In this document: positions 1 through 64,000 of the stretch, piece by piece
Numbering within the stretch: position 1 is the stretch's first letter
Layout: each line of letters opens with the position of its first letter
The notes under the pieces: model-generated
Told to the model about the DNA's origin: nothing
Seen by the model: the letters and a program-made list of their open reading frames with translations, nothing else
Databases searched by the model: none
Made by a program: the position numbers and the translations under genes
Source: Nocardioides okcheonensis
GTDB taxonomy: Bacteria > Actinomycetota > Actinomycetes > Propionibacteriales > Nocardioidaceae
NCBI RefSeq assembly: GCF_020991065.1
Contig: NZ_CP087710.1
Span: 1,674,001 to 1,738,000, forward strand
Reading direction: 5' to 3'
DNA length: 64,000 bases

Positions 1-332
1 GCCACGTCCTCCACGACCTCGCGTAGCAGCGCCGCCGCGCTGCGGCCGGTGAGCGGCGCCGACGGCGCAGGGACGCCCGTGGTGGGCGCGGGCGTCGGGC
101 TCGCGGAGGACGTCGTGCCGTCCGCCGCGGGAGCGTCCGCGGGCCTGCCCCCGCCGAGCAGCGCGGCACCGACCACGACGCTCGCCGCCACCCCGGCCGC
201 GCCGAGGACCGCGGCCCCGCGGCGACGCCGGGTCTCGCGTGCGGCGCGCAGCCGCGCCTCCCGGTCGAGGACGGCGAGGTCGGTGTCGAGGTCACGGCTG
301 ACCTCGTCGAACAGGTCGTGCAGGGTGCTCAT
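1..332 (-). CDS. Single-pass membrane protein paired with sigma factor (partial)
   Basis: Only the N-terminal 110 residues are in the window; the gene runs off the left edge. It begins with an ATG that overlaps the stop of the upstream sigma-factor gene by ATGA, so the two are translationally coupled. The visible part has a charged cytoplasmic N-terminus (about residues 1-38), a hydrophobic Ala/Val/Gly helix (about 39-60) and a Ser/Thr/Pro/Ala-rich segment after it, i.e. an N-in, C-out protein. Position behind a SigE-type sigma gene makes an anti-sigma factor or sigma-linked surface protein likely, but no zinc-binding anti-sigma motif is visible, so the function is inference. Confidence 0.75.
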   Translation of the reverse strand, partial: MSTLHDLFDEVSRDLDTDLAVLDREARLRAARETRRRRGAAVLGAAGVAASVVVGAALLGGGRPADAPAADGTTSSASPTPAPTTGVPAPSAPLTGRSAAALLREVVEDV

Positions 333-856
333 GAGAAGTCCTCCAGGTCGGGCAGGACCGCGCGCAGCCGGGCGAGCGCGCGGGCGGTGCGGGTGCGGCA
401 GGCGACCTCCGAGATCCCGAGCAGCGCGGCGGTCTCGGCGACGCTGCGGTCCTCCCAGTGCCGCAGCACCAGCACCGCCCGGTCGCGGGGCGAGAGCCGG
501 GCCAACCCGTCGAGCAGCACCAGCCGGTCGGTCGGCTCGCCGGCCGGGGCCCCGACGTCCGCGACCCGGTCGGTCACCACCTCGGTCGAGCGCCGCAGCC
601 GCCGCTCGGAGAGGAACTGCCGGGTGAGGATGCGCAGCGTGTAGGCCGCCGGGTCGTCGGCGCGGCTGACCAGCCGCCACTTGCGGAACGCCGTCGCGTA
701 CGCCGCCTGGACGAGGTCCTCGGCGGCGTGCGGGTCGCCGGTGAGCAGGTAGGCCGTGCGGTGCATGCGACGTCCGGTGTGGTGCACGAGGTCGGTGAAG
801 TCCACCGCGTCGTCCGCGCTCATCGTCCGTGCCCCCGCCTCGGTCAGGATGGTCAT
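329..856 (-). CDS. SigE-family (ECF-type) RNA polymerase sigma factor
   Basis: 175 residues. Region 2 (about residues 20-85) includes the AEDLVQAAYATAFRKW helix that contacts core polymerase and the -10 element; region 4 (about 115-170) ends in a helix-turn-helix with VAETAALLGISEVACRTRTARAL. This is the small actinobacterial SigE-type sigma factor lacking regions 1 and 3. An alternative ATG lies at 823 and would remove 11 residues before the fold; neither start has a clear ribosome binding site. The next gene overlaps its stop and encodes a one-helix membrane protein, the usual arrangement for a sigma factor with a membrane regulator. Target promoters cannot be told from the sequence. Confidence 0.9.
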   Translation of the reverse strand: MTILTEAGARTMSADDAVDFTDLVHHTGRRMHRTAYLLTGDPHAAEDLVQAAYATAFRKWRLVSRADDPAAYTLRILTRQFLSERRLRRSTEVVTDRVADVGAPAGEPTDRLVLLDGLARLSPRDRAVLVLRHWEDRSVAETAALLGISEVACRTRTARALARLRAVLPDLEDFS

Positions 857-933
857 ACCCTCACAGACGCGGTGGCCGCCCCGTCGCGTGACAGGGGCGG
901 AACAACCGGTCCGCCGACGCGGTTGAGCCGGTC

Positions 934-1632
934 ATGACCACGCTGGGAATCGTCGGAGCAGGACACATCGGCAGCACCGTCGCGCGACTCGCGGTGGACG
1001 CGGGCGTCGACGTGGTGATCGCCAACAGTCGCGGCCCGGAGACCCTGGCCGACCTCGTCGCGGACCTCGGCCCCCACGCCCGCGCGGCGAGCGCCGAGGA
1101 GGCGGCCGCCGACGGCGACCTCGTCGTCCTCACCGTGCCGCTCAAGGCGCTGCGCGACCTGCCGGTCGAGGCGTTCGACGGCCAGGTCGTGCTCGACACG
1201 GGCAACTACTACCCGGAGCGCGACGGCCGGATCGCCGCGCTCGACGACGGCTCGACCACGGCCAGCGAGCTGACGGCCCACACCCTCCCCGGCGCCCGCG
1301 TGGTGAAGGTCTTCAACAACATCTTCTTCGAGCACCTCGCCGCGCTCGCGCGGCCGCAGGCGCCGGGGCACGGCGACGAGCGCAGCGTGCTCGCGATCGC
1401 CGGGGACGACGAGGCCGCCAAGGACGCCGCCACCGCGCTGCTCGACCGGATCGGCTACGACGCCGTCGACGCCGGTCCGCTGGCCGAGGGGTGGCGCTTC
1501 CAGCCCGACACCCCCGCCTACGGCCTGCCCTACGACGGCAGCCCCGACGGGCAGTGGTCCGGCGCCACCGCGAAGCGGGTCGGCGCCGACGAGCTGCGCG
1601 CGGCGCTGGCGGCCGCCACCCGCTCCGCCTGA
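934..1632 (+). CDS. F420-dependent NADP reductase-like oxidoreductase
   Basis: 232 residues with an N-terminal Rossmann fold: GIVGAGHIGS at residues 5-14 is the GxGxxG dinucleotide-binding loop, followed by a VVIANSRGPE segment where NADP-specific enzymes carry an Asn-Ser-Arg set. The length and order match the COG2085 family (F420H2:NADP+ oxidoreductase and relatives). It probably moves hydride between NADP and another cofactor in the cytoplasm; whether the partner is F420 cannot be shown here. It is a single gene divergent from the sigma factor, followed 50 bp later by a membrane-spermidine synthase gene with no evident functional link. Confidence 0.8.
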   Translation: MTTLGIVGAGHIGSTVARLAVDAGVDVVIANSRGPETLADLVADLGPHARAASAEEAAADGDLVVLTVPLKALRDLPVEAFDGQVVLDTGNYYPERDGRIAALDDGSTTASELTAHTLPGARVVKVFNNIFFEHLAALARPQAPGHGDERSVLAIAGDDEAAKDAATALLDRIGYDAVDAGPLAEGWRFQPDTPAYGLPYDGSPDGQWSGATAKRVGADELRAALAAATRSA

Positions 1633-1682
1633 GCGCGCCCCGCGACGGACCGCGTCAGGGGCCGACTGCGAGGATCCGTCCC

Positions 1683-3161
1683 ATGGACGACGAGCAGGGA
1701 CCGACGGTCGGCCTCGGCCCCGTCGCCGCGGCGGCGTTGGTGTTCGGCTCGTCGGCGGCGGTGCTCGTCGTCGAGCTCGTCGCCCTGCGGCTGCTGGCGC
1801 CCCACTTCGGGCTGACCCTCGAGACCAGCACCCTGGTGATCGGGCTCGCGCTGGCCGCCATCGCCGCCGGCACCTGGGCGGGCGGCTGGGTCGCGGACCG
1901 GGTGGCCCCGCGGCCGCTGCTGGGACCGCTGCTCGGTGTGTCCGGGGCGGCCGTCGCGGTGACGCCGGTCGTCGTGCGCGGTGCGGCCGCCGCCGGTCCG
2001 GACCTGCTGACGCTCGCCGCCGCCCTGACGATCCTCGTCCCGGGGGCCCTGCTCTCGGCGGTGAGCCCGGTGGTGGTCAAGCTGCGGCTGACCAGCCTGC
2101 ACGAGACCGGCGCGGTGGTCGGACGGCTGTCGGGCATCGGCACCGTCGGCGCCATCGCCGGGACCGTCCTCACCGGCTTCGTGCTCATCTCGCGCGTGCC
2201 GGTCAGCGGCATCCTGGTCGGGCTCGGCGTGCTGCTGCTCGCCGCGTCCGTCGCGGTCCAGGCCACGGGTCGGCGGGGCCGCGGCGACGCCGTCCTGGGC
2301 GCGGTCGTGGCGATGGGCGCGCTGGCCGCGACCGCGACGCCGAGCGGCTGCGACACGGAGACCACGTACCACTGCCTGGCGGTGGCGGCCGACGCCGACC
2401 GGGCGACCGGGCGGACGCTGGTCCTCGACGGGCTGCGCCACTCCTACGTCGACCTCGAGGACCCGACGCACCTCGAGTTCGCCTACGTCCGGGCCATGGC
2501 CGCGGCGGTCGAGGTCGGGCTCCCCGGCGACGATCCGCTCGACGCCTACTTCCTGGGCGCCGGCGGGCTGACCCTGCCGCGCTGGCTCGACGCGACCCGA
2601 CCGGGCTCGGACGCCCTCGTGTCCGAGATCGACGGCGGCGTCGTGGCGGCCGACGTCGACCTGCTCGGGGACTCGTTCCCGGCGGGGACGGAGGTCCGGG
2701 TCGAGGACGGCCGCCAGGGCATCGAGCGGCTCGGGAGCGACGGGCGCGACCTCGTCGTCGGCGACGCGTTCGGCGGGGTGAGCGTGCCGTGGCACCTCGC
2801 GACGGTGGAGGCGCTCGAGGGGATCGACGCCGCGCTCCGCGACGACGGGCTCTACGTCGCCAACCTGATCGACCACGGCCCGCTCGACTTCGCCCGCGCC
2901 TACGTGCGCACGACCGCCGAGGTCTTCGACCACGTCACGCTGCTCGCCCCGCCCGCGGTCCTCGACGGCGACGACGGCGGCAACCTCGTGCTGGTGGCCT
3001 CCGACGCGCCGCTCGACGCCGACGCCGTGGTGGAGCAGATGGCGGCCCGCGACCTGGGCTGGCGGTCGCTCGCCGGCGACGACCTCGCCGGGTGGACGCA
3101 GTCGGCCCCGGTGCTCACCGACGACTTCGCGCCGGTCGACCAGCTGCTCACGCCCTACTGA
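1683..3161 (+). CDS. Fused membrane/spermidine synthase-like protein
   Basis: 492 residues from the ATG at 1683. The first ~215 residues form about seven hydrophobic helices resembling the transporter-like half of fused MFS/spermidine synthases; the C-terminal ~270 residues resemble the SpeE methyltransferase-type fold, with an acidic SAM/dcSAM-binding turn (VSEIDGGVV) and a VVGDAFGG segment at the usual active-site aspartate position. Family members are known as membrane-bound polyamine synthase-like proteins, but the catalytic role in actinobacteria is not settled. An upstream in-frame ATG exists at 1491 but lies inside the previous gene. Its stop overlaps the stop of the convergent PASTA gene by 7 bp. 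Confidence 0.8.
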   Translation: MDDEQGPTVGLGPVAAAALVFGSSAAVLVVELVALRLLAPHFGLTLETSTLVIGLALAAIAAGTWAGGWVADRVAPRPLLGPLLGVSGAAVAVTPVVVRGAAAAGPDLLTLAAALTILVPGALLSAVSPVVVKLRLTSLHETGAVVGRLSGIGTVGAIAGTVLTGFVLISRVPVSGILVGLGVLLLAASVAVQATGRRGRGDAVLGAVVAMGALAATATPSGCDTETTYHCLAVAADADRATGRTLVLDGLRHSYVDLEDPTHLEFAYVRAMAAAVEVGLPGDDPLDAYFLGAGGLTLPRWLDATRPGSDALVSEIDGGVVAADVDLLGDSFPAGTEVRVEDGRQGIERLGSDGRDLVVGDAFGGVSVPWHLATVEALEGIDAALRDDGLYVANLIDHGPLDFARAYVRTTAEVFDHVTLLAPPAVLDGDDGGNLVLVASDAPLDADAVVEQMAARDLGWRSLAGDDLAGWTQSAPVLTDDFAPVDQLLTPY

Positions 3162-4240
3162 GCCGCAGCTCCCGACCGGGCGGTCCGGCGCCAGCCCTGC
3201 CCCGACGCGCGGACCCAGGGCGGCGGCCCGAGCCGCCGGCCGGGACCGGGAGCGGTCAGGGCGACGGCGGACACCGCGCCGCGCGCGTCCTCGAAGAGGT
3301 CGATCGTCAGCGGGCACCGACCGGCCGCCTCCAGCCCGCCGGCCGTCAGCACGAGCCGGGTCGACGCGGCCTCGACCCCCGACGGGACCGCGCTCAGGTG
3401 GCCGCAGGTGGTCCGGGGAGGTACGCCGCGCGTCACCGAGACGACCGGCTGCCCGAGGTCGTTGGCGACCGGTCGGGCGACGTAGCGCACGACGGGGTCG
3501 CGCAGCGAGGCGCGCCACCCGGGCGAGGCCGTCGGCTCGGCCCCGGTCGCCACGCCGACCTGCTCACCGTCCACGAAGACCCGCACCTCCGGCGCGAAGT
3601 CGGGACGGGCCGAGCCGGAGACGAGGAACCGGAGGAACGCCCACGCGACGGTGCGGGCGCCCTCGTCGTCGGGGCAGGACCACCGCGGGGTCGACGTCGC
3701 GATCACCGTCACCACCTCGTCGGCCCCGACGACGGCGCCCATGGGCGGCACGGAGCCGAGGACCTGCCCGGCCGGGTTGCACTGCGGGACGGACTCGACC
3801 CGCAGCGAGATGCGCTCGCGACCGAGCGCGGCGGCGGCCTCGTCCGCGGTGAGACCCAGCAGCGACGGCACCGTGGCGGTGCGGCCGTCGTCGGTGTCGT
3901 CCGGGCCGTCGGGCGGCCGGTCGTCCAGGGTGCTGACGCCCGCGAACGCGAAGGCGGCGAGGACCACGCCGGCGAAGGCGAGGATCGCGAGGGAGGCCCG
4001 CCGCGGACGCGGGCCGCCGAGGACCTCCGCGCGCAGCGCCGGGACGACGACGTCGTCGGGGTCCTCGGCCCGGAGGATCGCGCGGCGCTGGGCCTCGATC
4101 ACCCGGTCCACCACCTGCCCCGCCTCGGCGGCGGGCACGCCGAGGCCGGTCGCGACCTCGACCAGGCGCGTACGCCGCGCTGCGCGGTAGTCCTCGACGT
4201 CCAACTCGCTGCTCCCGGTGGTGGGTGAGCGGAGTGTCAC
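3155..4240 (-). CDS. PASTA-domain membrane protein
   Basis: 361 residues from the GTG at 4240. A helical cytoplasmic N-terminus (about residues 15-75) is followed by one membrane helix (LAILAFAGVVLAAFAFAGV, about 81-99), an acidic linker, and a single extracytoplasmic PASTA domain (about 112-172; VPSLLGLTADEAAAAL then a VGSVPPMGAVV-type ending). PASTA domains usually bind muropeptides or beta-lactams. The last ~180 residues are an unassigned extracytoplasmic domain with a few cysteines. No kinase domain is present. The reading frame stays open upstream into the island, but that sequence is not coding in character, so the GTG at the point where GC rises was chosen; a TTG 12 codons further in is an alternative. 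Confidence 0.75.
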   Translation of the reverse strand: MTLRSPTTGSSELDVEDYRAARRTRLVEVATGLGVPAAEAGQVVDRVIEAQRRAILRAEDPDDVVVPALRAEVLGGPRPRRASLAILAFAGVVLAAFAFAGVSTLDDRPPDGPDDTDDGRTATVPSLLGLTADEAAAALGRERISLRVESVPQCNPAGQVLGSVPPMGAVVGADEVVTVIATSTPRWSCPDDEGARTVAWAFLRFLVSGSARPDFAPEVRVFVDGEQVGVATGAEPTASPGWRASLRDPVVRYVARPVANDLGQPVVSVTRGVPPRTTCGHLSAVPSGVEAASTRLVLTAGGLEAAGRCPLTIDLFEDARGAVSAVALTAPGPGRRLGPPPWVRASGQGWRRTARSGAAAQ

Positions 4241-4267
4241 CCCGGCCGTGCCGGGATGGCAAGGGAG

Positions 4268-4278
4268 GTCAGACGTTG
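4268..4278. repeat. Putative attachment-site repeat, left copy
   Basis: GTCAGACGTTG, identical over 11 bp to the 3' end of ychF at 11082-11092, 6814 bp away in the same orientation. It lies just outside the PASTA gene start and just before the first low-GC island gene. Confidence 0.65.
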
Positions 4279-4314
4279 GGCCGCGTCTGCAACTCCCCGA
4301 GGCCGAGCACTTTC

Positions 4315-5301
4315 CTATCCAGTCGTTGCGAGCCTTGCAAGCGAACGCACGCCGGCACTGAACTGATCGAGCTTGAGGCGGACGTGTCCGTTCTGCAAAG
4401 CCTGAGCCCTGACGCCAAGCTCTCCCAGCTTCAAGTCGAGAAGGTCCTCCGGAACCAGTCGAGGTTTTGTGGAGCTGATCCAAGGCCAGCGGTCAAGCGC
4501 CTCGGGGTCGTTAGCGGCTGTCCACAATTCGTAGGCTGCGGGCTGATACTCGGGGTCACCCACAATCTCTACAACGGCGTAGCCGTCGCTGGTCTTCTTG
4601 GCGCAGATGATGACTAGATCACCAGGCCTGAACCCGGGACGACCCTTTTTGGGACTGGCGAACCATGAAGCTGATCGCCACCCGTCCAGGGCTGGATCCC
4701 CGTATTCGAGTTTCAGCCAGAGCGAGCGGCCGTCCCGAGCGTCGGCCAGCAGCCCCTCGGCCAGTTGCAGCGCCGAATCAGCATCGAGAACGTCCTTCTG
4801 ACCCTCGCGCGATCGGCCCAGTTCGCCAGCTAGCTCGAGCAGCCGCAAGAGATCGCTGTCAGACACCGGCCGCGACGGCCAACTGTCCATCAACGCACGT
4901 GCTTCGCGAACTTGCTCGCCGTTCAGGCTCACACCTATTTCCTTGTTCGCCTTGGCGGAGACGCCCATCCCCGCCCCGGTGAGGTTGGCGGATCCGATCA
5001 CCCCTCGGTCGCCGACGATGAAGCACTTTGCGTGAAGGCGCTCAATGTGGCGAACCTCGACGCCGGACCCAAGCAACGCTCGGACCCCTTCGACTGACCA
5101 GTAGCCGTTCGCCACTGCGCTGGGATCAAGCGAGGTGAGAAGCACGAACTGTTGGGGCGAGGAATCCGCCGCAACAGCGAGCTTTCGACAGATCTCGTAT
5201 GACAGAAACGGACTCGAGAAGATCGCTGGCCCATTCGAGGCGGCAATCGCCTCATCGAGCCAAGTAATGACCGTATCGATGATGCTTCCCCCGGGCGTCA
5301 T
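4315..5301 (-). CDS. PLD-type (HKD) nuclease with EVE/PUA-like C-terminus
   Basis: 328 residues. The N-terminal half carries one phospholipase-D-superfamily catalytic motif near residues 87-107: HAKCFIVGDRG followed by GSANLTG. The aspartate is one residue later than in the canonical HxKx4Dx6GSxN. One motif per chain implies dimerisation, as in the restriction enzyme BfiI. The C-terminal region (about 195-260) has an RPGDLVIICAKK ... AVVEIVGDPEYQP pattern resembling an EVE/PUA-like barrel, a fold used to read modified bases. I infer a modification-sensing nuclease of a defence island rather than a lipase: there is no signal peptide. It is the outermost gene of the island, with lower GC than its chromosomal neighbours. 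No methyltransferase partner is present. Confidence 0.7.
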   Translation of the reverse strand: MTPGGSIIDTVITWLDEAIAASNGPAIFSSPFLSYEICRKLAVAADSSPQQFVLLTSLDPSAVANGYWSVEGVRALLGSGVEVRHIERLHAKCFIVGDRGVIGSANLTGAGMGVSAKANKEIGVSLNGEQVREARALMDSWPSRPVSDSDLLRLLELAGELGRSREGQKDVLDADSALQLAEGLLADARDGRSLWLKLEYGDPALDGWRSASWFASPKKGRPGFRPGDLVIICAKKTSDGYAVVEIVGDPEYQPAAYELWTAANDPEALDRWPWISSTKPRLVPEDLLDLKLGELGVRAQALQNGHVRLKLDQFSAGVRSLARLATTG

Positions 5302-5346
5302 CGAGCCAGCATACGAACCGCCGCGTCCGCGGGTCCCGCATCCTGG

Positions 5347-5590
5347 TCAGTTTGACCTGCATTCACGCGTTCTTGTGGCCTTCGATCGTCGCCGGCGCAT
5401 CTCGGCCCGGTCAAAGGCGGCGGCCTTCGCGGGGCACTCGTCGCGGAGCACGGCCTCCCAGTCCTGACCACCGTTGGAACACCCCGAGGACATTCACCAC
5501 GCGCTCACCAGAGGAGTCGACCTCGTAGGCGATGAGCGTTCGCTTCTTGAAGGTGGTCATCCGGCGCATTGGCGGTCGTGTACTGGCCCG
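5347..5590 (-). pseudogene. Decayed ParE/RelE-type toxin, frameshifted
   Basis: Read on the minus strand, one frame gives TTFKKRTLIAYEVDSSGERV and VVNVLGVF, a recognisable ParE/RelE-like toxin C-terminal half. About position 5465-5475 the homology jumps to another frame, continuing NGGQDWEAVLRDECPAK to a stop at 5347-5349; in intact relatives these run together as VLGVFHGGQDWEALLRDE. The N-terminal half is not recognisable and no antitoxin gene is adjacent. So this is an inactivated, truncated toxin gene inside the island. Confidence 0.65.
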
Positions 5591-5717
5591 GGGAGTGTCA
5601 CCGACCCGTCCTGACGTCGACACTCTCGTGGCGAAGGGCATCACCCTTGCCAGTGCGCGTCGTCACTGACCTCTCGACGGGCGAGTCGAGGGAGCATTCG
5701 GCGCGGCTGTCGGTGCG

Positions 5718-7718
5718 ATGGGTCATTCTTCCGTCATGGCACGACCCCTGATCGACCCAGTCTTGTCGTTGGGCTACACGCTCCACTCCGCTCCGTCCTC
5801 TCACGTGCTTCTCCTTGGCGCGGGAGCGTCTGTGGCTTCCGGGGTGCCTTCGGCGTGGGGCGTTCTACTCGAGCTCGTTCGACGTGTTGCGCAACGCGCT
5901 AGGGCGGAGCCTGAGGACCTGATGGAGTGGTACTCCGAGACGTACGGTCACGCGGCGCGTTACGACCATCTGCTCGAGGAGCTGGCGCGTACGCCGACCG
6001 AGCGGCAGCAGATTTTGCGTGACTTTTTCCAGCCAGACGATGAGGAGCGCGAGCGGGGCGTCAAGCGGCCATCGGCGGGGCATCGGAGTATCGCTCGTCT
6101 CGTGGCGGCGGGTCACGTGCGCATCATCGTGACGTTGAACTTCGACCGGCTCGTCGAGCAGGCCTTGCAAGAGGTGGGCATCGAGCCAACGGTGGTGTCG
6201 ACGCCGGACGACGTCGTGGGGCTTGCCCCGCTCCATACGCACCGTGCGCTCGTCATCCACCTTCACGGTGACTACCTGACTCCGTTGTCGATGCTGAATA
6301 CCGAGACCGAGCTGGCTGAGTACGACACACGCATGGACAGACTCCTGGATCAGTTGTTCCGCGATTACGGCGTGGTCGCGATCGGCTGGTCGGCCGTCTA
6401 CGACCCGCAGCTATGTGCGGCGATCGCGCGAAGCGTCAACCCGCATGCGACGGGCTACTGGGTAGAGCCGGGCCGCCTCGGTGAACGCGCTGAACAACTT
6501 CGCGTCAACAAGGGGTACGTGCTGGTCGAGGACACGGCCGACTCGTTCTTGGCTCAGCTGGCTGACACGGTTGATGCGCTCACGTTGCGGGGCGCGCGTC
6601 ACCCGTTGACGGTGCCGGTCGCTGTTGCGACTGCGAAGAGAGAATTGCGCGGTGACCGCACCGCTATCGAGATCCATGACCGCTTCCATGCCGAGGTTGC
6701 GCGAGTCGATGAGCTGCCTGAGATGAACCGTAGCGATCCAGGCCGACCGATGGACGGCCAGACCCCTGAGCAGCTGCAGGCGCGCATTGAGGAAGCGGCG
6801 ATGGTCAGTGCGGCACTCGTTGCGACCTGCGCCTACTGGGGCAACGAGGTGACCGATGGGTGGTGGATGCCCGCCATCGAACGGTGGGCGACACCGGTTC
6901 GCGGCAGCGGCGCCACGCGCTCGCTGCGTGCACCCAACATTCCAGCATGCCTGCTGCAGTCGGCCGGGCTGACAGCCGCTGCTGCCGCCGGCCGGTTCGA
7001 CTTGGCACACAACCTGTTGACTGAGCCTCATGTCGACACGTTCTACGGCCGGATCGAGCCGGCCGCGAGCGCACTGGCACCCTCCACGATATACGTCGAC
7101 ACTGAAACTCCTCACGCACGCGTACACGCCATCCTTCGCCCGGTGTTCGTGGACGAGCTGGGCCTCACGAGTGGTGCCTACGACGAGGCCTGGGAGGTCG
7201 GCGAGACGCTGCGCGACGTCATCGCGTTGTACTCGAACGCACGCGACTCGCTTGCACTCAGAGCGGCCAGTCAAGCCTCGTTGAACCTCGCACACCAGGA
7301 GCAGCTCGCCGAACAGATGCGGGCTGACGGGATAACGGGTCCGCATGCCGGGGTGGTCGAGACCCGGCAGGCATTGAACAAGGCTCTCGATGAGCTCGCG
7401 GGGTTCTTTGATGCCAGGGGCCACGTGCGTGTGCGAAAGGACCACAGCCCAGACCGAAACTTCTACTTCATCGGCGTCGTTGCGTCGGCGATGGCGGCTC
7501 GTGTGGACCGGCAGCAGGGAATGAGTCCGCTCGTTCAGGCGGGGCTTGCCGATGCTCGCGCCGACTACGTGCACAAGCTACGGGTGCTTCTTCACGCGGT
7601 TGCCATCGGTCAAGGCGCTACGGGGCAGCACTACCTGAGGTCTTCACGCAGCCGCGCGATGGATGACCCTCAGCAGTTCTGGCTCGACACGTTGGACGCG
7701 GTCGCCGGACACCGGTGA
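5718..7718 (+). CDS. SIR2-domain protein (putative NADase defence effector)
   Basis: 666 residues. The first ~290 residues are a SIR2-like Rossmann domain: LLLGAGASVASGVPSAW at 31-47 binds NAD, TLNFDRLVEQAL at 139-150 supplies the conserved Asn/Asp, and VIHLHGDY at 179-186 the catalytic histidine; GWSAVYDP follows at about residue 220. No zinc-finger cysteines of protein-deacetylase sirtuins are seen. The remaining ~370 residues are largely helical and unassigned, where other SIR2 defence proteins carry a sensor. In known systems such domains hydrolyse NAD+ on phage infection, so an abortive-infection role is a family-based inference. It stands alone on the plus strand. A second ATG at 5736 is possible. 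Confidence 0.8.
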   Translation: MGHSSVMARPLIDPVLSLGYTLHSAPSSHVLLLGAGASVASGVPSAWGVLLELVRRVAQRARAEPEDLMEWYSETYGHAARYDHLLEELARTPTERQQILRDFFQPDDEERERGVKRPSAGHRSIARLVAAGHVRIIVTLNFDRLVEQALQEVGIEPTVVSTPDDVVGLAPLHTHRALVIHLHGDYLTPLSMLNTETELAEYDTRMDRLLDQLFRDYGVVAIGWSAVYDPQLCAAIARSVNPHATGYWVEPGRLGERAEQLRVNKGYVLVEDTADSFLAQLADTVDALTLRGARHPLTVPVAVATAKRELRGDRTAIEIHDRFHAEVARVDELPEMNRSDPGRPMDGQTPEQLQARIEEAAMVSAALVATCAYWGNEVTDGWWMPAIERWATPVRGSGATRSLRAPNIPACLLQSAGLTAAAAAGRFDLAHNLLTEPHVDTFYGRIEPAASALAPSTIYVDTETPHARVHAILRPVFVDELGLTSGAYDEAWEVGETLRDVIALYSNARDSLALRAASQASLNLAHQEQLAEQMRADGITGPHAGVVETRQALNKALDELAGFFDARGHVRVRKDHSPDRNFYFIGVVASAMAARVDRQQGMSPLVQAGLADARADYVHKLRVLLHAVAIGQGATGQHYLRSSRSRAMDDPQQFWLDTLDAVAGHR

Positions 7719-7827
7719 CCGGTGACCCACCACAGAGGGCGGCCACCCGTTTCGCGGACGGACGAAGACTCCGCTGCCGCGCCGGCGCTGCGAGAGAGGC
7801 CTCGCGGTGACATATCGCCTGCCTGTG

Positions 7828-7846
7828 GCCAACCACTGCGGTTGGC
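7828..7846. terminator. Hairpin between convergent island genes
   Basis: GCCAACC and GGTTGGC flank a 5-nt loop between the SIR2 gene (plus) and the four-helix membrane protein (minus). It has no T-tract, so termination is only likely. The rest of 7719-7888 shows nothing coding. Confidence 0.4.
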
Positions 7847-7888
7847 ACTCGGGTGGCTCCGCCCACGGCTCAGCGAGCGAGACGTTCG

Positions 7889-8302
7889 CTAGCGGTACCA
7901 GACAGCGAAGCCGACGCCGACCACGTTCAGCCCTGCCAGAACCAACTGCAGGAAGGTGTACTGGAACTTGGCTGTTGGCCCCCACTGCCATGCCACCGCC
8001 GGGCCGCTGTGAACTACGGCGTAGAGAAACAGAATCATGGCAAGGACCAGCAGACCAGTTGACCAGAGGAGAAGACCAGGGGCGACGTTGGACCCGCCTT
8101 CGTCCGACATGATCACCAAGGCTCCATACGCAGTGAGCACGGCCGCCGGCAGGAAGGCTGCTGTCGCCCCCGTCCACTTCGCAGCCTCGATGGCCCGCCA
8201 GTCGTATTGCAGCCGTTCAAGGACGCATTCGCAGGCATCATCGAGGAGAGGCTGCGCCGCTATCAGCAGGAACCCAAGCACGAACGGAAAGGCGAGATAC
8301 AT
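7889..8302 (-). CDS. Four-helix membrane protein, unknown family
   Basis: 137 residues, not recognised. Hydrophobic segments lie at about 2-18, 44-66, 73-97 and 114-135, with a charged loop (about 20-42, containing DDACECVLERLQYD) between the first two. The ATG at 8302 has an AGGGA element upstream. It starts 7 bp after the preceding gene on the same strand, so it is almost certainly co-transcribed with the beta-rich protein and perhaps the L4-fusion gene. Small multi-helix membrane proteins are common effectors in defence operons, but nothing here proves that role. Confidence 0.65.
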   Translation of the reverse strand: MYLAFPFVLGFLLIAAQPLLDDACECVLERLQYDWRAIEAAKWTGATAAFLPAAVLTAYGALVIMSDEGGSNVAPGLLLWSTGLLVLAMILFLYAVVHSGPAVAWQWGPTAKFQYTFLQLVLAGLNVVGVGFAVWYR

Positions 8303-8309
8303 GGCGTCC

Positions 8310-8822
8310 CTACGGGTGCAGGTCGAACGTGACCTGACAGCTCGGCGGAGCGCCTGTCGCCGTCGACATCTTTACCCACGCCTGGGTTCGGGTGTCGAAA
8401 TACTTCACAGCTCCGAACTTACACACGATCGTGCGCGACACCGCCTGGGGCGGCACTTCGGTCGCAGTGATCTTGCGATGTAGCGAAGCCTCGATCGTGT
8501 CGTTCTTGCTGCGCGTACGGGTGGAGTCGACCTCGGTCTTTCCGCTCCACTTCACGGTGGGCGCGGTTCCGTTCTCGGAGTACATAACCGAGTTCGAGGG
8601 CCGGTGCTCACAGTCGTACGAGATCTCGACCGTGTCGGTGAGGTGTGAGGGACGGATGAAGTACGGGTTGATCCGGTGGTAGACGTTGTCCGCGAGGGCG
8701 AGCGCCGTGGCCGACATGGGCCCCGCTGCAGACACAGCCTGGACTGGATCGCCGAGCTGGGGATGGAAAGCAAGGTCGGTGGTGACCTCGACTCCAACCG
8801 CCGGGATGGTCACGGTCGCCAA
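8310..8822 (-). CDS. Hypothetical beta-rich protein of the L4-fusion run
   Basis: 170 residues, not recognised. No signal peptide or membrane segment; alternating polar and hydrophobic residues suggest mainly beta strands, with two cysteines (in YDCEH and IVCKFG) and one near the end (SCQVTFDLHP). The start is a TTG at 8822, chosen because AGGAG stands 6 nt upstream and no ATG or GTG fits. It lies 73 bp after the L4-fusion gene and 7 bp before the membrane protein gene, so the three may form one transcript. Base composition is that of the island. Confidence 0.6.
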   Translation of the reverse strand: MATVTIPAVGVEVTTDLAFHPQLGDPVQAVSAAGPMSATALALADNVYHRINPYFIRPSHLTDTVEISYDCEHRPSNSVMYSENGTAPTVKWSGKTEVDSTRTRSKNDTIEASLHRKITATEVPPQAVSRTIVCKFGAVKYFDTRTQAWVKMSTATGAPPSCQVTFDLHP

Positions 8823-8895
8823 CTTCTACTCCTGGCTTGGTAGTGCCGTCAGGTGATGCCTAGCCGGAGCAGGGTACTGGAAGGTTGCAGCTACG

Positions 8896-10218
8896 TCAGC
8901 CGGCCGCATTGAGCGGCTCGAAGTCGAACTTTCCGTTGAGGTAGGTCTGCAGTAGCGACACGACGTCTCGGTCTGTGGTGTCGTGAATGAGCTTCAATAG
9001 GCGCGAAGACTCAACGCTCGGCTCGATGACCTGGAATCGGTTGTCTTGCAGATCATCGTCAGGCGGACCCTTCCAGACGAGGATCTCCGCACCAACGTCG
9101 ACGCGAAGGAACTGGAGCTCGTCGAGCTTCGCGATTCGCTTCCAGTCGACTTTGACGCCGGGTTCGTCGAAGGCGACGTAACCGTCGCGAGCCTCCGCGT
9201 AGGCTGCCTGCGGAGACGGGGCGATACGCCGCAGCAGTCGCACTGCGGCTTCAGCCGTTAGGGTTGAAGGCCAGGTGACCAAGACGTGGTCCCGGTGACG
9301 TTCGATCGCGACGAACTCGGTGTCCTCTGAAGAGATGGACCAGCCGTCGATGTTGGGGTCAGTACTGCGATAGCTCTGCGTCTCCATCTGCTGCCTCGCC
9401 GCTTCGTGAGCGTCATCAAGTCGTTGGCTTCGATCAGAGGTCTGTCCGGTACCAGTTCCTACCAGTTCTTCGTCCTCGGGAACGGTCGCCACGCCCGCCG
9501 ATGGAGCGGAAGATGCGTCGTTTTGTGGCGCATGGGAGCCGGAAGTCTTTTCGCCTCTTGTCGCTTCATTGGCTTGTCTGTTCTTAACCGGGCGCCGTGC
9601 ACCGACGAATTCGTCGTAGGCACCCTTGGTGAAGACCACGTCGTCGGCGGCCAGCACGTCGTAGGTGTTGAGCTGGTCGACGGCGACGATGTGGACCTCG
9701 GGAGCGTTGCGCAGCGAGAGCCAGGTGAGGGCGTCGGAGCGCTCGAGCACCACGAGGTAGCCCACGCGGTCGGTCAGCGACGTCAGCGCGGCGAGCGCAC
9801 CCTTGGTGGAGGGCTTGTCACCCGACACCAGCGAGTCGACGACGTGCACGCGGCCGTTGCGGGCCCGGTCGGAGAGGGCACCGCGCAGGGCGGCGGCCTT
9901 CATCTTCTTGGGGGTGCGCTGCGAGTAGTCGCGCGGCTGCGGGCCGTGGACGGTGCCACCGCCGGCGAACTGCGGGGCGCGGGTCGAGCCCTGGCGGGCG
10001 CGGCCGGTGCCCTTCTGCTTGTAGGGCTTGCGGCCACCGCCGCGGACCTCGCCGCGGGTCTTGGTGGCGTGGGTGCCCTGACGCGCAGCGGCCTGCTGGG
10101 CCACGACGACCTGGTGGATCAGGGGGATGTTGACCTCGACGTCGAAGATCTCAGCGGGCAGGTCGACCTTGACGATCCTGGCCGCCTTCTGGCTCGTTCG
10201 ATCTACGGCTCCCGGCAT
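8896..10218 (-). CDS. Ribosomal protein L4 fused to an unknown C-terminal domain
   Basis: 440 residues from the ATG at 10218, which has GGAAGG 8 nt upstream; a GTG at 10227 is too close to that site. Residues 13-205 are a full bacterial L4: [13 protein letters not shown], then the long internal loop ([18 protein letters not shown], about 60-78) that lines the ribosomal exit tunnel, and the globular remainder to [12 protein letters not shown]. Ordinary L4 ends near here. It continues with a hydrophilic linker (about 206-289, rich in Ser, Gly, Gln, Glu) and a ~150-residue domain I cannot assign. No other ribosomal gene is near, so this is not the S10 operon copy. The L4 part is high-GC; the tail has island composition, with the switch around 9600-9625. 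Confidence 0.8.
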
Positions 10219-10266
10219 CCCCCACACCTTCCGTCGTCCGCCGCAGGTAGCCAGCGGAGCAGGAGG

Positions 10267-10458
10267 CTAGCGAGTGTAGCCACCACGTCTGTCATCTTCC
10301 CCAATTTTCGGCGTCCGGAGGGGGTTCGAGCACACTCGATCGCGCTGTAACAGGCCCCGCCTCCCCGCCTCGCGACACAGCTGCGCGACCCTCGACTTCG
10401 ATAGCCACGTGGCCTCCGCGACCTTCTGGTAGTTGCCCAGGTCCACACAGAGTTCCAC
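10267..10458 (-). pseudogene. Helix-turn-helix remnant
   Basis: The first ~35 codons read ELCVDLGNYQKVAEATWLSK and then SRVAQLCREAGRRGLLQ, a good helix-turn-helix (KVAEATWLSKSRVAQLCREA). Homology-like sequence continues upstream in frame to about 10520 (FDAIEVALTRVAEPCLLVIV) without an ATG or GTG start before a stop codon, and the tail after residue 42 looks non-coding. It is probably the remains of a small regulator of the island. Confidence 0.35.
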
Positions 10459-10611
10459 GATTACGAGGAGGCACGGCTCGGCGACGCGTGTGAGCGCGAC
10501 TTCGATGGCGTCAAAAGGCGCGTTACCGCTTGGACTGCTGAGGCGGGCTCCATGGCGTGTATGCGCTTAGCCTCTCGTTCACGCGTGCCTCGAGCCGCGA
10601 ATTGAGTCGGT

Positions 10612-10775
10612 AGTGCCTTTGGGCTCCAGCGCGACGTCGACGGGGTGGCACGCGGCCACCTGACCGCGTGTAGTCCTCTGCGCGATGGGAGGCAGTGCCT
10701 CTGGGCTCCAGCGCGACGTCGACGGGGTGGCACGCGGCCACCTGACCGCGTGTATCCCTCTGCGCGATGGGAGGC
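10612..10775. repeat. 82-bp tandem duplication
   Basis: Copy 1 is 10612-10693 and copy 2 is 10694-10775, head to tail with no spacer and three mismatches. The unit starts AGTGCCT and ends CGCGATGGGAGGC. It lies in the 630-bp stretch between the L4-fusion gene and the integrase remnant, which otherwise holds only the HTH remnant and no convincing gene. Two copies without spacers argue against CRISPR. Confidence 0.9.
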
Positions 10776-10848
10776 GCGCGCGTTAGTGACGAGATTGATT
10801 CGGAGAGGAGCGACATGGCTTCCATCGCAGCGCAGATCGGGTCACGAG

Positions 10849-11040
10849 ATGGCTGAGGGGATCAGCCGACGCGCAGACGCCTGGCGGGCTCGGTGCCGCA
10901 ATCCCGGGACCGACCGACAGCATGAGCGCTACGCCCATCTGTTGCCCACCGCCGAGGACCGCGTGAGGGACGCCGCGGCGCACCTGTTCGACGAAGTCGC
11001 TCGTTCCGGTGAGGGCACTGTGAGGGCAGAACGCACATGA
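10849..11040 (+). pseudogene. Tyrosine integrase with catalytic core deleted
   Basis: The 63-residue frame joins two ends of a phage-type integrase. Residues ~7-27 (RADAWRARCRNPGTDRQHE) look like the N-terminal arm-binding region, usually of the form WRARYRDPxGRQ. Residues 28-50 (RYAHLLPTAEDRVRDAAAHL) match the extreme C-terminus that contains the catalytic tyrosine. The ~300 residues between, including the Arg-Lys-His-Arg set, are missing, so the protein cannot recombine DNA. A strong GGAGAGGAG ribosome binding site precedes an ATG at 10815 that opens a 13-codon frame starting MASI, possibly the original start. It sits 41 bp from the right attachment repeat, where island integrases normally lie. 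Confidence 0.7.
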
Positions 11041-11081
11041 CGGGACCCCAAGCGCCTTCTGACCTGCGGGAATGTCGAAGC

Positions 11082-11092
11082 GTCAGACGTTG
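11082..11092. repeat. Putative attachment-site repeat, right copy
   Basis: GTCAGACGTTG; on the minus strand this is the last codons and stop of ychF. It matches 4268-4278 exactly and marks the right end of the island. Confidence 0.65.
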
Positions 11093-12159
11093 AAGCGGAA
11101 CTCCACGACGTCGCCGTCGGCCATCACGTAGTCCTTGCCCTCCATGCGCACCTTGCCGGCCTCGCGGGCCTTGAGCATGGTGCCGGCGGACATCAGGTCG
11201 TCGAAGGAGACGACCTCGGCCTTGATGAAGCCCTTCTGGAAGTCGGTGTGGATGACGCCGGCCGCCTCCGGGGCGGTGGCGCCCTTCCTGATCGTCCAGG
11301 CTCGCGTCTCCTTGGGGCCCGCGGTCAGGTAGGTCTGCAGTCCGAGGGTGTCGAAGCCGACGCGCGCGAGCTGGTCGAGGCCGGACTCGGTGACGCCCAT
11401 CTCGGCGAGCATCTCGTGGGCCAGGGTGTCGTCGTCCATCTCGGCGAGGTCGGCCTCGAACTTCGCGTCGAGGAAGATCGCCTCGGCGGGCGCGACGATC
11501 TCGCGCATCCGCTGCTTGAGGTCCTCGTCGGCGAGCTCGTCGGCGTCGCAGTTGAAGACGTAGATGAAGGGCTTGGCGGTCAGCAGCGAGAGCTCGCGCA
11601 GCAGGCCGCGGTCGATGGACGTCGCGATGATCGGGGTGCCCGACTCGAGCGCGTCCTTCGCCTCCTTCGCGGCCTCGAGGTTGGCGACGAGGTCCTTGAC
11701 CTTGCGCGACTCCTTCTCCAGCCGTGCGATCGCCTTCTCGACGGTCTCGAGGTCGGCCAGGATCAGCTCGGTCTGGATGGTCGAGATGTCGTTGGCGGGG
11801 TTGACCTCGCCGTCGACGTGGGTGACGTCCTCGTCGCGGAAGACGCGGGTGACCTGGCAGATCGCCGCCGACTCACGGATGTGGGCGAGGAACTTGTTGC
11901 CCAGGCCCTCGCCCTGCGAGGCGCCGCGCACGATGCCCGCGATGTCGACGAACTCGACGGTGGCGGGCAGCAGCTTGGCGGACTCGAAGACCTCGGCCAG
12001 CTTCGCGAGCCGCTCGTCCGGAACCCCCACGACGCCGACGTTGGGCTCGATCGTCGCGAACGGGTAGTTCGCCGCGAGGACGTCGTTCTTGGTCAGTGCG
12101 TTGAAGAGGGTCGACTTGCCCGCGTTGGGGAGTCCGACGATGCCGATGGTGAGAGCCAC
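11083..12159 (-). CDS. ychF: Redox-regulated ATPase YchF
   Basis: 358 residues from the GTG at 12159, which begins VALTIGIVGLPNAGKSTLFN; the G1 loop is at residues 8-15. Further G motifs are visible (DIAGIVRGAS for G3, and a NCDADE segment where Obg-type GTPases have NKxD, the change that gives YchF its ATP preference). A central coiled coil and a C-terminal TGS domain (about 275-358) complete the usual 360-residue protein. It binds ribosomes and acts in translation and oxidative stress. The frame stays open upstream, but earlier residues are not conserved. The 3' end of this gene is the island attachment site and the protein C-terminus is intact. Confidence 0.95.
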   Translation of the reverse strand: MALTIGIVGLPNAGKSTLFNALTKNDVLAANYPFATIEPNVGVVGVPDERLAKLAEVFESAKLLPATVEFVDIAGIVRGASQGEGLGNKFLAHIRESAAICQVTRVFRDEDVTHVDGEVNPANDISTIQTELILADLETVEKAIARLEKESRKVKDLVANLEAAKEAKDALESGTPIIATSIDRGLLRELSLLTAKPFIYVFNCDADELADEDLKQRMREIVAPAEAIFLDAKFEADLAEMDDDTLAHEMLAEMGVTESGLDQLARVGFDTLGLQTYLTAGPKETRAWTIRKGATAPEAAGVIHTDFQKGFIKAEVVSFDDLMSAGTMLKAREAGKVRMEGKDYVMADGDVVEFRFNV

Positions 12160-12202
12160 GGGCGGGGAGTCTACGGCGGCGCCCACCCGCCCGGCGAAAC
12201 GC

Positions 12203-12237
12203 GAGGAGGGCCCGGCCGTCACGGCCGGGCCCTCCTC
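12203..12237 (-). terminator. Strong GC hairpin downstream of the secreted protease
   Basis: A perfect 17-bp inverted repeat with a 1-nt centre (arms GAGGAGGGCCCGGCCGT and its complement) begins 12 bp after the protease stop. It separates that gene from ychF on the same strand. No T-tract. Confidence 0.7.
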
Positions 12238-12249
12238 AGGCGTGCTGGG

Positions 12250-13077
12250 TCAGGAACCGTAGAGCGACGCCACGCCCGCACGGTCGGTGGCGGTCATCGA
12301 GAGGTCGCTCGACGAGCCGTTGCACTGCGGGTAGTGCATGATCGAGGAGGAGTCGTACGGCGTCAGCGGGCGCCAGTTGTTGTCCTCGAAGCAGGTGCCG
12401 GCCTCGGGCCGGGTGTGCTCGTGGCGGAAGCCCAGCGTGTGGCCGAGCTCGTGGGCCAGGATGTTCGACGGCGTCCAGGAGCCGGAGTTCTGCAGCGAGT
12501 ACGCGTTGACCAGCACGTTGCGCTGGCTGTCGGGGCTGCTGGGGAAGAACGCGCGGGCGATGTAGGACGTGGTGGTGGTCGGCTCGACCGAGAAGACCAC
12601 GGAGCTGTTGGAGGTCGTGCAGCTGGAGTCGGCGCTGCTGACGTAGGTGAAGTTCACCCCGCTCGAGGCGGCCTCCCACTGGGCGGCACCGGACTGCATC
12701 GCCGAGACGATCGCGGACTTGTCGGCGCCGAAGGAGTTGCTCACGCAGTAGGTCAGGTTGCGCGCGGCCGTCGACGACCACTTGTCGTCGGCACCGTTGA
12801 CGGTGTTGACGACGAGCGAGGTGTTGCCGCTGTTGCTGTCGCTGGAGCCGACCATCGTGTCGTAGTAGGCGCGCAGCGCCTTCAGGGTCGGGATGGTCTC
12901 GTCACCGTTCACGACGTACTGGCCGCCCACGTCACGCAGGGTCGATGCCCGGAACTCCTCGAAGCTCGGCACGTTGTCCTGCGCGGTGGCAGCGTTGGCG
13001 GCCGGAGCCATCGAGGCGGCGAGGGCGGCCGCCGCCAGGGTTGCGGTGGTGATCCGACTGATCCTGCTCTTCAGCAT
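12250..13077 (-). CDS. Secreted astacin-like zinc metalloprotease
   Basis: 275 residues. A signal peptide (residues 1-30: basic start, Ala/Leu-rich helix, cleavage near ANAATA) directs export. The zinc site is HELGHTLGFRHEH at about 207-219, with the third histidine and the following HTRPE as in astacin-like metzincins; the Met-turn SIMHYP lies ~30 residues later. Between the signal and the catalytic part is a ~50-residue segment that may act as a propeptide. It is a single gene with its own hairpin terminator. A near-palindromic motif about 100 bp upstream also occurs in front of the secreted nuclease gene at 56982. The peptide substrate is unknown. Confidence 0.85.
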   Translation of the reverse strand: MLKSRISRITTATLAAAALAASMAPAANAATAQDNVPSFEEFRASTLRDVGGQYVVNGDETIPTLKALRAYYDTMVGSSDSNSGNTSLVVNTVNGADDKWSSTAARNLTYCVSNSFGADKSAIVSAMQSGAAQWEAASSGVNFTYVSSADSSCTTSNSSVVFSVEPTTTTSYIARAFFPSSPDSQRNVLVNAYSLQNSGSWTPSNILAHELGHTLGFRHEHTRPEAGTCFEDNNWRPLTPYDSSSIMHYPQCNGSSSDLSMTATDRAGVASLYGS

Positions 13078-13174
13078 GGGTGTCTCTCTTCTTCCGGTTG
13101 GATACGGATTGCTCCTTGCCCCTCCACCAAACCCGGTCTAGACCGCGACGCGGAAGGGCTCGGCAGGGTCAGGA

Positions 13175-13194
13175 GTGTGCACTGCACGAACATG
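13175..13194. promoter_or_regulatory. Shared near-palindromic motif, copy 1
   Basis: GTGTGCACTGCACGAACATG lies in the gap between the protease (minus) and the PH-domain gene (plus), about 100 bp from the protease start. 18 of 20 bases match the site at 56922-56941. Nothing else is evident in 13078-13316. Confidence 0.4.
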
Positions 13195-13316
13195 CAGATG
13201 ATCGACCGGTAATCGGACACGTCCCTTTCTGCACAACTTTCCCGGCAGGCTCGGCCACGGCGGCGCGACCGCCCGGCGACTGCCTCGGCGTCGGCCCGAC
13301 CTGCAAGACTCGGACC

Positions 13317-13820
13317 ATGCACACCATGGGGGCGACGCCCGCCCTGCGCGCTCCCGCACACCAGGTCTCGCCCCGGGCGGTCGCCTACTGGCGGGTGTCC
13401 GCGCTCCTGGCCGACCTCGCGATCGTGGTCGCTGCGGTGGTGGCCGTGCTGGTGCTCCCCGACCTGCCGTGGTGGGTCTGGCCGCTCGTCGGGCTGCTCG
13501 CCGTCGTGGAGGCGGCCCACGTCGTCGTGATGCCGCGGATCCGCTTCCGGGTGCACCGGTGGGAGGTCAGCGACACGGCCGTGCACACCCGGGAGGGGTG
13601 GCTGGGCCGGGAGAGCCGGATCGCGCCGATCAGCCGCGTGCAGACGGTCGACTCGCGCCAGGGCGCGTTGATGCGGCTGTTCGGGCTCGCCTCGATCACC
13701 GTCACCACTGCGTCCGCCGCCGGCCCGATCACCATCGCCTGCCTCGACGCGGACGTCGCGCGCGACGTCGTGGGGCGGCTCACCGCGATCACGGCCGCCT
13801 CCGAGGGCGACGCCACGTGA
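13317..13820 (+). CDS. Bacterial PH-domain membrane protein (YdbS-like)
   Basis: 167 residues from the ATG at 13317; a second ATG at 13326 is equally possible. Two membrane helices (about 26-66) are followed by a bPH2 domain (about 72-150) with the characteristic VSDTAVHTREGWLGRESRIAP and VQTVDSRQG segments. Its stop overlaps the GTG start of the next gene (GTGA), which encodes a larger protein with the same domain, matching the widespread YdbS/YdbT pair. The pair is membrane-located; its biochemical role is not known. Confidence 0.85.
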   Translation: MHTMGATPALRAPAHQVSPRAVAYWRVSALLADLAIVVAAVVAVLVLPDLPWWVWPLVGLLAVVEAAHVVVMPRIRFRVHRWEVSDTAVHTREGWLGRESRIAPISRVQTVDSRQGALMRLFGLASITVTTASAAGPITIACLDADVARDVVGRLTAITAASEGDAT

Positions 13821-15364
13821 TCGCGCCGCCCGGCGACGGCTGGGTCAGGCTCAGTCCGCGCAAGCTCCTCCTCGACCCGGTCAAGGCGCTGCGCCAGGCC
13901 CTGGTGCCGGTGGTCGTCGCGCTCGTCGGCGTGAGCCGCAGCGACCCGGCGTACTGGCCGATCATCTTCCCGCTGGCCGTGCTCGGCCCCGTGGTGCTCG
14001 GCGCACTGCCGTGGCTGACCACGCACTACCGCCTGACCGACACCCAGATCCAGGTCCGCAGCGGCGTGCTCAACAAGAAGACCTCGACCGCGCCGCTCGA
14101 CAGGGTCCGCAGCGTCGACCTCGAGGCCTCGCTGCTCCACCGGCTGCTCGGGCTGCAGAAGGTCGAGGTCGGGACCGGCGTCGACGACGACCGGATCACC
14201 CTCGACGCACTCGCGGCCGCCGACGCCCACGCGCTGCGGGAGACCCTCCTGCGGCGACGGGCCACGACCGCGCCGGTCATCGGCGGGCCGCCCGTCGGCG
14301 AGGGGGCGGACGGCGACGTCGCGCCGGGCGAGGTCCACGCACCCCCGCCGCCCGCGCCCGTCCCACCGCAGGCCCTGGCTCGGATCGACTGGTCCTGGCT
14401 GCGCTTCGCGCCGTTCAGCCTGGGTCGCCTCGTCATCGTCGCCGGCGCGCTCGGCGCGTTCTCCCAGTTCGCCGACGACCTGCCGATCTGGGACGAGGAC
14501 ACCGCGACCTCGGCGTGGCAGTGGATCACCCAGTTCGCCGTGGTCGCGGTCGCGCTGGTGCTCTCGGTGGGCGCCCTGGCCGCCTGGATCGCCATCTCGG
14601 TCGGCGGCTACGTGGTCCAGTGGTGGCGCTTCCTGCTGGTCCGCGAGCACGGCTCTCTGCACCTCACCGCCGGGCTCTTCACCACGCGCTCGACGACGGT
14701 CGAGGAGGCGAAGGTCCGCGGCGTCGAGCTCGTCGAGCCGGTGCTGATGCGCCTGGTCGGCGGCGCGGAGCTGTCGACCCTGGCCACGGGCGTGGAGAAC
14801 GGCGTGACCCAGGTCCTGCCGCCCTGCCCGCGCGAGGTCGCCACCGGCGTCGGCGGCGCGGTGCTCGCCACCCCCGCGCCGCTCGCGGTCCCGCTCGTCG
14901 CGCACGGTCCGGCCGCCCGCCGCCGCGCCTGGCTGCGCAAGGTGCGGGTCGCCCTGGTCCTGACCGCGGCGGCCGCCGTCGCGGCGTACGTCCTCGACGT
15001 GGCGTGGGAGTGGGTCGCCGTCGTCGGCGTGGTCACCACGGCGCTCGGCGCCCTGGTCGGCGAGGCGTCCTACCGGCACCTCGGGCACGCCCTCGACGAG
15101 CGCCACCTCGTCGCCGGTCGCGGCGACCTCGCGCGGATCCGCACGGTCCTGGAGACCGACGGCATCATCGGCTGGGTGCTCGACCAGTCGTGGTGGCAGC
15201 GCCGCGCCGGGCTGGTCGACCTCGTCGCCACCACGGCCGCGGGCCACGAGCGCGTGCTCGTGCGCGACGTCGACCTCGGGGTCGCCGTCGCGCTGGCCGA
15301 CCGGGCGACGCCCGGCCTGCTCGACGCCTTCGTCGACCGACCCGCCGCGGTGCCGACCGCCTAG
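13817..15364 (+). CDS. Bacterial PH-domain membrane protein (YdbT-like)
   Basis: 515 residues from a GTG overlapping the previous stop. It contains at least two bPH2 domains: one around residues 70-150 (TDTQIQVRSGVLNKKTSTAP, DRVRSVDLEASLLHRLLGL) and another around 270-350 (EHGSLHLTAGLFTTRSTTVE), interleaved with paired membrane helices near 27-68, 195-260 and 375-410. It is translationally coupled to the YdbS-like gene, so the two probably form one membrane complex. Its stop and the stop of the convergent acyl-CoA dehydrogenase share the four bases CTAG at 15361-15364. Confidence 0.85.
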   Translation: MIAPPGDGWVRLSPRKLLLDPVKALRQALVPVVVALVGVSRSDPAYWPIIFPLAVLGPVVLGALPWLTTHYRLTDTQIQVRSGVLNKKTSTAPLDRVRSVDLEASLLHRLLGLQKVEVGTGVDDDRITLDALAAADAHALRETLLRRRATTAPVIGGPPVGEGADGDVAPGEVHAPPPPAPVPPQALARIDWSWLRFAPFSLGRLVIVAGALGAFSQFADDLPIWDEDTATSAWQWITQFAVVAVALVLSVGALAAWIAISVGGYVVQWWRFLLVREHGSLHLTAGLFTTRSTTVEEAKVRGVELVEPVLMRLVGGAELSTLATGVENGVTQVLPPCPREVATGVGGAVLATPAPLAVPLVAHGPAARRRAWLRKVRVALVLTAAAAVAAYVLDVAWEWVAVVGVVTTALGALVGEASYRHLGHALDERHLVAGRGDLARIRTVLETDGIIGWVLDQSWWQRRAGLVDLVATTAAGHERVLVRDVDLGVAVALADRATPGLLDAFVDRPAAVPTA

Positions 15365-17166
15365 AACCAGTCGGCGCGCATCTCCAGCGTGGTCGTGTCA
15401 CCGGAGGCGAGCAGGTCGAGCATCGGCCCCACCTTGGGCAGCTCCCAGCGGAAGAAGTACCGCGCGGCGGCCCGCTTGCCGTCGTAGAAGTCGCCCTGCC
15501 GCTCCCCCACCGCGACGAGCTGTTCGAGCCACATCCACGCCACGACGACGTGACCGGCGGCCTCGAGGTAGACGGTCGCGTTCGCCATCGTGCGGTCGGC
15601 GTCGCCGAGGCCGGCGAGCGCCATCGTGACCTCCCCGAGCCGGTCGACCGACGCCTTCAGCGCGGCGGCGTGCCCGGCCGCCTCGCCCCCGAGCGCGGTG
15701 GCCCGCTCGACCGTGTCGCCGATCCGGGCGGCGAGCGCCATCAGCGCGGCCCCGCCCCCGCCGAGGACCTTGCGGCCGAGCAGGTCGAGCGCCTGGATGC
15801 CGTGGGTGCCCTCGTGGATCGGGTTGAGCCGCTGGTCGCGCCAGTGGGCCTCGAGGTCGTGGTCGCGGGTGTAGCCCGCACCGCCGAGCACCTGGATGGC
15901 GAGGCTGTTGCTCTCCTGGCCCCACTGCGAGGGCCACGACTTCGCGATCGGCGTCAGCACGTCGAGCAGCCGGCTCGCCTCGACCCGCTCGTCGTCGTCG
16001 ACGGCGCTCGCCTGCAGGTCGAGCAGCCGCGAGCAGTAGAGGTTGAGCGCGAGCGCGCCCTCGACGTAGGACTTCTGCGCGAGCAGCATCCGGCGCACGT
16101 CGGCGTGCTCGATGATCGGGACCTGCGGGCCGGCCGGGTCGCCACCGGCCAGGCGACGGCCCTGCGGCCGCTCCCGGGCGTACGCCAGGGACTTCAGGTA
16201 GGCCGTGTAGGCGGTGGTGGTGGCGGACATCCCGACGCCGAGGCGCGCGGCGTTCATCATGTGGAACATGTAGGACAGGCCCCGGTGGGGCTCGCCGACG
16301 AGGTAGCCGACCGCGCCCGCGGCGCCGCCGGGCGTGTGGGCGCCGCTGCCGAAGACCGGCGCGGTGTTGACGGTGCCGCGCGAGCCCAGCTTGTGGTTGA
16401 TGCCGGCGAGGGTGACGTCGTTGCGCTCGCCGATCGAGCCGTCCTCGCCGACCAGGTGCTTGGGCACGATGAACAGCGAGATGCCGCGGGTGCCGGCCGG
16501 AGCGTCGGGGAGCTTGGCCAGGACCAGGTGGACGATATTCTCGCCCATCTCGTGGTCGCCGCCGGAGATCCACATCTTGTTGCCGAAGATCCGGTAGGTG
16601 CCGTCGTCGGCGGGGACCGCCCGGGTCACCACGTCGCCGAGGCTCGAGCCGGCGTGCGGCTCCGAGAGCGTCATGGTGCCGAAGAACCGGCCCTCGAGCA
16701 TCGGCGCTGCGTAGCGCTCGACCTGCTCGGGCGTGCCGTGGGCGAGCAGCAGCCCGGCGTTGGCGACGGTGAGGAAGGAGTACGCCGCGGTGCCGATGTT
16801 GGCGGCGGTGAACCACGCCATGCAGGCGGCGGCCACCGTCTGCGGGACCTGGTGGCCGCCGCGCTCGGCGTCCAGCGTCAGACCGAGCAGGTCGGCCTTC
16901 GCGAACTGCTGCAGCGCGGCGCCGATCTCGGGGATCAGGGTGACCTTGTCGCCGTCGAAGGTCGGCTCCTCGGTGTCGCTCTTGCGGTAGTGCGGCGCGA
17001 AGTGCTCGGTGGCGAGCTGCTCGCACAGCTCGAGAAGGGCGTCGTAGGACTCGCGGTCGTGCTCGGCGAAGCGGGGCCGCTCGCTCAGGGACTCGACGTC
17101 GAGCCACTCGAAGAGCAGGAACTGCAGGTCGCGCGCGGAGAGGACGGTGGAGGGCTGGGCAGGCAC
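15361..17166 (-). CDS. Acyl-CoA dehydrogenase, long DmdC-like subfamily
   Basis: 601 residues, about 200 longer than classical acyl-CoA dehydrogenases, like the long subfamily that includes DmdC (3-methylmercaptopropionyl-CoA dehydrogenase). FAD-binding features are the MTLSEPHAGSSLGDV and NKMWISGGDHEM segments (about 170-215). Near residue 455 NPIHEGTHGIQALDLLGRK carries the glutamate used as catalytic base in this group. A C-terminal domain of ~120 residues follows. It would oxidise an acyl-CoA to the enoyl-CoA, passing electrons to ETF; chain specificity cannot be inferred. It is a single-gene unit. Confidence 0.9.
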   Translation of the reverse strand: MPAQPSTVLSARDLQFLLFEWLDVESLSERPRFAEHDRESYDALLELCEQLATEHFAPHYRKSDTEEPTFDGDKVTLIPEIGAALQQFAKADLLGLTLDAERGGHQVPQTVAAACMAWFTAANIGTAAYSFLTVANAGLLLAHGTPEQVERYAAPMLEGRFFGTMTLSEPHAGSSLGDVVTRAVPADDGTYRIFGNKMWISGGDHEMGENIVHLVLAKLPDAPAGTRGISLFIVPKHLVGEDGSIGERNDVTLAGINHKLGSRGTVNTAPVFGSGAHTPGGAAGAVGYLVGEPHRGLSYMFHMMNAARLGVGMSATTTAYTAYLKSLAYARERPQGRRLAGGDPAGPQVPIIEHADVRRMLLAQKSYVEGALALNLYCSRLLDLQASAVDDDERVEASRLLDVLTPIAKSWPSQWGQESNSLAIQVLGGAGYTRDHDLEAHWRDQRLNPIHEGTHGIQALDLLGRKVLGGGGAALMALAARIGDTVERATALGGEAAGHAAALKASVDRLGEVTMALAGLGDADRTMANATVYLEAAGHVVVAWMWLEQLVAVGERQGDFYDGKRAAARYFFRWELPKVGPMLDLLASGDTTTLEMRADWF

Positions 17167-17333
17167 GGGACGACGTTACCCCCGGGTAGCCCACGACCGC
17201 GCGGGGCACACGGCACGAGCGCCCACTCCGCTCGGGACAGAGGGGGCGCTCGCCTTCCTCGACGCTACCGGCTCCCGGCTGCGAAGTCAGTCCCTTCGTC
17301 CGATCGCCTGTGGACGGTCCCTAGGCTGGGCCG

Positions 17334-18113
17334 GTGCGCATCGCGACCTGGAACGTCAACTCCCTCCGCTCCCGCATCGACCGTGTCGAGGCCTTCCTCC
17401 AGCGCCACGAGGTCGACGTCCTCGCCCTGCAGGAGACCAAGGCGCGCGAGGAGCAGCTGCCGCTGATGGGGCTGCAGGCGCTGGGCTACGAGGTCGCGGT
17501 GGCCGGTGTCAACCAGTGGAACGGCGTCGCGATCTGCTCCCGCGTCGGGCTGGAGGACGTCGAGGTGGGCTTCCCCGGGATGCCGCCCTACGGCGACCCG
17601 GCCGCGGCCGAGGCGCGTGCGATCGGCGCGACCTGCGGCGGCGTGCGGGTCTGGTCGCTCTACGTCCCCAACGGCCGCAAGCCCGACGACCCGCACTACG
17701 TCTACAAGCTGGAGTGGCTCGCCCGGCTCCGGGAGGCGGCCGGCGGCTGGCTCGACGCCCCCACGGCACTGGTCGGCGACTGGAACATCTGCCCGACCGA
17801 CGACGACGTCTTCGACGTCACCCAGTTCGCGAAGTCGACCCACGTCACGCCGCCCGAGCGCGCCGCCTTCCAGGCCTTCCTCGACGACGGCTGGGCCGAG
17901 ACGACGCGCGCGCACGCGCCCGGCTACACCTACTGGGACTACTACCGCCAGCGCTTCGAGCGCGACCGCGGGCTCAAGATCGACTTCGTCCTCGGCTCGC
18001 CCACGCTCGCCTCCCGCGTCACCGGCGCGTTCGTCGACCGCGACGAGCGCGACCCCGCCCAGGGCAGCGGGTCGCCGTCGGACCACGCGCCGGTCGTGGT
18101 CGACCTCAGCTGA
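17334..18113 (+). CDS. xthA: Exodeoxyribonuclease III
   Basis: 259 residues from a GTG. The endonuclease/exonuclease/phosphatase fold is complete: WNVNSLRSR (residues 6-14), the metal-binding LQETK at ~33-37, the catalytic DWNICPTDDDV near 148-158, and the terminal SDHAPVVVDL. Residue set and length fit bacterial ExoIII, which cleaves abasic sites and degrades 3' ends in base-excision repair. Its end overlaps the end of the convergent MFS gene by 8 bp. The 167-bp gap before it shows no other feature. Confidence 0.95.
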   Translation: MRIATWNVNSLRSRIDRVEAFLQRHEVDVLALQETKAREEQLPLMGLQALGYEVAVAGVNQWNGVAICSRVGLEDVEVGFPGMPPYGDPAAAEARAIGATCGGVRVWSLYVPNGRKPDDPHYVYKLEWLARLREAAGGWLDAPTALVGDWNICPTDDDVFDVTQFAKSTHVTPPERAAFQAFLDDGWAETTRAHAPGYTYWDYYRQRFERDRGLKIDFVLGSPTLASRVTGAFVDRDERDPAQGSGSPSDHAPVVVDLS

Positions 18114-19410
18114 CCGGCACGGCCGGCCTGCGCCGGATGGCGTACGACATCACCGCGGCGACCGCGCACAGCACGGCCGCGGCGTAGAACGCCGGGTCGT
18201 AGTCGCCGGTGAGGTCGCGGACGATCCCGGCGCCGGAGGCCGCGAGCGCGGCGCCGACCTGGTGGCTGGCGAACACCCAGCCGAAGACGATCGGTCCGGT
18301 CGCGGCGCCGAACCACTCGCGGCAGATCGCCACGGTCGGCGGCACCGTCGCGACCCAGTCGAGGCCGTAGACGACGATGAAGACCCACATGCTCGGCTCG
18401 ACGTGCGGCGATATCAGCGCCGGCAGCGTCATCAGGCCGACGCCGCGCAGCGCGTAGTAGCCGACCAGCAGCAGCCGCGGGTCGACCTTGTCGGTGAGCC
18501 AGCCCGACGCGACCGTGCCGACCACGTCGAAGACGCCGACGACGGCCAGCAGCGACGCGGCCGTCGTGGCCGGCATCCCGTGGTCGTGCGCCGCCGGGAC
18601 GAAGTGGGTGGCGATCAGGCCGTTGGTGGTCATCCCGCAGATCGCGAAGCCGCCGGCCAGCAGCCAGAAGGTGCGGCTGCGCGCGGCCTCGAGGAGCACC
18701 GACACGGCGCGTCCCGCGCTGGAGCCGACCTGCTGGTGCGGTGGCGGACCGGGGTCGGCGTCGGTCGCGCCGTAGGCCCGGATCCCGAGGTCGGCCGGGT
18801 GGTTGCGCAGCAGGAGCAGCACGAGCGGCACGACGGCGAGCGCCGCACCCGCCGCGACCAGCGCGGCGGTGCGCCAGCCGTGGTGGGTCGCGAGCCACGC
18901 CACGACCGGGAGGAAGACCAGCTGGCCGGTGGCGTTGCCGGCGGTGAGGATGCCGCTGACCAGGCCGCGGCGCGCGACGAACCAGCGGCTGGTGATCGTC
19001 GCGACGAAGGCCATCGACATCGAGCCCGTGCCGATCCCGACGAGCAGGCCCCAGCAGGCCACCAGCTGCCACGGCTGCGTCATGAAGACGGTGAGCCCGC
19101 TGCCGACCGCGACCATGAGCAGCGCGAACGTCACGACCGGCCGGACGCCGAAGCGGTCCATGAGCGCGGCGGCGAACGGCGAGATCAGCCCGAAGAGCAT
19201 CAGGTTGACCGACACCGCGGACCCGATCAGCCCGTGCGACCAGCCGAACTCGTCGTGCAGCGGCTCGACGAGGACGCCCGGCACGGAGCGGAAGGCGGCG
19301 GCGCCGACCAGCGTCACGAACGCGGTCGCGGCCACCACCCAGGCCCAGTGCAGCCGCTGCGGCGGGGCGAGGTCGGGCCCGGTGCCGCTGGAGGGCGTCG
19401 TGGTGGTCAC
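18106..19410 (-). CDS. MFS transporter (monocarboxylate/oxalate-type)
   Basis: 434 residues from the GTG at 19410; a GTG 15 bp upstream is an alternative and neither has a good ribosome binding site. Twelve hydrophobic segments in two halves of six are visible, with the MFS loop motif (DRFGVRPVVT, about residue 78) between helices 2 and 3 and a cytoplasmic loop around 205-225. The style (FGWSHGLIGSAVSVNLMLFGL; RWFVARRGLVSGILTAG) is that of the monocarboxylate/oxalate antiporter subfamily. Substrate unknown. It is divergent from rmuC. Confidence 0.8.
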   Translation of the reverse strand: MTTTTPSSGTGPDLAPPQRLHWAWVVAATAFVTLVGAAAFRSVPGVLVEPLHDEFGWSHGLIGSAVSVNLMLFGLISPFAAALMDRFGVRPVVTFALLMVAVGSGLTVFMTQPWQLVACWGLLVGIGTGSMSMAFVATITSRWFVARRGLVSGILTAGNATGQLVFLPVVAWLATHHGWRTAALVAAGAALAVVPLVLLLLRNHPADLGIRAYGATDADPGPPPHQQVGSSAGRAVSVLLEAARSRTFWLLAGGFAICGMTTNGLIATHFVPAAHDHGMPATTAASLLAVVGVFDVVGTVASGWLTDKVDPRLLLVGYYALRGVGLMTLPALISPHVEPSMWVFIVVYGLDWVATVPPTVAICREWFGAATGPIVFGWVFASHQVGAALAASGAGIVRDLTGDYDPAFYAAAVLCAVAAVMSYAIRRRPAVPVS

Positions 19411-19459
19411 CGGACGATGGTGCACCCTCGATGTCGGTGCGTGCCTCCATGCTGGCCCC

Positions 19460-20647
19460 ATGGACACCTTCCCCCTGCTGCTCACCCTGGCGCTGGTCCT
19501 CGCCGTCGGCCTCGCGCTCGGGGCGCTGATCGGCGTGCTCTGGTCACGCGCACGCCCCGCCGACGACCCCGCCCTCGCGGCCCTCCAGCAGCGCGCGGCC
19601 GACCAGGCCGTCGTGCGCGACGGCCTCGACCGGCTCCAGGACCAGCTCAGCGACCTCGCCCACGACCGGGTCGCGTGGCAGTCCCAGCTCAACCAGCAGG
19701 TGGCCGACATGCGCCACTCCACCGACACCCTGCGCCGCGAGACCGCCACCCTCGCCACGGCGCTGCGCAAGCCGCAGGTCCGCGGGCAGTGGGGCGAGCT
19801 CCACCTGCGCCGCACCGTCGAGCTCGCCGGACTCGTCGACCACTGCGACTTCGCCGAGCAGGTCCGCGTCGACGACGGCCGGCTGCGCCCCGACCTGGTC
19901 GTCTCCCTCGCGGGCGGGCGGACCATCGCGGTCGACGCCAAGGCGCCGCTCGCGGCGTTCCTCGACCTGACCTCGGCCGACGACCCCGAGGAGCACGACC
20001 GTGCCCTGGCTCGCCTCGGCCAGCACGTCCGCACGCACGTCGCCGACCTCGGGTCCCGGCGCTACTGGGAGGCGCTGTCGAGCACGCCCGAGTTCGTGGT
20101 GCTGTTCCTGCCGGGCGAGGCGATCCTGCAGGCCGCGCTCCAGGCGGTGCCCGACCTCGTCGAGCAGGCGACGGCACGCAACGTCGTGCTCGCCACCCCG
20201 TCCACGCTGATCGCGCTGCTGCGCACCGTCGCGCAGGGCTGGCAGCACGAGGTGCTCAACGCCCAGGCCGAGCGGGTGCAGCGCCTCGGCCAGGAGCTGC
20301 ACGCCCGGCTCGGCTCGATGGCCGGCCACCTCGACCGCGTCGGGCGCTCGCTCAACGCCAGCGTCGTCGCCTACAACCAGGCGATGGGGTCGCTCGAGGG
20401 CCGCGTGCTGGTCTCGGCGCGCCGCTTCTCCGAGCTGGGCGTGACGTCCGAGGGCCTCGAGCCGCCCCGTCAGGTCGAGACGGTGCCGCGGTCGCTGGCC
20501 GCGCCCGAGCTCGCGCCCGACGCCTCACTCGACGCCTCACTCGACGCCTCGGCGCTCGCCGACCTCGGTCGCGGCGACCCGACCATCGACGACCTGCTCG
20601 AGGACCAGCAGCCCGCTCCCCCGGCGCGCCGCGCCGAGGGCGCCTGA
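19460..20647 (+). CDS. rmuC: DNA recombination protein RmuC homolog
   Basis: 395 residues. An N-terminal membrane helix (about 5-27) is followed by a coiled coil (about 40-105) and the RmuC domain (about 110-330), where LRPDLVVSLAGG and TIAVDAKAPL form a PD-(D/E)xK-like nuclease core. RmuC limits rearrangements at inverted repeats in E. coli. The C-terminus has a short Asp-Ala-Ser-Leu tandem (about 354-364) and an acidic tail, probably disordered. A small membrane-protein gene follows 15 bp later and is likely co-transcribed. Confidence 0.9.
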   Translation: MDTFPLLLTLALVLAVGLALGALIGVLWSRARPADDPALAALQQRAADQAVVRDGLDRLQDQLSDLAHDRVAWQSQLNQQVADMRHSTDTLRRETATLATALRKPQVRGQWGELHLRRTVELAGLVDHCDFAEQVRVDDGRLRPDLVVSLAGGRTIAVDAKAPLAAFLDLTSADDPEEHDRALARLGQHVRTHVADLGSRRYWEALSSTPEFVVLFLPGEAILQAALQAVPDLVEQATARNVVLATPSTLIALLRTVAQGWQHEVLNAQAERVQRLGQELHARLGSMAGHLDRVGRSLNASVVAYNQAMGSLEGRVLVSARRFSELGVTSEGLEPPRQVETVPRSLAAPELAPDASLDASLDASALADLGRGDPTIDDLLEDQQPAPPARRAEGA

Positions 20648-20662
20648 CGGCGGTCCTAGGTT

Positions 20663-21106
20663 GTGGCCGTGACGCACGCCGAGCCGTACTGGCAGGCCGG
20701 GCAGGAGCCCGGCCGCCAGGTCGTCGTGCTGGGCATCGCGGTCTGCCTGACCGCCGTCGCCGTCGACGTGCTGCTCGTGGGTCGGCTCACGCTGTTCTTC
20801 GACCTGTGCTTCATGGCCTCGTGCCTGCTGCTGGCGGCGCTCGTGCGCCGCCGCGACTTCTTCCTGGTCGCGTTCCTGCCGCCGCTGCTGATGGCGACGG
20901 TGGTCGCGTTCCTCGCGGTGGTCGCCCGCGACGTCGTCGCCGACTCCGGCGACAGCCTGCTGCAGGCCGTGGTCTCCGGGGTCGCGACCCACGGCCTCGC
21001 CCTGTTCGTCGGCTACGCGCTCTGCCTGGGCTGGCTGGTGTGGCGGCTGCGCCGCGGCGGCAACCTGGGCGCCGAGCTCAGCCGCGAGCTCGGCCAGACC
21101 CCCTGA
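20663..21106 (+). CDS. Small membrane protein (DUF6542-like)
   Basis: 147 residues from GTG 20663 or 145 from GTG 20669. Four hydrophobic segments (about 22-40, 44-62, 68-88, 98-127) end in a basic C-terminus (WRLRRGGN). Actinobacteria often carry a DUF6542 protein in this neighbourhood; family assignment rests on size, helix pattern and context, so it is tentative. It follows rmuC closely and converges on the YciO-type gene. Confidence 0.6.
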   Translation: MAVTHAEPYWQAGQEPGRQVVVLGIAVCLTAVAVDVLLVGRLTLFFDLCFMASCLLLAALVRRRDFFLVAFLPPLLMATVVAFLAVVARDVVADSGDSLLQAVVSGVATHGLALFVGYALCLGWLVWRLRRGGNLGAELSRELGQTP

Positions 21107-21125
21107 CCCGAGCCGACGCTTCCGC

Positions 21126-21749
21126 TCAGTCCTCGAAGCGGGACACGTCGCCGGCGCCGCGGCGCACGACCACCGGCTCGGCCTCGGACCAGTCGATGAC
21201 CGAGGTGGGCTCGGCGGTCACCTCGCCCGACTCGATCACGATGTCGACGACGTGGTCGAGCTCCTCCTTGATCTCCCAGCCCATGGTCCGCGCCTCGGTC
21301 TCGCCGGGCAGGATCAGGGTGCTGGTCAGGATCGGCTCGCCGATCTCCTCGAGCAGCGCGCAGACCAGGACGTGGTCGGGGATCCGGACGCCGACCGTGC
21401 GCTTCTTGGGGTGCATCAGCCGCTTCGGGACCTCGCCGGTGGCGGGGAGGATGAAGGTGTACGGCCCCGGGGTCGCGGCCTTGATCGCCCGGAACGCGTG
21501 GTTGTCGACGTGGACGAACTGCCCGAGCTGGGAGAAGTCCTTGCACATCAAGGTGAAGTGGTGCCGGTCGTCGAGCTCGCGGATCCGCAGGATCCGGTCG
21601 CGGCCGTCGCGGTTGCCGAGCTGGGCGCCGAGGGCGTAGCCGGAGTCGGTCGGGTACGCGATCAGGGCGTCGTCGCGCAACGCCTCCACCACCTGCGTGA
21701 CCAGGCGGCCCTGCGGGTTGTCCGGGTGGATGTCGAGGAAGCGGGCCAT
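21126..21749 (-). CDS. Sua5/YciO/YrdC-family protein
   Basis: 207 residues of the YrdC fold: ALIAYPTDSGYALGAQLGN at ~29-47 and KAATPGPYTFILPAT near 90-104 match the ATP/threonine-binding groove of threonylcarbamoyladenylate synthases. The sequence style (FLDIHPDNPQ start, VGVRIPDHV) is closer to YciO than to the essential TsaC/Sua5, so a direct role in t6A formation is uncertain. It starts 9 bp after ispH ends on the same strand and is probably co-transcribed with it. Confidence 0.85.
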   Translation of the reverse strand: MARFLDIHPDNPQGRLVTQVVEALRDDALIAYPTDSGYALGAQLGNRDGRDRILRIRELDDRHHFTLMCKDFSQLGQFVHVDNHAFRAIKAATPGPYTFILPATGEVPKRLMHPKKRTVGVRIPDHVLVCALLEEIGEPILTSTLILPGETEARTMGWEIKEELDHVVDIVIESGEVTAEPTSVIDWSEAEPVVVRRGAGDVSRFED

Positions 21750-21757
21750 CGGGAGCC

Positions 21758-22756
21758 TCAGGCCTGCTGCGCCGCGCGCAGGTCACGGCGCAGCTCGGGC
21801 GGCAGCGCGAAGATCAGCGACTCCTCGGCGGAGTGGACCGCGCGCGCGTCGGGGTAGCCGCGCTCGGACAGGAACGCGAGCACGCCCTCGACCAGGTCCT
21901 CCGGCACCGACGCGCCCGACGTCACGGACACTGTGTCGACCCCCTCGAGCCAGGCCTCGTCGATCTCGGTGTGGTCGTCGACGAGGTAGGACGCCTTGGC
22001 GCCGGCCTCGAGGGCGACCTCGACCAGGCGCACCGAGTTCGACGAGTTGCGCGAGCCGACCACGATCACCAGGTCCGCCTCGGCCGAGATCTCCTTGATC
22101 GCGAGCTGGCGGTTCTGGGTGGCGTAGCAGATGTCGTCGCTCGGCGGGTCGAGCAGGAGCGGGAACTTCTCGCGGATCGCGGCGACGGTCTCGAGGGTCT
22201 CGTCGACGCTCAGCGTGGTCTGGGAGAGCCACGCGACCTTGGCCGGGTCGCGCACCTCGATGCGGGCGACGTCGGCGGGGCTCTCGACGAGCTGGATGTG
22301 GTCCGGCGCCTCGCCCGCGGTGCCCTCGACCTCCTCGTGCCCGGCGTGGCCGATCAGCAGGATGTCGTAGTCGTCGCCGGCGAAGCGCTTGGCCTCGTGG
22401 TGGACCTTCGTCACCAGCGGGCAGGTCGCGTCGATGGTCTTGAGGCCGCGCTCGGCGGCCTGGGCGTGCACGGCCGGGGAGACACCGTGGGCGGAGAACA
22501 CCACGGTCCGGCCCTCGGGCACCTCGTCGAGCTCCTCGACGAAGATCGCCCCGCGCGACTCGAGGTTGGCCACGACGTGCTTGTTGTGCACGATCTGCTT
22601 GCGGACGTAGACCGGCGCGCCGTAGAGGTCGAGCGCCTTCTCGACCGTGATCACGGCCCGGTCCACGCCGGCGCAGTAGCCGCGGGGGGCCGCCAGCAGG
22701 ACGTTCTTGGCGGTCTCGGGGTCGAGGACCGGTGGCAGGCCGAGGTCGGTGCTCAT
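21758..22756 (-). CDS. ispH: 4-hydroxy-3-methylbut-2-enyl diphosphate reductase
   Basis: 332 residues from the ATG at 22756. The three cysteines that hold the iron-sulfur cluster are visible in [13 protein letters not shown] (residue ~29), [11 protein letters not shown] (~111) and [11 protein letters not shown] (~207). The substrate-binding set around [10 protein letters not shown] (catalytic Glu) and NSSNSVRL is also present. It makes IPP and DMAPP at the last step of the MEP pathway. It is divergent from xseA across 47 bp and followed by the YciO-type gene, a common actinobacterial order. Confidence 0.95.
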
Positions 22757-22803
22757 GGGTCCGAGTCTACGGGGGTGTCCGCCCCCTCCCCTATCCTCGC
22801 CGC

Positions 22804-24054
22804 GTGCCCTCACTCCGCGACGCCACGGCCGAGTCCCCGGCCCCGGTGCGGGCCGTCGCCAACGCGGTCGCGCAGTGGATCGACCGGCTCGGCGGCGTGT
22901 GGGTCGAGGGCCAGCTCGCGCAGGTCACCCGCCGTCCCGGCATGCAGACCGTCTTCATGACCCTGCGCGACACGGTCGCCGACATCTCGGTGACCCTCAC
23001 CTGCCCGCGCGCGCTGCTCGACTCGATGAACCCGCCGCTCGTCGAGGGCGCCAGCGTCGTCGTCCACGCCCGCCCCAGCTTCTACGCCAACCGCGGCTCG
23101 TTCTCGCTGGCCGCCCGCGAGATCCGGATGGTCGGCCTCGGCGAGCTGCTCGCCCGCCTCGAGCGCCGCCGCCAGCTCCTCGCCGCGGAGGGGCTCTTCG
23201 CCGCCGAGCTCAAGCGCGACCTGCCGTTCCTGCCCACCCGCGTCGGGCTGGTCACCGCGCCCAACAGCGCCGCGGAGCGCGACGTGCTGGAGAACGCGCG
23301 TCGCCGCTGGCCGGCCGTGCAGTTCGAGGTGGCCTACGCCGCCATGCAGGGGCAGCGCTCGGCGGCCGAGGTGATCGAGGCGCTCGACCGCCTCGAGCGC
23401 CACCCCGACGTCGACGTCATCGTGGTGGCGCGCGGCGGCGGGTCGATCGAGGACCTGCTGCCGTTCTCCGACGAGGCGCTCATCCGGGCCGTCCACGCCC
23501 TGCGCACGCCGGTGGTGTCGGCCATCGGCCACGAGCCCGACCAGCCGCTCCTCGACCTGGTCGCCGACGTCCGCGCCTCGACGCCCACCGACGCCGCCAA
23601 GCTGGTCGTGCCCGACATGGCCGAGGAGGTCCACGGCGTCGCGTGGGCGCGCGACCGGCTGCGCCAGGTGATCACCCAGCGGATCGCCCGGGAGCGGGAC
23701 TGGCTGCTCCAGCTGCGCTCGCGGCCCGCGCTGGCCGACCCGCGCACCCTGCTCGACGCCCGCACCGACGAGCTCGACGCCCTGCTCGCCCGGGCACGAC
23801 GCACCCTGTCCCACCGCCTCGACCGGGCCGCCGACGACATCGGCCACCAGCGTGCCCGCGCCCAGGCGCTGTCGCCGCTGGCCACCCTGCAGCGCGGCTA
23901 CGCGGTGCTCCAGGACGCCGACGGCCACGTCCTGACGTCGGTCGCGCAGGCCGCCGTCGGCGACGTCGTGTCGGTCCGCGTGGCCGACGGCCGCATCCAC
24001 GCCACCACCAGCGGCATCGAGCCGCACGACGTCGAGGAGGACCACGATGAGTGA
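22804..24054 (+). CDS. xseA: Exodeoxyribonuclease VII large subunit
   Basis: 416 residues from the GTG at 22804. An OB-fold (about 20-110, ending in [17 protein letters not shown]) precedes the catalytic domain, with [26 protein letters not shown] sequence near 145 and the glycine-rich [18 protein letters not shown] and [19 protein letters not shown] motifs near 208-260. A long coiled coil (about 275-365) binds the small subunits. It overlaps xseB by 8 bp, so the two subunits are translationally coupled. Confidence 0.95.
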
Positions 24055-24259
24055 CGCCACCACCCAGCAGCCGAGCTACGAGGAGGCGCGCGAGGAGCTC
24101 GTCGAGGTGGTCCGCACCCTCGAGGCCGGCGGCACGACCCTCGAGGAGTCGCTCGCCCTGTGGGAGCGCGGCGAGGCCCTCGCCAGGCTCTGCCAGGAGT
24201 GGCTCGACGGAGCCCGGCGTCGCCTCGACGAGGCGATCGGCCCCGACGACGAGTCCTGA
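24047..24259 (+). CDS. xseB: Exodeoxyribonuclease VII small subunit
   Basis: 70 residues forming two helices, with the family pattern [35 protein letters not shown] and a closing LDEA. It overlaps the end of xseA and supplies the multiple small subunits that wrap the XseA coiled coil. Confidence 0.93.
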
Positions 24260-24267
24260 CCACCGCC

Positions 24268-24303
24268 GGTCGAGGAGGAGGGACGACGTCCCTCCTCGAG
24301 ACC
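24268..24303. terminator. Bidirectional hairpin between xseB and DUF4245 gene
   Basis: GGTC-GAGGAGGAGGGAC pairs imperfectly with GTCCCTCCTCGAGACC across a short loop, directly after the xseB stop and before the convergent gene's stop. Confidence 0.65.
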
Positions 24304-24306
24304 CCC

Positions 24307-24846
24307 TCAGCGGGTCAGCAGTCCCACGTAGGCCTCGAGGTCGGCGACCGGCGCCGACCCGTAGACCAGCAGTGCCTCGTCGTCGAGCTCGGTGGAGAAG
24401 CCGTGGTCGCCGCCGTCGTCCGACCAGGTCTGCCAGGTGTCGGTGACCCCTGACGCGAGGTCGGCGTCGTCGCCCTGCTCGGCCTTCTCGTCGACGTAGG
24501 TCTCCACGAGGTCGTCGACCGACGACGTCTGCTCCTGGCGGATGCCGATGAACTTCCCGTCGTCGGTGAGCACGCCGAGCCCCCACCGCGGGTCGTCGCC
24601 CGCCGCGAGGTCGACGCTGGTGGCGGTCCAGCCGGCGGGGAGCTCGCTCGGGTGCACGACCGCGAAGTCGGCCTGCTCGGCCAGGCCGACGCTGGCCTGC
24701 CAGTCGACCGGCTGCACCTCCACCTCGGCGTCGCCGCGGAACAGCCCGCGCCAGGCGACGTACGCCACGACCACGAGCACCGTGACGATCAGCGCACCCG
24801 TCATGCCGCCGAACGACCGTGTGTACCGACTGGGCTGCTCACTCAC
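24307..24846 (-). CDS. DUF4245 membrane-anchored protein
   Basis: 179 residues from the GTG at 24846 (ATGs at 24855 and 24864 are alternatives). One membrane helix (about 16-36) anchors an extracytoplasmic domain with the DUF4245 pattern: VQPVDWQASVG, LPAGWTATSVD, and a closing LLVYGSAP. This family almost always sits beside xseAB and glpX in actinobacteria, as here; its function is unknown. Confidence 0.85.
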   Translation of the reverse strand: MSEQPSRYTRSFGGMTGALIVTVLVVVAYVAWRGLFRGDAEVEVQPVDWQASVGLAEQADFAVVHPSELPAGWTATSVDLAAGDDPRWGLGVLTDDGKFIGIRQEQTSSVDDLVETYVDEKAEQGDDADLASGVTDTWQTWSDDGGDHGFSTELDDEALLVYGSAPVADLEAYVGLLTR

Positions 24847-24871
24847 GCCCCTCATTCTCCCCACCCCTCGG

Positions 24872-24930
24872 TAGTCCGTATCAATCGGCGCCTCCCGAGG
24901 GCCGCGGGTGGCGCCGATCGATACGGACTA
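24872..24930. promoter_or_regulatory. 21-bp inverted repeat upstream of the molybdate operon
   Basis: The arms are TAGTCCGTATCAATCGGCGC-C (24872-24892) and its complement (24910-24930) with one mismatch and a 17-nt centre; weaker pairing extends further out. It lies between the divergent DUF4245 and HTH-TOBE genes. It could be an operator or a hairpin of the DUF4245 leader. A 10-bp direct repeat GCAGGTGCGG occurs twice nearby (24985 and 25017). Confidence 0.5.
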
Positions 24931-25038
24931 TCGGGAGGGGGCGCGGAGGGGGTGGCGAGGGATCGTCGCCGGGGACTCCGATCAGCAGGTGCGGTGATGA
25001 AGAGGCCCGATCGACCGCAGGTGCGGCATACTGCACGC

Positions 25039-25446
25039 GTGATCACCTACCGAATCGCGGAGGCGGCCGAGATCCTGGCCGTGAGCGACGACACCGTGCG
25101 CCGCTGGGTCGACGCGGGCCGGATCCCGTCGCAGCGCACCGAGGGGCGCACGACCGTCACCGGCACCGACCTCGCCGAGCTCGCCGAGCAGCTCGTGACC
25201 TCCGGGGAGGCGGCCGAGCGCGACCGCACGCACGCCCAGGCGGTCAGCGCCCGCAACCGGATGAGCGGGATCGTCACCCGGGTCAAGCGCGACCACGTGA
25301 TGGCCCAGGTGGAGATGATCTGCGGCCCCTACCGGGTCGTGTCCCTCATGAGCAGCGACGCCGCGGGCGAGCTCGGCCTCGAGCCCGGCGTCCGTGCCAT
25401 CGCCAGCGTCAAGTCCACCCACGTGACCGTGGAGGTCCCCCGATGA
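25039..25446 (+). CDS. HTH-TOBE molybdopterin-binding regulator
   Basis: 135 residues. The N-terminal half is an excisionase/MerR-type helix-turn-helix (ITYRIAEAAEILAVSDDTVR, then RWVDAGRIPSQR) and the C-terminal half a mop/TOBE domain (about 72-135; NRMSGIVTRVKRD to VKSTHVTVEV), the fold that binds molybdate. It overlaps modA by ATGA and so is the first gene of the molybdate operon. A role as molybdate-responsive regulator replacing ModE is likely. The GTG start has little leader after a CATACT element, so a leaderless start is possible. Confidence 0.85.
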   Translation: MITYRIAEAAEILAVSDDTVRRWVDAGRIPSQRTEGRTTVTGTDLAELAEQLVTSGEAAERDRTHAQAVSARNRMSGIVTRVKRDHVMAQVEMICGPYRVVSLMSSDAAGELGLEPGVRAIASVKSTHVTVEVPR

Positions 25447-26207
25447 AGCACGCCCTGACCGCCCTCTCCCTCGCCCTGGTCCTCCCGCTCGCGGCGTGCG
25501 GCGGCGACGACACCGGTGGCGACGCGACCGGCGCGGCCAGCGGCGGCGGCGAGCTCACCGTCCTCGCCGCGTCGTCGCTCACCGACGTCTTCGACGAGCT
25601 CGCCGGCCCGTTCGAGGAGGAGCACGACGCCGACGTCACGTTCTCCTTCGGCTCGAGCACCGACCTGGCCGAGCAGGCCGCCGACGGCGCACCCGGCGAC
25701 GTGCTCGCCACGGCCGACGAGGCGTCGATGGGCATCGCGGAGGACGCGGGCGTGGCCGGCGACGTGCAGGCCTTCGCCACCAACGTGCTGACCATCGTGG
25801 TGCCGAAGGGCAACCCGGCCGGCATCGAGTCGCTCGACGACCTCGACGGGGCCACGTGGGTGCGGTGCGCCGACGAGGTGCCGTGCGGCAAGGTCGCGCT
25901 CGCGGTGCTCGACGACAACGGCGTCACCGCCGAGCCGGCAAGCCTCGAGGAGGACGTGCGCTCGACCCTCGACAAGGTGGTCTCGGGCGAGGCCGACGCC
26001 GGGCTGGTCTACGCCACCGACGCCGTCGCGGCGGCCGACGAGGTCGACGCGATCGAGATCCCCGGGGCCGACGCGGAGCTGACCTCCTACTACGCCGCGG
26101 CCCTCGAGCAGGCCGGCGACGCCGACCTCGCGGCGGACTGGGTCGCGTGGACCACGTCGGACGAGGGCCGGTCGATCCTGCGCGACGCCGGCTTCGGCAC
26201 CCCGTGA
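25443..26207 (+). CDS. modA: Molybdate ABC transporter binding lipoprotein
   Basis: 254 residues with a lipoprotein signal ending LPLAAC (Cys19). The ModA pattern is clear: LTVLAASSLTDVFDELA at ~38-54, a serine-rich oxyanion loop FSFGSSTDLAEQ near 68-79, and the C-terminal AADWVAWTTSDEGRSIL. It binds molybdate or tungstate outside the membrane and hands it to ModBC. It is coupled by 4-bp overlaps to the genes on both sides. Confidence 0.93.
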   Translation: MKHALTALSLALVLPLAACGGDDTGGDATGAASGGGELTVLAASSLTDVFDELAGPFEEEHDADVTFSFGSSTDLAEQAADGAPGDVLATADEASMGIAEDAGVAGDVQAFATNVLTIVVPKGNPAGIESLDDLDGATWVRCADEVPCGKVALAVLDDNGVTAEPASLEEDVRSTLDKVVSGEADAGLVYATDAVAAADEVDAIEIPGADAELTSYYAAALEQAGDADLAADWVAWTTSDEGRSILRDAGFGTP

Positions 26208-26991
26208 GGGACCGCCTCGGCCGGCCCCCGGCGCTCCTCGTCGCGCCCGCGGCGCTGGCCACGCTGCTCCTGCTGGTGCCGCTGGTCGCGATGGTCGCCG
26301 CCACCAGCTGGCGCGAGCTGCCCGGTCACCTCACCTCCACCGCCGCGCTCGACGCGCTGCGGCTGTCGCTGGTCACCTCGACCGCGGCGATCGCCGTGTG
26401 CCTGGTCCTCGGCCTGCCGCTCGCGTGGCTGCTGGCCCGCGTCGACTTCCGCGGGCGCGGTGCGCTGCGGGCCCTCGTGACGGTGCCGCTCGTGCTGCCA
26501 CCGGTCGTGGCGGGCGTCGCGCTGCGCGCGGCCTTCGGGCGTACGGGCGTGGTGGGCGCGCCGCTGCTCGAGTGGACCGGGTTCGCGTTCCCCTTCACCA
26601 CCTGGGGCGTGGTGCTCGCCCACGTCTTCGTCTCGATGCCGTTCGTGGTGATCGCGATCGAGGGCGCGCTGCGCTCGGCCGACCCGCGCTTCGACGCCGC
26701 CGCCGCCACGCTCGGCGCGACCCGCTGGACCACCTTCCGCCGGGTCACGGTGCCGCTCGCGCTGCCCGGCGTGGTCGCCGGCACCGTCCTCGGGTGGGCG
26801 CGCTCGCTCGGCGAGTTCGGCGCGACCATCACCTTCAACGGCAACTACCCCGGCACCACGCAGACGATGCCGACGCTGATCTACGTCACCCGCCAGTCCG
26901 ACCAGGACGCCGCGCTGTCGCTCAGCCTGGTGATGCTGGTCGTGTCGATCGGCGTGCTGGTGGCGCTGCGCGACCACTGGCTGGGTACGCC

Positions 26992-26995
<4 letters not shown>
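26204..26995 (+). CDS. modB: Molybdate ABC transporter permease
   Basis: 263 residues from a GTG overlapping the modA stop. Six hydrophobic helices; the ATPase-coupling loop is visible as AAATLGATRWTTFRRVTVPLALPG (first 20: AAATLGATRWTTFRRVTVPL, about 164-183), and RSLGEFGATITFNGN near 203-217 is the ModB/CysU signature. It forms the channel for molybdate with ModC. Confidence 0.93.
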
Positions 26996-27957
<962 letters not shown>

Positions 27958-27967
27958 CATGCGCGCC

Positions 27968-28972
27968 ATGAGCGCCAGCGCCCCGAAGCCCGACCGCAAC
28001 CTCGCCCTCGAGCTGGTGCGGGTCACCGAGGCGGCCGCCATGGCCGCCGGTCGCTGGGTGGGACGCGGCGACAAGAACGACGCCGACGGGGTCGCCGTCG
28101 AGGCGATGCGCGAGATGATCTCCACGATCGGCATGCGCGGCGTCGTGGTGATCGGCGAGGGCGAGAAGGACAACGCCCCCATGCTCTTCAACGGCGAGGA
28201 GGTCGGCGACGGCACCGGCCCCGAGTGCGACGTCGCGGTCGACCCGATCGACGGGACGACGCTGACCGCCAAGGGCATGAACAACGCCATCGCGGTGCTC
28301 GCGGTGTCGCCGCGCGGCACGATGTACGACCCCAGCGCGGTGTTCTACATGGACAAGCTGGTCACCGGCCCCGAGGCCGCCGACCGCGTCGACATCCGGC
28401 TGCCGGTGAAGGAGAACATCGCCCGCGTCGCGAAGGCCAAGGGCATCTCGGTGCACGACGTGAGCGTCGTGCTGCTCGACCGGCCGCGCCACGCGCGTCT
28501 CGTCGAGGACATCCGGGAGACCGGTGCCCGCATCAAGTACATCACCGACGGCGACGTGGCCGGCGCGATCATGGCCGCCCGTCCCGACACCGGCATCGAC
28601 CTGATGCTCGGCGTCGGCGGCACGCCCGAGGGGATCATCGCGGCGTGCGCGATGAAGTGCCTCGGCGGCAAGATCCAGGGGAAGCTGTGGCCCCAGGACG
28701 ACGACGAGCGGCAGCGCGCGCTCGACGCGGGCCACGACCTCGACGCCGACTTCGTGCTCGAGACCGACGACCTGGTCACCGGCGACGACGCCTTCTTCGT
28801 CGCCACCGGCATCACCGACGGCGAGCTGATGCGCGGCGTGCGCTACCGCGGCGAGGGCGTCACCACGCACTCGCTGGTGATGCGCTCGCGCAGCGGCACG
28901 GTCCGCTCGATCACCGCCGAGCACCGGCTCTCGAAGCTACGCGATCTCTCCGCGATCGACTTCGACAGCTGA
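27968..28972 (+). CDS. glpX: Class II fructose-1,6-bisphosphatase
   Basis: 334 residues from ATG 27968 (another ATG at 27959). Metal-binding residues sit in [14 protein letters not shown] and [33 protein letters not shown] and ATGITDGEL are further family signatures. It removes the 1-phosphate of fructose-1,6-bisphosphate in gluconeogenesis. Actinobacteria usually keep glpX beside DUF4245 and a fumarase; here the molybdate operon intervenes. Its 3' end overlaps the convergent hydrolase gene by 36 bp. Confidence 0.95.
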
Positions 28973-29773
28973 GGCCGTCGCGGGCCGCAGCGCCGCGGCC
29001 ACGAGCGCTATGACCGTGGGGTCGAACGCCATCCCGACGTGCGAGGAGCGCACCTCGACCGCCCGGGCGGCCGGGTCGATGCACGCGCGCCAGTCGACGA
29101 TGCCGTCGCGGCGCGAGTAGAGCGCCGTGAAGTCGACGCCGTCCGGCAGCGGGAGGCGCGCCTGGTCGAAGCTCTCCTGCGCGCACCGGCCCGCCACGCA
29201 GTCGGCGGCCATCAGGTTGCGCATCCCGGCCCGGTTGAGCCGCACCAGCAGGTCGACGCTGCGGGTGAGCGACGCGTGGTGCGCCCCCGGCGCCAGCACC
29301 GGGCTGCCCATGGTCACGATGCCGGCCACCAGGTCGGGCCGGCGCGCGGCGACGCCGCGAGCGAGCATCCCGCCGAGGCTGTGGCCGACGACGCGGGCGC
29401 GGGTGCCGCGGCGCTGGGCGAGCTCCTCGAGGCGCTCCTCCAGCTGGGCGGCGGCGGCGAGCGTGCAGCCCACGTTGGCGCGGATGTCGGCGCGGTAGGT
29501 CCGGAAGCCGAGGTGGCGCAGGGCGCGGCTCATCGGGGCCAGCGACGAGTCGCCGGCGAGGAACCCCGGCACCAGCAGCACCGGCTCCCCCACCCGGACG
29601 GGTGCGGAGCCCAGCGGCGTACGCCGCCACGACCCGCGCGACGACCAGGCGTGCACGGCGTACCGGCCGCCCTCGAGCAGCGCCGATCCCTCGCGCAGCA
29701 CGGCGCCCACCGACGGCTGGGCGAAGCCCTCCGGGGTGAGGAACGGCGCGACTGTGCGCTGGGTCACAGTCAT
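28937..29773 (-). CDS. Alpha/beta hydrolase (lipase-like)
   Basis: 278 residues from the ATG at 29773. [15 protein letters not shown] gives the oxyanion strand, [16 protein letters not shown] (near 150) the nucleophile elbow with GHSLG, and [10 protein letters not shown] near the end the catalytic histidine. The [13 protein letters not shown] segment resembles triacylglycerol-lipase-type folds. No signal peptide. It overlaps the end of glpX on the opposite strand. Substrate unknown. Confidence 0.8.
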
Positions 29774-29858
29774 CGAACGTAGCCCAGATCCCCCTGCGAA
29801 TGGGGGATGTGGCTCACGTTGCGCTGTTTTGGGGACGTCCGTCGTGTTCACTGGGGGG

Positions 29859-30788
29859 ATGGCTCCCGCACGTCGCACCTCCTCCGAGGCCCCGGTCGTC
29901 TCCGACGAGCTGCTCGCTCCGGTCGGCAACGACGTCGAGCTCTGCTACCAGACCTTCGGTGCCCCCGACGGGGAGCCGCTGCTCCTCGTAATGGGGCTCA
30001 GCGGCCCGATGACGTGGTGGGACCGCACCTTCTGCGAGCGGCTCGCGGAGGCCGGCTTCCACGTCGTGCGCTACGACAACCGCGACACCGGGCACTCGTC
30101 GCGCGTGCGCGCCCGCGTGAAGCGCGGCCACCTGGTGCGGGCGTTCGCCGGTCGCCGGGTCCGCCCGCCCTACACGATGGGCGACCTGGCCGGCGACGCC
30201 GTCGCCCTGCTCGACCACCTCGGACTCGACTCCGCGCACGTCGTCGGCGTCTCCATGGGCGGCATGATCGCCCAGACCGTGGCCGTCGAGCACCCCACGC
30301 GGGTGCGGTCGCTGACCAGCATCAGCTCGACGACCGGCCGGCGCAGCGTCGGCTGGCAGCACCCGGCGCTCCTCCCCCGGCTGATCGCGCCGCGGAAGGC
30401 GGGGCGGGAGGCCTACGTCGAGAGCAGCGTCGCCATGTGGTCGCTGATCGGCTCGGCCGGCTACCCCAACGACCCCGAGGCGCTGCGCACCCGCGCGGGC
30501 GAGACGTTCGACCGGGGCGTGAGCGCCAGCGGCGCGGTGCGCCAGATGCTCGCCATCCTGACCCAGCCCGACCGCACGCCGCGGCTGCGCAGCCTGCGGG
30601 TGCCGGCGCTCGTCATCCACGGCACCGCCGACAAGATGGTGCACGTCAGCGGCGGTCGCTCGACCGCGGCGGCGATCCCCGGCGCCGAGCTGCTGCTCGT
30701 CGAGGAGATGGGCCACGACCTGCCGGCCGAGCTGTTCGGCACGTTCGTCGAGGCGATCGCCCGCACGGCGGACCGGGCCACCGACTGA
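29859..30788 (+). CDS. Alpha/beta hydrolase
   Basis: 309 residues. The fold is textbook: LLLVMGLSGPMTWW (oxyanion), VVRYDNRDTGHSS, the nucleophile elbow GVSMGGMIAQ near 129-138, an acid in IHGTADKMV and the histidine in EEMGHDLP. The DNRDTGHSS and lid pattern resemble the RdmC/aclacinomycin-methylesterase group, so an esterase is likely. The ATG follows a G-run that may serve as ribosome binding site. The gene is divergent from the previous hydrolase. Confidence 0.8.
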   Translation: MAPARRTSSEAPVVSDELLAPVGNDVELCYQTFGAPDGEPLLLVMGLSGPMTWWDRTFCERLAEAGFHVVRYDNRDTGHSSRVRARVKRGHLVRAFAGRRVRPPYTMGDLAGDAVALLDHLGLDSAHVVGVSMGGMIAQTVAVEHPTRVRSLTSISSTTGRRSVGWQHPALLPRLIAPRKAGREAYVESSVAMWSLIGSAGYPNDPEALRTRAGETFDRGVSASGAVRQMLAILTQPDRTPRLRSLRVPALVIHGTADKMVHVSGGRSTAAAIPGAELLLVEEMGHDLPAELFGTFVEAIARTADRATD

Positions 30789-30816
30789 CCTCGCTGTCGA
30801 GGAAGGACGAAGTCCT

Positions 30817-30851
30817 GTCACGAGACCGCTGCACCACCGGGGTCTCGTGAC
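30817..30851. terminator. Hairpin between convergent hydrolase and galK
   Basis: GTCACGAGACC (30817-30827) pairs perfectly with GGTCTCGTGAC (30841-30851) over a 13-nt loop. A smaller AGGAC/GTCCT hairpin precedes it. Confidence 0.6.
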
Positions 30852-30902
30852 GGTCGCTGCGCGACCTCCTCGACCAGCGGTCGGAGCCGGGTGGTCGCTC
30901 GG

Positions 30903-31994
<1,092 letters not shown>

Positions 31995-32034
31995 GACAGG
32001 CCTCGCAGTCACACGTAGGGGCGGTTGCCAAACC

Positions 32035-32051
32035 CTATCGGGTGCCGATAG
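32035..32051. promoter_or_regulatory. Palindrome in the galK / sugar ABC divergent promoter
   Basis: CTATCGG-GTG-CCGATAG, 7-bp perfect arms, 41 bp from galK and 37 bp from the binding-protein gene. A repressor operator is plausible; no known consensus matched. Confidence 0.45.
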
Positions 32052-32087
32052 ACCAGTGGTTCGGGTCATCGAGCACGGGGAGGGCGC

Positions 32088-33428
32088 ATGCCAGCACGAT
32101 CATCGAGCCGACGACCAGGAGGGGGACGCCGGAGACGCGTCGCGGCGTCGGTGGCGACCATGGCCCTGGCCAGCAGCCTGCTGGCCGCGTGCGGCGGCGG
32201 CAGCGGCACGCCGCAGCTGAACTGGTACGTCAACCCGGACGGCGTCGACACCTTCCGGACCTACGCCGACGAGTGCAGCACCGACCAGTACGACATCGCG
32301 GTGCAGCAGCTGCCGGCGAGCGCCACCGACCAGCGCACCCAGCTGGCGCGGCGCCTCGCCGCGGAGGACTCCTCCACCGACATCATGAACCTCGACCCGG
32401 TGTTCGTGGCCGAGTTCGCCAACGCCGGCTGGCTGCAGGAGGTGCCCGAGGAGGTCGCCTCGAAGATCACCGAGGGCGACGACTACCTCGAGGGCGCCGC
32501 CGACACGGTCGTGTGGGACGACGGCGTCTTCGCCATCCCGCTCTGGGCCAACACGCAGGTCCTCTGGTACCGCAAGTCGCTCGCCGAGGCGGCCGGGCTC
32601 GACATGAGCCAGCCGGTCACCTGGGACCAGGTGATCGACGCCGCCGCGGACCAGGGCGGCACCGTCGGCGTCCAGGCCAACCGCTACGAGGCCTACGTGG
32701 TGTGGATCAACGCGCTCGTGCAGGGCGCTGGGGGCGACATCGTCAGCGACACCGAGGCTGGGCGCGACGCGAAGGTCGACCTCGACTCCGACGCCGGCCG
32801 CGCGGCCGCCGCGGTCATCCAGAAGCTCGCCGACAGCGACGCCCGCCAGGCCGACTTCACGGTCTCCAACGAGGGCACCAGCCTCGGCCAGATGTTCCCG
32901 GCCGAGGGCCCGGGCGAGTTCATGACCAACTGGACGTTCGTCTACGCCAACTACAAGGGGCTGGTCGGCAAGCCCGGCGGTCCGGCGGACGAGCAGCAGT
33001 TCGAGGACCTCGGCTGGGCGCGCTACCCGCAGACGGTCCAGGGCGAGACCTCCAAGCCGCCGATCGGCGGCATCGACATCGGCGTCGGCGCCTACTCCGA
33101 GCACCCCGACTGGGCGATGGAGGCGGCGCAGTGCATCACCTCCACGAAGGCCCAGGTCGACCTCGCGGTCAACGACGGGCTGATGCCCTCGACCAACTCC
33201 GCCTACGACGAGGTCGCCGCGAGCGGTGAGTTCCCCGAGGACCTCCTCGACCTCTACCGCACCAGCGTCGACGAGGGCGGGCCGCGGCCCAAGAGCCCGT
33301 TCTACAGCCAGATCTCCAGCGCCGTGCAGTCGGTCTGGCACTCCCCCACGTCGGTCGACCCCGACTCGACGCCGAAGGAGTCGGCGCAGTTCCTGACCGA
33401 CGTCCTGGCCGGAAGGAGGCTCCTGTGA
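32088..33428 (+). CDS. Sugar ABC transporter binding lipoprotein (LpqY-like)
   Basis: 446 residues. A basic start and hydrophobic helix end in a lipobox LLAAC (Cys35). The protein has the family 1 binding-protein pattern (LARRLAAEDSSTDIMNLDPV; WANTQVLWYRKSLAEAAGLD; MTNWTFVY). It overlaps the first permease gene by 4 bp. Order binding protein-permease-permease-ATPase and the ATPase style match the trehalose importer LpqY-SugABC, so trehalose or maltose is the best guess; the ligand is not provable here. Confidence 0.85.
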   Translation: MPARSSSRRPGGGRRRRVAASVATMALASSLLAACGGGSGTPQLNWYVNPDGVDTFRTYADECSTDQYDIAVQQLPASATDQRTQLARRLAAEDSSTDIMNLDPVFVAEFANAGWLQEVPEEVASKITEGDDYLEGAADTVVWDDGVFAIPLWANTQVLWYRKSLAEAAGLDMSQPVTWDQVIDAAADQGGTVGVQANRYEAYVVWINALVQGAGGDIVSDTEAGRDAKVDLDSDAGRAAAAVIQKLADSDARQADFTVSNEGTSLGQMFPAEGPGEFMTNWTFVYANYKGLVGKPGGPADEQQFEDLGWARYPQTVQGETSKPPIGGIDIGVGAYSEHPDWAMEAAQCITSTKAQVDLAVNDGLMPSTNSAYDEVAASGEFPEDLLDLYRTSVDEGGPRPKSPFYSQISSAVQSVWHSPTSVDPDSTPKESAQFLTDVLAGRRLL

Positions 33429-34372
33429 CGAGCGCGACCGTGGCACCCGACACCGAGCGGACGCGGCGTCGCAAGCGGCCCGAGGCCAGCGACCGCGCCC
33501 GTGCCGAGAACAGCCTGGGCATGCGGCTGGTCGCCCCCGCGATCTTCCTCATGCTGCTGGTGACCGCGTTCCCGATGCTGCGGGCGCTCTACCTCAGCCT
33601 GTTCAACTACAGCCTGACCGCCCCCGAGGAGCGCGACTTCGTCGGGCTCTCCAACTACGCCACGGCGCTGACCGACAGCCTGTTCTGGCGCGACACCCTC
33701 AACACGGTGCTGATCATGGTCGTCACCGTCGCGGTGGAGCTCGTGATCGGCTTCGTCTTCGCGATGGTGATGCACCGCGTGATCTTCGCCCGCGGCGTGA
33801 TCCGCACCTCGATCCTGATCCCCTACGGCATCATCACCGTGGTCTCGGGCTTCGCCTGGCAGTTCGCCTTCAGCAACAACAACGGCTTCGTCAACGGCTG
33901 GCTGCCGTTGATCGGCGACGACTTCAACTGGTTCGGCCAGTACGGCAGCAGCATCGTCGCGATCATGGTCTCCGAGATCTGGAAGACCACGCCGTTCATG
34001 TCGCTGCTGCTGCTGGCGGGCCTGGCGCAGGTGTCGGAGGACATGCTCGAGGCCGCCAAGGTCGACGGCGCCACGTGGTGGCAGCGGCTGTGGAAGGTGA
34101 TCCTGCCCAACATGCGCTCGGCGATCATGGTCGCGGTGCTGTTCCGCGCGCTCGACGCCTACCGCATCTTCGACAACATCTTCGTGATGACGGCGGGTGC
34201 CAACGGCACCGAGTCCGTGTCGTTCCTGACCTACCGGCAGGTGATCGAGCAGTTCCAGCTCGGCATCGGGTCGGCGCTGTCGGTGCTGCTGTTCCTGTCG
34301 GTGCTGCTGATCGCCTTCCTGATCGTGAAGATCTTCCGCGTCGACCTGGCCGCGGCCCGGCAGGAGGGATGA
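33425..34372 (+). CDS. Sugar ABC transporter permease (SugA/MalF-type)
   Basis: 315 residues from a GTG overlapping the binding-protein stop. Basic cytoplasmic N-terminus, six membrane helices, and the coupling loop EAAKVDGATWWQRLWKVILP near 214-233 that docks on the ATPase. It pairs with the next permease. The next gene follows with a 1-bp gap and an AGGAGG-like site. Confidence 0.9.
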   Translation: MTSATVAPDTERTRRRKRPEASDRARAENSLGMRLVAPAIFLMLLVTAFPMLRALYLSLFNYSLTAPEERDFVGLSNYATALTDSLFWRDTLNTVLIMVVTVAVELVIGFVFAMVMHRVIFARGVIRTSILIPYGIITVVSGFAWQFAFSNNNGFVNGWLPLIGDDFNWFGQYGSSIVAIMVSEIWKTTPFMSLLLLAGLAQVSEDMLEAAKVDGATWWQRLWKVILPNMRSAIMVAVLFRALDAYRIFDNIFVMTAGANGTESVSFLTYRQVIEQFQLGIGSALSVLLFLSVLLIAFLIVKIFRVDLAAARQEG

Positions 34373-34373
34373 C

Positions 34374-35213
34374 ATGAGCACCAAGAACAAGATCGGCGTC
34401 GTCGTCGGCGCCGTCCTCATCCTCGTGTGGTGCCTGCTCCCGGTGGCGTGGATCATCTCGCTGTCGTTCAAGAGCCAGGACGCGATCACCAACGGCAGCC
34501 CGGGCTTCCTGCCCTCCGAGGGCGGTGGCGCGGGGTGGCAGAACTACTCCGACGTGCTGGCCGACGAGCAGTTCCGCCGGGCCATCTTCAACTCGATCGG
34601 CATCTCGCTCATCGCGACCGTGCTGTCGGTCATCATCGCGACCCTGGCGGCCTACGCCATCGCGCGCCTGGAGTTCACCGGCAAGAAGTTCGTGCTCACC
34701 CTCGCGCTGGTGATCGCGATGTTCCCGGTGGTCTCGCTGGTGGGCCCGCTGTTCGACATGTGGCGCACCTTCGGGATCTACGACACCTGGCCCGGCCTGA
34801 TCATCCCCTACATGTCGTTCACGCTGCCGCTGGCGATCTGGACCCTGTCGGCCTTCTTCCGCGAGATCCCGTGGGAGATGGAGCAGGCCGCCCAGGTCGA
34901 CGGCGCGACGTCGTGGCAGGCGTTCCGCAAGGTGATCGTGCCGCTCGCGGCACCCGGCGTGTTCACCGCGGCGATCCTGACGTTCTTCTTCGCCTGGAAC
35001 GACTTCGTCTTCGGCATCTCGCTCACCTCGACGGAGAACGCCCGACCGATCCCGGCCGCGCTGTCCTTCTTCGTCGGCGCCGACCCGTTCAACCGGCCGG
35101 CGTCGCTGCTGGCCGCCGGAGCCGTCGTCTCGACGATTCCGATCATCGTCATCGTCCTGCTGTTCCAGCGCAAGATCGTCGCCGGCCTCACCTCCGGCGC
35201 AGTGAAGGGGTGA
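34374..35213 (+). CDS. Sugar ABC transporter permease (SugB/MalG-type)
   Basis: 279 residues, six helices. The coupling loop reads QAAQVDGATSWQAFRKVIVP near 170-189 and the end FQRKIVAGLTSGAVKG is typical of MalG-like subunits. Forms the heterodimeric channel with the previous gene. Confidence 0.9.
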   Translation: MSTKNKIGVVVGAVLILVWCLLPVAWIISLSFKSQDAITNGSPGFLPSEGGGAGWQNYSDVLADEQFRRAIFNSIGISLIATVLSVIIATLAAYAIARLEFTGKKFVLTLALVIAMFPVVSLVGPLFDMWRTFGIYDTWPGLIIPYMSFTLPLAIWTLSAFFREIPWEMEQAAQVDGATSWQAFRKVIVPLAAPGVFTAAILTFFFAWNDFVFGISLTSTENARPIPAALSFFVGADPFNRPASLLAAGAVVSTIPIIVIVLLFQRKIVAGLTSGAVKG

Positions 35214-35220
35214 TCAGCTC

Positions 35221-36480
35221 ATGGCTGCCATCGAGATGAAGAACATCGTCAAGCAGTACGGCGACGGCTTCCCTGCCGTCAACGACGTGAGCATCGACGT
35301 GGAGGACGGGGAGTTCCTCATCCTGGTCGGCCCGTCCGGCTGCGGGAAGTCCACGCTGCTGCGGATGATCGTGGGACTGGAGGACATCACCGGCGGCGAC
35401 ATGGTCATCGGGGGCCGCAAGGTCAACGACCTCGCACCCCGCGAGCGCAACCTGTCGATGGTCTTCCAGAACTACGCGCTCTACCCGCACCTCACCGTCT
35501 ACGAGAACATCGCCTTCCCGCTGCGGCTGGCCGGCAAGTCCGACTCCGAGGTCGACGAGAAGGTGCGCGAGGCGTCGAAGACCCTCGAGCTCGACGAGCA
35601 CCTCGAGCGCAAGCCGGGCAACCTGTCGGGCGGCCAGCGCCAGCGGGTCGCGATGGGGCGCGCGATCGTGCGCGACGCGGAGGCGTTCCTGTTCGACGAG
35701 CCGCTGTCGAACCTCGACGCCAAGCTGCGCGGGCAGATGAGGACGGAGATCTCCCGGCTGCAGAAGCGCCTGGGCATCACCACCGTCTACGTCACCCACG
35801 ACCAGACCGAGGCGATGACCCTGGGCGACCGGGTCGCGGTGCTCAAGCGCGGCGTGCTCCAGCAGCACGCCACCCCGCGCGAGCTCTACGAGAACCCGGC
35901 CAACCTCTTCGTCGCCGGCTTCATCGGCTCGCCGCCGATGAACTTCCTGCCCGCCAAGGTCGACGGCAACCGGGTCGAGCTGCCCTTCGGCACGGTCACC
36001 ATGCCGGAGGACAAGGCGAGGCGCGCGCAGGGCAAGGGCCTGCTCATCGCCGGCATCCGCCCCGAGCACTTCGAGGACGCCAGCGTCGTCGACAGCGACA
36101 AGGTGACCGACGAGTCGACGTTCACCTCCCAGGTCGACGTCGTCGAGTGGCTCGGCAACGAGGCCTACGCCTACATCCCGTTCGAGGCTCCGCCGGAGGT
36201 CGAGAAGCAGCTCCAGGAGCTCGAGCGCGACCTCGACGGCGAGTCGCTGCGCACCCAGATGGTGGTCTCGCTCGACGGCGCCAGCCGGATCAGCGAGGGC
36301 GACGAGGCGACGATCTGGGTCGACGCCCGCAAGATCCACCTGTTCGACCCCTCGACCGGGGAGAACCTCACGATGGACGCCGACCGCGCGGGGATCGTCC
36401 CGGGCGGCGACGCACTGGCGAAGGCCGAGCGGGTCGGCGACGAGCAGGACGACGTGGCGCAGGCGGAGAAGACCACCTGA
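35221..36480 (+). CDS. Sugar ABC transporter ATPase (SugC/MalK-type)
   Basis: 419 residues. Walker A GPSGCGKSTLLRM (~37-49), signature [15 protein letters not shown] (~137-151), Walker [14 protein letters not shown] (~157-169), VYVTHDQTEAMTLGDR for the H-loop; a C-terminal OB/TOBE part (about 235-400) follows. The C-terminus is ~45 residues longer than usual MalK and acidic. It energises the two permeases directly upstream, giving a complete four-gene importer. Confidence 0.92.
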   Translation: MAAIEMKNIVKQYGDGFPAVNDVSIDVEDGEFLILVGPSGCGKSTLLRMIVGLEDITGGDMVIGGRKVNDLAPRERNLSMVFQNYALYPHLTVYENIAFPLRLAGKSDSEVDEKVREASKTLELDEHLERKPGNLSGGQRQRVAMGRAIVRDAEAFLFDEPLSNLDAKLRGQMRTEISRLQKRLGITTVYVTHDQTEAMTLGDRVAVLKRGVLQQHATPRELYENPANLFVAGFIGSPPMNFLPAKVDGNRVELPFGTVTMPEDKARRAQGKGLLIAGIRPEHFEDASVVDSDKVTDESTFTSQVDVVEWLGNEAYAYIPFEAPPEVEKQLQELERDLDGESLRTQMVVSLDGASRISEGDEATIWVDARKIHLFDPSTGENLTMDADRAGIVPGGDALAKAERVGDEQDDVAQAEKTT

Positions 36481-36526
36481 CCGAGCGTCCCCCCCAGGTG
36501 TCCGGCCCCGCAGGTCGGCGCGTGAC

Positions 36527-36557
36527 GAGGCCCCGGGAGCACCGCTCCCGGGGCCTC
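36527..36557. terminator. Bidirectional terminator hairpin
   Basis: GAGGCCCCGGGAGC and its perfect complement flank ACC; it lies between the ATPase gene and the convergent amylosucrase gene. Confidence 0.75.
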
Positions 36558-36565
36558 TGCCGTCG

Positions 36566-38425
36566 TCACCCGCCGTCGTGCAGCCACGCCGAGGCGTACG
36601 GCCCGAGGCGCACCGCGCCGTCGCGGACCTCGGGAGCCGCGCCGGTGAGCGCGTCCAGCAGCCCGGGCCCGCGCAGGCCCAGCCAGTCGAGCACGTCGCC
36701 GGCCACCCACGCCTCCTCGTCGGTGACGTTGTGCGCGGCCAGCAACGGTCCGTCCGGGTGGCGACGCACCACGAGCAGCACCCGGTGGTCGCGCGGGTCC
36801 CACACCTCGGTGGGCACCGCGGCGTGCAGGTGCGGCAGCCCGCGGCGCACGTCGACCAGGTGGCGCAGCCCGGCCGTGATGCCGTGCGGGTCCGCGCCCT
36901 CGCCCACCACCGGCCACGGCATCGCCGGGCGGTGCACCCAGCGGTTGTCGGCCGCGTGGTCGGGGTCGTCGGCCCATCCCTCGTCGTTGAGCAGCCCGAG
37001 CTCGTCGCCCATCCAGATCACGGGCAGCCCGCCGTAGGACAGGACGATGGCGTGCGCGAGCAGGATCCGCGCCGGCGCGCCCGGGTCGCCCGCCTCGAGG
37101 CCCGCCAGCGAGGCGAGCGACCCCGAGATGCGCCGGTCGCCGGTGACCTCGTTCTGCTGGAAGACCAGGCCCCGCGCCCACGAGCCCGGGAACGCACCGG
37201 AGTACCAATCGGACAGGAACCGGCGGTGCGCCACCGGGTCGAGGCCGACCGCGCGGGCGTCGTCGTCGGCGATCGCCCAGCCGATGTCGTCGTGGCAGCG
37301 GACGTAGGTGACCCACGCCGTGCTGGCCGGTGGCTGCGGGAGCTGCTGGAGCGCTCGGGTGGCGAGCCGGGTCTCGCGGGAGGCGAGCATCGACCACACC
37401 TGCACCATGAGCGAGTTGTGGTAGGCCAGGTCGCTGACCCGGCCGGCGTGCTCGCCCACGCCGAGGTAGGCCGGCAGGTCCGCCGGGCCGACGATCGCCT
37501 CGGCCTTGAACGCCACCGCCGGCGCGGCGATCCGCGCGACCGTCCGCAGCGCGCGGGTGAGCTCGTGGACCTCCGGCTGGTTCTGGCAGTCGGTGCCCAG
37601 CCGCTTCCAGAGGAAGGCGATCGCGTCGAGGCGGAAGACCTCCACCCCGAGGTTGGCGAGCGCGAGGATGATGTCGGCGAACTCGCACAGCACGTCGGGG
37701 TTCGACCAGTCGAGGTCCCACTGGTAGTCGTTGAACGTCGTCCAGACCCAGCCGTCGAGCTCGTCGTCCCAGCTGAAGCTGCCCGGGGCGAAGTCGGGGA
37801 ACACCTCCGGCAGGGTCGCCTCGAAGGCGTCGGGCACCGTGCGGTCGGGGTGGACGTGGAAGTACGCCCGCCGGGCAGCGTCGCCCTCCCGGGCAGCGCG
37901 CGCCCACGCGTGCTCGCGGGCGACGTGGTTGAGCACCAGGTCGAGGCAGAGGCTGATCCCCTGCCCGCGCAGCACCGTCGCGAGGTGGCGCAGGTCCTCG
38001 ACGTCGCCGAGGTCGGGCCGCACCGAGCGGTAGTCCATCACCGCGTAGCCGCCGTCGTTGGGCTCGGGCCGCGGCGTCAGCAGCGGCATGAGGTGGAGGT
38101 AGCCGACCCCGAGGTCGCGCAGGTAGGGGGCGCGCCCGGCCACGCCGCGCAGGGTGCCGCCGAACCGGTCGGCGTAGGCGGCGTAGCCGAGCATCGTGGG
38201 TCGCTGGAACCAGTCGGGCTCCCCCAGCCGCTGCTCGTCGAGCCGGAGCAGCTCCTCGGGGCGTACGTCGTGGGCGGCCCGCGCGATCGCGACCAGCCGG
38301 GACGTCACGGCGGGCGCGGCGTCGCGTCCGTAGACCCGGGCGAGCGTGCGGGCCAGGTCGGGCTGCCAGGTGGCCAGCCGGCTCTGGAACGCGGCGTCGT
38401 GCGGGTGGGTCGGCACGTCTGTCAT
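36566..38425 (-). CDS. Amylosucrase-type GH13 enzyme
   Basis: 619 residues from the ATG at 38425, the usual length of amylosucrase (GH13_4). The four GH13 regions are visible: [29 protein letters not shown] (catalytic Asp), AFKAEAIVG (acid/base Glu) and [10 protein letters not shown], whose HDDIGW form is diagnostic. A helical N-terminus (about 1-90) and a C-terminal beta domain complete it. It turns sucrose into alpha-glucan plus fructose, or hydrolyses it. No signal peptide, so it acts inside the cell on imported sugar, fitting the flanking alpha-glucoside transporters. No alpha-glucosidase is present in the locus. Confidence 0.9.
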
Positions 38426-38450
38426 GGCGGTGTCGTGGCACGGCGGCAGC

Positions 38451-38481
38451 GCGTGGCCCCCGCGTCGTGCGGGGGCCACGC
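38451..38481 (-). terminator. Hairpin between MalK-type ATPase and amylosucrase genes
   Basis: GCGTGGCCCCCGC and GCGGGGGCCACGC pair perfectly around GTCGT, 13 bp after the ATPase stop. Confidence 0.65.
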
Positions 38482-38493
38482 GACCGCGACGCG

Positions 38494-39579
<1,086 letters not shown>

Positions 39580-39736
39580 TTTTCTGCTCCTTCACCGGCA
39601 GGTACGTGCCGGACGATCCGTGGTGGAAGGGTCCGCGACGCCCGTGAGGGGCGTCACACGGCGGCACCCTACCCGGTTCCGCCCCGGGCGTCTGTTACGG
39701 AACCGTGACCTAGACCAGCGTTGACGAAAGGGCAGA

Positions 39737-39748
39737 GCAAACGTTTAC
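39737..39748. promoter_or_regulatory. LacI-type operator in the aglE promoter
   Basis: GCAAACGTTTAC centres on the palindrome AAACGTTT, the common form of LacI/CcpA-family sites. It lies 105 bp before the aglE-like start and 16 bp after a TTGACG element at 39721, i.e. over the core promoter, so bound repressor would block transcription. The locus encodes a LacI protein at 43479. A second symmetric element CGGTTCC-(18)-GGAACCG is at 39674-39705. The remainder of 39580-39852 is non-coding. Confidence 0.6.
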
Positions 39749-39852
39749 ATCATTGCGTGATGCCGATCACACTTCTGGGTGGCCGGCACGCAGACTGACG
39801 AGCCGGGGCACCCATCCCGCCGTGGCCGCACCCAAGGAGAGGGAAACGTCGA

Positions 39853-41229
39853 ATGAAGAACCAACGGACCCGAAAGGGACTGGCCACCATCGCGGTCATC
39901 GCCGTGTCGAGCCTCGGGCTCGCCGCGTGCGCTGACGACGGCGACGGCGGCAGCAACGAGGTCAGCGGCGACGCGCCCGGCGCCGGCCGGGCCGAGTGCG
40001 CCCAGCTCGAGCAGTTCGGTGACCTGACCGGCAAGGAGGTGAGCGTCTACACCTCGATCATCGCGCCCGAGGACGCCGTCCACAAGGAGTCCTACAAGGT
40101 CTTCGAGGAGTGCACCGGCGCCACCGTGGCCTACGAGGGCTCCTCGGAGTTCGAGGCCCAGCTCGTCGTGCGGGTCCAGGGCGGCAACGCCCCCGACATC
40201 GCCTACATCCCGCAGCCCGGCCTCCTCCAGACGCTGGTGCGCGACACCGACGCCGTCGTGGCGGCCCCCGACCCGGTGTCCGAGAACGTCGACGAGTTCT
40301 TCGGCGAGGACTGGAAGGCCTACGGCACGGTCGACGACACCTTCTACGCCGCTCCGCTCGGCGCCAACGTGAAGTCGTTCGTCTGGTACTCGCCGTCGAT
40401 GTTCGAGGAGAACGGCTGGGAGGTCCCCCAGACCTGGGACGACATGGTCGCCCTCTCCGACGACATGGTCGACGCGGGCGTCGACCCGTGGTGCGCCGGC
40501 ATCGAGTCCGGCGACGCGACCGGCTGGCCGACCACCGACTGGCTCGAGGACGTCGTCCTGCGTGACGCCGGCCCGGACGTCTACGACCAGTGGGTCAACC
40601 ACGAGATCCCGTTCAACGACCCGGCCATCGTCGAGTCGCTCGACCGCGTCGGCGACATCCTGAAGAACGACGACTACGTCAACGGCGGCATCGGCGACGT
40701 GAAGTCGATCGCCACCACCGCGTTCCAGGAGGGCGGCCTGCCGATCCTCGACGGCGAGTGCGGCCTGCACCGCCAGGCGTCGTTCTACGCCGCGCAGTGG
40801 CCCGAGGGCACCGACGTGTCCGAGACCGGCGACGTCTTCGCCTTCTACCTGCCCACGACCAGCGACGAGTTCGGCACCCCCGTCCTCGGCGGTGGCGAGT
40901 TCGTGGCGGCGTTCTCGGACCGCCCGGAGGTCCAGGCGTTCCAGACCTACCTGTCCTCGGACGTGTGGGCCAACGAGAAGGCCATCGCGACCCCCGGCGG
41001 ATGGGTGAGCGCCAACACCGGCCTCGACATCGCCAACCTCAAGAGCCCGATCGACAAGCTCTCCGCGGAGATCCTCCAGGACCCCGAGGCGGTCTTCCGC
41101 TTCGACGGCTCGGACCAGATGCCCGGAGCCGTGGGCGCCGGCTCGTTCTGGTCGGAGATGACCAACTGGATCACGGGTGCGGACACCCAGACGACCCTCG
41201 ACAACATCGAGGACTCCTGGCCGAGCTGA
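39853..41229 (+). CDS. Alpha-glucoside ABC transporter binding lipoprotein (AglE-like)
   Basis: 458 residues with a lipobox LGLAAC (Cys25). The mature part fits the AglE-type sugar-binding family (VSVYTSIIAPEDAVHKESY; RVQGGNAPDIAYIPQPGLL; VKSFVWYSPSMFEENGWEVP). Two or more cysteines (CTGATV, GECGLHRQ, WCAGIES) could form disulfides outside the cell. A GGAGAGGGAAAC stretch precedes the ATG. A strong hairpin follows before the permease genes. Confidence 0.88.
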   Translation: MKNQRTRKGLATIAVIAVSSLGLAACADDGDGGSNEVSGDAPGAGRAECAQLEQFGDLTGKEVSVYTSIIAPEDAVHKESYKVFEECTGATVAYEGSSEFEAQLVVRVQGGNAPDIAYIPQPGLLQTLVRDTDAVVAAPDPVSENVDEFFGEDWKAYGTVDDTFYAAPLGANVKSFVWYSPSMFEENGWEVPQTWDDMVALSDDMVDAGVDPWCAGIESGDATGWPTTDWLEDVVLRDAGPDVYDQWVNHEIPFNDPAIVESLDRVGDILKNDDYVNGGIGDVKSIATTAFQEGGLPILDGECGLHRQASFYAAQWPEGTDVSETGDVFAFYLPTTSDEFGTPVLGGGEFVAAFSDRPEVQAFQTYLSSDVWANEKAIATPGGWVSANTGLDIANLKSPIDKLSAEILQDPEAVFRFDGSDQMPGAVGAGSFWSEMTNWITGADTQTTLDNIEDSWPS

Positions 41230-41238
41230 CCAGGTGAG

Positions 41239-41271
41239 CGGGGCGCCCGGGTGACACACCCGGGCGCCCCG
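41239..41271 (+). terminator. Intra-operon attenuating hairpin after aglE-like gene
   Basis: CGGGGCGCCCGGGTG and its perfect complement flank ACA, 10 bp after the binding-protein stop and 30 bp before the permease start. Such stems commonly lower permease expression relative to the binding protein. Confidence 0.65.
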
Positions 41272-41301
41272 TTCTCCCTCCCCCCGACCGAGGAGGTCCG
41301 G

Positions 41302-42288
41302 ATGTCATCCACCGACAAGCTCGTCCAGATGGTCATCGCCGTGGTGCTGTTCTTCGCGGTGATGGGCGTGATCTTGATCCTCACCACCAAGCTGCGCTCG
41401 CGCACCGGCGAGAAGGTGCAGGCGGCGGCCTTCATCGCGCCGTCGCTGCTGCTCATCGCGATCGGGCTGCTCTACCCCGCACTGCGCACGATCTACCAGT
41501 CGTTCTTCGGCTCCGCCTACGAGCCGCTCGTCGGCTCCGAGGGCGGCACCTTCAACGGGCTGGACAACTACCGCCAGATCTTCACCAACGACGACCTGCT
41601 GCAGGTGCTCCAGAACACCGCCGTGTGGGTGGTGCTCACCCCGCTCCTCGCCACCGGCATCGGCCTCGTCTACGCCGTGCTCATCGACCGCTCCCGCTTC
41701 GAGAAGGTCGCAAAGGCCCTGATCTTCCTGCCGATGGCGATCTCGCTCGTCGGCGCGTCGATCATCTGGAAGTTCGTCTACGACTACAAGGGCAGCGACC
41801 AGTCCCAGCTCGGCGTCCTCAACGGCCTGCTCAAGGCCGCCGGCTTCGACACCTACCGCTTCCTGCTGACCGAGCCGTGGAACACGCTGTTCCTCATCGT
41901 GATCATCGTGTGGGTCCAGGCGGGCTTCGCGATGACCATCCTCTCGGCGGCCATCAAGGCGATCCCCGACGACATCATCGAGGCCGCGCGCCTCGACGGG
42001 GTCAACGGGCTCAAGCTCTTCCGCTACATCACGGTCCCCAGCATCCGCCCGTCCCTGATCGTCGTGCTGACGACCATCAGCATCACCACGCTGAAGGTCT
42101 TCGACATCGTCCGCACCGCGACGGGCGGCCAGTTCGGCACCAGCGTGCTCGCCTACGAGTTCTACGTGCAGAGCTTCCGGTCGTTCAACTTCGGGCTCGG
42201 TGCGGCGCTCGCCACGCTGATCTTCGTCCTCGTGACGCCGATCGTCGTCTACAACATCCGCCAGATGCGTCGCCTGGAGGCACGATGA
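41302..42288 (+). CDS. Alpha-glucoside ABC transporter permease (AglF-like)
   Basis: 328 residues from the ATG at 41302 with GAGGAGG upstream; an earlier in-frame GTG falls in the hairpin. An extra N-terminal helix (about 8-32) precedes the usual six. The coupling loop is EAARLDGVNGLKLFRYITVP near 230-249. The last codons overlap the next gene by 4 bp. Confidence 0.9.
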   Translation: MSSTDKLVQMVIAVVLFFAVMGVILILTTKLRSRTGEKVQAAAFIAPSLLLIAIGLLYPALRTIYQSFFGSAYEPLVGSEGGTFNGLDNYRQIFTNDDLLQVLQNTAVWVVLTPLLATGIGLVYAVLIDRSRFEKVAKALIFLPMAISLVGASIIWKFVYDYKGSDQSQLGVLNGLLKAAGFDTYRFLLTEPWNTLFLIVIIVWVQAGFAMTILSAAIKAIPDDIIEAARLDGVNGLKLFRYITVPSIRPSLIVVLTTISITTLKVFDIVRTATGGQFGTSVLAYEFYVQSFRSFNFGLGAALATLIFVLVTPIVVYNIRQMRRLEAR

Positions 42289-43232
42289 CCACCACGACAC
42301 CCCCGGCCCCCGTCGCCGGCGTGACCGCGGCACCCCGCAAGAGCGCCAGCTCGGCGGCCCGCGAGGGCCTCACCGGCCGCTGGGCCTCGGCCGCCGCCAT
42401 CGTGATCGCGGTCCTGTGGACGCTGCCCACGTTCGGCCTGTTCATCTCGTCCTTCCGTCCCGAGTCCGAGGTCAAGACCAACGGCTGGTGGAACGTCTTC
42501 ACCGACCCCCAGCTCACCCTCGACTCCTACAAGCAGGTGATCAACGGCGCGGACATCGACCTCGCCACCTACCTGATCAACTCGGTGGTCATCACCATCC
42601 CGTCGGTGCTGATCCCGATCAGCCTCGCCGTGATGGCGGCCTACGCCTTCGCCTGGATCCCGTTCCGGGGACGCGACACGCTCTTCGTGGCGGTCTTCGC
42701 CCTGCAGATCGTGCCGATCCAGGTGACGATGATCCCGCTGCTGCGGCTCTACGTGGACCCGCCCTTCAACCTGATGCCGCTCTCGGGCAACGACGCCCCG
42801 GGCGGCGGCTTCTACACGGTCTGGCTGTCCCACACGATCTTCGCCCTGCCGCTGGCGATCTTCCTGCTGCACAACTTCATGCGGGAGATCCCGGGCGAGC
42901 TGATCGAGTCGGCCCGCGTGGACGGCGCCGGGCACGTGCAGATCTTCTCCAAGATCATGCTGCCCCTGATGACTCCGGCGATCGCCGCGTTCGGCATCTT
43001 CCAGTTCCTCTGGGTCTGGAACGACCTCCTGGTCGCGCTGGTGTTCGCCGGCGGCAACCCGTCCGTCTCACCCCTGACCGTCAGGCTCGCCGCACTGGCC
43101 GGCCAGAGGGGCGAGGACTGGCACCTGCTCTCCGCGGGCGCCTTCGTCTCCCTCGTGGTCCCGCTGGTCGTGTTCTTGTCGCTGCAGCGCTACTTCGTGC
43201 GCGGACTGCTCGCCGGGAGCGTCAAGGGGTGA
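42285..43232 (+). CDS. Alpha-glucoside ABC transporter permease (AglG-like)
   Basis: 315 residues, six helices. The coupling loop reads [20 protein letters not shown] near 207-226 and the end [14 protein letters not shown] is typical. It completes the importer with the AglE- and AglF-like subunits; no ATPase gene follows. Confidence 0.9.
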
Positions 43233-43443
43233 CCAGCCCGGCAGCGCCCGCACGGCCCCGTGCGGGCGCTGCCCGGTCGGCGAACCAGTGGTACGACGCC
43301 TTCGGCGTCCGGGTCAGCAGCGGAGAGGAGCGGTCCACGTGGACCAGACCGAAGGTCTTGGCGTAGCCCTCGGCCCACTCGACGTTGTCCATGAGGGTCC
43401 AGGCGAAGGAGCCGTGCACGGCACCTGGCCGGGCTCCGGCCAC
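43222..43443 (-). pseudogene. 3' fragment of a GH1 beta-glucosidase
   Basis: The frame reads [20 protein letters not shown] and [12 protein letters not shown] ... [13 protein letters not shown], the exact C-terminal pattern of GH1 beta-glucosidases (WSLxDNFEWxxGYxxRFGxxxVD...RxPKxSxxWF). Only ~70 of ~450 residues exist; the active-site glutamates are missing. Upstream on this strand the LacI gene occupies the DNA, so the 5' part was lost by deletion or replacement. In frame and with few changes, so the loss looks recent. Confidence 0.8.
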
Positions 43444-43478
43444 GTCGCCGCTGTGGTGACGCCCCGGAGGTCGGGGCG

Positions 43479-44537
43479 ATGACCGAGACCCCCGAGGGAC
43501 GCGGCCACGTCAACATGGCCGACGTCGCGGAGCGAGCCGGCGTGTCGATCGCGACCGTGTCGCGGGCGCTGCGCGGGCTGCCGGGCGTGAGCGCCCGGAC
43601 GCGCAGCCGGGTGCTGTCGACCGTGGCGGAGCTCGACTACGTCGTCTCCCCCGCCGCGTCGTCCCTGCGCGGCGCGACCCGCCGGGTCGCGGTCGTGCTC
43701 CCGCGGCTCGACAGCTGGTTCTCCTCCACCATGCTCGCGACCGTCGAGGCGGGGCTGCGCCAGGCCGACCTCGATGTGCTGCTCTACCAGGTCGGCACCG
43801 AGGAGAAGCGCACCCACTTCTTCCGCGACCTGCCCACCCGGCGCAAGGTCGACGCGGTCGTCCTGATCACGCTCCCGATCCGGCCTGAGGAGGAGGAGCG
43901 GCTGGACCTGATGGGTGTGGAGGTCGTGGTCGCGGGGTTCCGGCTGCGCGACTTCCCCTCGGTGAGCGTCGACGACGTCGCCATCGCGGTCGCCGCGGTG
44001 GAGCACCTCCTCGACCTCGGCCACACCCGCATCGGGATGATCCGCACCAGCGACACCGACGGCGCGCGGTGGGCGAGCGACCTGCACCGGCGCACCGGGT
44101 ACCTCCAGGCGCTCACCGGCCACGGCATCGACCACGACCCCGCCCTGCTCGTCACCGCTCCCTACGGGGTGGACGCCGGCGCCGTCGGCATGGAGCGGCT
44201 GCTGTCGCTCGACGACCCTCCGACGGCGGTGTTCTGCTACTCCGACGACATCGCCGTCGCCGCAGCGACGGCCGCCCGGCGGCGCGGGCTCCGGGTGCCG
44301 GAGGACCTCTCCCTCGTCGGGGTCGACGGCAACGGGCTCGGCGAGCTCTTCGACCTCACCACGGTCGACCAGCACGTCGTCGACCAGGCGCGCGCGGCCA
44401 GCCGGATGGTGCTCGACCTGCTCTCCGGGCGCGAGCCCGAGGAGACCCGCCTCACCCTCCCGACCGACCTGGTCGTGCGCGGCTCGACCGGTCCCGCACC
44501 GGTCCGGGCGGGGGCCGGGCGACGCTCGCGTCAGTAG
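43479..44537 (+). CDS. LacI-family repressor of the alpha-glucoside locus
   Basis: 352 residues. N-terminal [23 protein letters not shown] (~12-31) plus hinge helix, then a periplasmic-binding-like sensor (about 68-335) with [20 protein letters not shown] and [18 protein letters not shown] motifs. It probably binds the AAACGTTT operator before the aglE-like gene and is released by an imported sugar. It is 246 bp after the last permease gene, with the GH1 fragment between. Confidence 0.9.
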
Positions 44538-45178
44538 GTGCCGAGGTACTTCTTCGGGGTCCCGGGGGCGGGGAGCCGGCGCACCTGCACCGAGCCCATG
44601 AGCGCCACCCCCCGGACCCGCACCGTCGGGGAGTCCGGGCCGACCTCGGCCGGGACCTTGTCCTTGGCCTGGCCGTAGTCGCCCATGATCGGGGTGCCGT
44701 CCACGACGACGTGCATGTCGGCGGGCACGATGATCTGGACGTCGCCCATGATCGCGCTGGCGTTGATCTGGGTGTGGTGGCTGGTGAGGATCGCCTCGCG
44801 CAGGTCGAGCGTCACGCTGCCCATCAGGGAGAACGCGGAGTGGTGCTCCGGGACCTGCCACACGCCGCGCCGCTTGCAGTCGCCCATGATCGCGGTCGAG
44901 GAGTTGTGGCCCACGGCCGGTACGCCGCCGGGCGCGTGCCGCGCGGGCGTGCCCGTCGGCGGGGCGACCGGGCCGGTCGCCTGCAGGTCGAGGGTGATCG
45001 GGACCAGCTCGCCGTAGGTCTTCGCGGCCCACGTCATCTCGAGGCGCTCCTCGAGCTCGTCGAGGTCGAGGCGGCCGTCACCCGCAGCGTCACGCAGCAC
45101 GTCGGCGACGCGCTGGCGGTCGGCGTCGGAGATGCGCATCTGCGACGGATCGTGCGGGCGGTTCTCGATCTCCCCCAT
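44531..45178 (-). CDS. DUF1707 protein with LiaF-like C-terminus
   Basis: 215 residues. DUF1707 occupies about 14-66 (MRISDADRQRVADVLRDAA ... LDELEERLEMTWAAKTYGEL). The C-terminal half (about 93-210) has repeated IMGD/LMGS turns (AIMGDCKRRG, LMGSVTLDLR, IMGDVQIIVPADM) as in the LiaF cell-wall-stress domain. No membrane segment. A role in envelope-stress sensing is inferred from the LiaF resemblance. Its stop overlaps the end of the LacI gene by 7 bp. Confidence 0.85.
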   Translation of the reverse strand: MGEIENRPHDPSQMRISDADRQRVADVLRDAAGDGRLDLDELEERLEMTWAAKTYGELVPITLDLQATGPVAPPTGTPARHAPGGVPAVGHNSSTAIMGDCKRRGVWQVPEHHSAFSLMGSVTLDLREAILTSHHTQINASAIMGDVQIIVPADMHVVVDGTPIMGDYGQAKDKVPAEVGPDSPTVRVRGVALMGSVQVRRLPAPGTPKKYLGTY

Positions 45179-45223
45179 GGGGCAAGACTAGCGAGCGGCC
45201 CGGGGCCACGACCATGACGGGCG

Positions 45224-46909
45224 TCAGGGTCGTACGCGCGCCGCGACGTGCTGGTAGTCCTTCGACGAGGTCCAGTAGCCGCCCCACTCCCACCCGATGC
45301 GCGCGAACTCCCGCACGAGCAGGTCGCCCTGGCGGATCGTCCCGACCGGCACCGGCGCGGACCGGCCGCGGTCGATCCCCGCGAAGCGCCGGCCCGCCGG
45401 CGGGTCGATCGAGCCGGGACGCACGTAGGGGTTCTGCACCGGGTTGACGTCGATCGCCGCACCGAAGGCGTGGTCCGACCAGCCCTCCTGCCCGGCGACC
45501 CGACGGCAGTTGAAGCCGGACGTGTTGTTGTCGGCCATCGACGCGTCGTCGTCGCCGCCGTAGTGGTCGACGAGCCGCATCCGCGCGATCGGGTAGCCGA
45601 CGTCGTACAGCCTCTCGAACACCTCGGTGACCTCGCGCGCGAAGGCGCGGTGGACCACCATCTCCCCGGTGCGGGCCGCGCCGCCGAAGCCGCGGTAGGT
45701 CATGGTCAGGTGGCGCAGGTCCGACAGCGGGACGGGGCAGCCGGGCCGGTGGCTGCTGCCCCGCATCCGCGCGGCGAGGGCCGCGTCGATCGGCGCGACG
45801 GTGGACTCGAACGCCGGGTCCGCCGCCTGCGGCTCGCCGCGGCTCGACCCGAGGCCCGAGCAGCGGGCCCCCGCCTCCCAGTCGCGGACCGCGCCGGGAC
45901 GGGCCGCGCCCGTCACCGGGATCGGCCGTCCGTCGGGGGCGATGCGGGCGGGCGTCCACTCCTCGCCGACCACCCCGTCCGCGTCGAGGCGCAGGGTGAG
46001 CACGCCCGTGTCGGGCTGGCGCGAGTGGTACCAGACGAAGTTGCCGAGGCCGTAGGAGACGTAGGTGTCGCCGGACCAGCCGGCCCCGCCCAGGACGTGG
46101 GAGTGGCTGCCGACGACGACGTCCGCCCCGGCCCCGGCGAGACGGTCGGCGAGCAGGCGCTGGCTCTGCGTCGGGCACGCCTCGTTCTCGCGCCCCCAGT
46201 GCAGGTAGACCACGACCAGGTCCTGGCGCTCCCCCGCGGTCTCGACGGCGTCGAGCAGCAGGTCGGTCCGGCTCCCGCGCGCGGCGGCGATGCCGGCGTT
46301 GTCCGGCCCCGCCTCCCAGACGCCGCTGCTGCCCTCGCGCTGGACCGTGTCGGCAGCGAGGATCGCCACGTCGAGGTCGCCGACCCGCGCCACGTGCGGG
46401 GTGAAGGCGGCCTCAGCATCGCGTCCCGCCCCCACCACCGCGACGCGGCTGCGCCTCGCCGCCCTCATCGTGTCGTCGAGCCCGACCTGCCCGTAGTCGC
46501 CGGCGTGGTTGTTGGCGACCGTGACCACGTCGACGCCCGCGTCGGCGAGCGCGCCGAGCGCCCCGACCGGGGTCCGGAAGTAGTAGCGGTCGGAGGCGAG
46601 CTCGAGCTCCTTGGGGTCGCGCCGCCCCCGGGTCGTGACCGGCGTCTCGAGGTTGACCATCGCGACGTCCGCCGAGCGCAGGGTCCGGGCGATCGGTCCG
46701 AGCCCGCGGCGCAGCAGCGCGCCGACGTGCGCCTCGAAGTGGACGTCGCCGGCGAACGCGAGCGTGACCTCGCCGCCGGGGGGCGCCGCGACCGCGGCAT
46801 CCGCGACCGGTGCGTCACCGGGGGTGCGGGTGTCCCCCACGGGCGCCGAGGTGCATGCCGTCAGGGCGAGCGTCGCCGCTGCCGCGCCGCCCCAGGTCCG
46901 GACTCCCAT
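45224..46909 (-). CDS. CapA-like metallophosphatase fused to M15 peptidase, lipoprotein
   Basis: 561 residues. A short signal ends in a lipobox (ALTAC, Cys19). Residues ~47-330 are a CapA/PGA-synthesis-type calcineurin fold: LAFAGDVHFE, MVNLETPVTTRG, VANNHAGDYG, HWGRENEACP, GSHSHVLGG. Residues ~440-561 are an M15-type D-Ala-D-Ala peptidase domain: TSGFNCRRVAG, SDHAFGAAIDVNP (zinc His and Asp) and the final WGGYWTSSKDYQH (zinc His). Both parts would act outside the membrane on wall polymers. A fusion of these two families is uncommon. Single-gene unit. Confidence 0.85.
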   Translation of the reverse strand: MGVRTWGGAAAATLALTACTSAPVGDTRTPGDAPVADAAVAAPPGGEVTLAFAGDVHFEAHVGALLRRGLGPIARTLRSADVAMVNLETPVTTRGRRDPKELELASDRYYFRTPVGALGALADAGVDVVTVANNHAGDYGQVGLDDTMRAARRSRVAVVGAGRDAEAAFTPHVARVGDLDVAILAADTVQREGSSGVWEAGPDNAGIAAARGSRTDLLLDAVETAGERQDLVVVYLHWGRENEACPTQSQRLLADRLAGAGADVVVGSHSHVLGGAGWSGDTYVSYGLGNFVWYHSRQPDTGVLTLRLDADGVVGEEWTPARIAPDGRPIPVTGAARPGAVRDWEAGARCSGLGSSRGEPQAADPAFESTVAPIDAALAARMRGSSHRPGCPVPLSDLRHLTMTYRGFGGAARTGEMVVHRAFAREVTEVFERLYDVGYPIARMRLVDHYGGDDDASMADNNTSGFNCRRVAGQEGWSDHAFGAAIDVNPVQNPYVRPGSIDPPAGRRFAGIDRGRSAPVPVGTIRQGDLLVREFARIGWEWGGYWTSSKDYQHVAARVRP

Positions 46910-46953
46910 CTCCCGAGTGTGCCCGGCGCCCCCACACGGGCCGGCCGGACCGG

Positions 46954-48036
46954 TCAGCCGGTCAGGTCGTCCGCAGCCGACGTCGCGGCGGTCGACGCCA
47001 GCTGACGCGCCACCGCCAGCGCGGCCTGGCGCCCCGCGCGGGAGGCGCCGAGGGTGCTCGCCGACGGCCCGTAGCCGACCAGCTGCACCCGCGGGTCGCG
47101 GGCCGTCGTGGTCGCGCCCTGGACGTTGCCGGGCACCGGGAGCAGCGCGATCCCGCCCTCGGGGCCACGCAGCCGCAGCGGCGCGAGGTGGTCGAGCGCC
47201 GGCCGGAAGCCGGTCGCCCAGAGGATGACGTCGACGGCCTCGAACCTGCCGTCGGCCCAGCGGACCCCGTGCGGCTCGACCCGCTCGAACATCGGCAGCC
47301 GGTCGTAGGCGCCCAGCGCCGCCGCCTCCTGCTCCTGCGGACGCAGCGCGAGGCCGGTGACGCTGACCACGCTGGCCGGCGGCAGCCCGCGGCGTACGCG
47401 CTCCTCGACGGCGGTCACCGCGGCGAGGCCGGCGGCGGCGTCGAAGCCCTCACGCCACACCGGCGGGCGACGCGTCACCCACAGCGTGTCGGTCACCGGC
47501 GCCAGCTCGCCGAGCAGCTGGACCGCGGACGCCCCGCCACCCACCACCAGGACCCGACGCCCGCGGAAGTCCTCCGCGCCGGGGTAGTCGGCGGTGTGGA
47601 GCTGCTCGCCGGCGAAGTCGGCGGCCCCGGGATAGGACGGCACGAACGGCCGGGTCCAGGTGCCGGTCGCGTTGACGAGGGTCCGGGTGCGCCAGCGACG
47701 ACCTCCGGCGCGGACGACGAGGATCCCCCGGTCGTCCTCGACCCGGTCCACCCGCACGGGGCGGACGACCGGGAGGTCGAGGCGCTGCTCGTAGGCGGCG
47801 AACCAGTCGGGCACCACCACGTTGGCGGGCAGGTCCGACCGGGCCGGCGCGGGTGCCCCGGGGAGGTCGGCGACGCCGTGCACGTCGACCATCGCGAGGG
47901 AGTCCCAGCGGTGCCGCCAGGCGCCGCCCGGTCCGGCGTTGGCGTCGAGCACGAGGTGGTCGATGCCGCGACGGGTGAGGAAGTACGACGCGGCCAGCCC
48001 GGCCTGGCCGGCGCCGACCACGACGGCGTCCCTCAC
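46954..48036 (-). CDS. FAD-dependent flavin monooxygenase-like protein
   Basis: 360 residues from the GTG at 48036 (a GTG at 48054 is an alternative). FAD loop VVVGAGQAGLAASYFLTRRG (~5-24), NADPH loop VLVVGGGASAVQLLGEL (~158-174) and the ATG motif ILWATGFRPALDHL near 285 are all present. FMO-type enzymes oxidise N or S atoms or insert oxygen next to ketones; substrate unknown. Divergent from the isocitrate-lyase-family gene across 82 bp. Confidence 0.87.
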   Translation of the reverse strand: MRDAVVVGAGQAGLAASYFLTRRGIDHLVLDANAGPGGAWRHRWDSLAMVDVHGVADLPGAPAPARSDLPANVVVPDWFAAYEQRLDLPVVRPVRVDRVEDDRGILVVRAGGRRWRTRTLVNATGTWTRPFVPSYPGAADFAGEQLHTADYPGAEDFRGRRVLVVGGGASAVQLLGELAPVTDTLWVTRRPPVWREGFDAAAGLAAVTAVEERVRRGLPPASVVSVTGLALRPQEQEAAALGAYDRLPMFERVEPHGVRWADGRFEAVDVILWATGFRPALDHLAPLRLRGPEGGIALLPVPGNVQGATTTARDPRVQLVGYGPSASTLGASRAGRQAALAVARQLASTAATSAADDLTG

Positions 48037-48118
48037 GCGCTCGGGGTCCTCCACGTCGGGTGCAACACCCGCCCGTGCGGGCCTATGCCCGCGACCGCCT
48101 GCGTGGCAGCCTCGGACC

Positions 48119-48880
48119 ATGGACACCGCCACCCGCGCCACGACGCTGCTCGACCTCCACCACACCGGCACCACGCTGGTCCTGCCGACCGTCTGGGACG
48201 CCTGGTCGGCCCGCACCGTCGTCGACGCCGGCTTCCCCGCGCTCAGCATCGGCAGCCACCCCCTCGCGGACTCCCGCGGGCAGGCCGACAACGAGGGCAT
48301 GAGCATCGACGACGCGCTCGACGGCATCCGCCGGGTGTGCGCCGCCGTCCCCGACGTCCCGGTCACCGCCGACATGGAGTCGGGCTACGGCGTCGCCCCG
48401 GCCGAGCTGGTCGAGCGGCTGCTCGAGGCCGGTGCGGTCGGGCTCAACATCGAGGACACCGTGCACTCCGAGGGCGGGCGCCTGCGCGAGGTCGCCGAGC
48501 ACGCCGACTACATCGGCGGCATCCGGCAGGCCGCCGACGCCGCCGGAGTCGACCTCGTGATCAACGCCCGCACCGACGCCTTCGTCCACGCCGACCGCTT
48601 CGACGACCCGCTCGCCGAGGCGATCACCCGGATGACCGCCTGCGAGGCGGCCGGCTCGCGCAGCAGCTATCCCGTCCGCGTCCCCGACGCCGCCTCCCTC
48701 CAGGCGCTGCTCGACGCGCTCGACGGTCCGCTCAACGTCACCGCCAACCCCCGCACCGGCACTCCGGCCGGCTCGCTCGAGGACCTCCAGGTGATGGGCG
48801 TGCACCGGGTCACCTTCGGCCCGCTGCTGATGAAGGAGCTCACCCCCGACCTCGCCGCCCTCGTCGCCCCCTGGCGCTGA
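48119..48880 (+). CDS. Isocitrate lyase / PEP mutase family protein
   Basis: 253 residues of the TIM-barrel superfamily: VWDAWSARTVVDAGFPALSI, the metal-binding VTADMESGYG (~80-89), VGLNIEDTVH (~109-118) and LVINARTDAF (~147-156). The isocitrate-lyase active-site KKCGH loop is absent, so it is one of the small 2,3-PEP-mutase-like proteins acting on a small keto or carboxy acid. The downstream convergent ABC operon resembles polyamine/phosphonate importers, but a link is speculative. Confidence 0.85.
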   Translation: MDTATRATTLLDLHHTGTTLVLPTVWDAWSARTVVDAGFPALSIGSHPLADSRGQADNEGMSIDDALDGIRRVCAAVPDVPVTADMESGYGVAPAELVERLLEAGAVGLNIEDTVHSEGGRLREVAEHADYIGGIRQAADAAGVDLVINARTDAFVHADRFDDPLAEAITRMTACEAAGSRSSYPVRVPDAASLQALLDALDGPLNVTANPRTGTPAGSLEDLQVMGVHRVTFGPLLMKELTPDLAALVAPWR

Positions 48881-48912
48881 CGGCGTACGCCCTGGCCGTC
48901 CACGCCGGACGT

Positions 48913-49035
48913 CGAGCGGACACAGGTCCGCTCGAGCACCCCTGTGGCGCGGGTCGGTCAGGCTCTCGCTGAACTTGTCAGGGCGTGCACGGCCTGACAA
49001 GTTCAGCGATCCCCGGTCAGCCGGGGATCGCTGAA
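48913..49035. terminator. Three stacked hairpins between convergent genes
   Basis: Hairpin 1: CGAGCGGAC/GTCCGCTCG (48913-48934, 4-nt loop). Hairpin 2: CGCTGAACTTGTCAGG and its perfect complement (48967-48982, 48993-49008). Hairpin 3: TTCAGCGATCCCCGG and its complement (49002-49016, 49021-49035). Hairpins 2 and 3 share 49002-49008 and cannot form together. The 186-bp gap holds no gene; the stems probably terminate both converging transcripts. Confidence 0.7.
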
Positions 49036-49066
49036 AGCACTCCGACAAGCCCGCGCGGCAGGTCGG

Positions 49067-50131
49067 TCAGGCTGCGACGACGAGCACCGGGGACGGGTCG
49101 ATCCCGAGGGTGACCCGCTGCCCGGGCTCGAGGCGCAGCGCGTCGGAGCTCGAGAGCTGGGCGACGACGCCGGTGCCGTCGGGCAGCGCACAGGTCACGC
49201 GGGACAGCGGGCCGAGGAACATCACCGTCGTCACGGTCACCTGGCCGGCCGGGTCCGGCGTCACCGACACCGCCTCCGGTCGGACGAGGGCGAGCCCGGG
49301 GCCCGACGCCGAGCCCGGCAGCACCGGGACCTGCTGGCCGAGGACCGACGCGGTGGAGCCGTCGACCTGCGCGGGGATCCGGTTGCTCAGGCCGACGAAC
49401 TCGCCGACGAACTGCGTGGCCGGGGCCGAGTAGAGCTCCGCCGGCGGCGCGAGCTGCTCGAGGTGTCCGGCGTTCATCACGCCGACCCGGTCGGCCACGG
49501 CGAGCGCCTCCTCCTGGTCGTGGGTGACGAACAGGGTGGTCGTGCCGACCTCGATCTGCACGCGGCGGATCTCGTCGCGCAGCTGCACGCGGACCTTGGC
49601 GTCGAGGGCGGACAGCGGCTCGTCGAGCAGCAGCACCGACGGCTCGACCGCGAGCGCCCGGGCGAGCGCGACGCGCTGCTGCTGCCCGCCGGAGAGCTGG
49701 TGGGCGTAGCGGTCGGCCTGCTCGCCCAGCCCGACCAGGTCGAGCATGTCGCCGGCACGCCGGCGCCGGGTGGCCCCGTCGCGGCCGCGCAGCTTGAGCC
49801 CGAAGGCGACGTTGTCGATGACGGTCATGTGCGGGAAGAGGCTGTAGGCCTGGAACACCATCCCCATGTCGCGCTTGTTGGCCGGGACCCGGGTCAGGTC
49901 CTTGCCGCCCACCGACACCGACCCGGAGGTCGGGTGGTCGAGGCCGGCGAGGATCCGCAGCGCGGTCGTCTTGCCGCAGCCGGACGGGCCGAGGAGGCAG
50001 ACCAGCTCGCCGGGGGCGAGGTGGAGGGTGAGCCCGTCGAGCGCGCGCACCGAGCCGTAGACGCGGGTGAGGTCGGACAGCTCGACGGCGAGGCCGCGGT
50101 CCGTGCCGGGGCGGGTGGTCACGTCGGTCAT
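49067..50131 (-). CDS. ABC transporter ATPase (PotA-type)
   Basis: 354 residues. Walker A GPSGCGKTTALRI (~48-60), Q-loop VFQAYSLFPHMTV, signature LSGGQQQRVALARAL (~145-159), Walker B LLLDEPLSALDAK (~165-177), H-loop FVTHDQEEAL; C-terminal TOBE part (about 285-352). Last gene of the four-gene operon whose other members are two permeases and a binding protein of the spermidine/putrescine, iron or 2-aminoethylphosphonate class. ATG overlaps the previous stop. Confidence 0.88.
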   Translation of the reverse strand: MTDVTTRPGTDRGLAVELSDLTRVYGSVRALDGLTLHLAPGELVCLLGPSGCGKTTALRILAGLDHPTSGSVSVGGKDLTRVPANKRDMGMVFQAYSLFPHMTVIDNVAFGLKLRGRDGATRRRRAGDMLDLVGLGEQADRYAHQLSGGQQQRVALARALAVEPSVLLLDEPLSALDAKVRVQLRDEIRRVQIEVGTTTLFVTHDQEEALAVADRVGVMNAGHLEQLAPPAELYSAPATQFVGEFVGLSNRIPAQVDGSTASVLGQQVPVLPGSASGPGLALVRPEAVSVTPDPAGQVTVTTVMFLGPLSRVTCALPDGTGVVAQLSSSDALRLEPGQRVTLGIDPSPVLVVAA

Positions 50132-50922
50132 CGGGATGCTCCTTGGTCGTGCCGGTGCCGGTCGCGGCTGAGGAAGGTGAGGCCCACCAGCAGCAGCGCG
50201 ACGAACAGCATCGAGGCGAGGGCCGCGGCCATCGCCGCGGCGGGGTTGCTCCGGTAGATGCCCGCCATCGCGACCGGCAGGGTGTCGAAGTGCAGCAGGG
50301 AGGCGAAGACGTACTCACCCATCACCAGCGCCACGCTGATGAACGCCGCACCGAGGACGCCGCCGGTGATGTTGGGCAGCACGATCCGCACGATCACGGT
50401 GGGCCAGCCCGCGCCGAGCGAGCGCGCGGCCTCGGACAGCGTGGCGACGTCGATCGCGGACAGCGCGGCGTCGATCGCGCGGTAGGAGTAGGGCAGCACC
50501 AGCACGACGTAGGCGAAGGTCAGCACCAGCGGCGAGTCGCCGAGCAGGTAGGTCACCCACGAGTAGACGTTGCTGATGCCGACCACGATCACGAGCGCCG
50601 GGATGGTGAGCGGCAGCAGGCACAGGAACTCGACCAGCCCGCGCGCACGCGGCACCCGCAGCCGCACCCACACCATCGTCGGCACGAGCAGCACCACCAT
50701 GAGCACGACGGTGAACAGCGCGAGCAGCAGCGAGGCGATGATCGAGGAGCGCAGGTCCTCGTCGGTCACCATGAACTGCCAGTTGTCCCACGTGCGGCCC
50801 TCGGCGCTGCCGCGGGCCTGGGTGGAGAAGTCGAGCATCGCCAGCAGCGGCACGAAGAAGTACGCCGCGAAGGCGAGCAGCAGCACGGTGCGCACCGCCC
50901 TGAAGGTCCGCGAGGGGGTCAT
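50128..50922 (-). CDS. ABC transporter permease (PotC-type)
   Basis: 264 residues, six helices with the coupling loop EAARSLGAGWPTVIVRIVLP near 164-183. ATG at 50922 overlaps the preceding permease stop by 4 bp, and its own stop overlaps the ATPase start. Confidence 0.88.
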   Translation of the reverse strand: MTPSRTFRAVRTVLLLAFAAYFFVPLLAMLDFSTQARGSAEGRTWDNWQFMVTDEDLRSSIIASLLLALFTVVLMVVLLVPTMVWVRLRVPRARGLVEFLCLLPLTIPALVIVVGISNVYSWVTYLLGDSPLVLTFAYVVLVLPYSYRAIDAALSAIDVATLSEAARSLGAGWPTVIVRIVLPNITGGVLGAAFISVALVMGEYVFASLLHFDTLPVAMAGIYRSNPAAAMAAALASMLFVALLLVGLTFLSRDRHRHDQGASR

Positions 50923-51803
50923 CGCATCCACCTCGAGGTCCGCTTCAGCAGCAGGTTGTAGGCGACCATCACGAGCGTCACCACGACGATCATCTCCAGC
51001 GCGAGCGCGAAGCCCACGTTGGCCTGGCCGAGCAGCACCTCGCTGGTGATGGCCTGACGGATCAGTAGCGGGACGATCGGCTGGCCCTGGCTCACCAGGA
51101 CGGCGGCCGTGGCGTAGGCGGCGAAGGCGTTGGCGAACAGCAGCAGCAGCGCGCCGAGGAACGCCGGCGTCAGCAGCGGCAGCGCGACGTGGCGCCAGTA
51201 GTCCCAGGTCGAGGCGCCGAGGTTGACCGCGGCCTCGCGCCACTGCGGCCGGAGCCCCTCGAAGGCCGGGGCGAAGACGATCACCATCAGCGGGATCTGG
51301 AAGTAGGCGTAGACCACGACGAGGCCCGGCAGGTCGAAGAGCCAGCCCGAGCCGTAGAGGTCGACGCCGAACGCGCTGTCCATCGCCTTGGTCACGATCC
51401 CGACCGACCCGATGGTCGCGATCCAGGCGAACGCGAGCACGACCCCGCCGAACTGGGCGAGCACGCCGCTGATCGCGAGCGTGGTCCGCCGCAGCAGGCT
51501 CTGCGTCGGCAGCGACACCACGAGGTAGGCGAGCAGCGCACCGAGGGCGGCGCCGATGAGCGCCGTGGTGGCCGAGAGCACCAGCGAGCCCTTCAGTGCC
51601 GACAGCGCGGCGTCGCTGGTGAGGGCGTCGAGGTTGCCGAGCGTCGGGCGCCCGTCCCCGTCCTGGAACGCGCCTACCACCACGGTGACCGTGGGGACGA
51701 CGAGGAAGACCAGGACGAAGACGAGGAAGGGCAGCAGCCCGAGGGCCGGGCCGACGGCGCTGCGTCGACCCGACCCCGGACCACTCGTGGCGGTGGTGCT
51801 CAG
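50919..51803 (-). CDS. ABC transporter permease (PotB-type), CTG start
   Basis: 294 residues, six helices with the coupling loop EAAVNLGASTWDYWRHVALP near 170-189. No ATG, GTG or TTG fits the start; a CTG at 51803 overlaps the binding-protein stop (CTGA), the same geometry as ATGA couplings elsewhere in this operon, and gives [11 protein letters not shown], a normal N-terminus. An ATG far upstream lies inside the binding-protein gene. Confidence 0.8.
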   Translation of the reverse strand: MSTTATSGPGSGRRSAVGPALGLLPFLVFVLVFLVVPTVTVVVGAFQDGDGRPTLGNLDALTSDAALSALKGSLVLSATTALIGAALGALLAYLVVSLPTQSLLRRTTLAISGVLAQFGGVVLAFAWIATIGSVGIVTKAMDSAFGVDLYGSGWLFDLPGLVVVYAYFQIPLMVIVFAPAFEGLRPQWREAAVNLGASTWDYWRHVALPLLTPAFLGALLLLFANAFAAYATAAVLVSQGQPIVPLLIRQAITSEVLLGQANVGFALALEMIVVVTLVMVAYNLLLKRTSRWMR

Positions 51804-52924
51804 CGGATGGCCTTCGACCAGTTGGCCGCGAGGTACTCGCCGGCCGTGGTGGTCTGGTCGTCGGTCGGGATGACCGGGTCGCCGGTCACCTCGGGCAGGG
51901 CCTCCCACAGGTCGGCGTCGATGGTGCCGTCCTCGGCCATCTGGTCGCCGCGGACCGGGCGGGCGCCGCCCTTGAGCCACAGGTTCTGGCCCTCGTCGCT
52001 GTAGAGGAACTCCTGCCACAGGCGCGCGGCGGCCGGGTGCGGCGCGTCGGCGTTGATCGCCTGGAAGTAGTAGCCGGCGACGACGGCCTCCTCCGGGACG
52101 ACGGTCTTCCAGGTGTCGACGTTGGCCGCGGCCGCGGAGCCGAGGTAGTCCCAGTCGATGACGACGGGCGTCGTGCCCTGCTCGATGGTGCCGGAGTCGG
52201 GGTCGACGGTGAGGAAGTTGCCGGCCTGCTTCAGCTCGGCGAAGAAGTCGACGCCGGGGGCGATGTCGTCGGCCGAGCCGCCGTTGGCGATCGCCGCCAT
52301 CATCACGCCGCTGAACGCGGCGCCGGCCTGGGTCGGGTCGCCGTTGAGGGCGACCTTGCCCTTGAACTCCGGCCCGAGCAGGTCCTGAACGGACGTCACG
52401 TCGGGCACCTTGGCGGAGTCGTAGCCGATCGACATGTAGCCGCCGTAGTCGTTGACCCAGAGGCCGTCCGGGTCCTTGAACTCGGCGGGGATGTCGTCGA
52501 AGGTCTCCACCTGGTAGGGGGCGAACATGTCGGTGTTGGCCAGCGCGACCGACTGGCCGAGGTCGAAGACGTCGGGGGCGCGGTCGGTGCCCTTGAGGTC
52601 GTTGGCGGCGTTGATCTCGTCCTGCGAGGCGGCGTCCGGCTGGTCGGAGTTGACCTCGATGTCGTAGGTGTCCTCGAAGGTGGAGATGATCTCGGCGTAG
52701 TTGGCCCAGTCGGGCGGCAGCGCGATGACGTTGAGCTCGCCCTCGTCCTGCGCGGCCTTGACCAGCTCGTCCATGCCACCGAAGTCCTCGGCGGAGGTCG
52801 CCGTGGCCGCGTCGACGCCGCTCTCGGTGGTCGTGTCCGCCTGCTTCTCCGGCGCCGCGCAGGCCGCGACGGACATGAGCGTCGCCAGTGCGGTGAGGGA
52901 TGCGAATGTCTTGCGGGTCTTCAC
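51800..52924 (-). CDS. ABC transporter binding lipoprotein (PotD/phosphonate class)
   Basis: 374 residues from the GTG at 52924, with GGAGG 5 nt upstream. Lipobox SVAAC (Cys21). The mature sequence follows the PotD/iron/2-aminoethylphosphonate binding class ([67 protein letters not shown]). Which ligand is bound cannot be read from the sequence; polyamine or aminoethylphosphonate are the main candidates. First gene of the operon; 228 bp of non-coding DNA precede it. Confidence 0.85.
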
Positions 52925-53152
52925 TGTGCCTCCAGGGTGTCTGTGCATGGGCCGAGAACCAGGTGGTGCGTGCCGCGCGGAGCCTCGACGGTCCCGTTGG
53001 ATCGGAGGCTACTCCCGGATGGCCGCCGCGCGACCGCTCGATGAACCTCGATTTCGTGCCGGATCCCGTCGTGCGGGCGCTACGCTCCCGCTCGCACCGG
53101 GTCGTCCCCGGCGTCCGCGGCCCCGGCAGGGCCGACCTGCGGGGGTCACGTC

Positions 53153-53539
53153 ATGCGCATCGTCTTGTTCCTGCTGCCGCTCGTGCTGGGCATCTACTGC
53201 CTCGTCGACGCCATCACCAGCCGCGACGACGAGGTGCGCCACCTGCAGAAGACCTGGTGGATCCTGCTGATCCTCTTCTTCCCGGTGGTGGGGTCGGTGG
53301 CGTGGCTGGCCGCCGGGCGTCCCCAGCGCGCGCCGCGGCCGACCGGACCGCACGAGCGCAGCGCCTCCGCGTTCCCCGAGTACGACCGCCCCGGCCGGTT
53401 CGCCGCCACCGACCCGGCCGCCGACGAGGAGTTCCTCAAGAAGGTGCGCGAGCGCGCCGAGGAGCAGCGACGGCTGGCCCGGGAGAGGAAGCGGCGCGAG
53501 CTCGAGGGCGAGTCGGGCGAGGGCGCGGACCCGGCGTAG
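53153..53539 (+). CDS. PLDc_N-domain membrane protein
   Basis: 128 residues. Two hydrophobic helices (about 2-20 and 34-55) in the PLDc_N arrangement ([37 protein letters not shown]), then a long basic and acidic coil (about 98-120). No catalytic HKD motif: this is the membrane anchor domain alone, common in actinobacteria. The fumarase gene begins 11 bp downstream, so co-transcription is likely. Confidence 0.8.
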
Positions 53540-53550
53540 CATCAGCCGCC

Positions 53551-55245
<1,695 letters not shown>

Positions 55246-55370
55246 ACCGGTGTCCACGGGGGACGCGGCGCAGGGAGGCCGGCGGGGCTGGGCCGCGCGC
55301 TACGTCTGGCTGCTCGGGCGCTGCCTGCGAGAGCACGAGCATCGAGGTCCACGACTCGGTGCAGGGCGAC

Positions 55371-55652
55371 ATGTGCGCGAAGCGCAAGCACGACTACGCG
55401 ATCAGCTACGTGCTCGAGGGCGAGGACCGGGTGCGCACGATGGAGCAGTGCCGGTCGTGGTCGCCACGACAGGACCGCACCTACCGCGTCTGGACCACCG
55501 ACAGCGGCGCCGTGCGCTTCGACTCGCCGTCCTCGGAACGGCGGTGGATCCTGGTGCTGCCGTTCTTCGTGGCCCTCGTGCTGCTCGGCACGAAGCTGGG
55601 CAGGCACCGCCGCGTGAAGCCCGTGACGGACGGGTCGCGGGCGGCTCGCTGA
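55371..55652 (+). CDS. Small one-helix membrane protein, probably frameshifted upstream
   Basis: 93 residues from the ATG at 55371, not recognised: MCAKRKHDYAISYVLEGEDR, a basic middle, and one C-terminal helix (ILVLPFFVALVLLGTKLG, about 60-77) followed by a basic tail. In-frame sequence before the ATG (CESTSIEVHDSVQGD) looks coding. The GTG at 55250 opens a different frame (VSTGDAAQGGRRGWAARYVW) that looks like the missing N-terminus, so an indel near 55310-55320 may split one ~134-residue protein. The ATG has no good ribosome binding site, which supports a broken gene. Confidence 0.45.
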   Translation: MCAKRKHDYAISYVLEGEDRVRTMEQCRSWSPRQDRTYRVWTTDSGAVRFDSPSSERRWILVLPFFVALVLLGTKLGRHRRVKPVTDGSRAAR

Positions 55653-55656
55653 CGCG

Positions 55657-56520
55657 CTAGTTGTCGCCGGCGAGGCGTACGGCGAGGCTGCGGGCCCCCG
55701 CGCCGGGCGCGTGACCGAGCGGCTCGGCGCCCTCGACCCGGTCCTGGAACGAGCCGCCGACGAGCACCAGGCTGCGGCGTCGGGCGACGGCCGTGACGAC
55801 CTCGCGCACGGCGGGCAGGTCCTCGATGGTCGGCACCCCGATCACGATCGCGGCGGGGTCGAGCGCGCGCACCATGTCGACCCACGCCTCGACCGGCAGG
55901 TCGCTGCCGAGGTAGGTGACGCCGATCCCGTGGCTGCGGAGCACGGCGGCGAACGACAGCACGCCGAGCTCGTGGCGCGACCCGCGGGCGAGGCCGACGG
56001 CGACGCGCGGCGCGTCCGGGCCGGCCGTCGGCAGCTGCTGGAAGGCGTGGGCCAGGCGCCGGTGGACCGCCGCGCTGATGAAGTGCTCCCCCGCGACCGT
56101 GACCTGACCACGCTGCCAGGCCACGCCCAGGCGTACGAGCGCGGGCATCAGCCAGTCGTCGATGACCGAGTCGAGGTCGGAGCGCGCGAAGGCCTCGTCG
56201 AGCACCTGCTCCACGCGGTTGAGGTCGAAGTTCTCCGCGCAGCGGGCGAGCTCGTCGAGCGGGGCCGGCGCGTCGCTGACCGCGGACGGCGTGGCGTCCG
56301 GGACCTGCAGCACCCGTCGGGCCGCCTCCTTCGGGGACCACCCCGAGTCGACCAGGTCACGCATGACGGTGAGCCGCCGGACGGACTCGTCGTCGTAGAG
56401 CCGGTAGTTGCCCTCCGTGCGCACCGGGGTCACCACGCCGTAGCGCTGCTCCCACTTGCGCAGCGTCTCGCGGGGTACTCCAGTGAGCTGCGCGGTGCGT
56501 CCGACGGTGTACACACCCAC
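55657..56520 (-). CDS. CarH/LitR-type B12-dependent photoreceptor regulator
   Basis: 287 residues from the GTG at 56520 (GTG 56514 also possible). MerR-type HTH at 1-70 (YTVGRTAQLTGVPRETLRKW). A helical bundle (about 88-160) has W135 followed by nine residues and E145-H146, the Wx9EH motif that caps the upper face of adenosylcobalamin. The Rossmann part (about 170-285) has SRHELG with H183 in the position of the lower cobalt ligand. In Thermus CarH these are W131, E141-H142 and H177. Such proteins repress in the dark and let go in light. An operator with 11-bp repeats lies next to its start. No carotenoid or photolyase gene is adjacent. Confidence 0.85.
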   Translation of the reverse strand: MGVYTVGRTAQLTGVPRETLRKWEQRYGVVTPVRTEGNYRLYDDESVRRLTVMRDLVDSGWSPKEAARRVLQVPDATPSAVSDAPAPLDELARCAENFDLNRVEQVLDEAFARSDLDSVIDDWLMPALVRLGVAWQRGQVTVAGEHFISAAVHRRLAHAFQQLPTAGPDAPRVAVGLARGSRHELGVLSFAAVLRSHGIGVTYLGSDLPVEAWVDMVRALDPAAIVIGVPTIEDLPAVREVVTAVARRRSLVLVGGSFQDRVEGAEPLGHAPGAGARSLAVRLAGDN

Positions 56521-56533
56521 GAGGGTACCCGAC

Positions 56534-56603
56534 TTTGGACAAACATTGGACACGCGCCCTACGCTCCGTTTGTCCACCAACGGTGGACAAACTGTGGACA
56601 AGC
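56534..56603. promoter_or_regulatory. Probable CarH operator, paired 11-bp repeats
   Basis: Two pairs of 11-bp direct repeats: TTTGGACAAAC/ATTGGACACGC (56534-56555) and GGTGGACAAAC/TGTGGACAAGC (56582-56603), plus an inverted TTGTCCA at 56570. Each shares TGGACA. CarH tetramers are known to bind 11-bp-spaced direct repeats. The first pair is 14 bp from the regulator start and the second 27 bp from the divergent gene, so both promoters should be controlled. Confidence 0.7.
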
Positions 56604-56629
56604 CGCAGGGCCGGGCCGAGGAGGACCCC

Positions 56630-56884
56630 ATGACGGTGAGCGACGTGAACCTGGAGCGGGACCTGCACCCGGACGCCGGCAGCGATGCCGACGCCCGCCT
56701 CCACCGACGCCTGCGCATCGCCGGCCTCGTCGCGATCCTCGCCGCTGCGGTGGGGTCGGTCGCGAGCGGGACGGCCGTGGGCAGCGGGGCGGTCGGCGAC
56801 GAGGACTGCGTGATGCGCCTCGCCGACTCCGCCACCTTCAGCAGCGGGTGCGCCGAGCAGGCGTCCGCCGAGGTCGCCCACTGA
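56630..56884 (+). CDS. Small membrane protein divergent from CarH-type regulator
   Basis: 84 residues, not recognised. GAGGAGG stands 5-7 nt before the ATG. A charged N-terminus (about 1-27), one helix (LRIAGLVAILAAAVGSVASG, about 28-47) and a short exported tail with two cysteines (DEDCVMRL, SSGCAEQ). Its promoter holds the TGGACA repeats, so it is likely the main local target of the light-sensing regulator. Confidence 0.6.
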   Translation: MTVSDVNLERDLHPDAGSDADARLHRRLRIAGLVAILAAAVGSVASGTAVGSGAVGDEDCVMRLADSATFSSGCAEQASAEVAH

Positions 56885-56921
56885 CCTGACCCCGGTTCCC
56901 CGGCACGCACCTGCCTCAGGT

Positions 56922-56941
56922 GTGTGCAGTGCACGAACCTG
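56922..56941. promoter_or_regulatory. Shared near-palindromic motif, copy 2
   Basis: GTGTGCAGTGCACGAACCTG, 41 bp before the secreted nuclease start; 18/20 match to 13175-13194. The core GTGCAGTGCAC is symmetric about its centre. Confidence 0.4.
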
Positions 56942-56981
56942 AGCCTTCCGGCCGCGGCACGCCGCGCCACAGGATGGCGCC

Positions 56982-57647
56982 ATGACCTCTCTCGGGCGGG
57001 TCCTCGCGACCTCTGCATCCACCGTCCTGCTCTCGTCCACGCTGCTGGCCCTCTCCAGCGCGTCGGCCCGGGCCGACACCACCTGGACCGGCACCCTCAC
57101 CTCCGGCATCTCCGCGCTGTCCGTCGGCACCGAGAACCGCACCGGCTACTCGCGCGACCTGTTCCGCCACTGGGTCGACGCCGACGGCGACGGGTGCGAC
57201 ACCCGCGACGAGGTGCTCATCGCCGAGGCCGACGTCGCGCCGACCGTCGGCTCGGGCTGCGGCCTCTCCGGCGGACGCTGGTACTCCTACTACGAGGGCG
57301 CCTCCCAGACCGACCCGTCCGCCCTCGACATCGACCACATGGTGCCGCTCGCCGAGGCGTGGGACTCCGGCGCCCGCACCTGGACCTCCACGCGGCGCGA
57401 GGCCTACGCCAACGACCTCGGCGACAGCCGCACGCTCGTCGGGGTGACCGCGTCCTACAACCGCTCCAAGGGCGACCAGGACGCGGCGGAGTGGCTGCCA
57501 CCGATCAACCAGTGCCGCTACGTCAAGGACTGGGTGGCGGCCAAGATCCGCTGGAGCCTGACCGCCGACTCCACCGAGGTCGCTGCCCTGCGCGACGTCG
57601 CGTCGGGCTGCGCGGACTCCGCCATCACGGTCGTCGTCGTGTCCTGA
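56982..57647 (+). CDS. Secreted HNH nuclease (DUF1524/GmrSD C-terminal type)
   Basis: 221 residues with a signal peptide (1-31, cleavage near ASARA-D). The HNH core is ALDIDHMVPLAEAWDSG (about 119-135), a helix EAYANDLGD, and the closing YNRSKGDQDAAEWLP (about 159-173), the usual DHxxPL...NxxKGxxxPxxW pattern. Four or more cysteines suggest disulfides. It probably degrades extracellular DNA for nutrients or competition. Confidence 0.88.
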   Translation: MTSLGRVLATSASTVLLSSTLLALSSASARADTTWTGTLTSGISALSVGTENRTGYSRDLFRHWVDADGDGCDTRDEVLIAEADVAPTVGSGCGLSGGRWYSYYEGASQTDPSALDIDHMVPLAEAWDSGARTWTSTRREAYANDLGDSRTLVGVTASYNRSKGDQDAAEWLPPINQCRYVKDWVAAKIRWSLTADSTEVAALRDVASGCADSAITVVVVS

Positions 57648-57693
57648 TCAGCCCGGCGGGCCGCGGGACGCGCACCTGCCGGCATCGGACAGG

Positions 57694-58389
57694 ATGTGGG
57701 GCGTGGAGAGCATCGACAGCGTGCAGAGCAGGGAGGTCGCCCGCGCCGAGACCGAGCGCGGCGAGGTGGTGCTGCGCCGACGTACGACCGGGACCGGCGC
57801 GGACGTCCTCGAGCTGCGGGTCAACGGCGTCTTCGTGATGGACACGCTCGAGACGTCCAGCGAGATCGAGCTCGCCGCCCAGGCGCTCGCCGTGGTGCCC
57901 GACCCCGCGTCGGTGCTGATCGGCGGGCTCGGCCTCGGGTTCACGCTGCAGCGGGTCCTGGCCGACCCCCGCGTCGAGCGGGCGGTGGTCGTGGAGATCG
58001 AGGAGCCGCTCGTGCAGTGGATGCGCGACGGCACCGTGCCGCACGGCCCGGCGCTGCTGGCCGACACCCGCGCGACGATCGTCAACGCCGACATCGCGAT
58101 GGCCGTCGCCGAGGCACGCTCCTCCTACGACCTGGTCCTGCTCGACGTCGACAACGGGCCGGGCTACCTCGTCCACCAGGCCAACGAGGCCGTCTACGAG
58201 CACCCGTTCCTGCACCGCTGCCGCGAGGTGCTGCGCGACGGCGGCGTGCTCGTCGTCTGGTCGGCCGACCCCGCCCCGGCGCTGCTCGCCGCGATGCGCG
58301 AGGTCTTCGGCAACGCGGAGGAGCAGGCCCACCAGGTGCTGCTGCAGGACCGCCCCGAGGAGTACGTCCTCTACCTCTCGCGCCGCTGA
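57694..58389 (+). CDS. Spermidine synthase-like protein
   Basis: 231 residues from ATG 57694 (GTG 57703 also fits). The SAM-binding fold is seen in VLIGGLGLGFTLQRVL (~74-89), an acidic turn VVVEIEEPLVQWM (~97-109), and YDLVLLDVDNGPG (~144-156). The N-terminal beta hairpin of true spermidine synthases is present (RTTGTGADVLELRVNGVF). Enzymatic role unproven. Related in type to the fused protein at 1683. Confidence 0.8.
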   Translation: MWGVESIDSVQSREVARAETERGEVVLRRRTTGTGADVLELRVNGVFVMDTLETSSEIELAAQALAVVPDPASVLIGGLGLGFTLQRVLADPRVERAVVVEIEEPLVQWMRDGTVPHGPALLADTRATIVNADIAMAVAEARSSYDLVLLDVDNGPGYLVHQANEAVYEHPFLHRCREVLRDGGVLVVWSADPAPALLAAMREVFGNAEEQAHQVLLQDRPEEYVLYLSRR

Positions 58390-58402
58390 GCGCCGGGGCG
58401 GG

Positions 58403-60295
58403 TCACCGGAGGAACGCCTCCAGCAGCGGTCCGGCCGTCTGCGACCCGGACTCGCCGGTCTCGACGAAGACCGCGACGGCGAGGTCGTCGCGCGTGGCGA
58501 TCATCCACGTGTGGGTGGGCAGGCTCCCGGAGGCGTCCGGCTCGCCGTACTCCGCGGTGCCGGTCTTGGCCCCCACCGCGCCGGGCACGTCGAGCAGGAA
58601 GCGCCCGGAGCCCTCGGTGACGACGGCCCGCATCAGCCCGCGGAGCTGGTCGGCCTCCCCCGCCGTCAGCGGCCGCTCGGGCGGCACCTGGGAAACCTCG
58701 TGGGCCGGCAGCAGCACCGGCAGCATCGCGCGGCCCGCCGACACGGACGCGGCCACGGTGGCCATCGCGAGCGGGCTCGCGAGGACGGTCCCCTGGCCGA
58801 TCATGTCGGCCGCGGCGCCGGTCTCGGTCTCGGCCGGCGGGACCTGCCCGAAGTAGGCCGGGAACCCCAGGTCGTGGTCGACGCCGAGGCCGAGCGCCGC
58901 CGCCGCGGCACCCAGGTCCCCGGGGGCGAGCCGGTCGGCGTTGCCGATCATCGCGGTGTTGCAGGAGTTGGCGATCGCGCGGGTGAACGTCACGTCGCCG
59001 AGGGCCGACGACGGGTAGTCGTCGTAGTTCTTGAAGGAGCGACCGTCGACCACGGTGGTCGCGGGGCACGCCACGACGTCGCCGGGGGCGAGGCCGGAGC
59101 GGAGCAGGGCCAGGCCCGAGACGACCTTGAACGTCGACCCGGGGGCGTACTGGCCGGTCGAGGCGAGGTCGGCGCCGGCCGCACCGGGACCGTTGGCGGC
59201 GGCGAGCACCGCGCCGTCGGAGGGTCGGATCGCCACCAGCGCGCTGGCCGGCGCCTGCGCCCCCGCGCCGGCCAGGATGGTCTCGGCCTTCTCCTGCAGC
59301 CCCGGGTCGAGGGTGGTGGCCAGGTCCGCGCCGTCGGTGGCGGGCACCTCGACGAGGGTGCGCAGCACGTCCTGGTCGTCGCGCGCGACGACCGCGGTGC
59401 CGGGCGTGCCGCTGAGCTGCTCGTCGTAGCGGGCCTGGAGGCCGGAGAGCCCGACCTCGTCGCCAGCCTCGATCCGGCCGTCGGACCCCTCGACGAGCTC
59501 GGCCGTGGCGGGGCCCACCCGTCCGAGCAGCGCCGCGGCGAACTCCCGCGTCGGGGCGAGCGGGAGCGTGTCGCGCACCGCGAGCGCCCCCGGCACCTCG
59601 CGGAACGCCGGGAGCACCTCGAGCGCGTCGTCCTCGCGCAGCACGAGCGCCTCGACGAACGCGTCGGGCCCCATCGCCTCCGCGCGCTCGACGTAGGACC
59701 CCGCGTCGACGTCGAGCACCCGCGCGATCCGGCGGGCGCTGCGCGCGACCTGCGCCCCCTCGACCTTCGTCTTGTCCAGGCCGTAGCGCAGCACGGGTCG
59801 CTCGGTCACCAGCACCGCGCCGTCGGCGCCGGTGATGTCGCCGCGGGCCGGCGTGACCGTGCGCAGCCCGAGGGTGTCGGTGTCGGCGAGGTCGGGGGCG
59901 AGCGAGGCGCTCGACCAGTCCACGCGCCACTGCTCGCCGGCACCGCTGAGCGCGACGGTGGTCTCGTACTCCCACGGGCTCGGGCCGCCGAGGTCCCACG
60001 CCCAGCCGAGGGTCGCGGTCGCCGCCTCGCCGCCCTCGTCCTCCTGCACCGTCCGCGCCTCGACCGCGACCGGGGTGTCGTCGAGCGGCCCGACCTGGCC
60101 GGCGAACGCGGCCCGGTCGGCCTCGTCGGTCAACGGCACCTCGCCGAGCGTGTGGTCGGACAGCGCCGCCGCCAGCTCGTCGGCGAGCGCGGCGGCGGTG
60201 TCCTGGTCCTCGCCGCCGCCGAGCACCGAGCAGGCGGACCCGCCGGCCACGAGGACACCGGACAGCACGACACCGACACCGAGACGCAGACGCAT
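58403..60295 (-). CDS. Penicillin-binding transpeptidase with MecA-type N-terminus, lipoprotein
   Basis: 630 residues from the ATG at 60295. Signal ending in a lipobox-like GGSAC (Cys22). NTF2-like MecA_N domain at ~35-145, a dimerisation domain (~150-300), then the transpeptidase: APGSTFKVVSG (active serine of SxxK, about residue 394), ANSCNTAMIG (SxN) and GAKTGTAEYG (KTG). This is the class B PBP layout of PBP2a-like proteins; it cross-links peptidoglycan outside the membrane. The downstream partner for the glycan step is elsewhere. Possible lower beta-lactam affinity cannot be read from sequence. Confidence 0.9.
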   Translation of the reverse strand: MRLRLGVGVVLSGVLVAGGSACSVLGGGEDQDTAAALADELAAALSDHTLGEVPLTDEADRAAFAGQVGPLDDTPVAVEARTVQEDEGGEAATATLGWAWDLGGPSPWEYETTVALSGAGEQWRVDWSSASLAPDLADTDTLGLRTVTPARGDITGADGAVLVTERPVLRYGLDKTKVEGAQVARSARRIARVLDVDAGSYVERAEAMGPDAFVEALVLREDDALEVLPAFREVPGALAVRDTLPLAPTREFAAALLGRVGPATAELVEGSDGRIEAGDEVGLSGLQARYDEQLSGTPGTAVVARDDQDVLRTLVEVPATDGADLATTLDPGLQEKAETILAGAGAQAPASALVAIRPSDGAVLAAANGPGAAGADLASTGQYAPGSTFKVVSGLALLRSGLAPGDVVACPATTVVDGRSFKNYDDYPSSALGDVTFTRAIANSCNTAMIGNADRLAPGDLGAAAAALGLGVDHDLGFPAYFGQVPPAETETGAAADMIGQGTVLASPLAMATVAASVSAGRAMLPVLLPAHEVSQVPPERPLTAGEADQLRGLMRAVVTEGSGRFLLDVPGAVGAKTGTAEYGEPDASGSLPTHTWMIATRDDLAVAVFVETGESGSQTAGPLLEAFLR

Positions 60296-60356
60296 CCGTC
60301 CATGCTCGTCAGCGCGACCCTCCGGACCAAGCCGCAACGCCGTCGTGCGGCGAGGC

Positions 60357-60899
60357 TCAGCCGAAGGTCTGACGGTAGTGGGCCGATCCGGACGCGTAGG
60401 ACTCCCAGTCGATGGCCGCCACGTCACGGCCGTCGACGGCCGCGACGAGGCGGTCGAGGTAGTAGTCCCAGCCCGGCCCGACGCTGGCGGCCATGTCGAC
60501 GCCGGTCGCTCCGGGGACGAGCACCTGCACGAACCTCAGCGAGGTCACGCCGTCCGCCTCGGTGAGCTCGAGCCCCATCTCCCAAACGACCTTCTCCCCG
60601 GAGCCGTCCTCGCTGAACGACTCGGCCGTGCGCCCCCGCACCACGAAGCGGTGGGGCGGCTCGCACGTCAGCACGTCCATCTCCTCGGCCGCGACGTCGT
60701 CGCCCTCGGCGGTCATCCGGAAGGTCACGGAGCCGGAGGCCGGGTCACCGCTCCAGGTGCCGATCCAGCGCTCCATGCGGGTCGGCTCGGTGCAGGCCGC
60801 CCACACGTCCGCGACGGGCGCACGGAGCTCGCGCTCGATCACGAGCAGGGTGCGGCCGTCGCGCTCCTCGCGTCGGCCGGTCATGACGGTGGTGCTCAT
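60357..60899 (-). CDS. SRPBCC (AHSA1-like) domain protein
   Basis: 180 residues of the START-like fold: LLVIERELRAPVADVWAACTEP at the first strand (about 18-39), CEPPHRFVVRG, and the final helix WDYYLDRLVAAVDGRD. Overlaps the ArsR-type regulator by ATGA. ArsR-SRPBCC pairs are common in actinobacteria; the SRPBCC part binds a hydrophobic ligand of unknown identity. Confidence 0.85.
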   Translation of the reverse strand: MSTTVMTGRREERDGRTLLVIERELRAPVADVWAACTEPTRMERWIGTWSGDPASGSVTFRMTAEGDDVAAEEMDVLTCEPPHRFVVRGRTAESFSEDGSGEKVVWEMGLELTEADGVTSLRFVQVLVPGATGVDMAASVGPGWDYYLDRLVAAVDGRDVAAIDWESYASGSAHYRQTFG

Positions 60900-61282
60900 G
60901 CGGTGTCCTCTCTCGGGGTGGTCCCCGCGGCGGGGTGGTGGGGCGTACGGGCCTCGCCAGCGCGCCGCTCGCGCGTGGTCCGGCGGACCTCGAGGTCGAG
61001 GCCGTCGAACGCGGACTCGTCGAACGGCGCCCGCGGCTCCAGCGCGGCGAGCCAGTCGGTCAGGACCGCCAGCGCCGACCGCTCCAGCCGGTAGTGCCGC
61101 TCGCGCCCGCGGTCCTCCGCGGTCACCAGCCCGGCCTCGGCCAGGACGCGCAGGTGGCGGCTGATCGCCGGGCGGCTGATCGCGTGCTCCGCGGTCAGGT
61201 CGACCACCCGGGCGCTCCCGCGCGCCAGCCGGACGACCAGGTCGCGCCGCACCGGGTCCGCGAGGGCGGCGAAGGTGTCCAC
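60896..61282 (-). CDS. ArsR-family winged-helix repressor
   Basis: 128 residues from the GTG at 61282. The winged helix is complete: FAALADPVRRDLVVRLARG, LTAEHAISRPAISRHLRVLAEA (recognition helix, about 30-50), and RERHYRLE for the wing. No cysteine metal site. It is first in an operon with the SRPBCC gene and probably represses itself through the palindrome at 61291-61308. The promoter places the transcription start at or next to the GTG, suggesting leaderless translation. Confidence 0.88.
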   Translation of the reverse strand: MDTFAALADPVRRDLVVRLARGSARVVDLTAEHAISRPAISRHLRVLAEAGLVTAEDRGRERHYRLERSALAVLTDWLAALEPRAPFDESAFDGLDLEVRRTTRERRAGEARTPHHPAAGTTPREDTA

Positions 61283-61288
61283 CCGCTA

Positions 61289-61318
61289 TTGGTAACCAAT
61301 TGGTTACCTATCTGTCAA
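61289..61318 (-). promoter_or_regulatory. ArsR promoter with embedded operator
   Basis: On the minus strand TTGACA (61318-61313) and TACCAA (61294-61289) are spaced 18 bp. The palindrome GGTAACC-AATT-GGTTACC (61291-61308) fills the spacer, so repressor and polymerase would compete. The start codon at 61282 is 7 nt beyond the -10. Confidence 0.65.
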
Positions 61319-61334
61319 GCGCTAGCGTCGGCCC

Positions 61335-62729
61335 ATGACCTCCGAGGAGACCGGGACACGCACCGAGCACGACTCGATGGGCGAGGTCGAGGTGCCTCGC
61401 GACGCACTCTGGCGGGCCCAGACCCAGCGCGCGGTGGAGAACTTCCCGATCAGCGGGCTGCGGCTGCAACGTCGCCACGTCCAGGCGCTCGGGCACGTGA
61501 AGGCCGCCGCCGCGACGGCGAACGAGGGCCTCGGCGTGCTGGGACCCGAGCAGGCGCGGGCGATCGTCGCCGCCGCCGACGCGGTGGTGGCCGGCGAGCA
61601 CGACGACCACTTCCCGCTCGACGTCTTCCAGACCGGGTCGGGCACCAGCTCGAACATGAACGCCAACGAGGTGATCGCCTCCCTCGCCGCACGCGCCGGC
61701 GTCGAGGTCCACCCCAACGACCACGTCAACGCCTCGCAGAGCAGCAACGACACCTTCCCGACCAGCATCCACGTCGCGGCGACCCTCGCGGTGGTCGACG
61801 ACCTCGTGCCGGCGCTCGACCGGCTCGCGTCGTCGTTCGAGCGCAAGGCCGACGAGTTCGCCGCGACGGTGAAGGCCGGGCGCACCCACCTGATGGACGC
61901 CACGCCCGTGACGCTCGGGCAGGAGATGGGCGCGTACGCCGCGTCGCTGCGGATCGGGATCGAGCGGCTCGAGGGCGTGCTCCCGCGCGTGCGCGAGCTG
62001 CCGCTGGGCGGGACGGCCGTCGGCACCGGCATCAACACCCCGGCCGCCTTCGCCGAGCGGGCGATCGCCGCGCTGGTCGAGCGCACCGGCCAGCCATTCA
62101 CCGAGGCGCGCGACCACTTCGAGGCCCAGGGCACGCGCGACTCGCTGGTCGAGCTCTCCGGCGTGCTGCGCACGATCGCGGTCGGCCTCACCAAGACCTG
62201 CAACGACCTGCGCTGGATGTCGTCGGGCCCGACGACCGGGCTGGCCGAGATCCACCTCCCGGACCTGCAGCCGGGCTCGAGCATCATGCCGGGCAAGGTC
62301 AACCCGGTGCTGCCCGAGGCGACGCTCATGGTGTGCGCGCGCGTCGTCGGCAACGACGCCACCATCGCCTGGGCCGGGGCGTCGGGGTCCTTCGAGCTCA
62401 ACGTGCAGATGCCGGTCATGGCGCACGCGCTGCTGGAGTCGATCCACGTCCTGTCGACCTCGACCGTGCTGCTCGCCGAGCGGTGCGTCGACGGCATCAC
62501 CGCCGACGCCGACCGGATGCGGCGCTACGCCGAGTCGTCGCCGTCGGTCGTCACCCCGCTCAACCGGCACATCGGCTACGAGGCGGCCGCGAAGGTCGCG
62601 AAGAAGGCGCTCGCCGACGGCGCGACGATCCGCGAGACCGTGATCGCGCTCGGCCACGTCGAGCGCGGTGACCTCACCGAGGAGGAGCTCGACGCCGCCC
62701 TCGACGTCGACTCGATGACGGGCCGGTGA
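61335..62729 (+). CDS. fumC: Class II fumarate hydratase
   Basis: 464 residues. The family signature [12 protein letters not shown] is near 314-325; [14 protein letters not shown] (~100-113), [11 protein letters not shown] (~137-147) and [16 protein letters not shown] (~184-199, catalytic His) are present. An iron-free, oxygen-stable fumarase for the TCA cycle. It complements the iron-sulfur enzyme at 53551. Divergent from the ArsR operon. Confidence 0.95.
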
Positions 62730-62730
62730 C

Positions 62731-62749
62731 GACCGGCCCGACGCCGGTC
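62731..62749. terminator. Hairpin between convergent fumC and transglycosylase
   Basis: GACCGGC and GCCGGTC flank 5 nt; it overlaps the last bases of the transglycosylase gene. Confidence 0.45.
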
Positions 62750-63455
62750 AGTACCAGCCGTTGCCCTGCTTGAAGCTCCAGGCGCTGCACGGGGTGCCGT
62801 AGGTGTCCTGGATGTACTCCAGGCCCCATCGGATCTGCACCTCGGCGGAGGTCATGTAGCCCGCCGGCATGTCGTGGAGCTCGGTGAGGGCCTGCGGGAT
62901 GCCGTAGGCCGAGGACGTCGGGTTGTCCGCGTCGATCCGCCAGCCGGACTCGCTGACGTAGAGGGAGTCGAGGCAGGAGAACTGGTCGGAGGAGAAGCCG
63001 TAGGTCGGGAGCAGGGCGCGGGCGATGTCGCGCGGGTCGCCCTCGGAGAGCTTCTCCGACCTGGTGACCGCCGTGCCGGACGACACCGAGAGGGCGGCGG
63101 CCTTCTCCGAACCGGAGCGGGCCTGGCGCACGGCCGAGCGGGAGGCGGTCTGCCGCTGCGCGCGCTGCTCGAGCTCGGCGGCGCTCATGCCCCCAGCCTC
63201 CGACCCGGTCTCCGACCCGGTCTCCGACGAGGTCTCGGACGAGGTCTCGGACGAGGCCGCACGGGTGACGTCGGCGGCGGCGGGGGTCAGCGACGGGTCG
63301 TCGGCCAGCAGGCCACCGGAGACGGTGAGACCGGTCGCCGCGGCGGCGAGGCCGGTCAGGGCAACACCGGTGCGCAGCGCCTTCTGGCGTGGGCGCGCCG
63401 CCTTGTGCTTGCCGGGGGCGCGGTGCTTCGGGACGTACTTGTCGGGCTTCGGCAC
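62748..63455 (-). CDS. Secreted lytic transglycosylase-like protein
   Basis: 235 residues from a GTG. A long basic N-terminus (1-27) and a hydrophobic segment (about 28-51) make a signal or anchor. A low-complexity Ser-Glu-Thr repeat (about 67-87) and a helical stretch follow. The C-terminal ~85 residues are a transglycosylase-like (SLT/RPF-related) domain: FSCLDSLYVSESGWRID with the catalytic glutamate, SSAYGIPQAL, and QIRWGLEYIQDTYGTPCSAW. It cleaves peptidoglycan. The 251 bp upstream (63456-63706) form an unusually long leader with no gene or recognisable riboswitch. Confidence 0.85.
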   Translation of the reverse strand: MPKPDKYVPKHRAPGKHKAARPRQKALRTGVALTGLAAAATGLTVSGGLLADDPSLTPAAADVTRAASSETSSETSSETGSETGSEAGGMSAAELEQRAQRQTASRSAVRQARSGSEKAAALSVSSGTAVTRSEKLSEGDPRDIARALLPTYGFSSDQFSCLDSLYVSESGWRIDADNPTSSAYGIPQALTELHDMPAGYMTSAEVQIRWGLEYIQDTYGTPCSAWSFKQGNGWY

Positions 63456-63706
63456 AGTTCTCTCGGGGGTAGAGGACAGGGACGTTCGGCGCGGGGGTTC
63501 GCCGACCGACGTGCTCGCGGGCTCTGCCCGCGTACCAAGATCACGAAACGGTCACGAGCCACCATGCATGAGGCGCCGGAGGCGTGCAAACCGAACGCAC
63601 CGATTGGTCGCGTCTCTTCTGCCACATCCGTCACAGGCATCGCAGCAGCCCCGTACGTCCCGGTGCGACGGCCCCACGCCGCCGCACCGGGACGAGACCC
63701 GCGGGC

Positions 63707-64000
63707 TCAGAGGGTGACGTTCTCCAGCATCTCGGTGACCAGCGCCGCGATCGGCGAGCGCTCGGAGCGGGTCAGGGTCACGTGGGCGAACAGGGGGTGG
63801 CCCTTGAGCTTCTCCACCACCGCGACGATGCCGTCGTGGCGCCCGACCCGCAGGTTGTCGCGCTGGGCGACGTCGTGGGTCAGCACCACCTTGGAGTTGG
63901 CCCCGATGCGCGAGAGCACGGTGAGCAGCACGTTGCGCTCCAGCGACTGGGCCTCGTCGACGATCACGAACGCGTCGTGCAGCGAGCGGCCGCGGATGTG
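63707..64000 (-). CDS. PhoH-family ATPase, C-terminal part (partial)
   Basis: 98 codons are in the window; the start lies beyond the right edge. [20 protein letters not shown] is the Walker B region of PhoH-type ATPases, followed by [17 protein letters not shown] and the C-terminal [20 protein letters not shown]. The style is that of the PIN-PhoH (YlaK-like) proteins, but the PIN domain would be outside the window. Confidence 0.85.

Follow-up and report, generated by a model that had tools for sequence, protein, structure and literature searches.

A complete ribosomal protein uL4 fused to a new C-terminal domain heads a three-gene operon beside defence genes in Nocardioides: a candidate conflict module

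In the 64,000-nucleotide stretch of the Nocardioides okcheonensis genome analysed here (hereafter the window), a genomic island carries a gene in which a complete ribosomal protein L4 (uL4) is joined to a C-terminal domain of a new family. This fusion is one of a family of five proteins and heads a conserved operon of three genes, its exit-tunnel loop is maintained, its L4 part in the window forms a conversion-like mosaic with the host's own rplD, and defence genes lie beside both of the loci that could be read. Our leading, and still tentative, reading is that the three genes form a mobile conflict module, most likely an anti-phage one of the abortive-infection sort, and the findings suggest that a ribosomal component has been taken into service by a bacterial immune system. 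Ribosome binding, a defence role, a trigger, a relay and an effector activity are what we infer for this module.

The uL4 fusion gene and its relatives

The N. okcheonensis genome consists of one contig of 4,471,533 bases and contains two L4 genes, which confirms the second L4 copy claimed in the original prediction. One of them occupies the ordinary place between L3 and L23 in the S10-L3-L4-L23-L2 cluster; the other, the fusion gene, lies outside the S10 operon, as does its counterpart in Nocardioides palaemonis (Nocardioides sp. J2M5; G021). The fusion gene (gene 1 of the operon, Table 1) starts with an ATG at 10218, with GGAAGG located 8 nt 5′ of it, and stops at 8896, an alternative start being a GTG at 10227. 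Its protein product covers positions 1-187 of the 190 in the Pfam profile Ribosomal_L4 (PF00573, E = 1.1e-65), whose curated cut-off is exceeded by all five fusions, and, in a scan that covered the window protein alone, it matched TIGR03953 (rplD_bact) with E = 8.3e-68 and 227 bits (cut-off 130). The complete L4 that had been predicted is therefore present, and the C-terminal domain, for which no assignment had been offered, is equally without one here: the last ~235 residues gave no significant match in Pfam (best E = 0.6), PHROGs (best E = 0.15) or PDB sequences (best E = 1.2), and the best E in the PDB sequence searches overall was 0.79. PADLOC and NCBIfam searches with the whole fusion returned nothing for the C-terminal part beyond an L4 match to NF051449 that reaches residue 244, and no NTPase domain was found in the fusion in Pfam.

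Compared to ordinary bacterial uL4 (rplD; PF00573, TIGR03953), the fusion exhibits a near-complete profile match and an intact tunnel loop, but it is a second copy outside the S10 operon, is accompanied by two partner genes and, where the native tail would be, continues for ~235 aa into a C-terminal extension that belongs to a new family. A C-terminal extension is also carried by L4 proteins with a 'sunset domain' (NF051449), the type to which the native rplD of the window genome seems to belong from the appearance of its tail. The window fusion reaches 385 bits with this model, exactly at the cut-off; however, the match spans fusion residues 18-244 and ends at profile position 222 of 285, and the remaining extension shows no sequence relationship.

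Table 1. Features of the window referred to in the text
Feature	Coordinates	Strand	Basis and remarks
Gene 1, uL4-fusion protein, 440 aa	8896..10218	-	ORF, Pfam match, four further family members
5′ edge of L4 part, diverged, rplD-homologous	10153..10186	-	7 mismatches in 34 nt
Tract of 541 nt, 3 mismatches to own rplD, probably left by gene conversion	9612..10152	-	rplD alignment; random-placement test
3′ edge of L4 part	9602..9611	-	3 mismatches in 10 nt; rplD homology ends beyond; encodes fusion-type ...YDEFVGAR
Linker and C-terminal domain of fusion	8896..9600	-	relatives found only fused to L4
Gene 2, 170 aa, no hydrophobic segment	8310..8822	-	TTG start, AGGAG upstream; 29% identity to G021 counterpart
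Gene 3, 137 aa, four hydrophobic segments	7889..8302	-	7 nt past gene 2; 39% identity to G021 counterpart
SIR2-domain protein, PADLOC candidate defence family PDC-S65	5718..7718	+	E = 4.8e-137; Pfam SIR2_2 E = 1.5e-11
PLD-domain protein, DrmC-like	4315..5301	-	PADLOC DrmC E = 6.4e-9; Pfam PLDc_2 just below cut-off
Island	4264..11080		both edges collinear with G021, different genes there in G021

A search scored with only the C-terminal part returned four proteins: the window protein and three others, which are 430, 447 and 432 aa long and also begin with an L4 domain. A fifth fusion was found in G021, and over its C-terminal part it is 100% identical to the protein recorded for N. palaemonis. 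The fusion is thus not confined to the window genome, a possibility that had been raised against it, and the C-terminal parts of the four further members are 64, 63, 51 and 27% identical to that of the window copy. Among 145 related genomes, the C-terminal part is present in two, those of the window strain and N. palaemonis; among 394 genomes, in a draw where G021 did not show, only the window genome had it. An unfused copy of the domain was not found within reach of the searches: the protein searches behind the family (including the G021 record) require shared 5-residue words, and one of the searches for unfused copies, which was not exhaustive, scored the best 8000 candidates by shared words at lengths near 129-410 aa. 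Neither the C-terminal domain nor the product of gene 3 found a relative in phage sets, plasmid sets, IMG/VR or GTDB 220 contigs. In another genome of the order (G839, locus L097, 79-1713), a 544-aa protein weakly resembles the linker and the start of the C-terminal domain over 59 residues (E = 5.9e-5); the resemblance may be fortuitous or mark a distant relative that is not fused.

True second L4 genes were detected in only two of 215 Nocardioides genomes (one genome per species, at most 14 candidates scored per genome), those of the window strain and N. palaemonis, and both are the fusion. Any L4 match was obtained in 201 of these genomes and none in 14, while six had more than one. At the level of the order, again with one genome per species, 291 of 293 genomes matched L4, and two matches were seen in four of them (the two fusion carriers, G823 and G839). 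The other duplicates proved to be of different kinds. Two extra L4 genes in G585 are contaminants, located on contig stretches of 38-39% GC beside other foreign-looking ribosomal genes. G530 and G607 each have a single L4 gene that appears as two adjacent pieces, the second match in G015 is below the cut-off (20.8 bits), that in G823 is a fragment of 41 positions located on another contig of an assembly with 520 contigs, and that in G839 is a weak 59-residue match within a different protein. Contigs C15 and C52 of G585 (L046 and L047) hold foreign ribosomal-protein clusters within a Nocardioides assembly.

Operon, island and defence genes

The operon context rests on two loci, those of the window and N. 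palaemonis. In both of them, the fusion gene is followed in the same order by a gene for a soluble protein of 159-170 aa (159 aa in N. palaemonis) and a gene for a 137-aa protein with four transmembrane segments, all four being evident as hydrophobic segments in both copies by Kyte-Doolittle hydropathy; the intergenic gaps are 73 and 7 nt in the window and 65 and 10 nt in N. palaemonis. It is these two co-oriented partners, absent from the original prediction, that define the unit. The N. palaemonis copy of gene 3 has a weak, sub-threshold match to PF20712, a transmembrane domain named for its TRADD-N association (E = 0.011). Searches with gene 3 at E ≤ 0.01 gave matches in 7 of 294 and 9 of 394 genomes, among which only the two fusion carriers were strong; the remaining matches (E = 5e-4 to 0.01) mostly fall in much longer frames and were not counted as relatives. 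No relative of gene 2 was found in plasmids, and PADLOC assigned none of the three genes of either locus to a family at E = 0.1.

The tight gap between genes 2 and 3, the small membrane protein at the end of the operon and the soluble partner that is diverging (29% identity) would also suit a toxin-antitoxin-like or addiction unit, in which gene 2 encodes an antitoxin, gene 3 a membrane toxin, and the L4 fusion, as regulator, binds to the mRNA of its own operon, comparable to the autogenous control exerted by uL4. As described in the available part of PMC10931766, E. coli uL4 does regulate its own operon mRNA by binding to the leader, and a 23S fragment containing its binding site competes for it in vitro. 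We nevertheless regard such a unit as unlikely, considering that no toxin or antitoxin family was matched in the module (PADLOC, PHROGs, Pfam and NCBIfam), that an Rfam scan of 7500-11200 produced no match, that conservation of the E. coli-type uL4 site is limited according to the same part of that source, and that a role as regulator leaves the C-terminal domain unexplained. A promoter scan for the sigma-70 pattern only found none.

The operon is carried by an island of ~6.8 kb between ychF (11083-12222) and a gene at 3158-4171. Outside the island edges (window 11081 and 4263), the sequence is collinear with that of N. palaemonis, with other genes within, so the genomic island of the original prediction is borne out; the predicted switch to island-like composition around 9600-9625 is also seen, since rplD homology stops at 9602 and the GC content at third codon positions (GC3) changes. 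Because both edges abut sequence collinear with N. palaemonis and the same operon occurs independently in that genome, it is very unlikely that the fusion is an assembly join of rplD with island DNA, and the further fusions and the purifying selection described below likewise speak against this. The YchF proteins of the two genomes are 98% identical, whereas their operons are highly diverged and located at different chromosomal places; such different operons, situated elsewhere in the chromosomes of close genomes, point to separate arrivals. In N. palaemonis, the slot between ychF and the counterpart of the gene at 3158-4171 (L065, G021:C1:805500-813000) contains different genes as read by eye, and it may be an integration hotspot. 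In the island upstream of the fusion gene, an 82-bp unit is present in two tandem copies with 96% match (window 10612-10775), and immediately 5′ of the fusion gene a short frame (about 10260-10560, minus strand) looks by eye like a helix-turn-helix remnant, with no Pfam match; at the equivalent position, N. palaemonis has an IS integrase gene.

Next to the operon and convergent with it lies the gene for the SIR2-domain protein, whose match to PDC-S65 is nearly full-length. In N. palaemonis, the operon is neighboured by type I restriction R, S and M genes, with the IS integrase gene between them and the operon. Defence genes therefore adjoin the operon in two of two readable loci, which are too few for statistics, and this neighbourhood at both loci is suggestive. 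Elsewhere in the island, the PLD-domain protein shows a weak likeness to DrmC of DISARM.

Selection on the L4 part and its mosaic with rplD

The uL4 protein comprises a globular domain on the surface of the 50S subunit, a loop in the exit tunnel and a C-terminal protein-binding face, as outlined in the available part of PMC10931766. The 20-residue tip of the loop is identical in all five fusions. Between the N. palaemonis fusion, the most divergent member, and native L4, 62 of 180 codons differ by amino acid and 71 more differ only silently (dS ~2, saturated); its tunnel loop has 8 amino-acid differences in 61 codons (dN 0.12, dS about 2.0), and dN of the rest is 0.53. On this codon evidence, the fusion protein is held under purifying selection for its loop in N. 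palaemonis. Since the loop has been maintained there despite saturated synonymous change, the inert chimera that was the main alternative in the original prediction can be rejected, and the conserved three-gene operon and the further fusions rule it out as well. The same fusion has 88.1% loop identity to 26 Nocardioides L4s, with 49% for the L4 body, while 37 equally divergent native pairs have 91.6% loop identity (5-95% range, 88.5-95.7%; 52 native rows, including the foreign rows of G585). Because its L4 body is at 49% and its loop just below the native range, full incorporation of this member into the ribosome appears doubtful. As a sign that the fusions enter the 50S subunit, the conserved loop is no more than indirect.

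Selection for the loop might alternatively mean that the fusion is a ribosomal protein in its own right, which replaces native uL4 in some ribosomes and thereby alters translation or drug tolerance, with the assistance of genes 2 and 3, for example in a membrane-docked ribosome. A complete L4 match and an unchanged tunnel loop are what such a protein would have, and the L4 part of the window fusion is identical to native L4 over 185 residues and so should, judging by its sequence, assemble. We hold this to be rather improbable, because a loop that does not differ from that of native L4 cannot alone confer macrolide tolerance, both loci adjoin defence genes, no resistance gene was recognised among those neighbours that were scanned, and the L4 body of the most divergent member is so little like native L4.

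At the DNA level, the L4 part of the window fusion and the genome's own rplD are identical at 572 of 585 positions (98%), rplD being the closest of the loci compared (next, 95.9%, N. palaemonis). The 13 mismatches mostly fall at the edges of the L4 part and leave between them the 541-nt tract, which is 99.4% identical to host rplD. When 13 mismatches were placed at random, with all sites treated as equally mutable, a tract this long with ≤3 mismatches arose in none of 200,000 trials. Two of the three mismatches inside the tract are positions where the fusion matches rplD of N. palaemonis and of G633 (loci L026 and L025), and these changes therefore occurred on the native side. GC3 in the window is 94.7% for the L4 part (95.0% for native rplD) and 67.8% for the rest of the fusion gene; in N. 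palaemonis the corresponding values are 77.5% and 67.0%, the former indicating no recent conversion there. The residues at the downstream edge are YDEF in the window fusion and P0003, FEEF in P0004, YQQL in P0005 and FHQF in N. palaemonis, and the E of ...YDEF is found in three of the five fusions and in none of the 30 native ends compared.

Considering that the five-member family is older and that a host-like internal tract is bordered by diverged L4 edges, a recent gene conversion of a pre-existing L4 domain by host rplD is probable and fits the window sequence better than capture. The original prediction had proposed that a host rplD copy was captured in front of an island gene, which would agree with the 98% DNA identity and the host-like GC3; however, a recent joining of this kind in the present lineage, with no special role, is highly improbable and already contradicted by the presence of this C-terminal family in four further L4 fusions (down to 27% C-terminal identity), by the internal position of the tract, whose edges are diverged L4 sequence carrying the fusion-type E, and by the L4 part of N. 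palaemonis with its island-like GC3 and saturated dS.

In protein trees with 30 native and five fusion rows and with 49 and five rows, the L4 parts of the fusions do not form one clade. In the larger tree, which omits fragmentary, foreign and duplicate L4 rows, the fusions were in one clade in 0% of 200 bootstrap trees, P0003 was placed in the clade of the window host's rplD (99/95) and P0004 in another (85/84). In the AU test, p was 0.071 for a clade uniting all five fusions, 0.31 for P0002-P0004 and 0.08 for P0003 with P0004. Separate host-like origins of the L4 parts are only partly supported by these analyses; since a single clade is not rejected by the AU test, conversion is argued for the window copy only, repeated conversion beyond it being hypothetical. 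Although a recombination tract with chromosomal rplD is visible, the notion that the L4 homology serves at the DNA level, as an rplD stretch for homologous recombination or island spread, is scarcely credible, because neither locus is at rplD, purifying selection acts on the protein and DNA identity has been lost in N. palaemonis.

A possible mechanism and its implications

Abortive-infection systems with small transmembrane effectors exist as a class, and ribosomal proteins that are in excess over rRNA serve as feedback regulators. If the operon is a conflict module, the uL4 domain of gene 1 would bind 23S rRNA, either in the assembled 50S subunit or in assembly intermediates, and this binding would couple the C-terminal domain to ribosomal status. 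An invader that halts rRNA synthesis, attacks the ribosome or binds uL4 would free or alter the fusion, which, through its C-terminal domain and with gene 2 as a relay, would release the four-transmembrane protein of gene 3; the latter would then damage or depolarise the membrane and the infection would be ended. Docking on the ribosome and a decoy role, both suggested in the original prediction, would be the leading mechanisms, and two triggers are conceivable. The first is free uL4, as a block of rRNA synthesis could free the fusion, and the second is bait, in that an invader factor targeting uL4 would meet the fusion instead, as with the integrated domains of plant receptors. The uL4 part would have to match the ribosome of its host, and in the window strain it may have been re-synchronised to rplD by gene conversion. 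In this full form, in which the uL4 domain senses assembly of, or attack on, the 50S subunit, is matched to its host by conversion after transfer and fires a four-transmembrane effector, the proposal is possible but speculative.

Several known systems bear a likeness to parts of this scheme. In plant NLR proteins with integrated domains ('integrated decoys'), as presented in the accessible part of PMC4759884, a host housekeeping domain is likewise found inside a putative immune protein; the uL4 fusion differs in being bacterial, in the absence of an NTPase domain from the matches found and in having a candidate defence role. The module shares with small-transmembrane-effector abortive infection a small multi-transmembrane protein ending an operon beside defence genes, but has no PADLOC family in common with it. 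A phage protein, phiKZ gp014, binds the large ribosomal subunit near 5S rRNA according to the available part of PMC11849849, where it is not said to bind at uL4. In titles and abstract openings of the open-access literature, no report was found of a comparable ribosomal-protein fusion or of a ribosomal protein serving in defence, and, as far as searched, none of the described systems combines a ribosomal protein with a module of this type.

Should the module prove defensive, it would, within reach of the searches made, be the first immune system in bacteria to be founded on a core protein of the ribosome in intact form. Phage sensing through ribosome assembly or through attack on an exit-tunnel protein would then become testable, and the re-synchronisation of L4 with the host gene would offer a bacterial case of an immune part kept current by recombination. 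If it is ordinary abortive infection, its kind would be a known one, and the system and its sensor would be what is new. Whatever the function, a horizontally moving second rplD misleads annotation and marker trees based on ribosomal proteins; the N. palaemonis fusion is annotated plainly as '50S ribosomal protein L4'.
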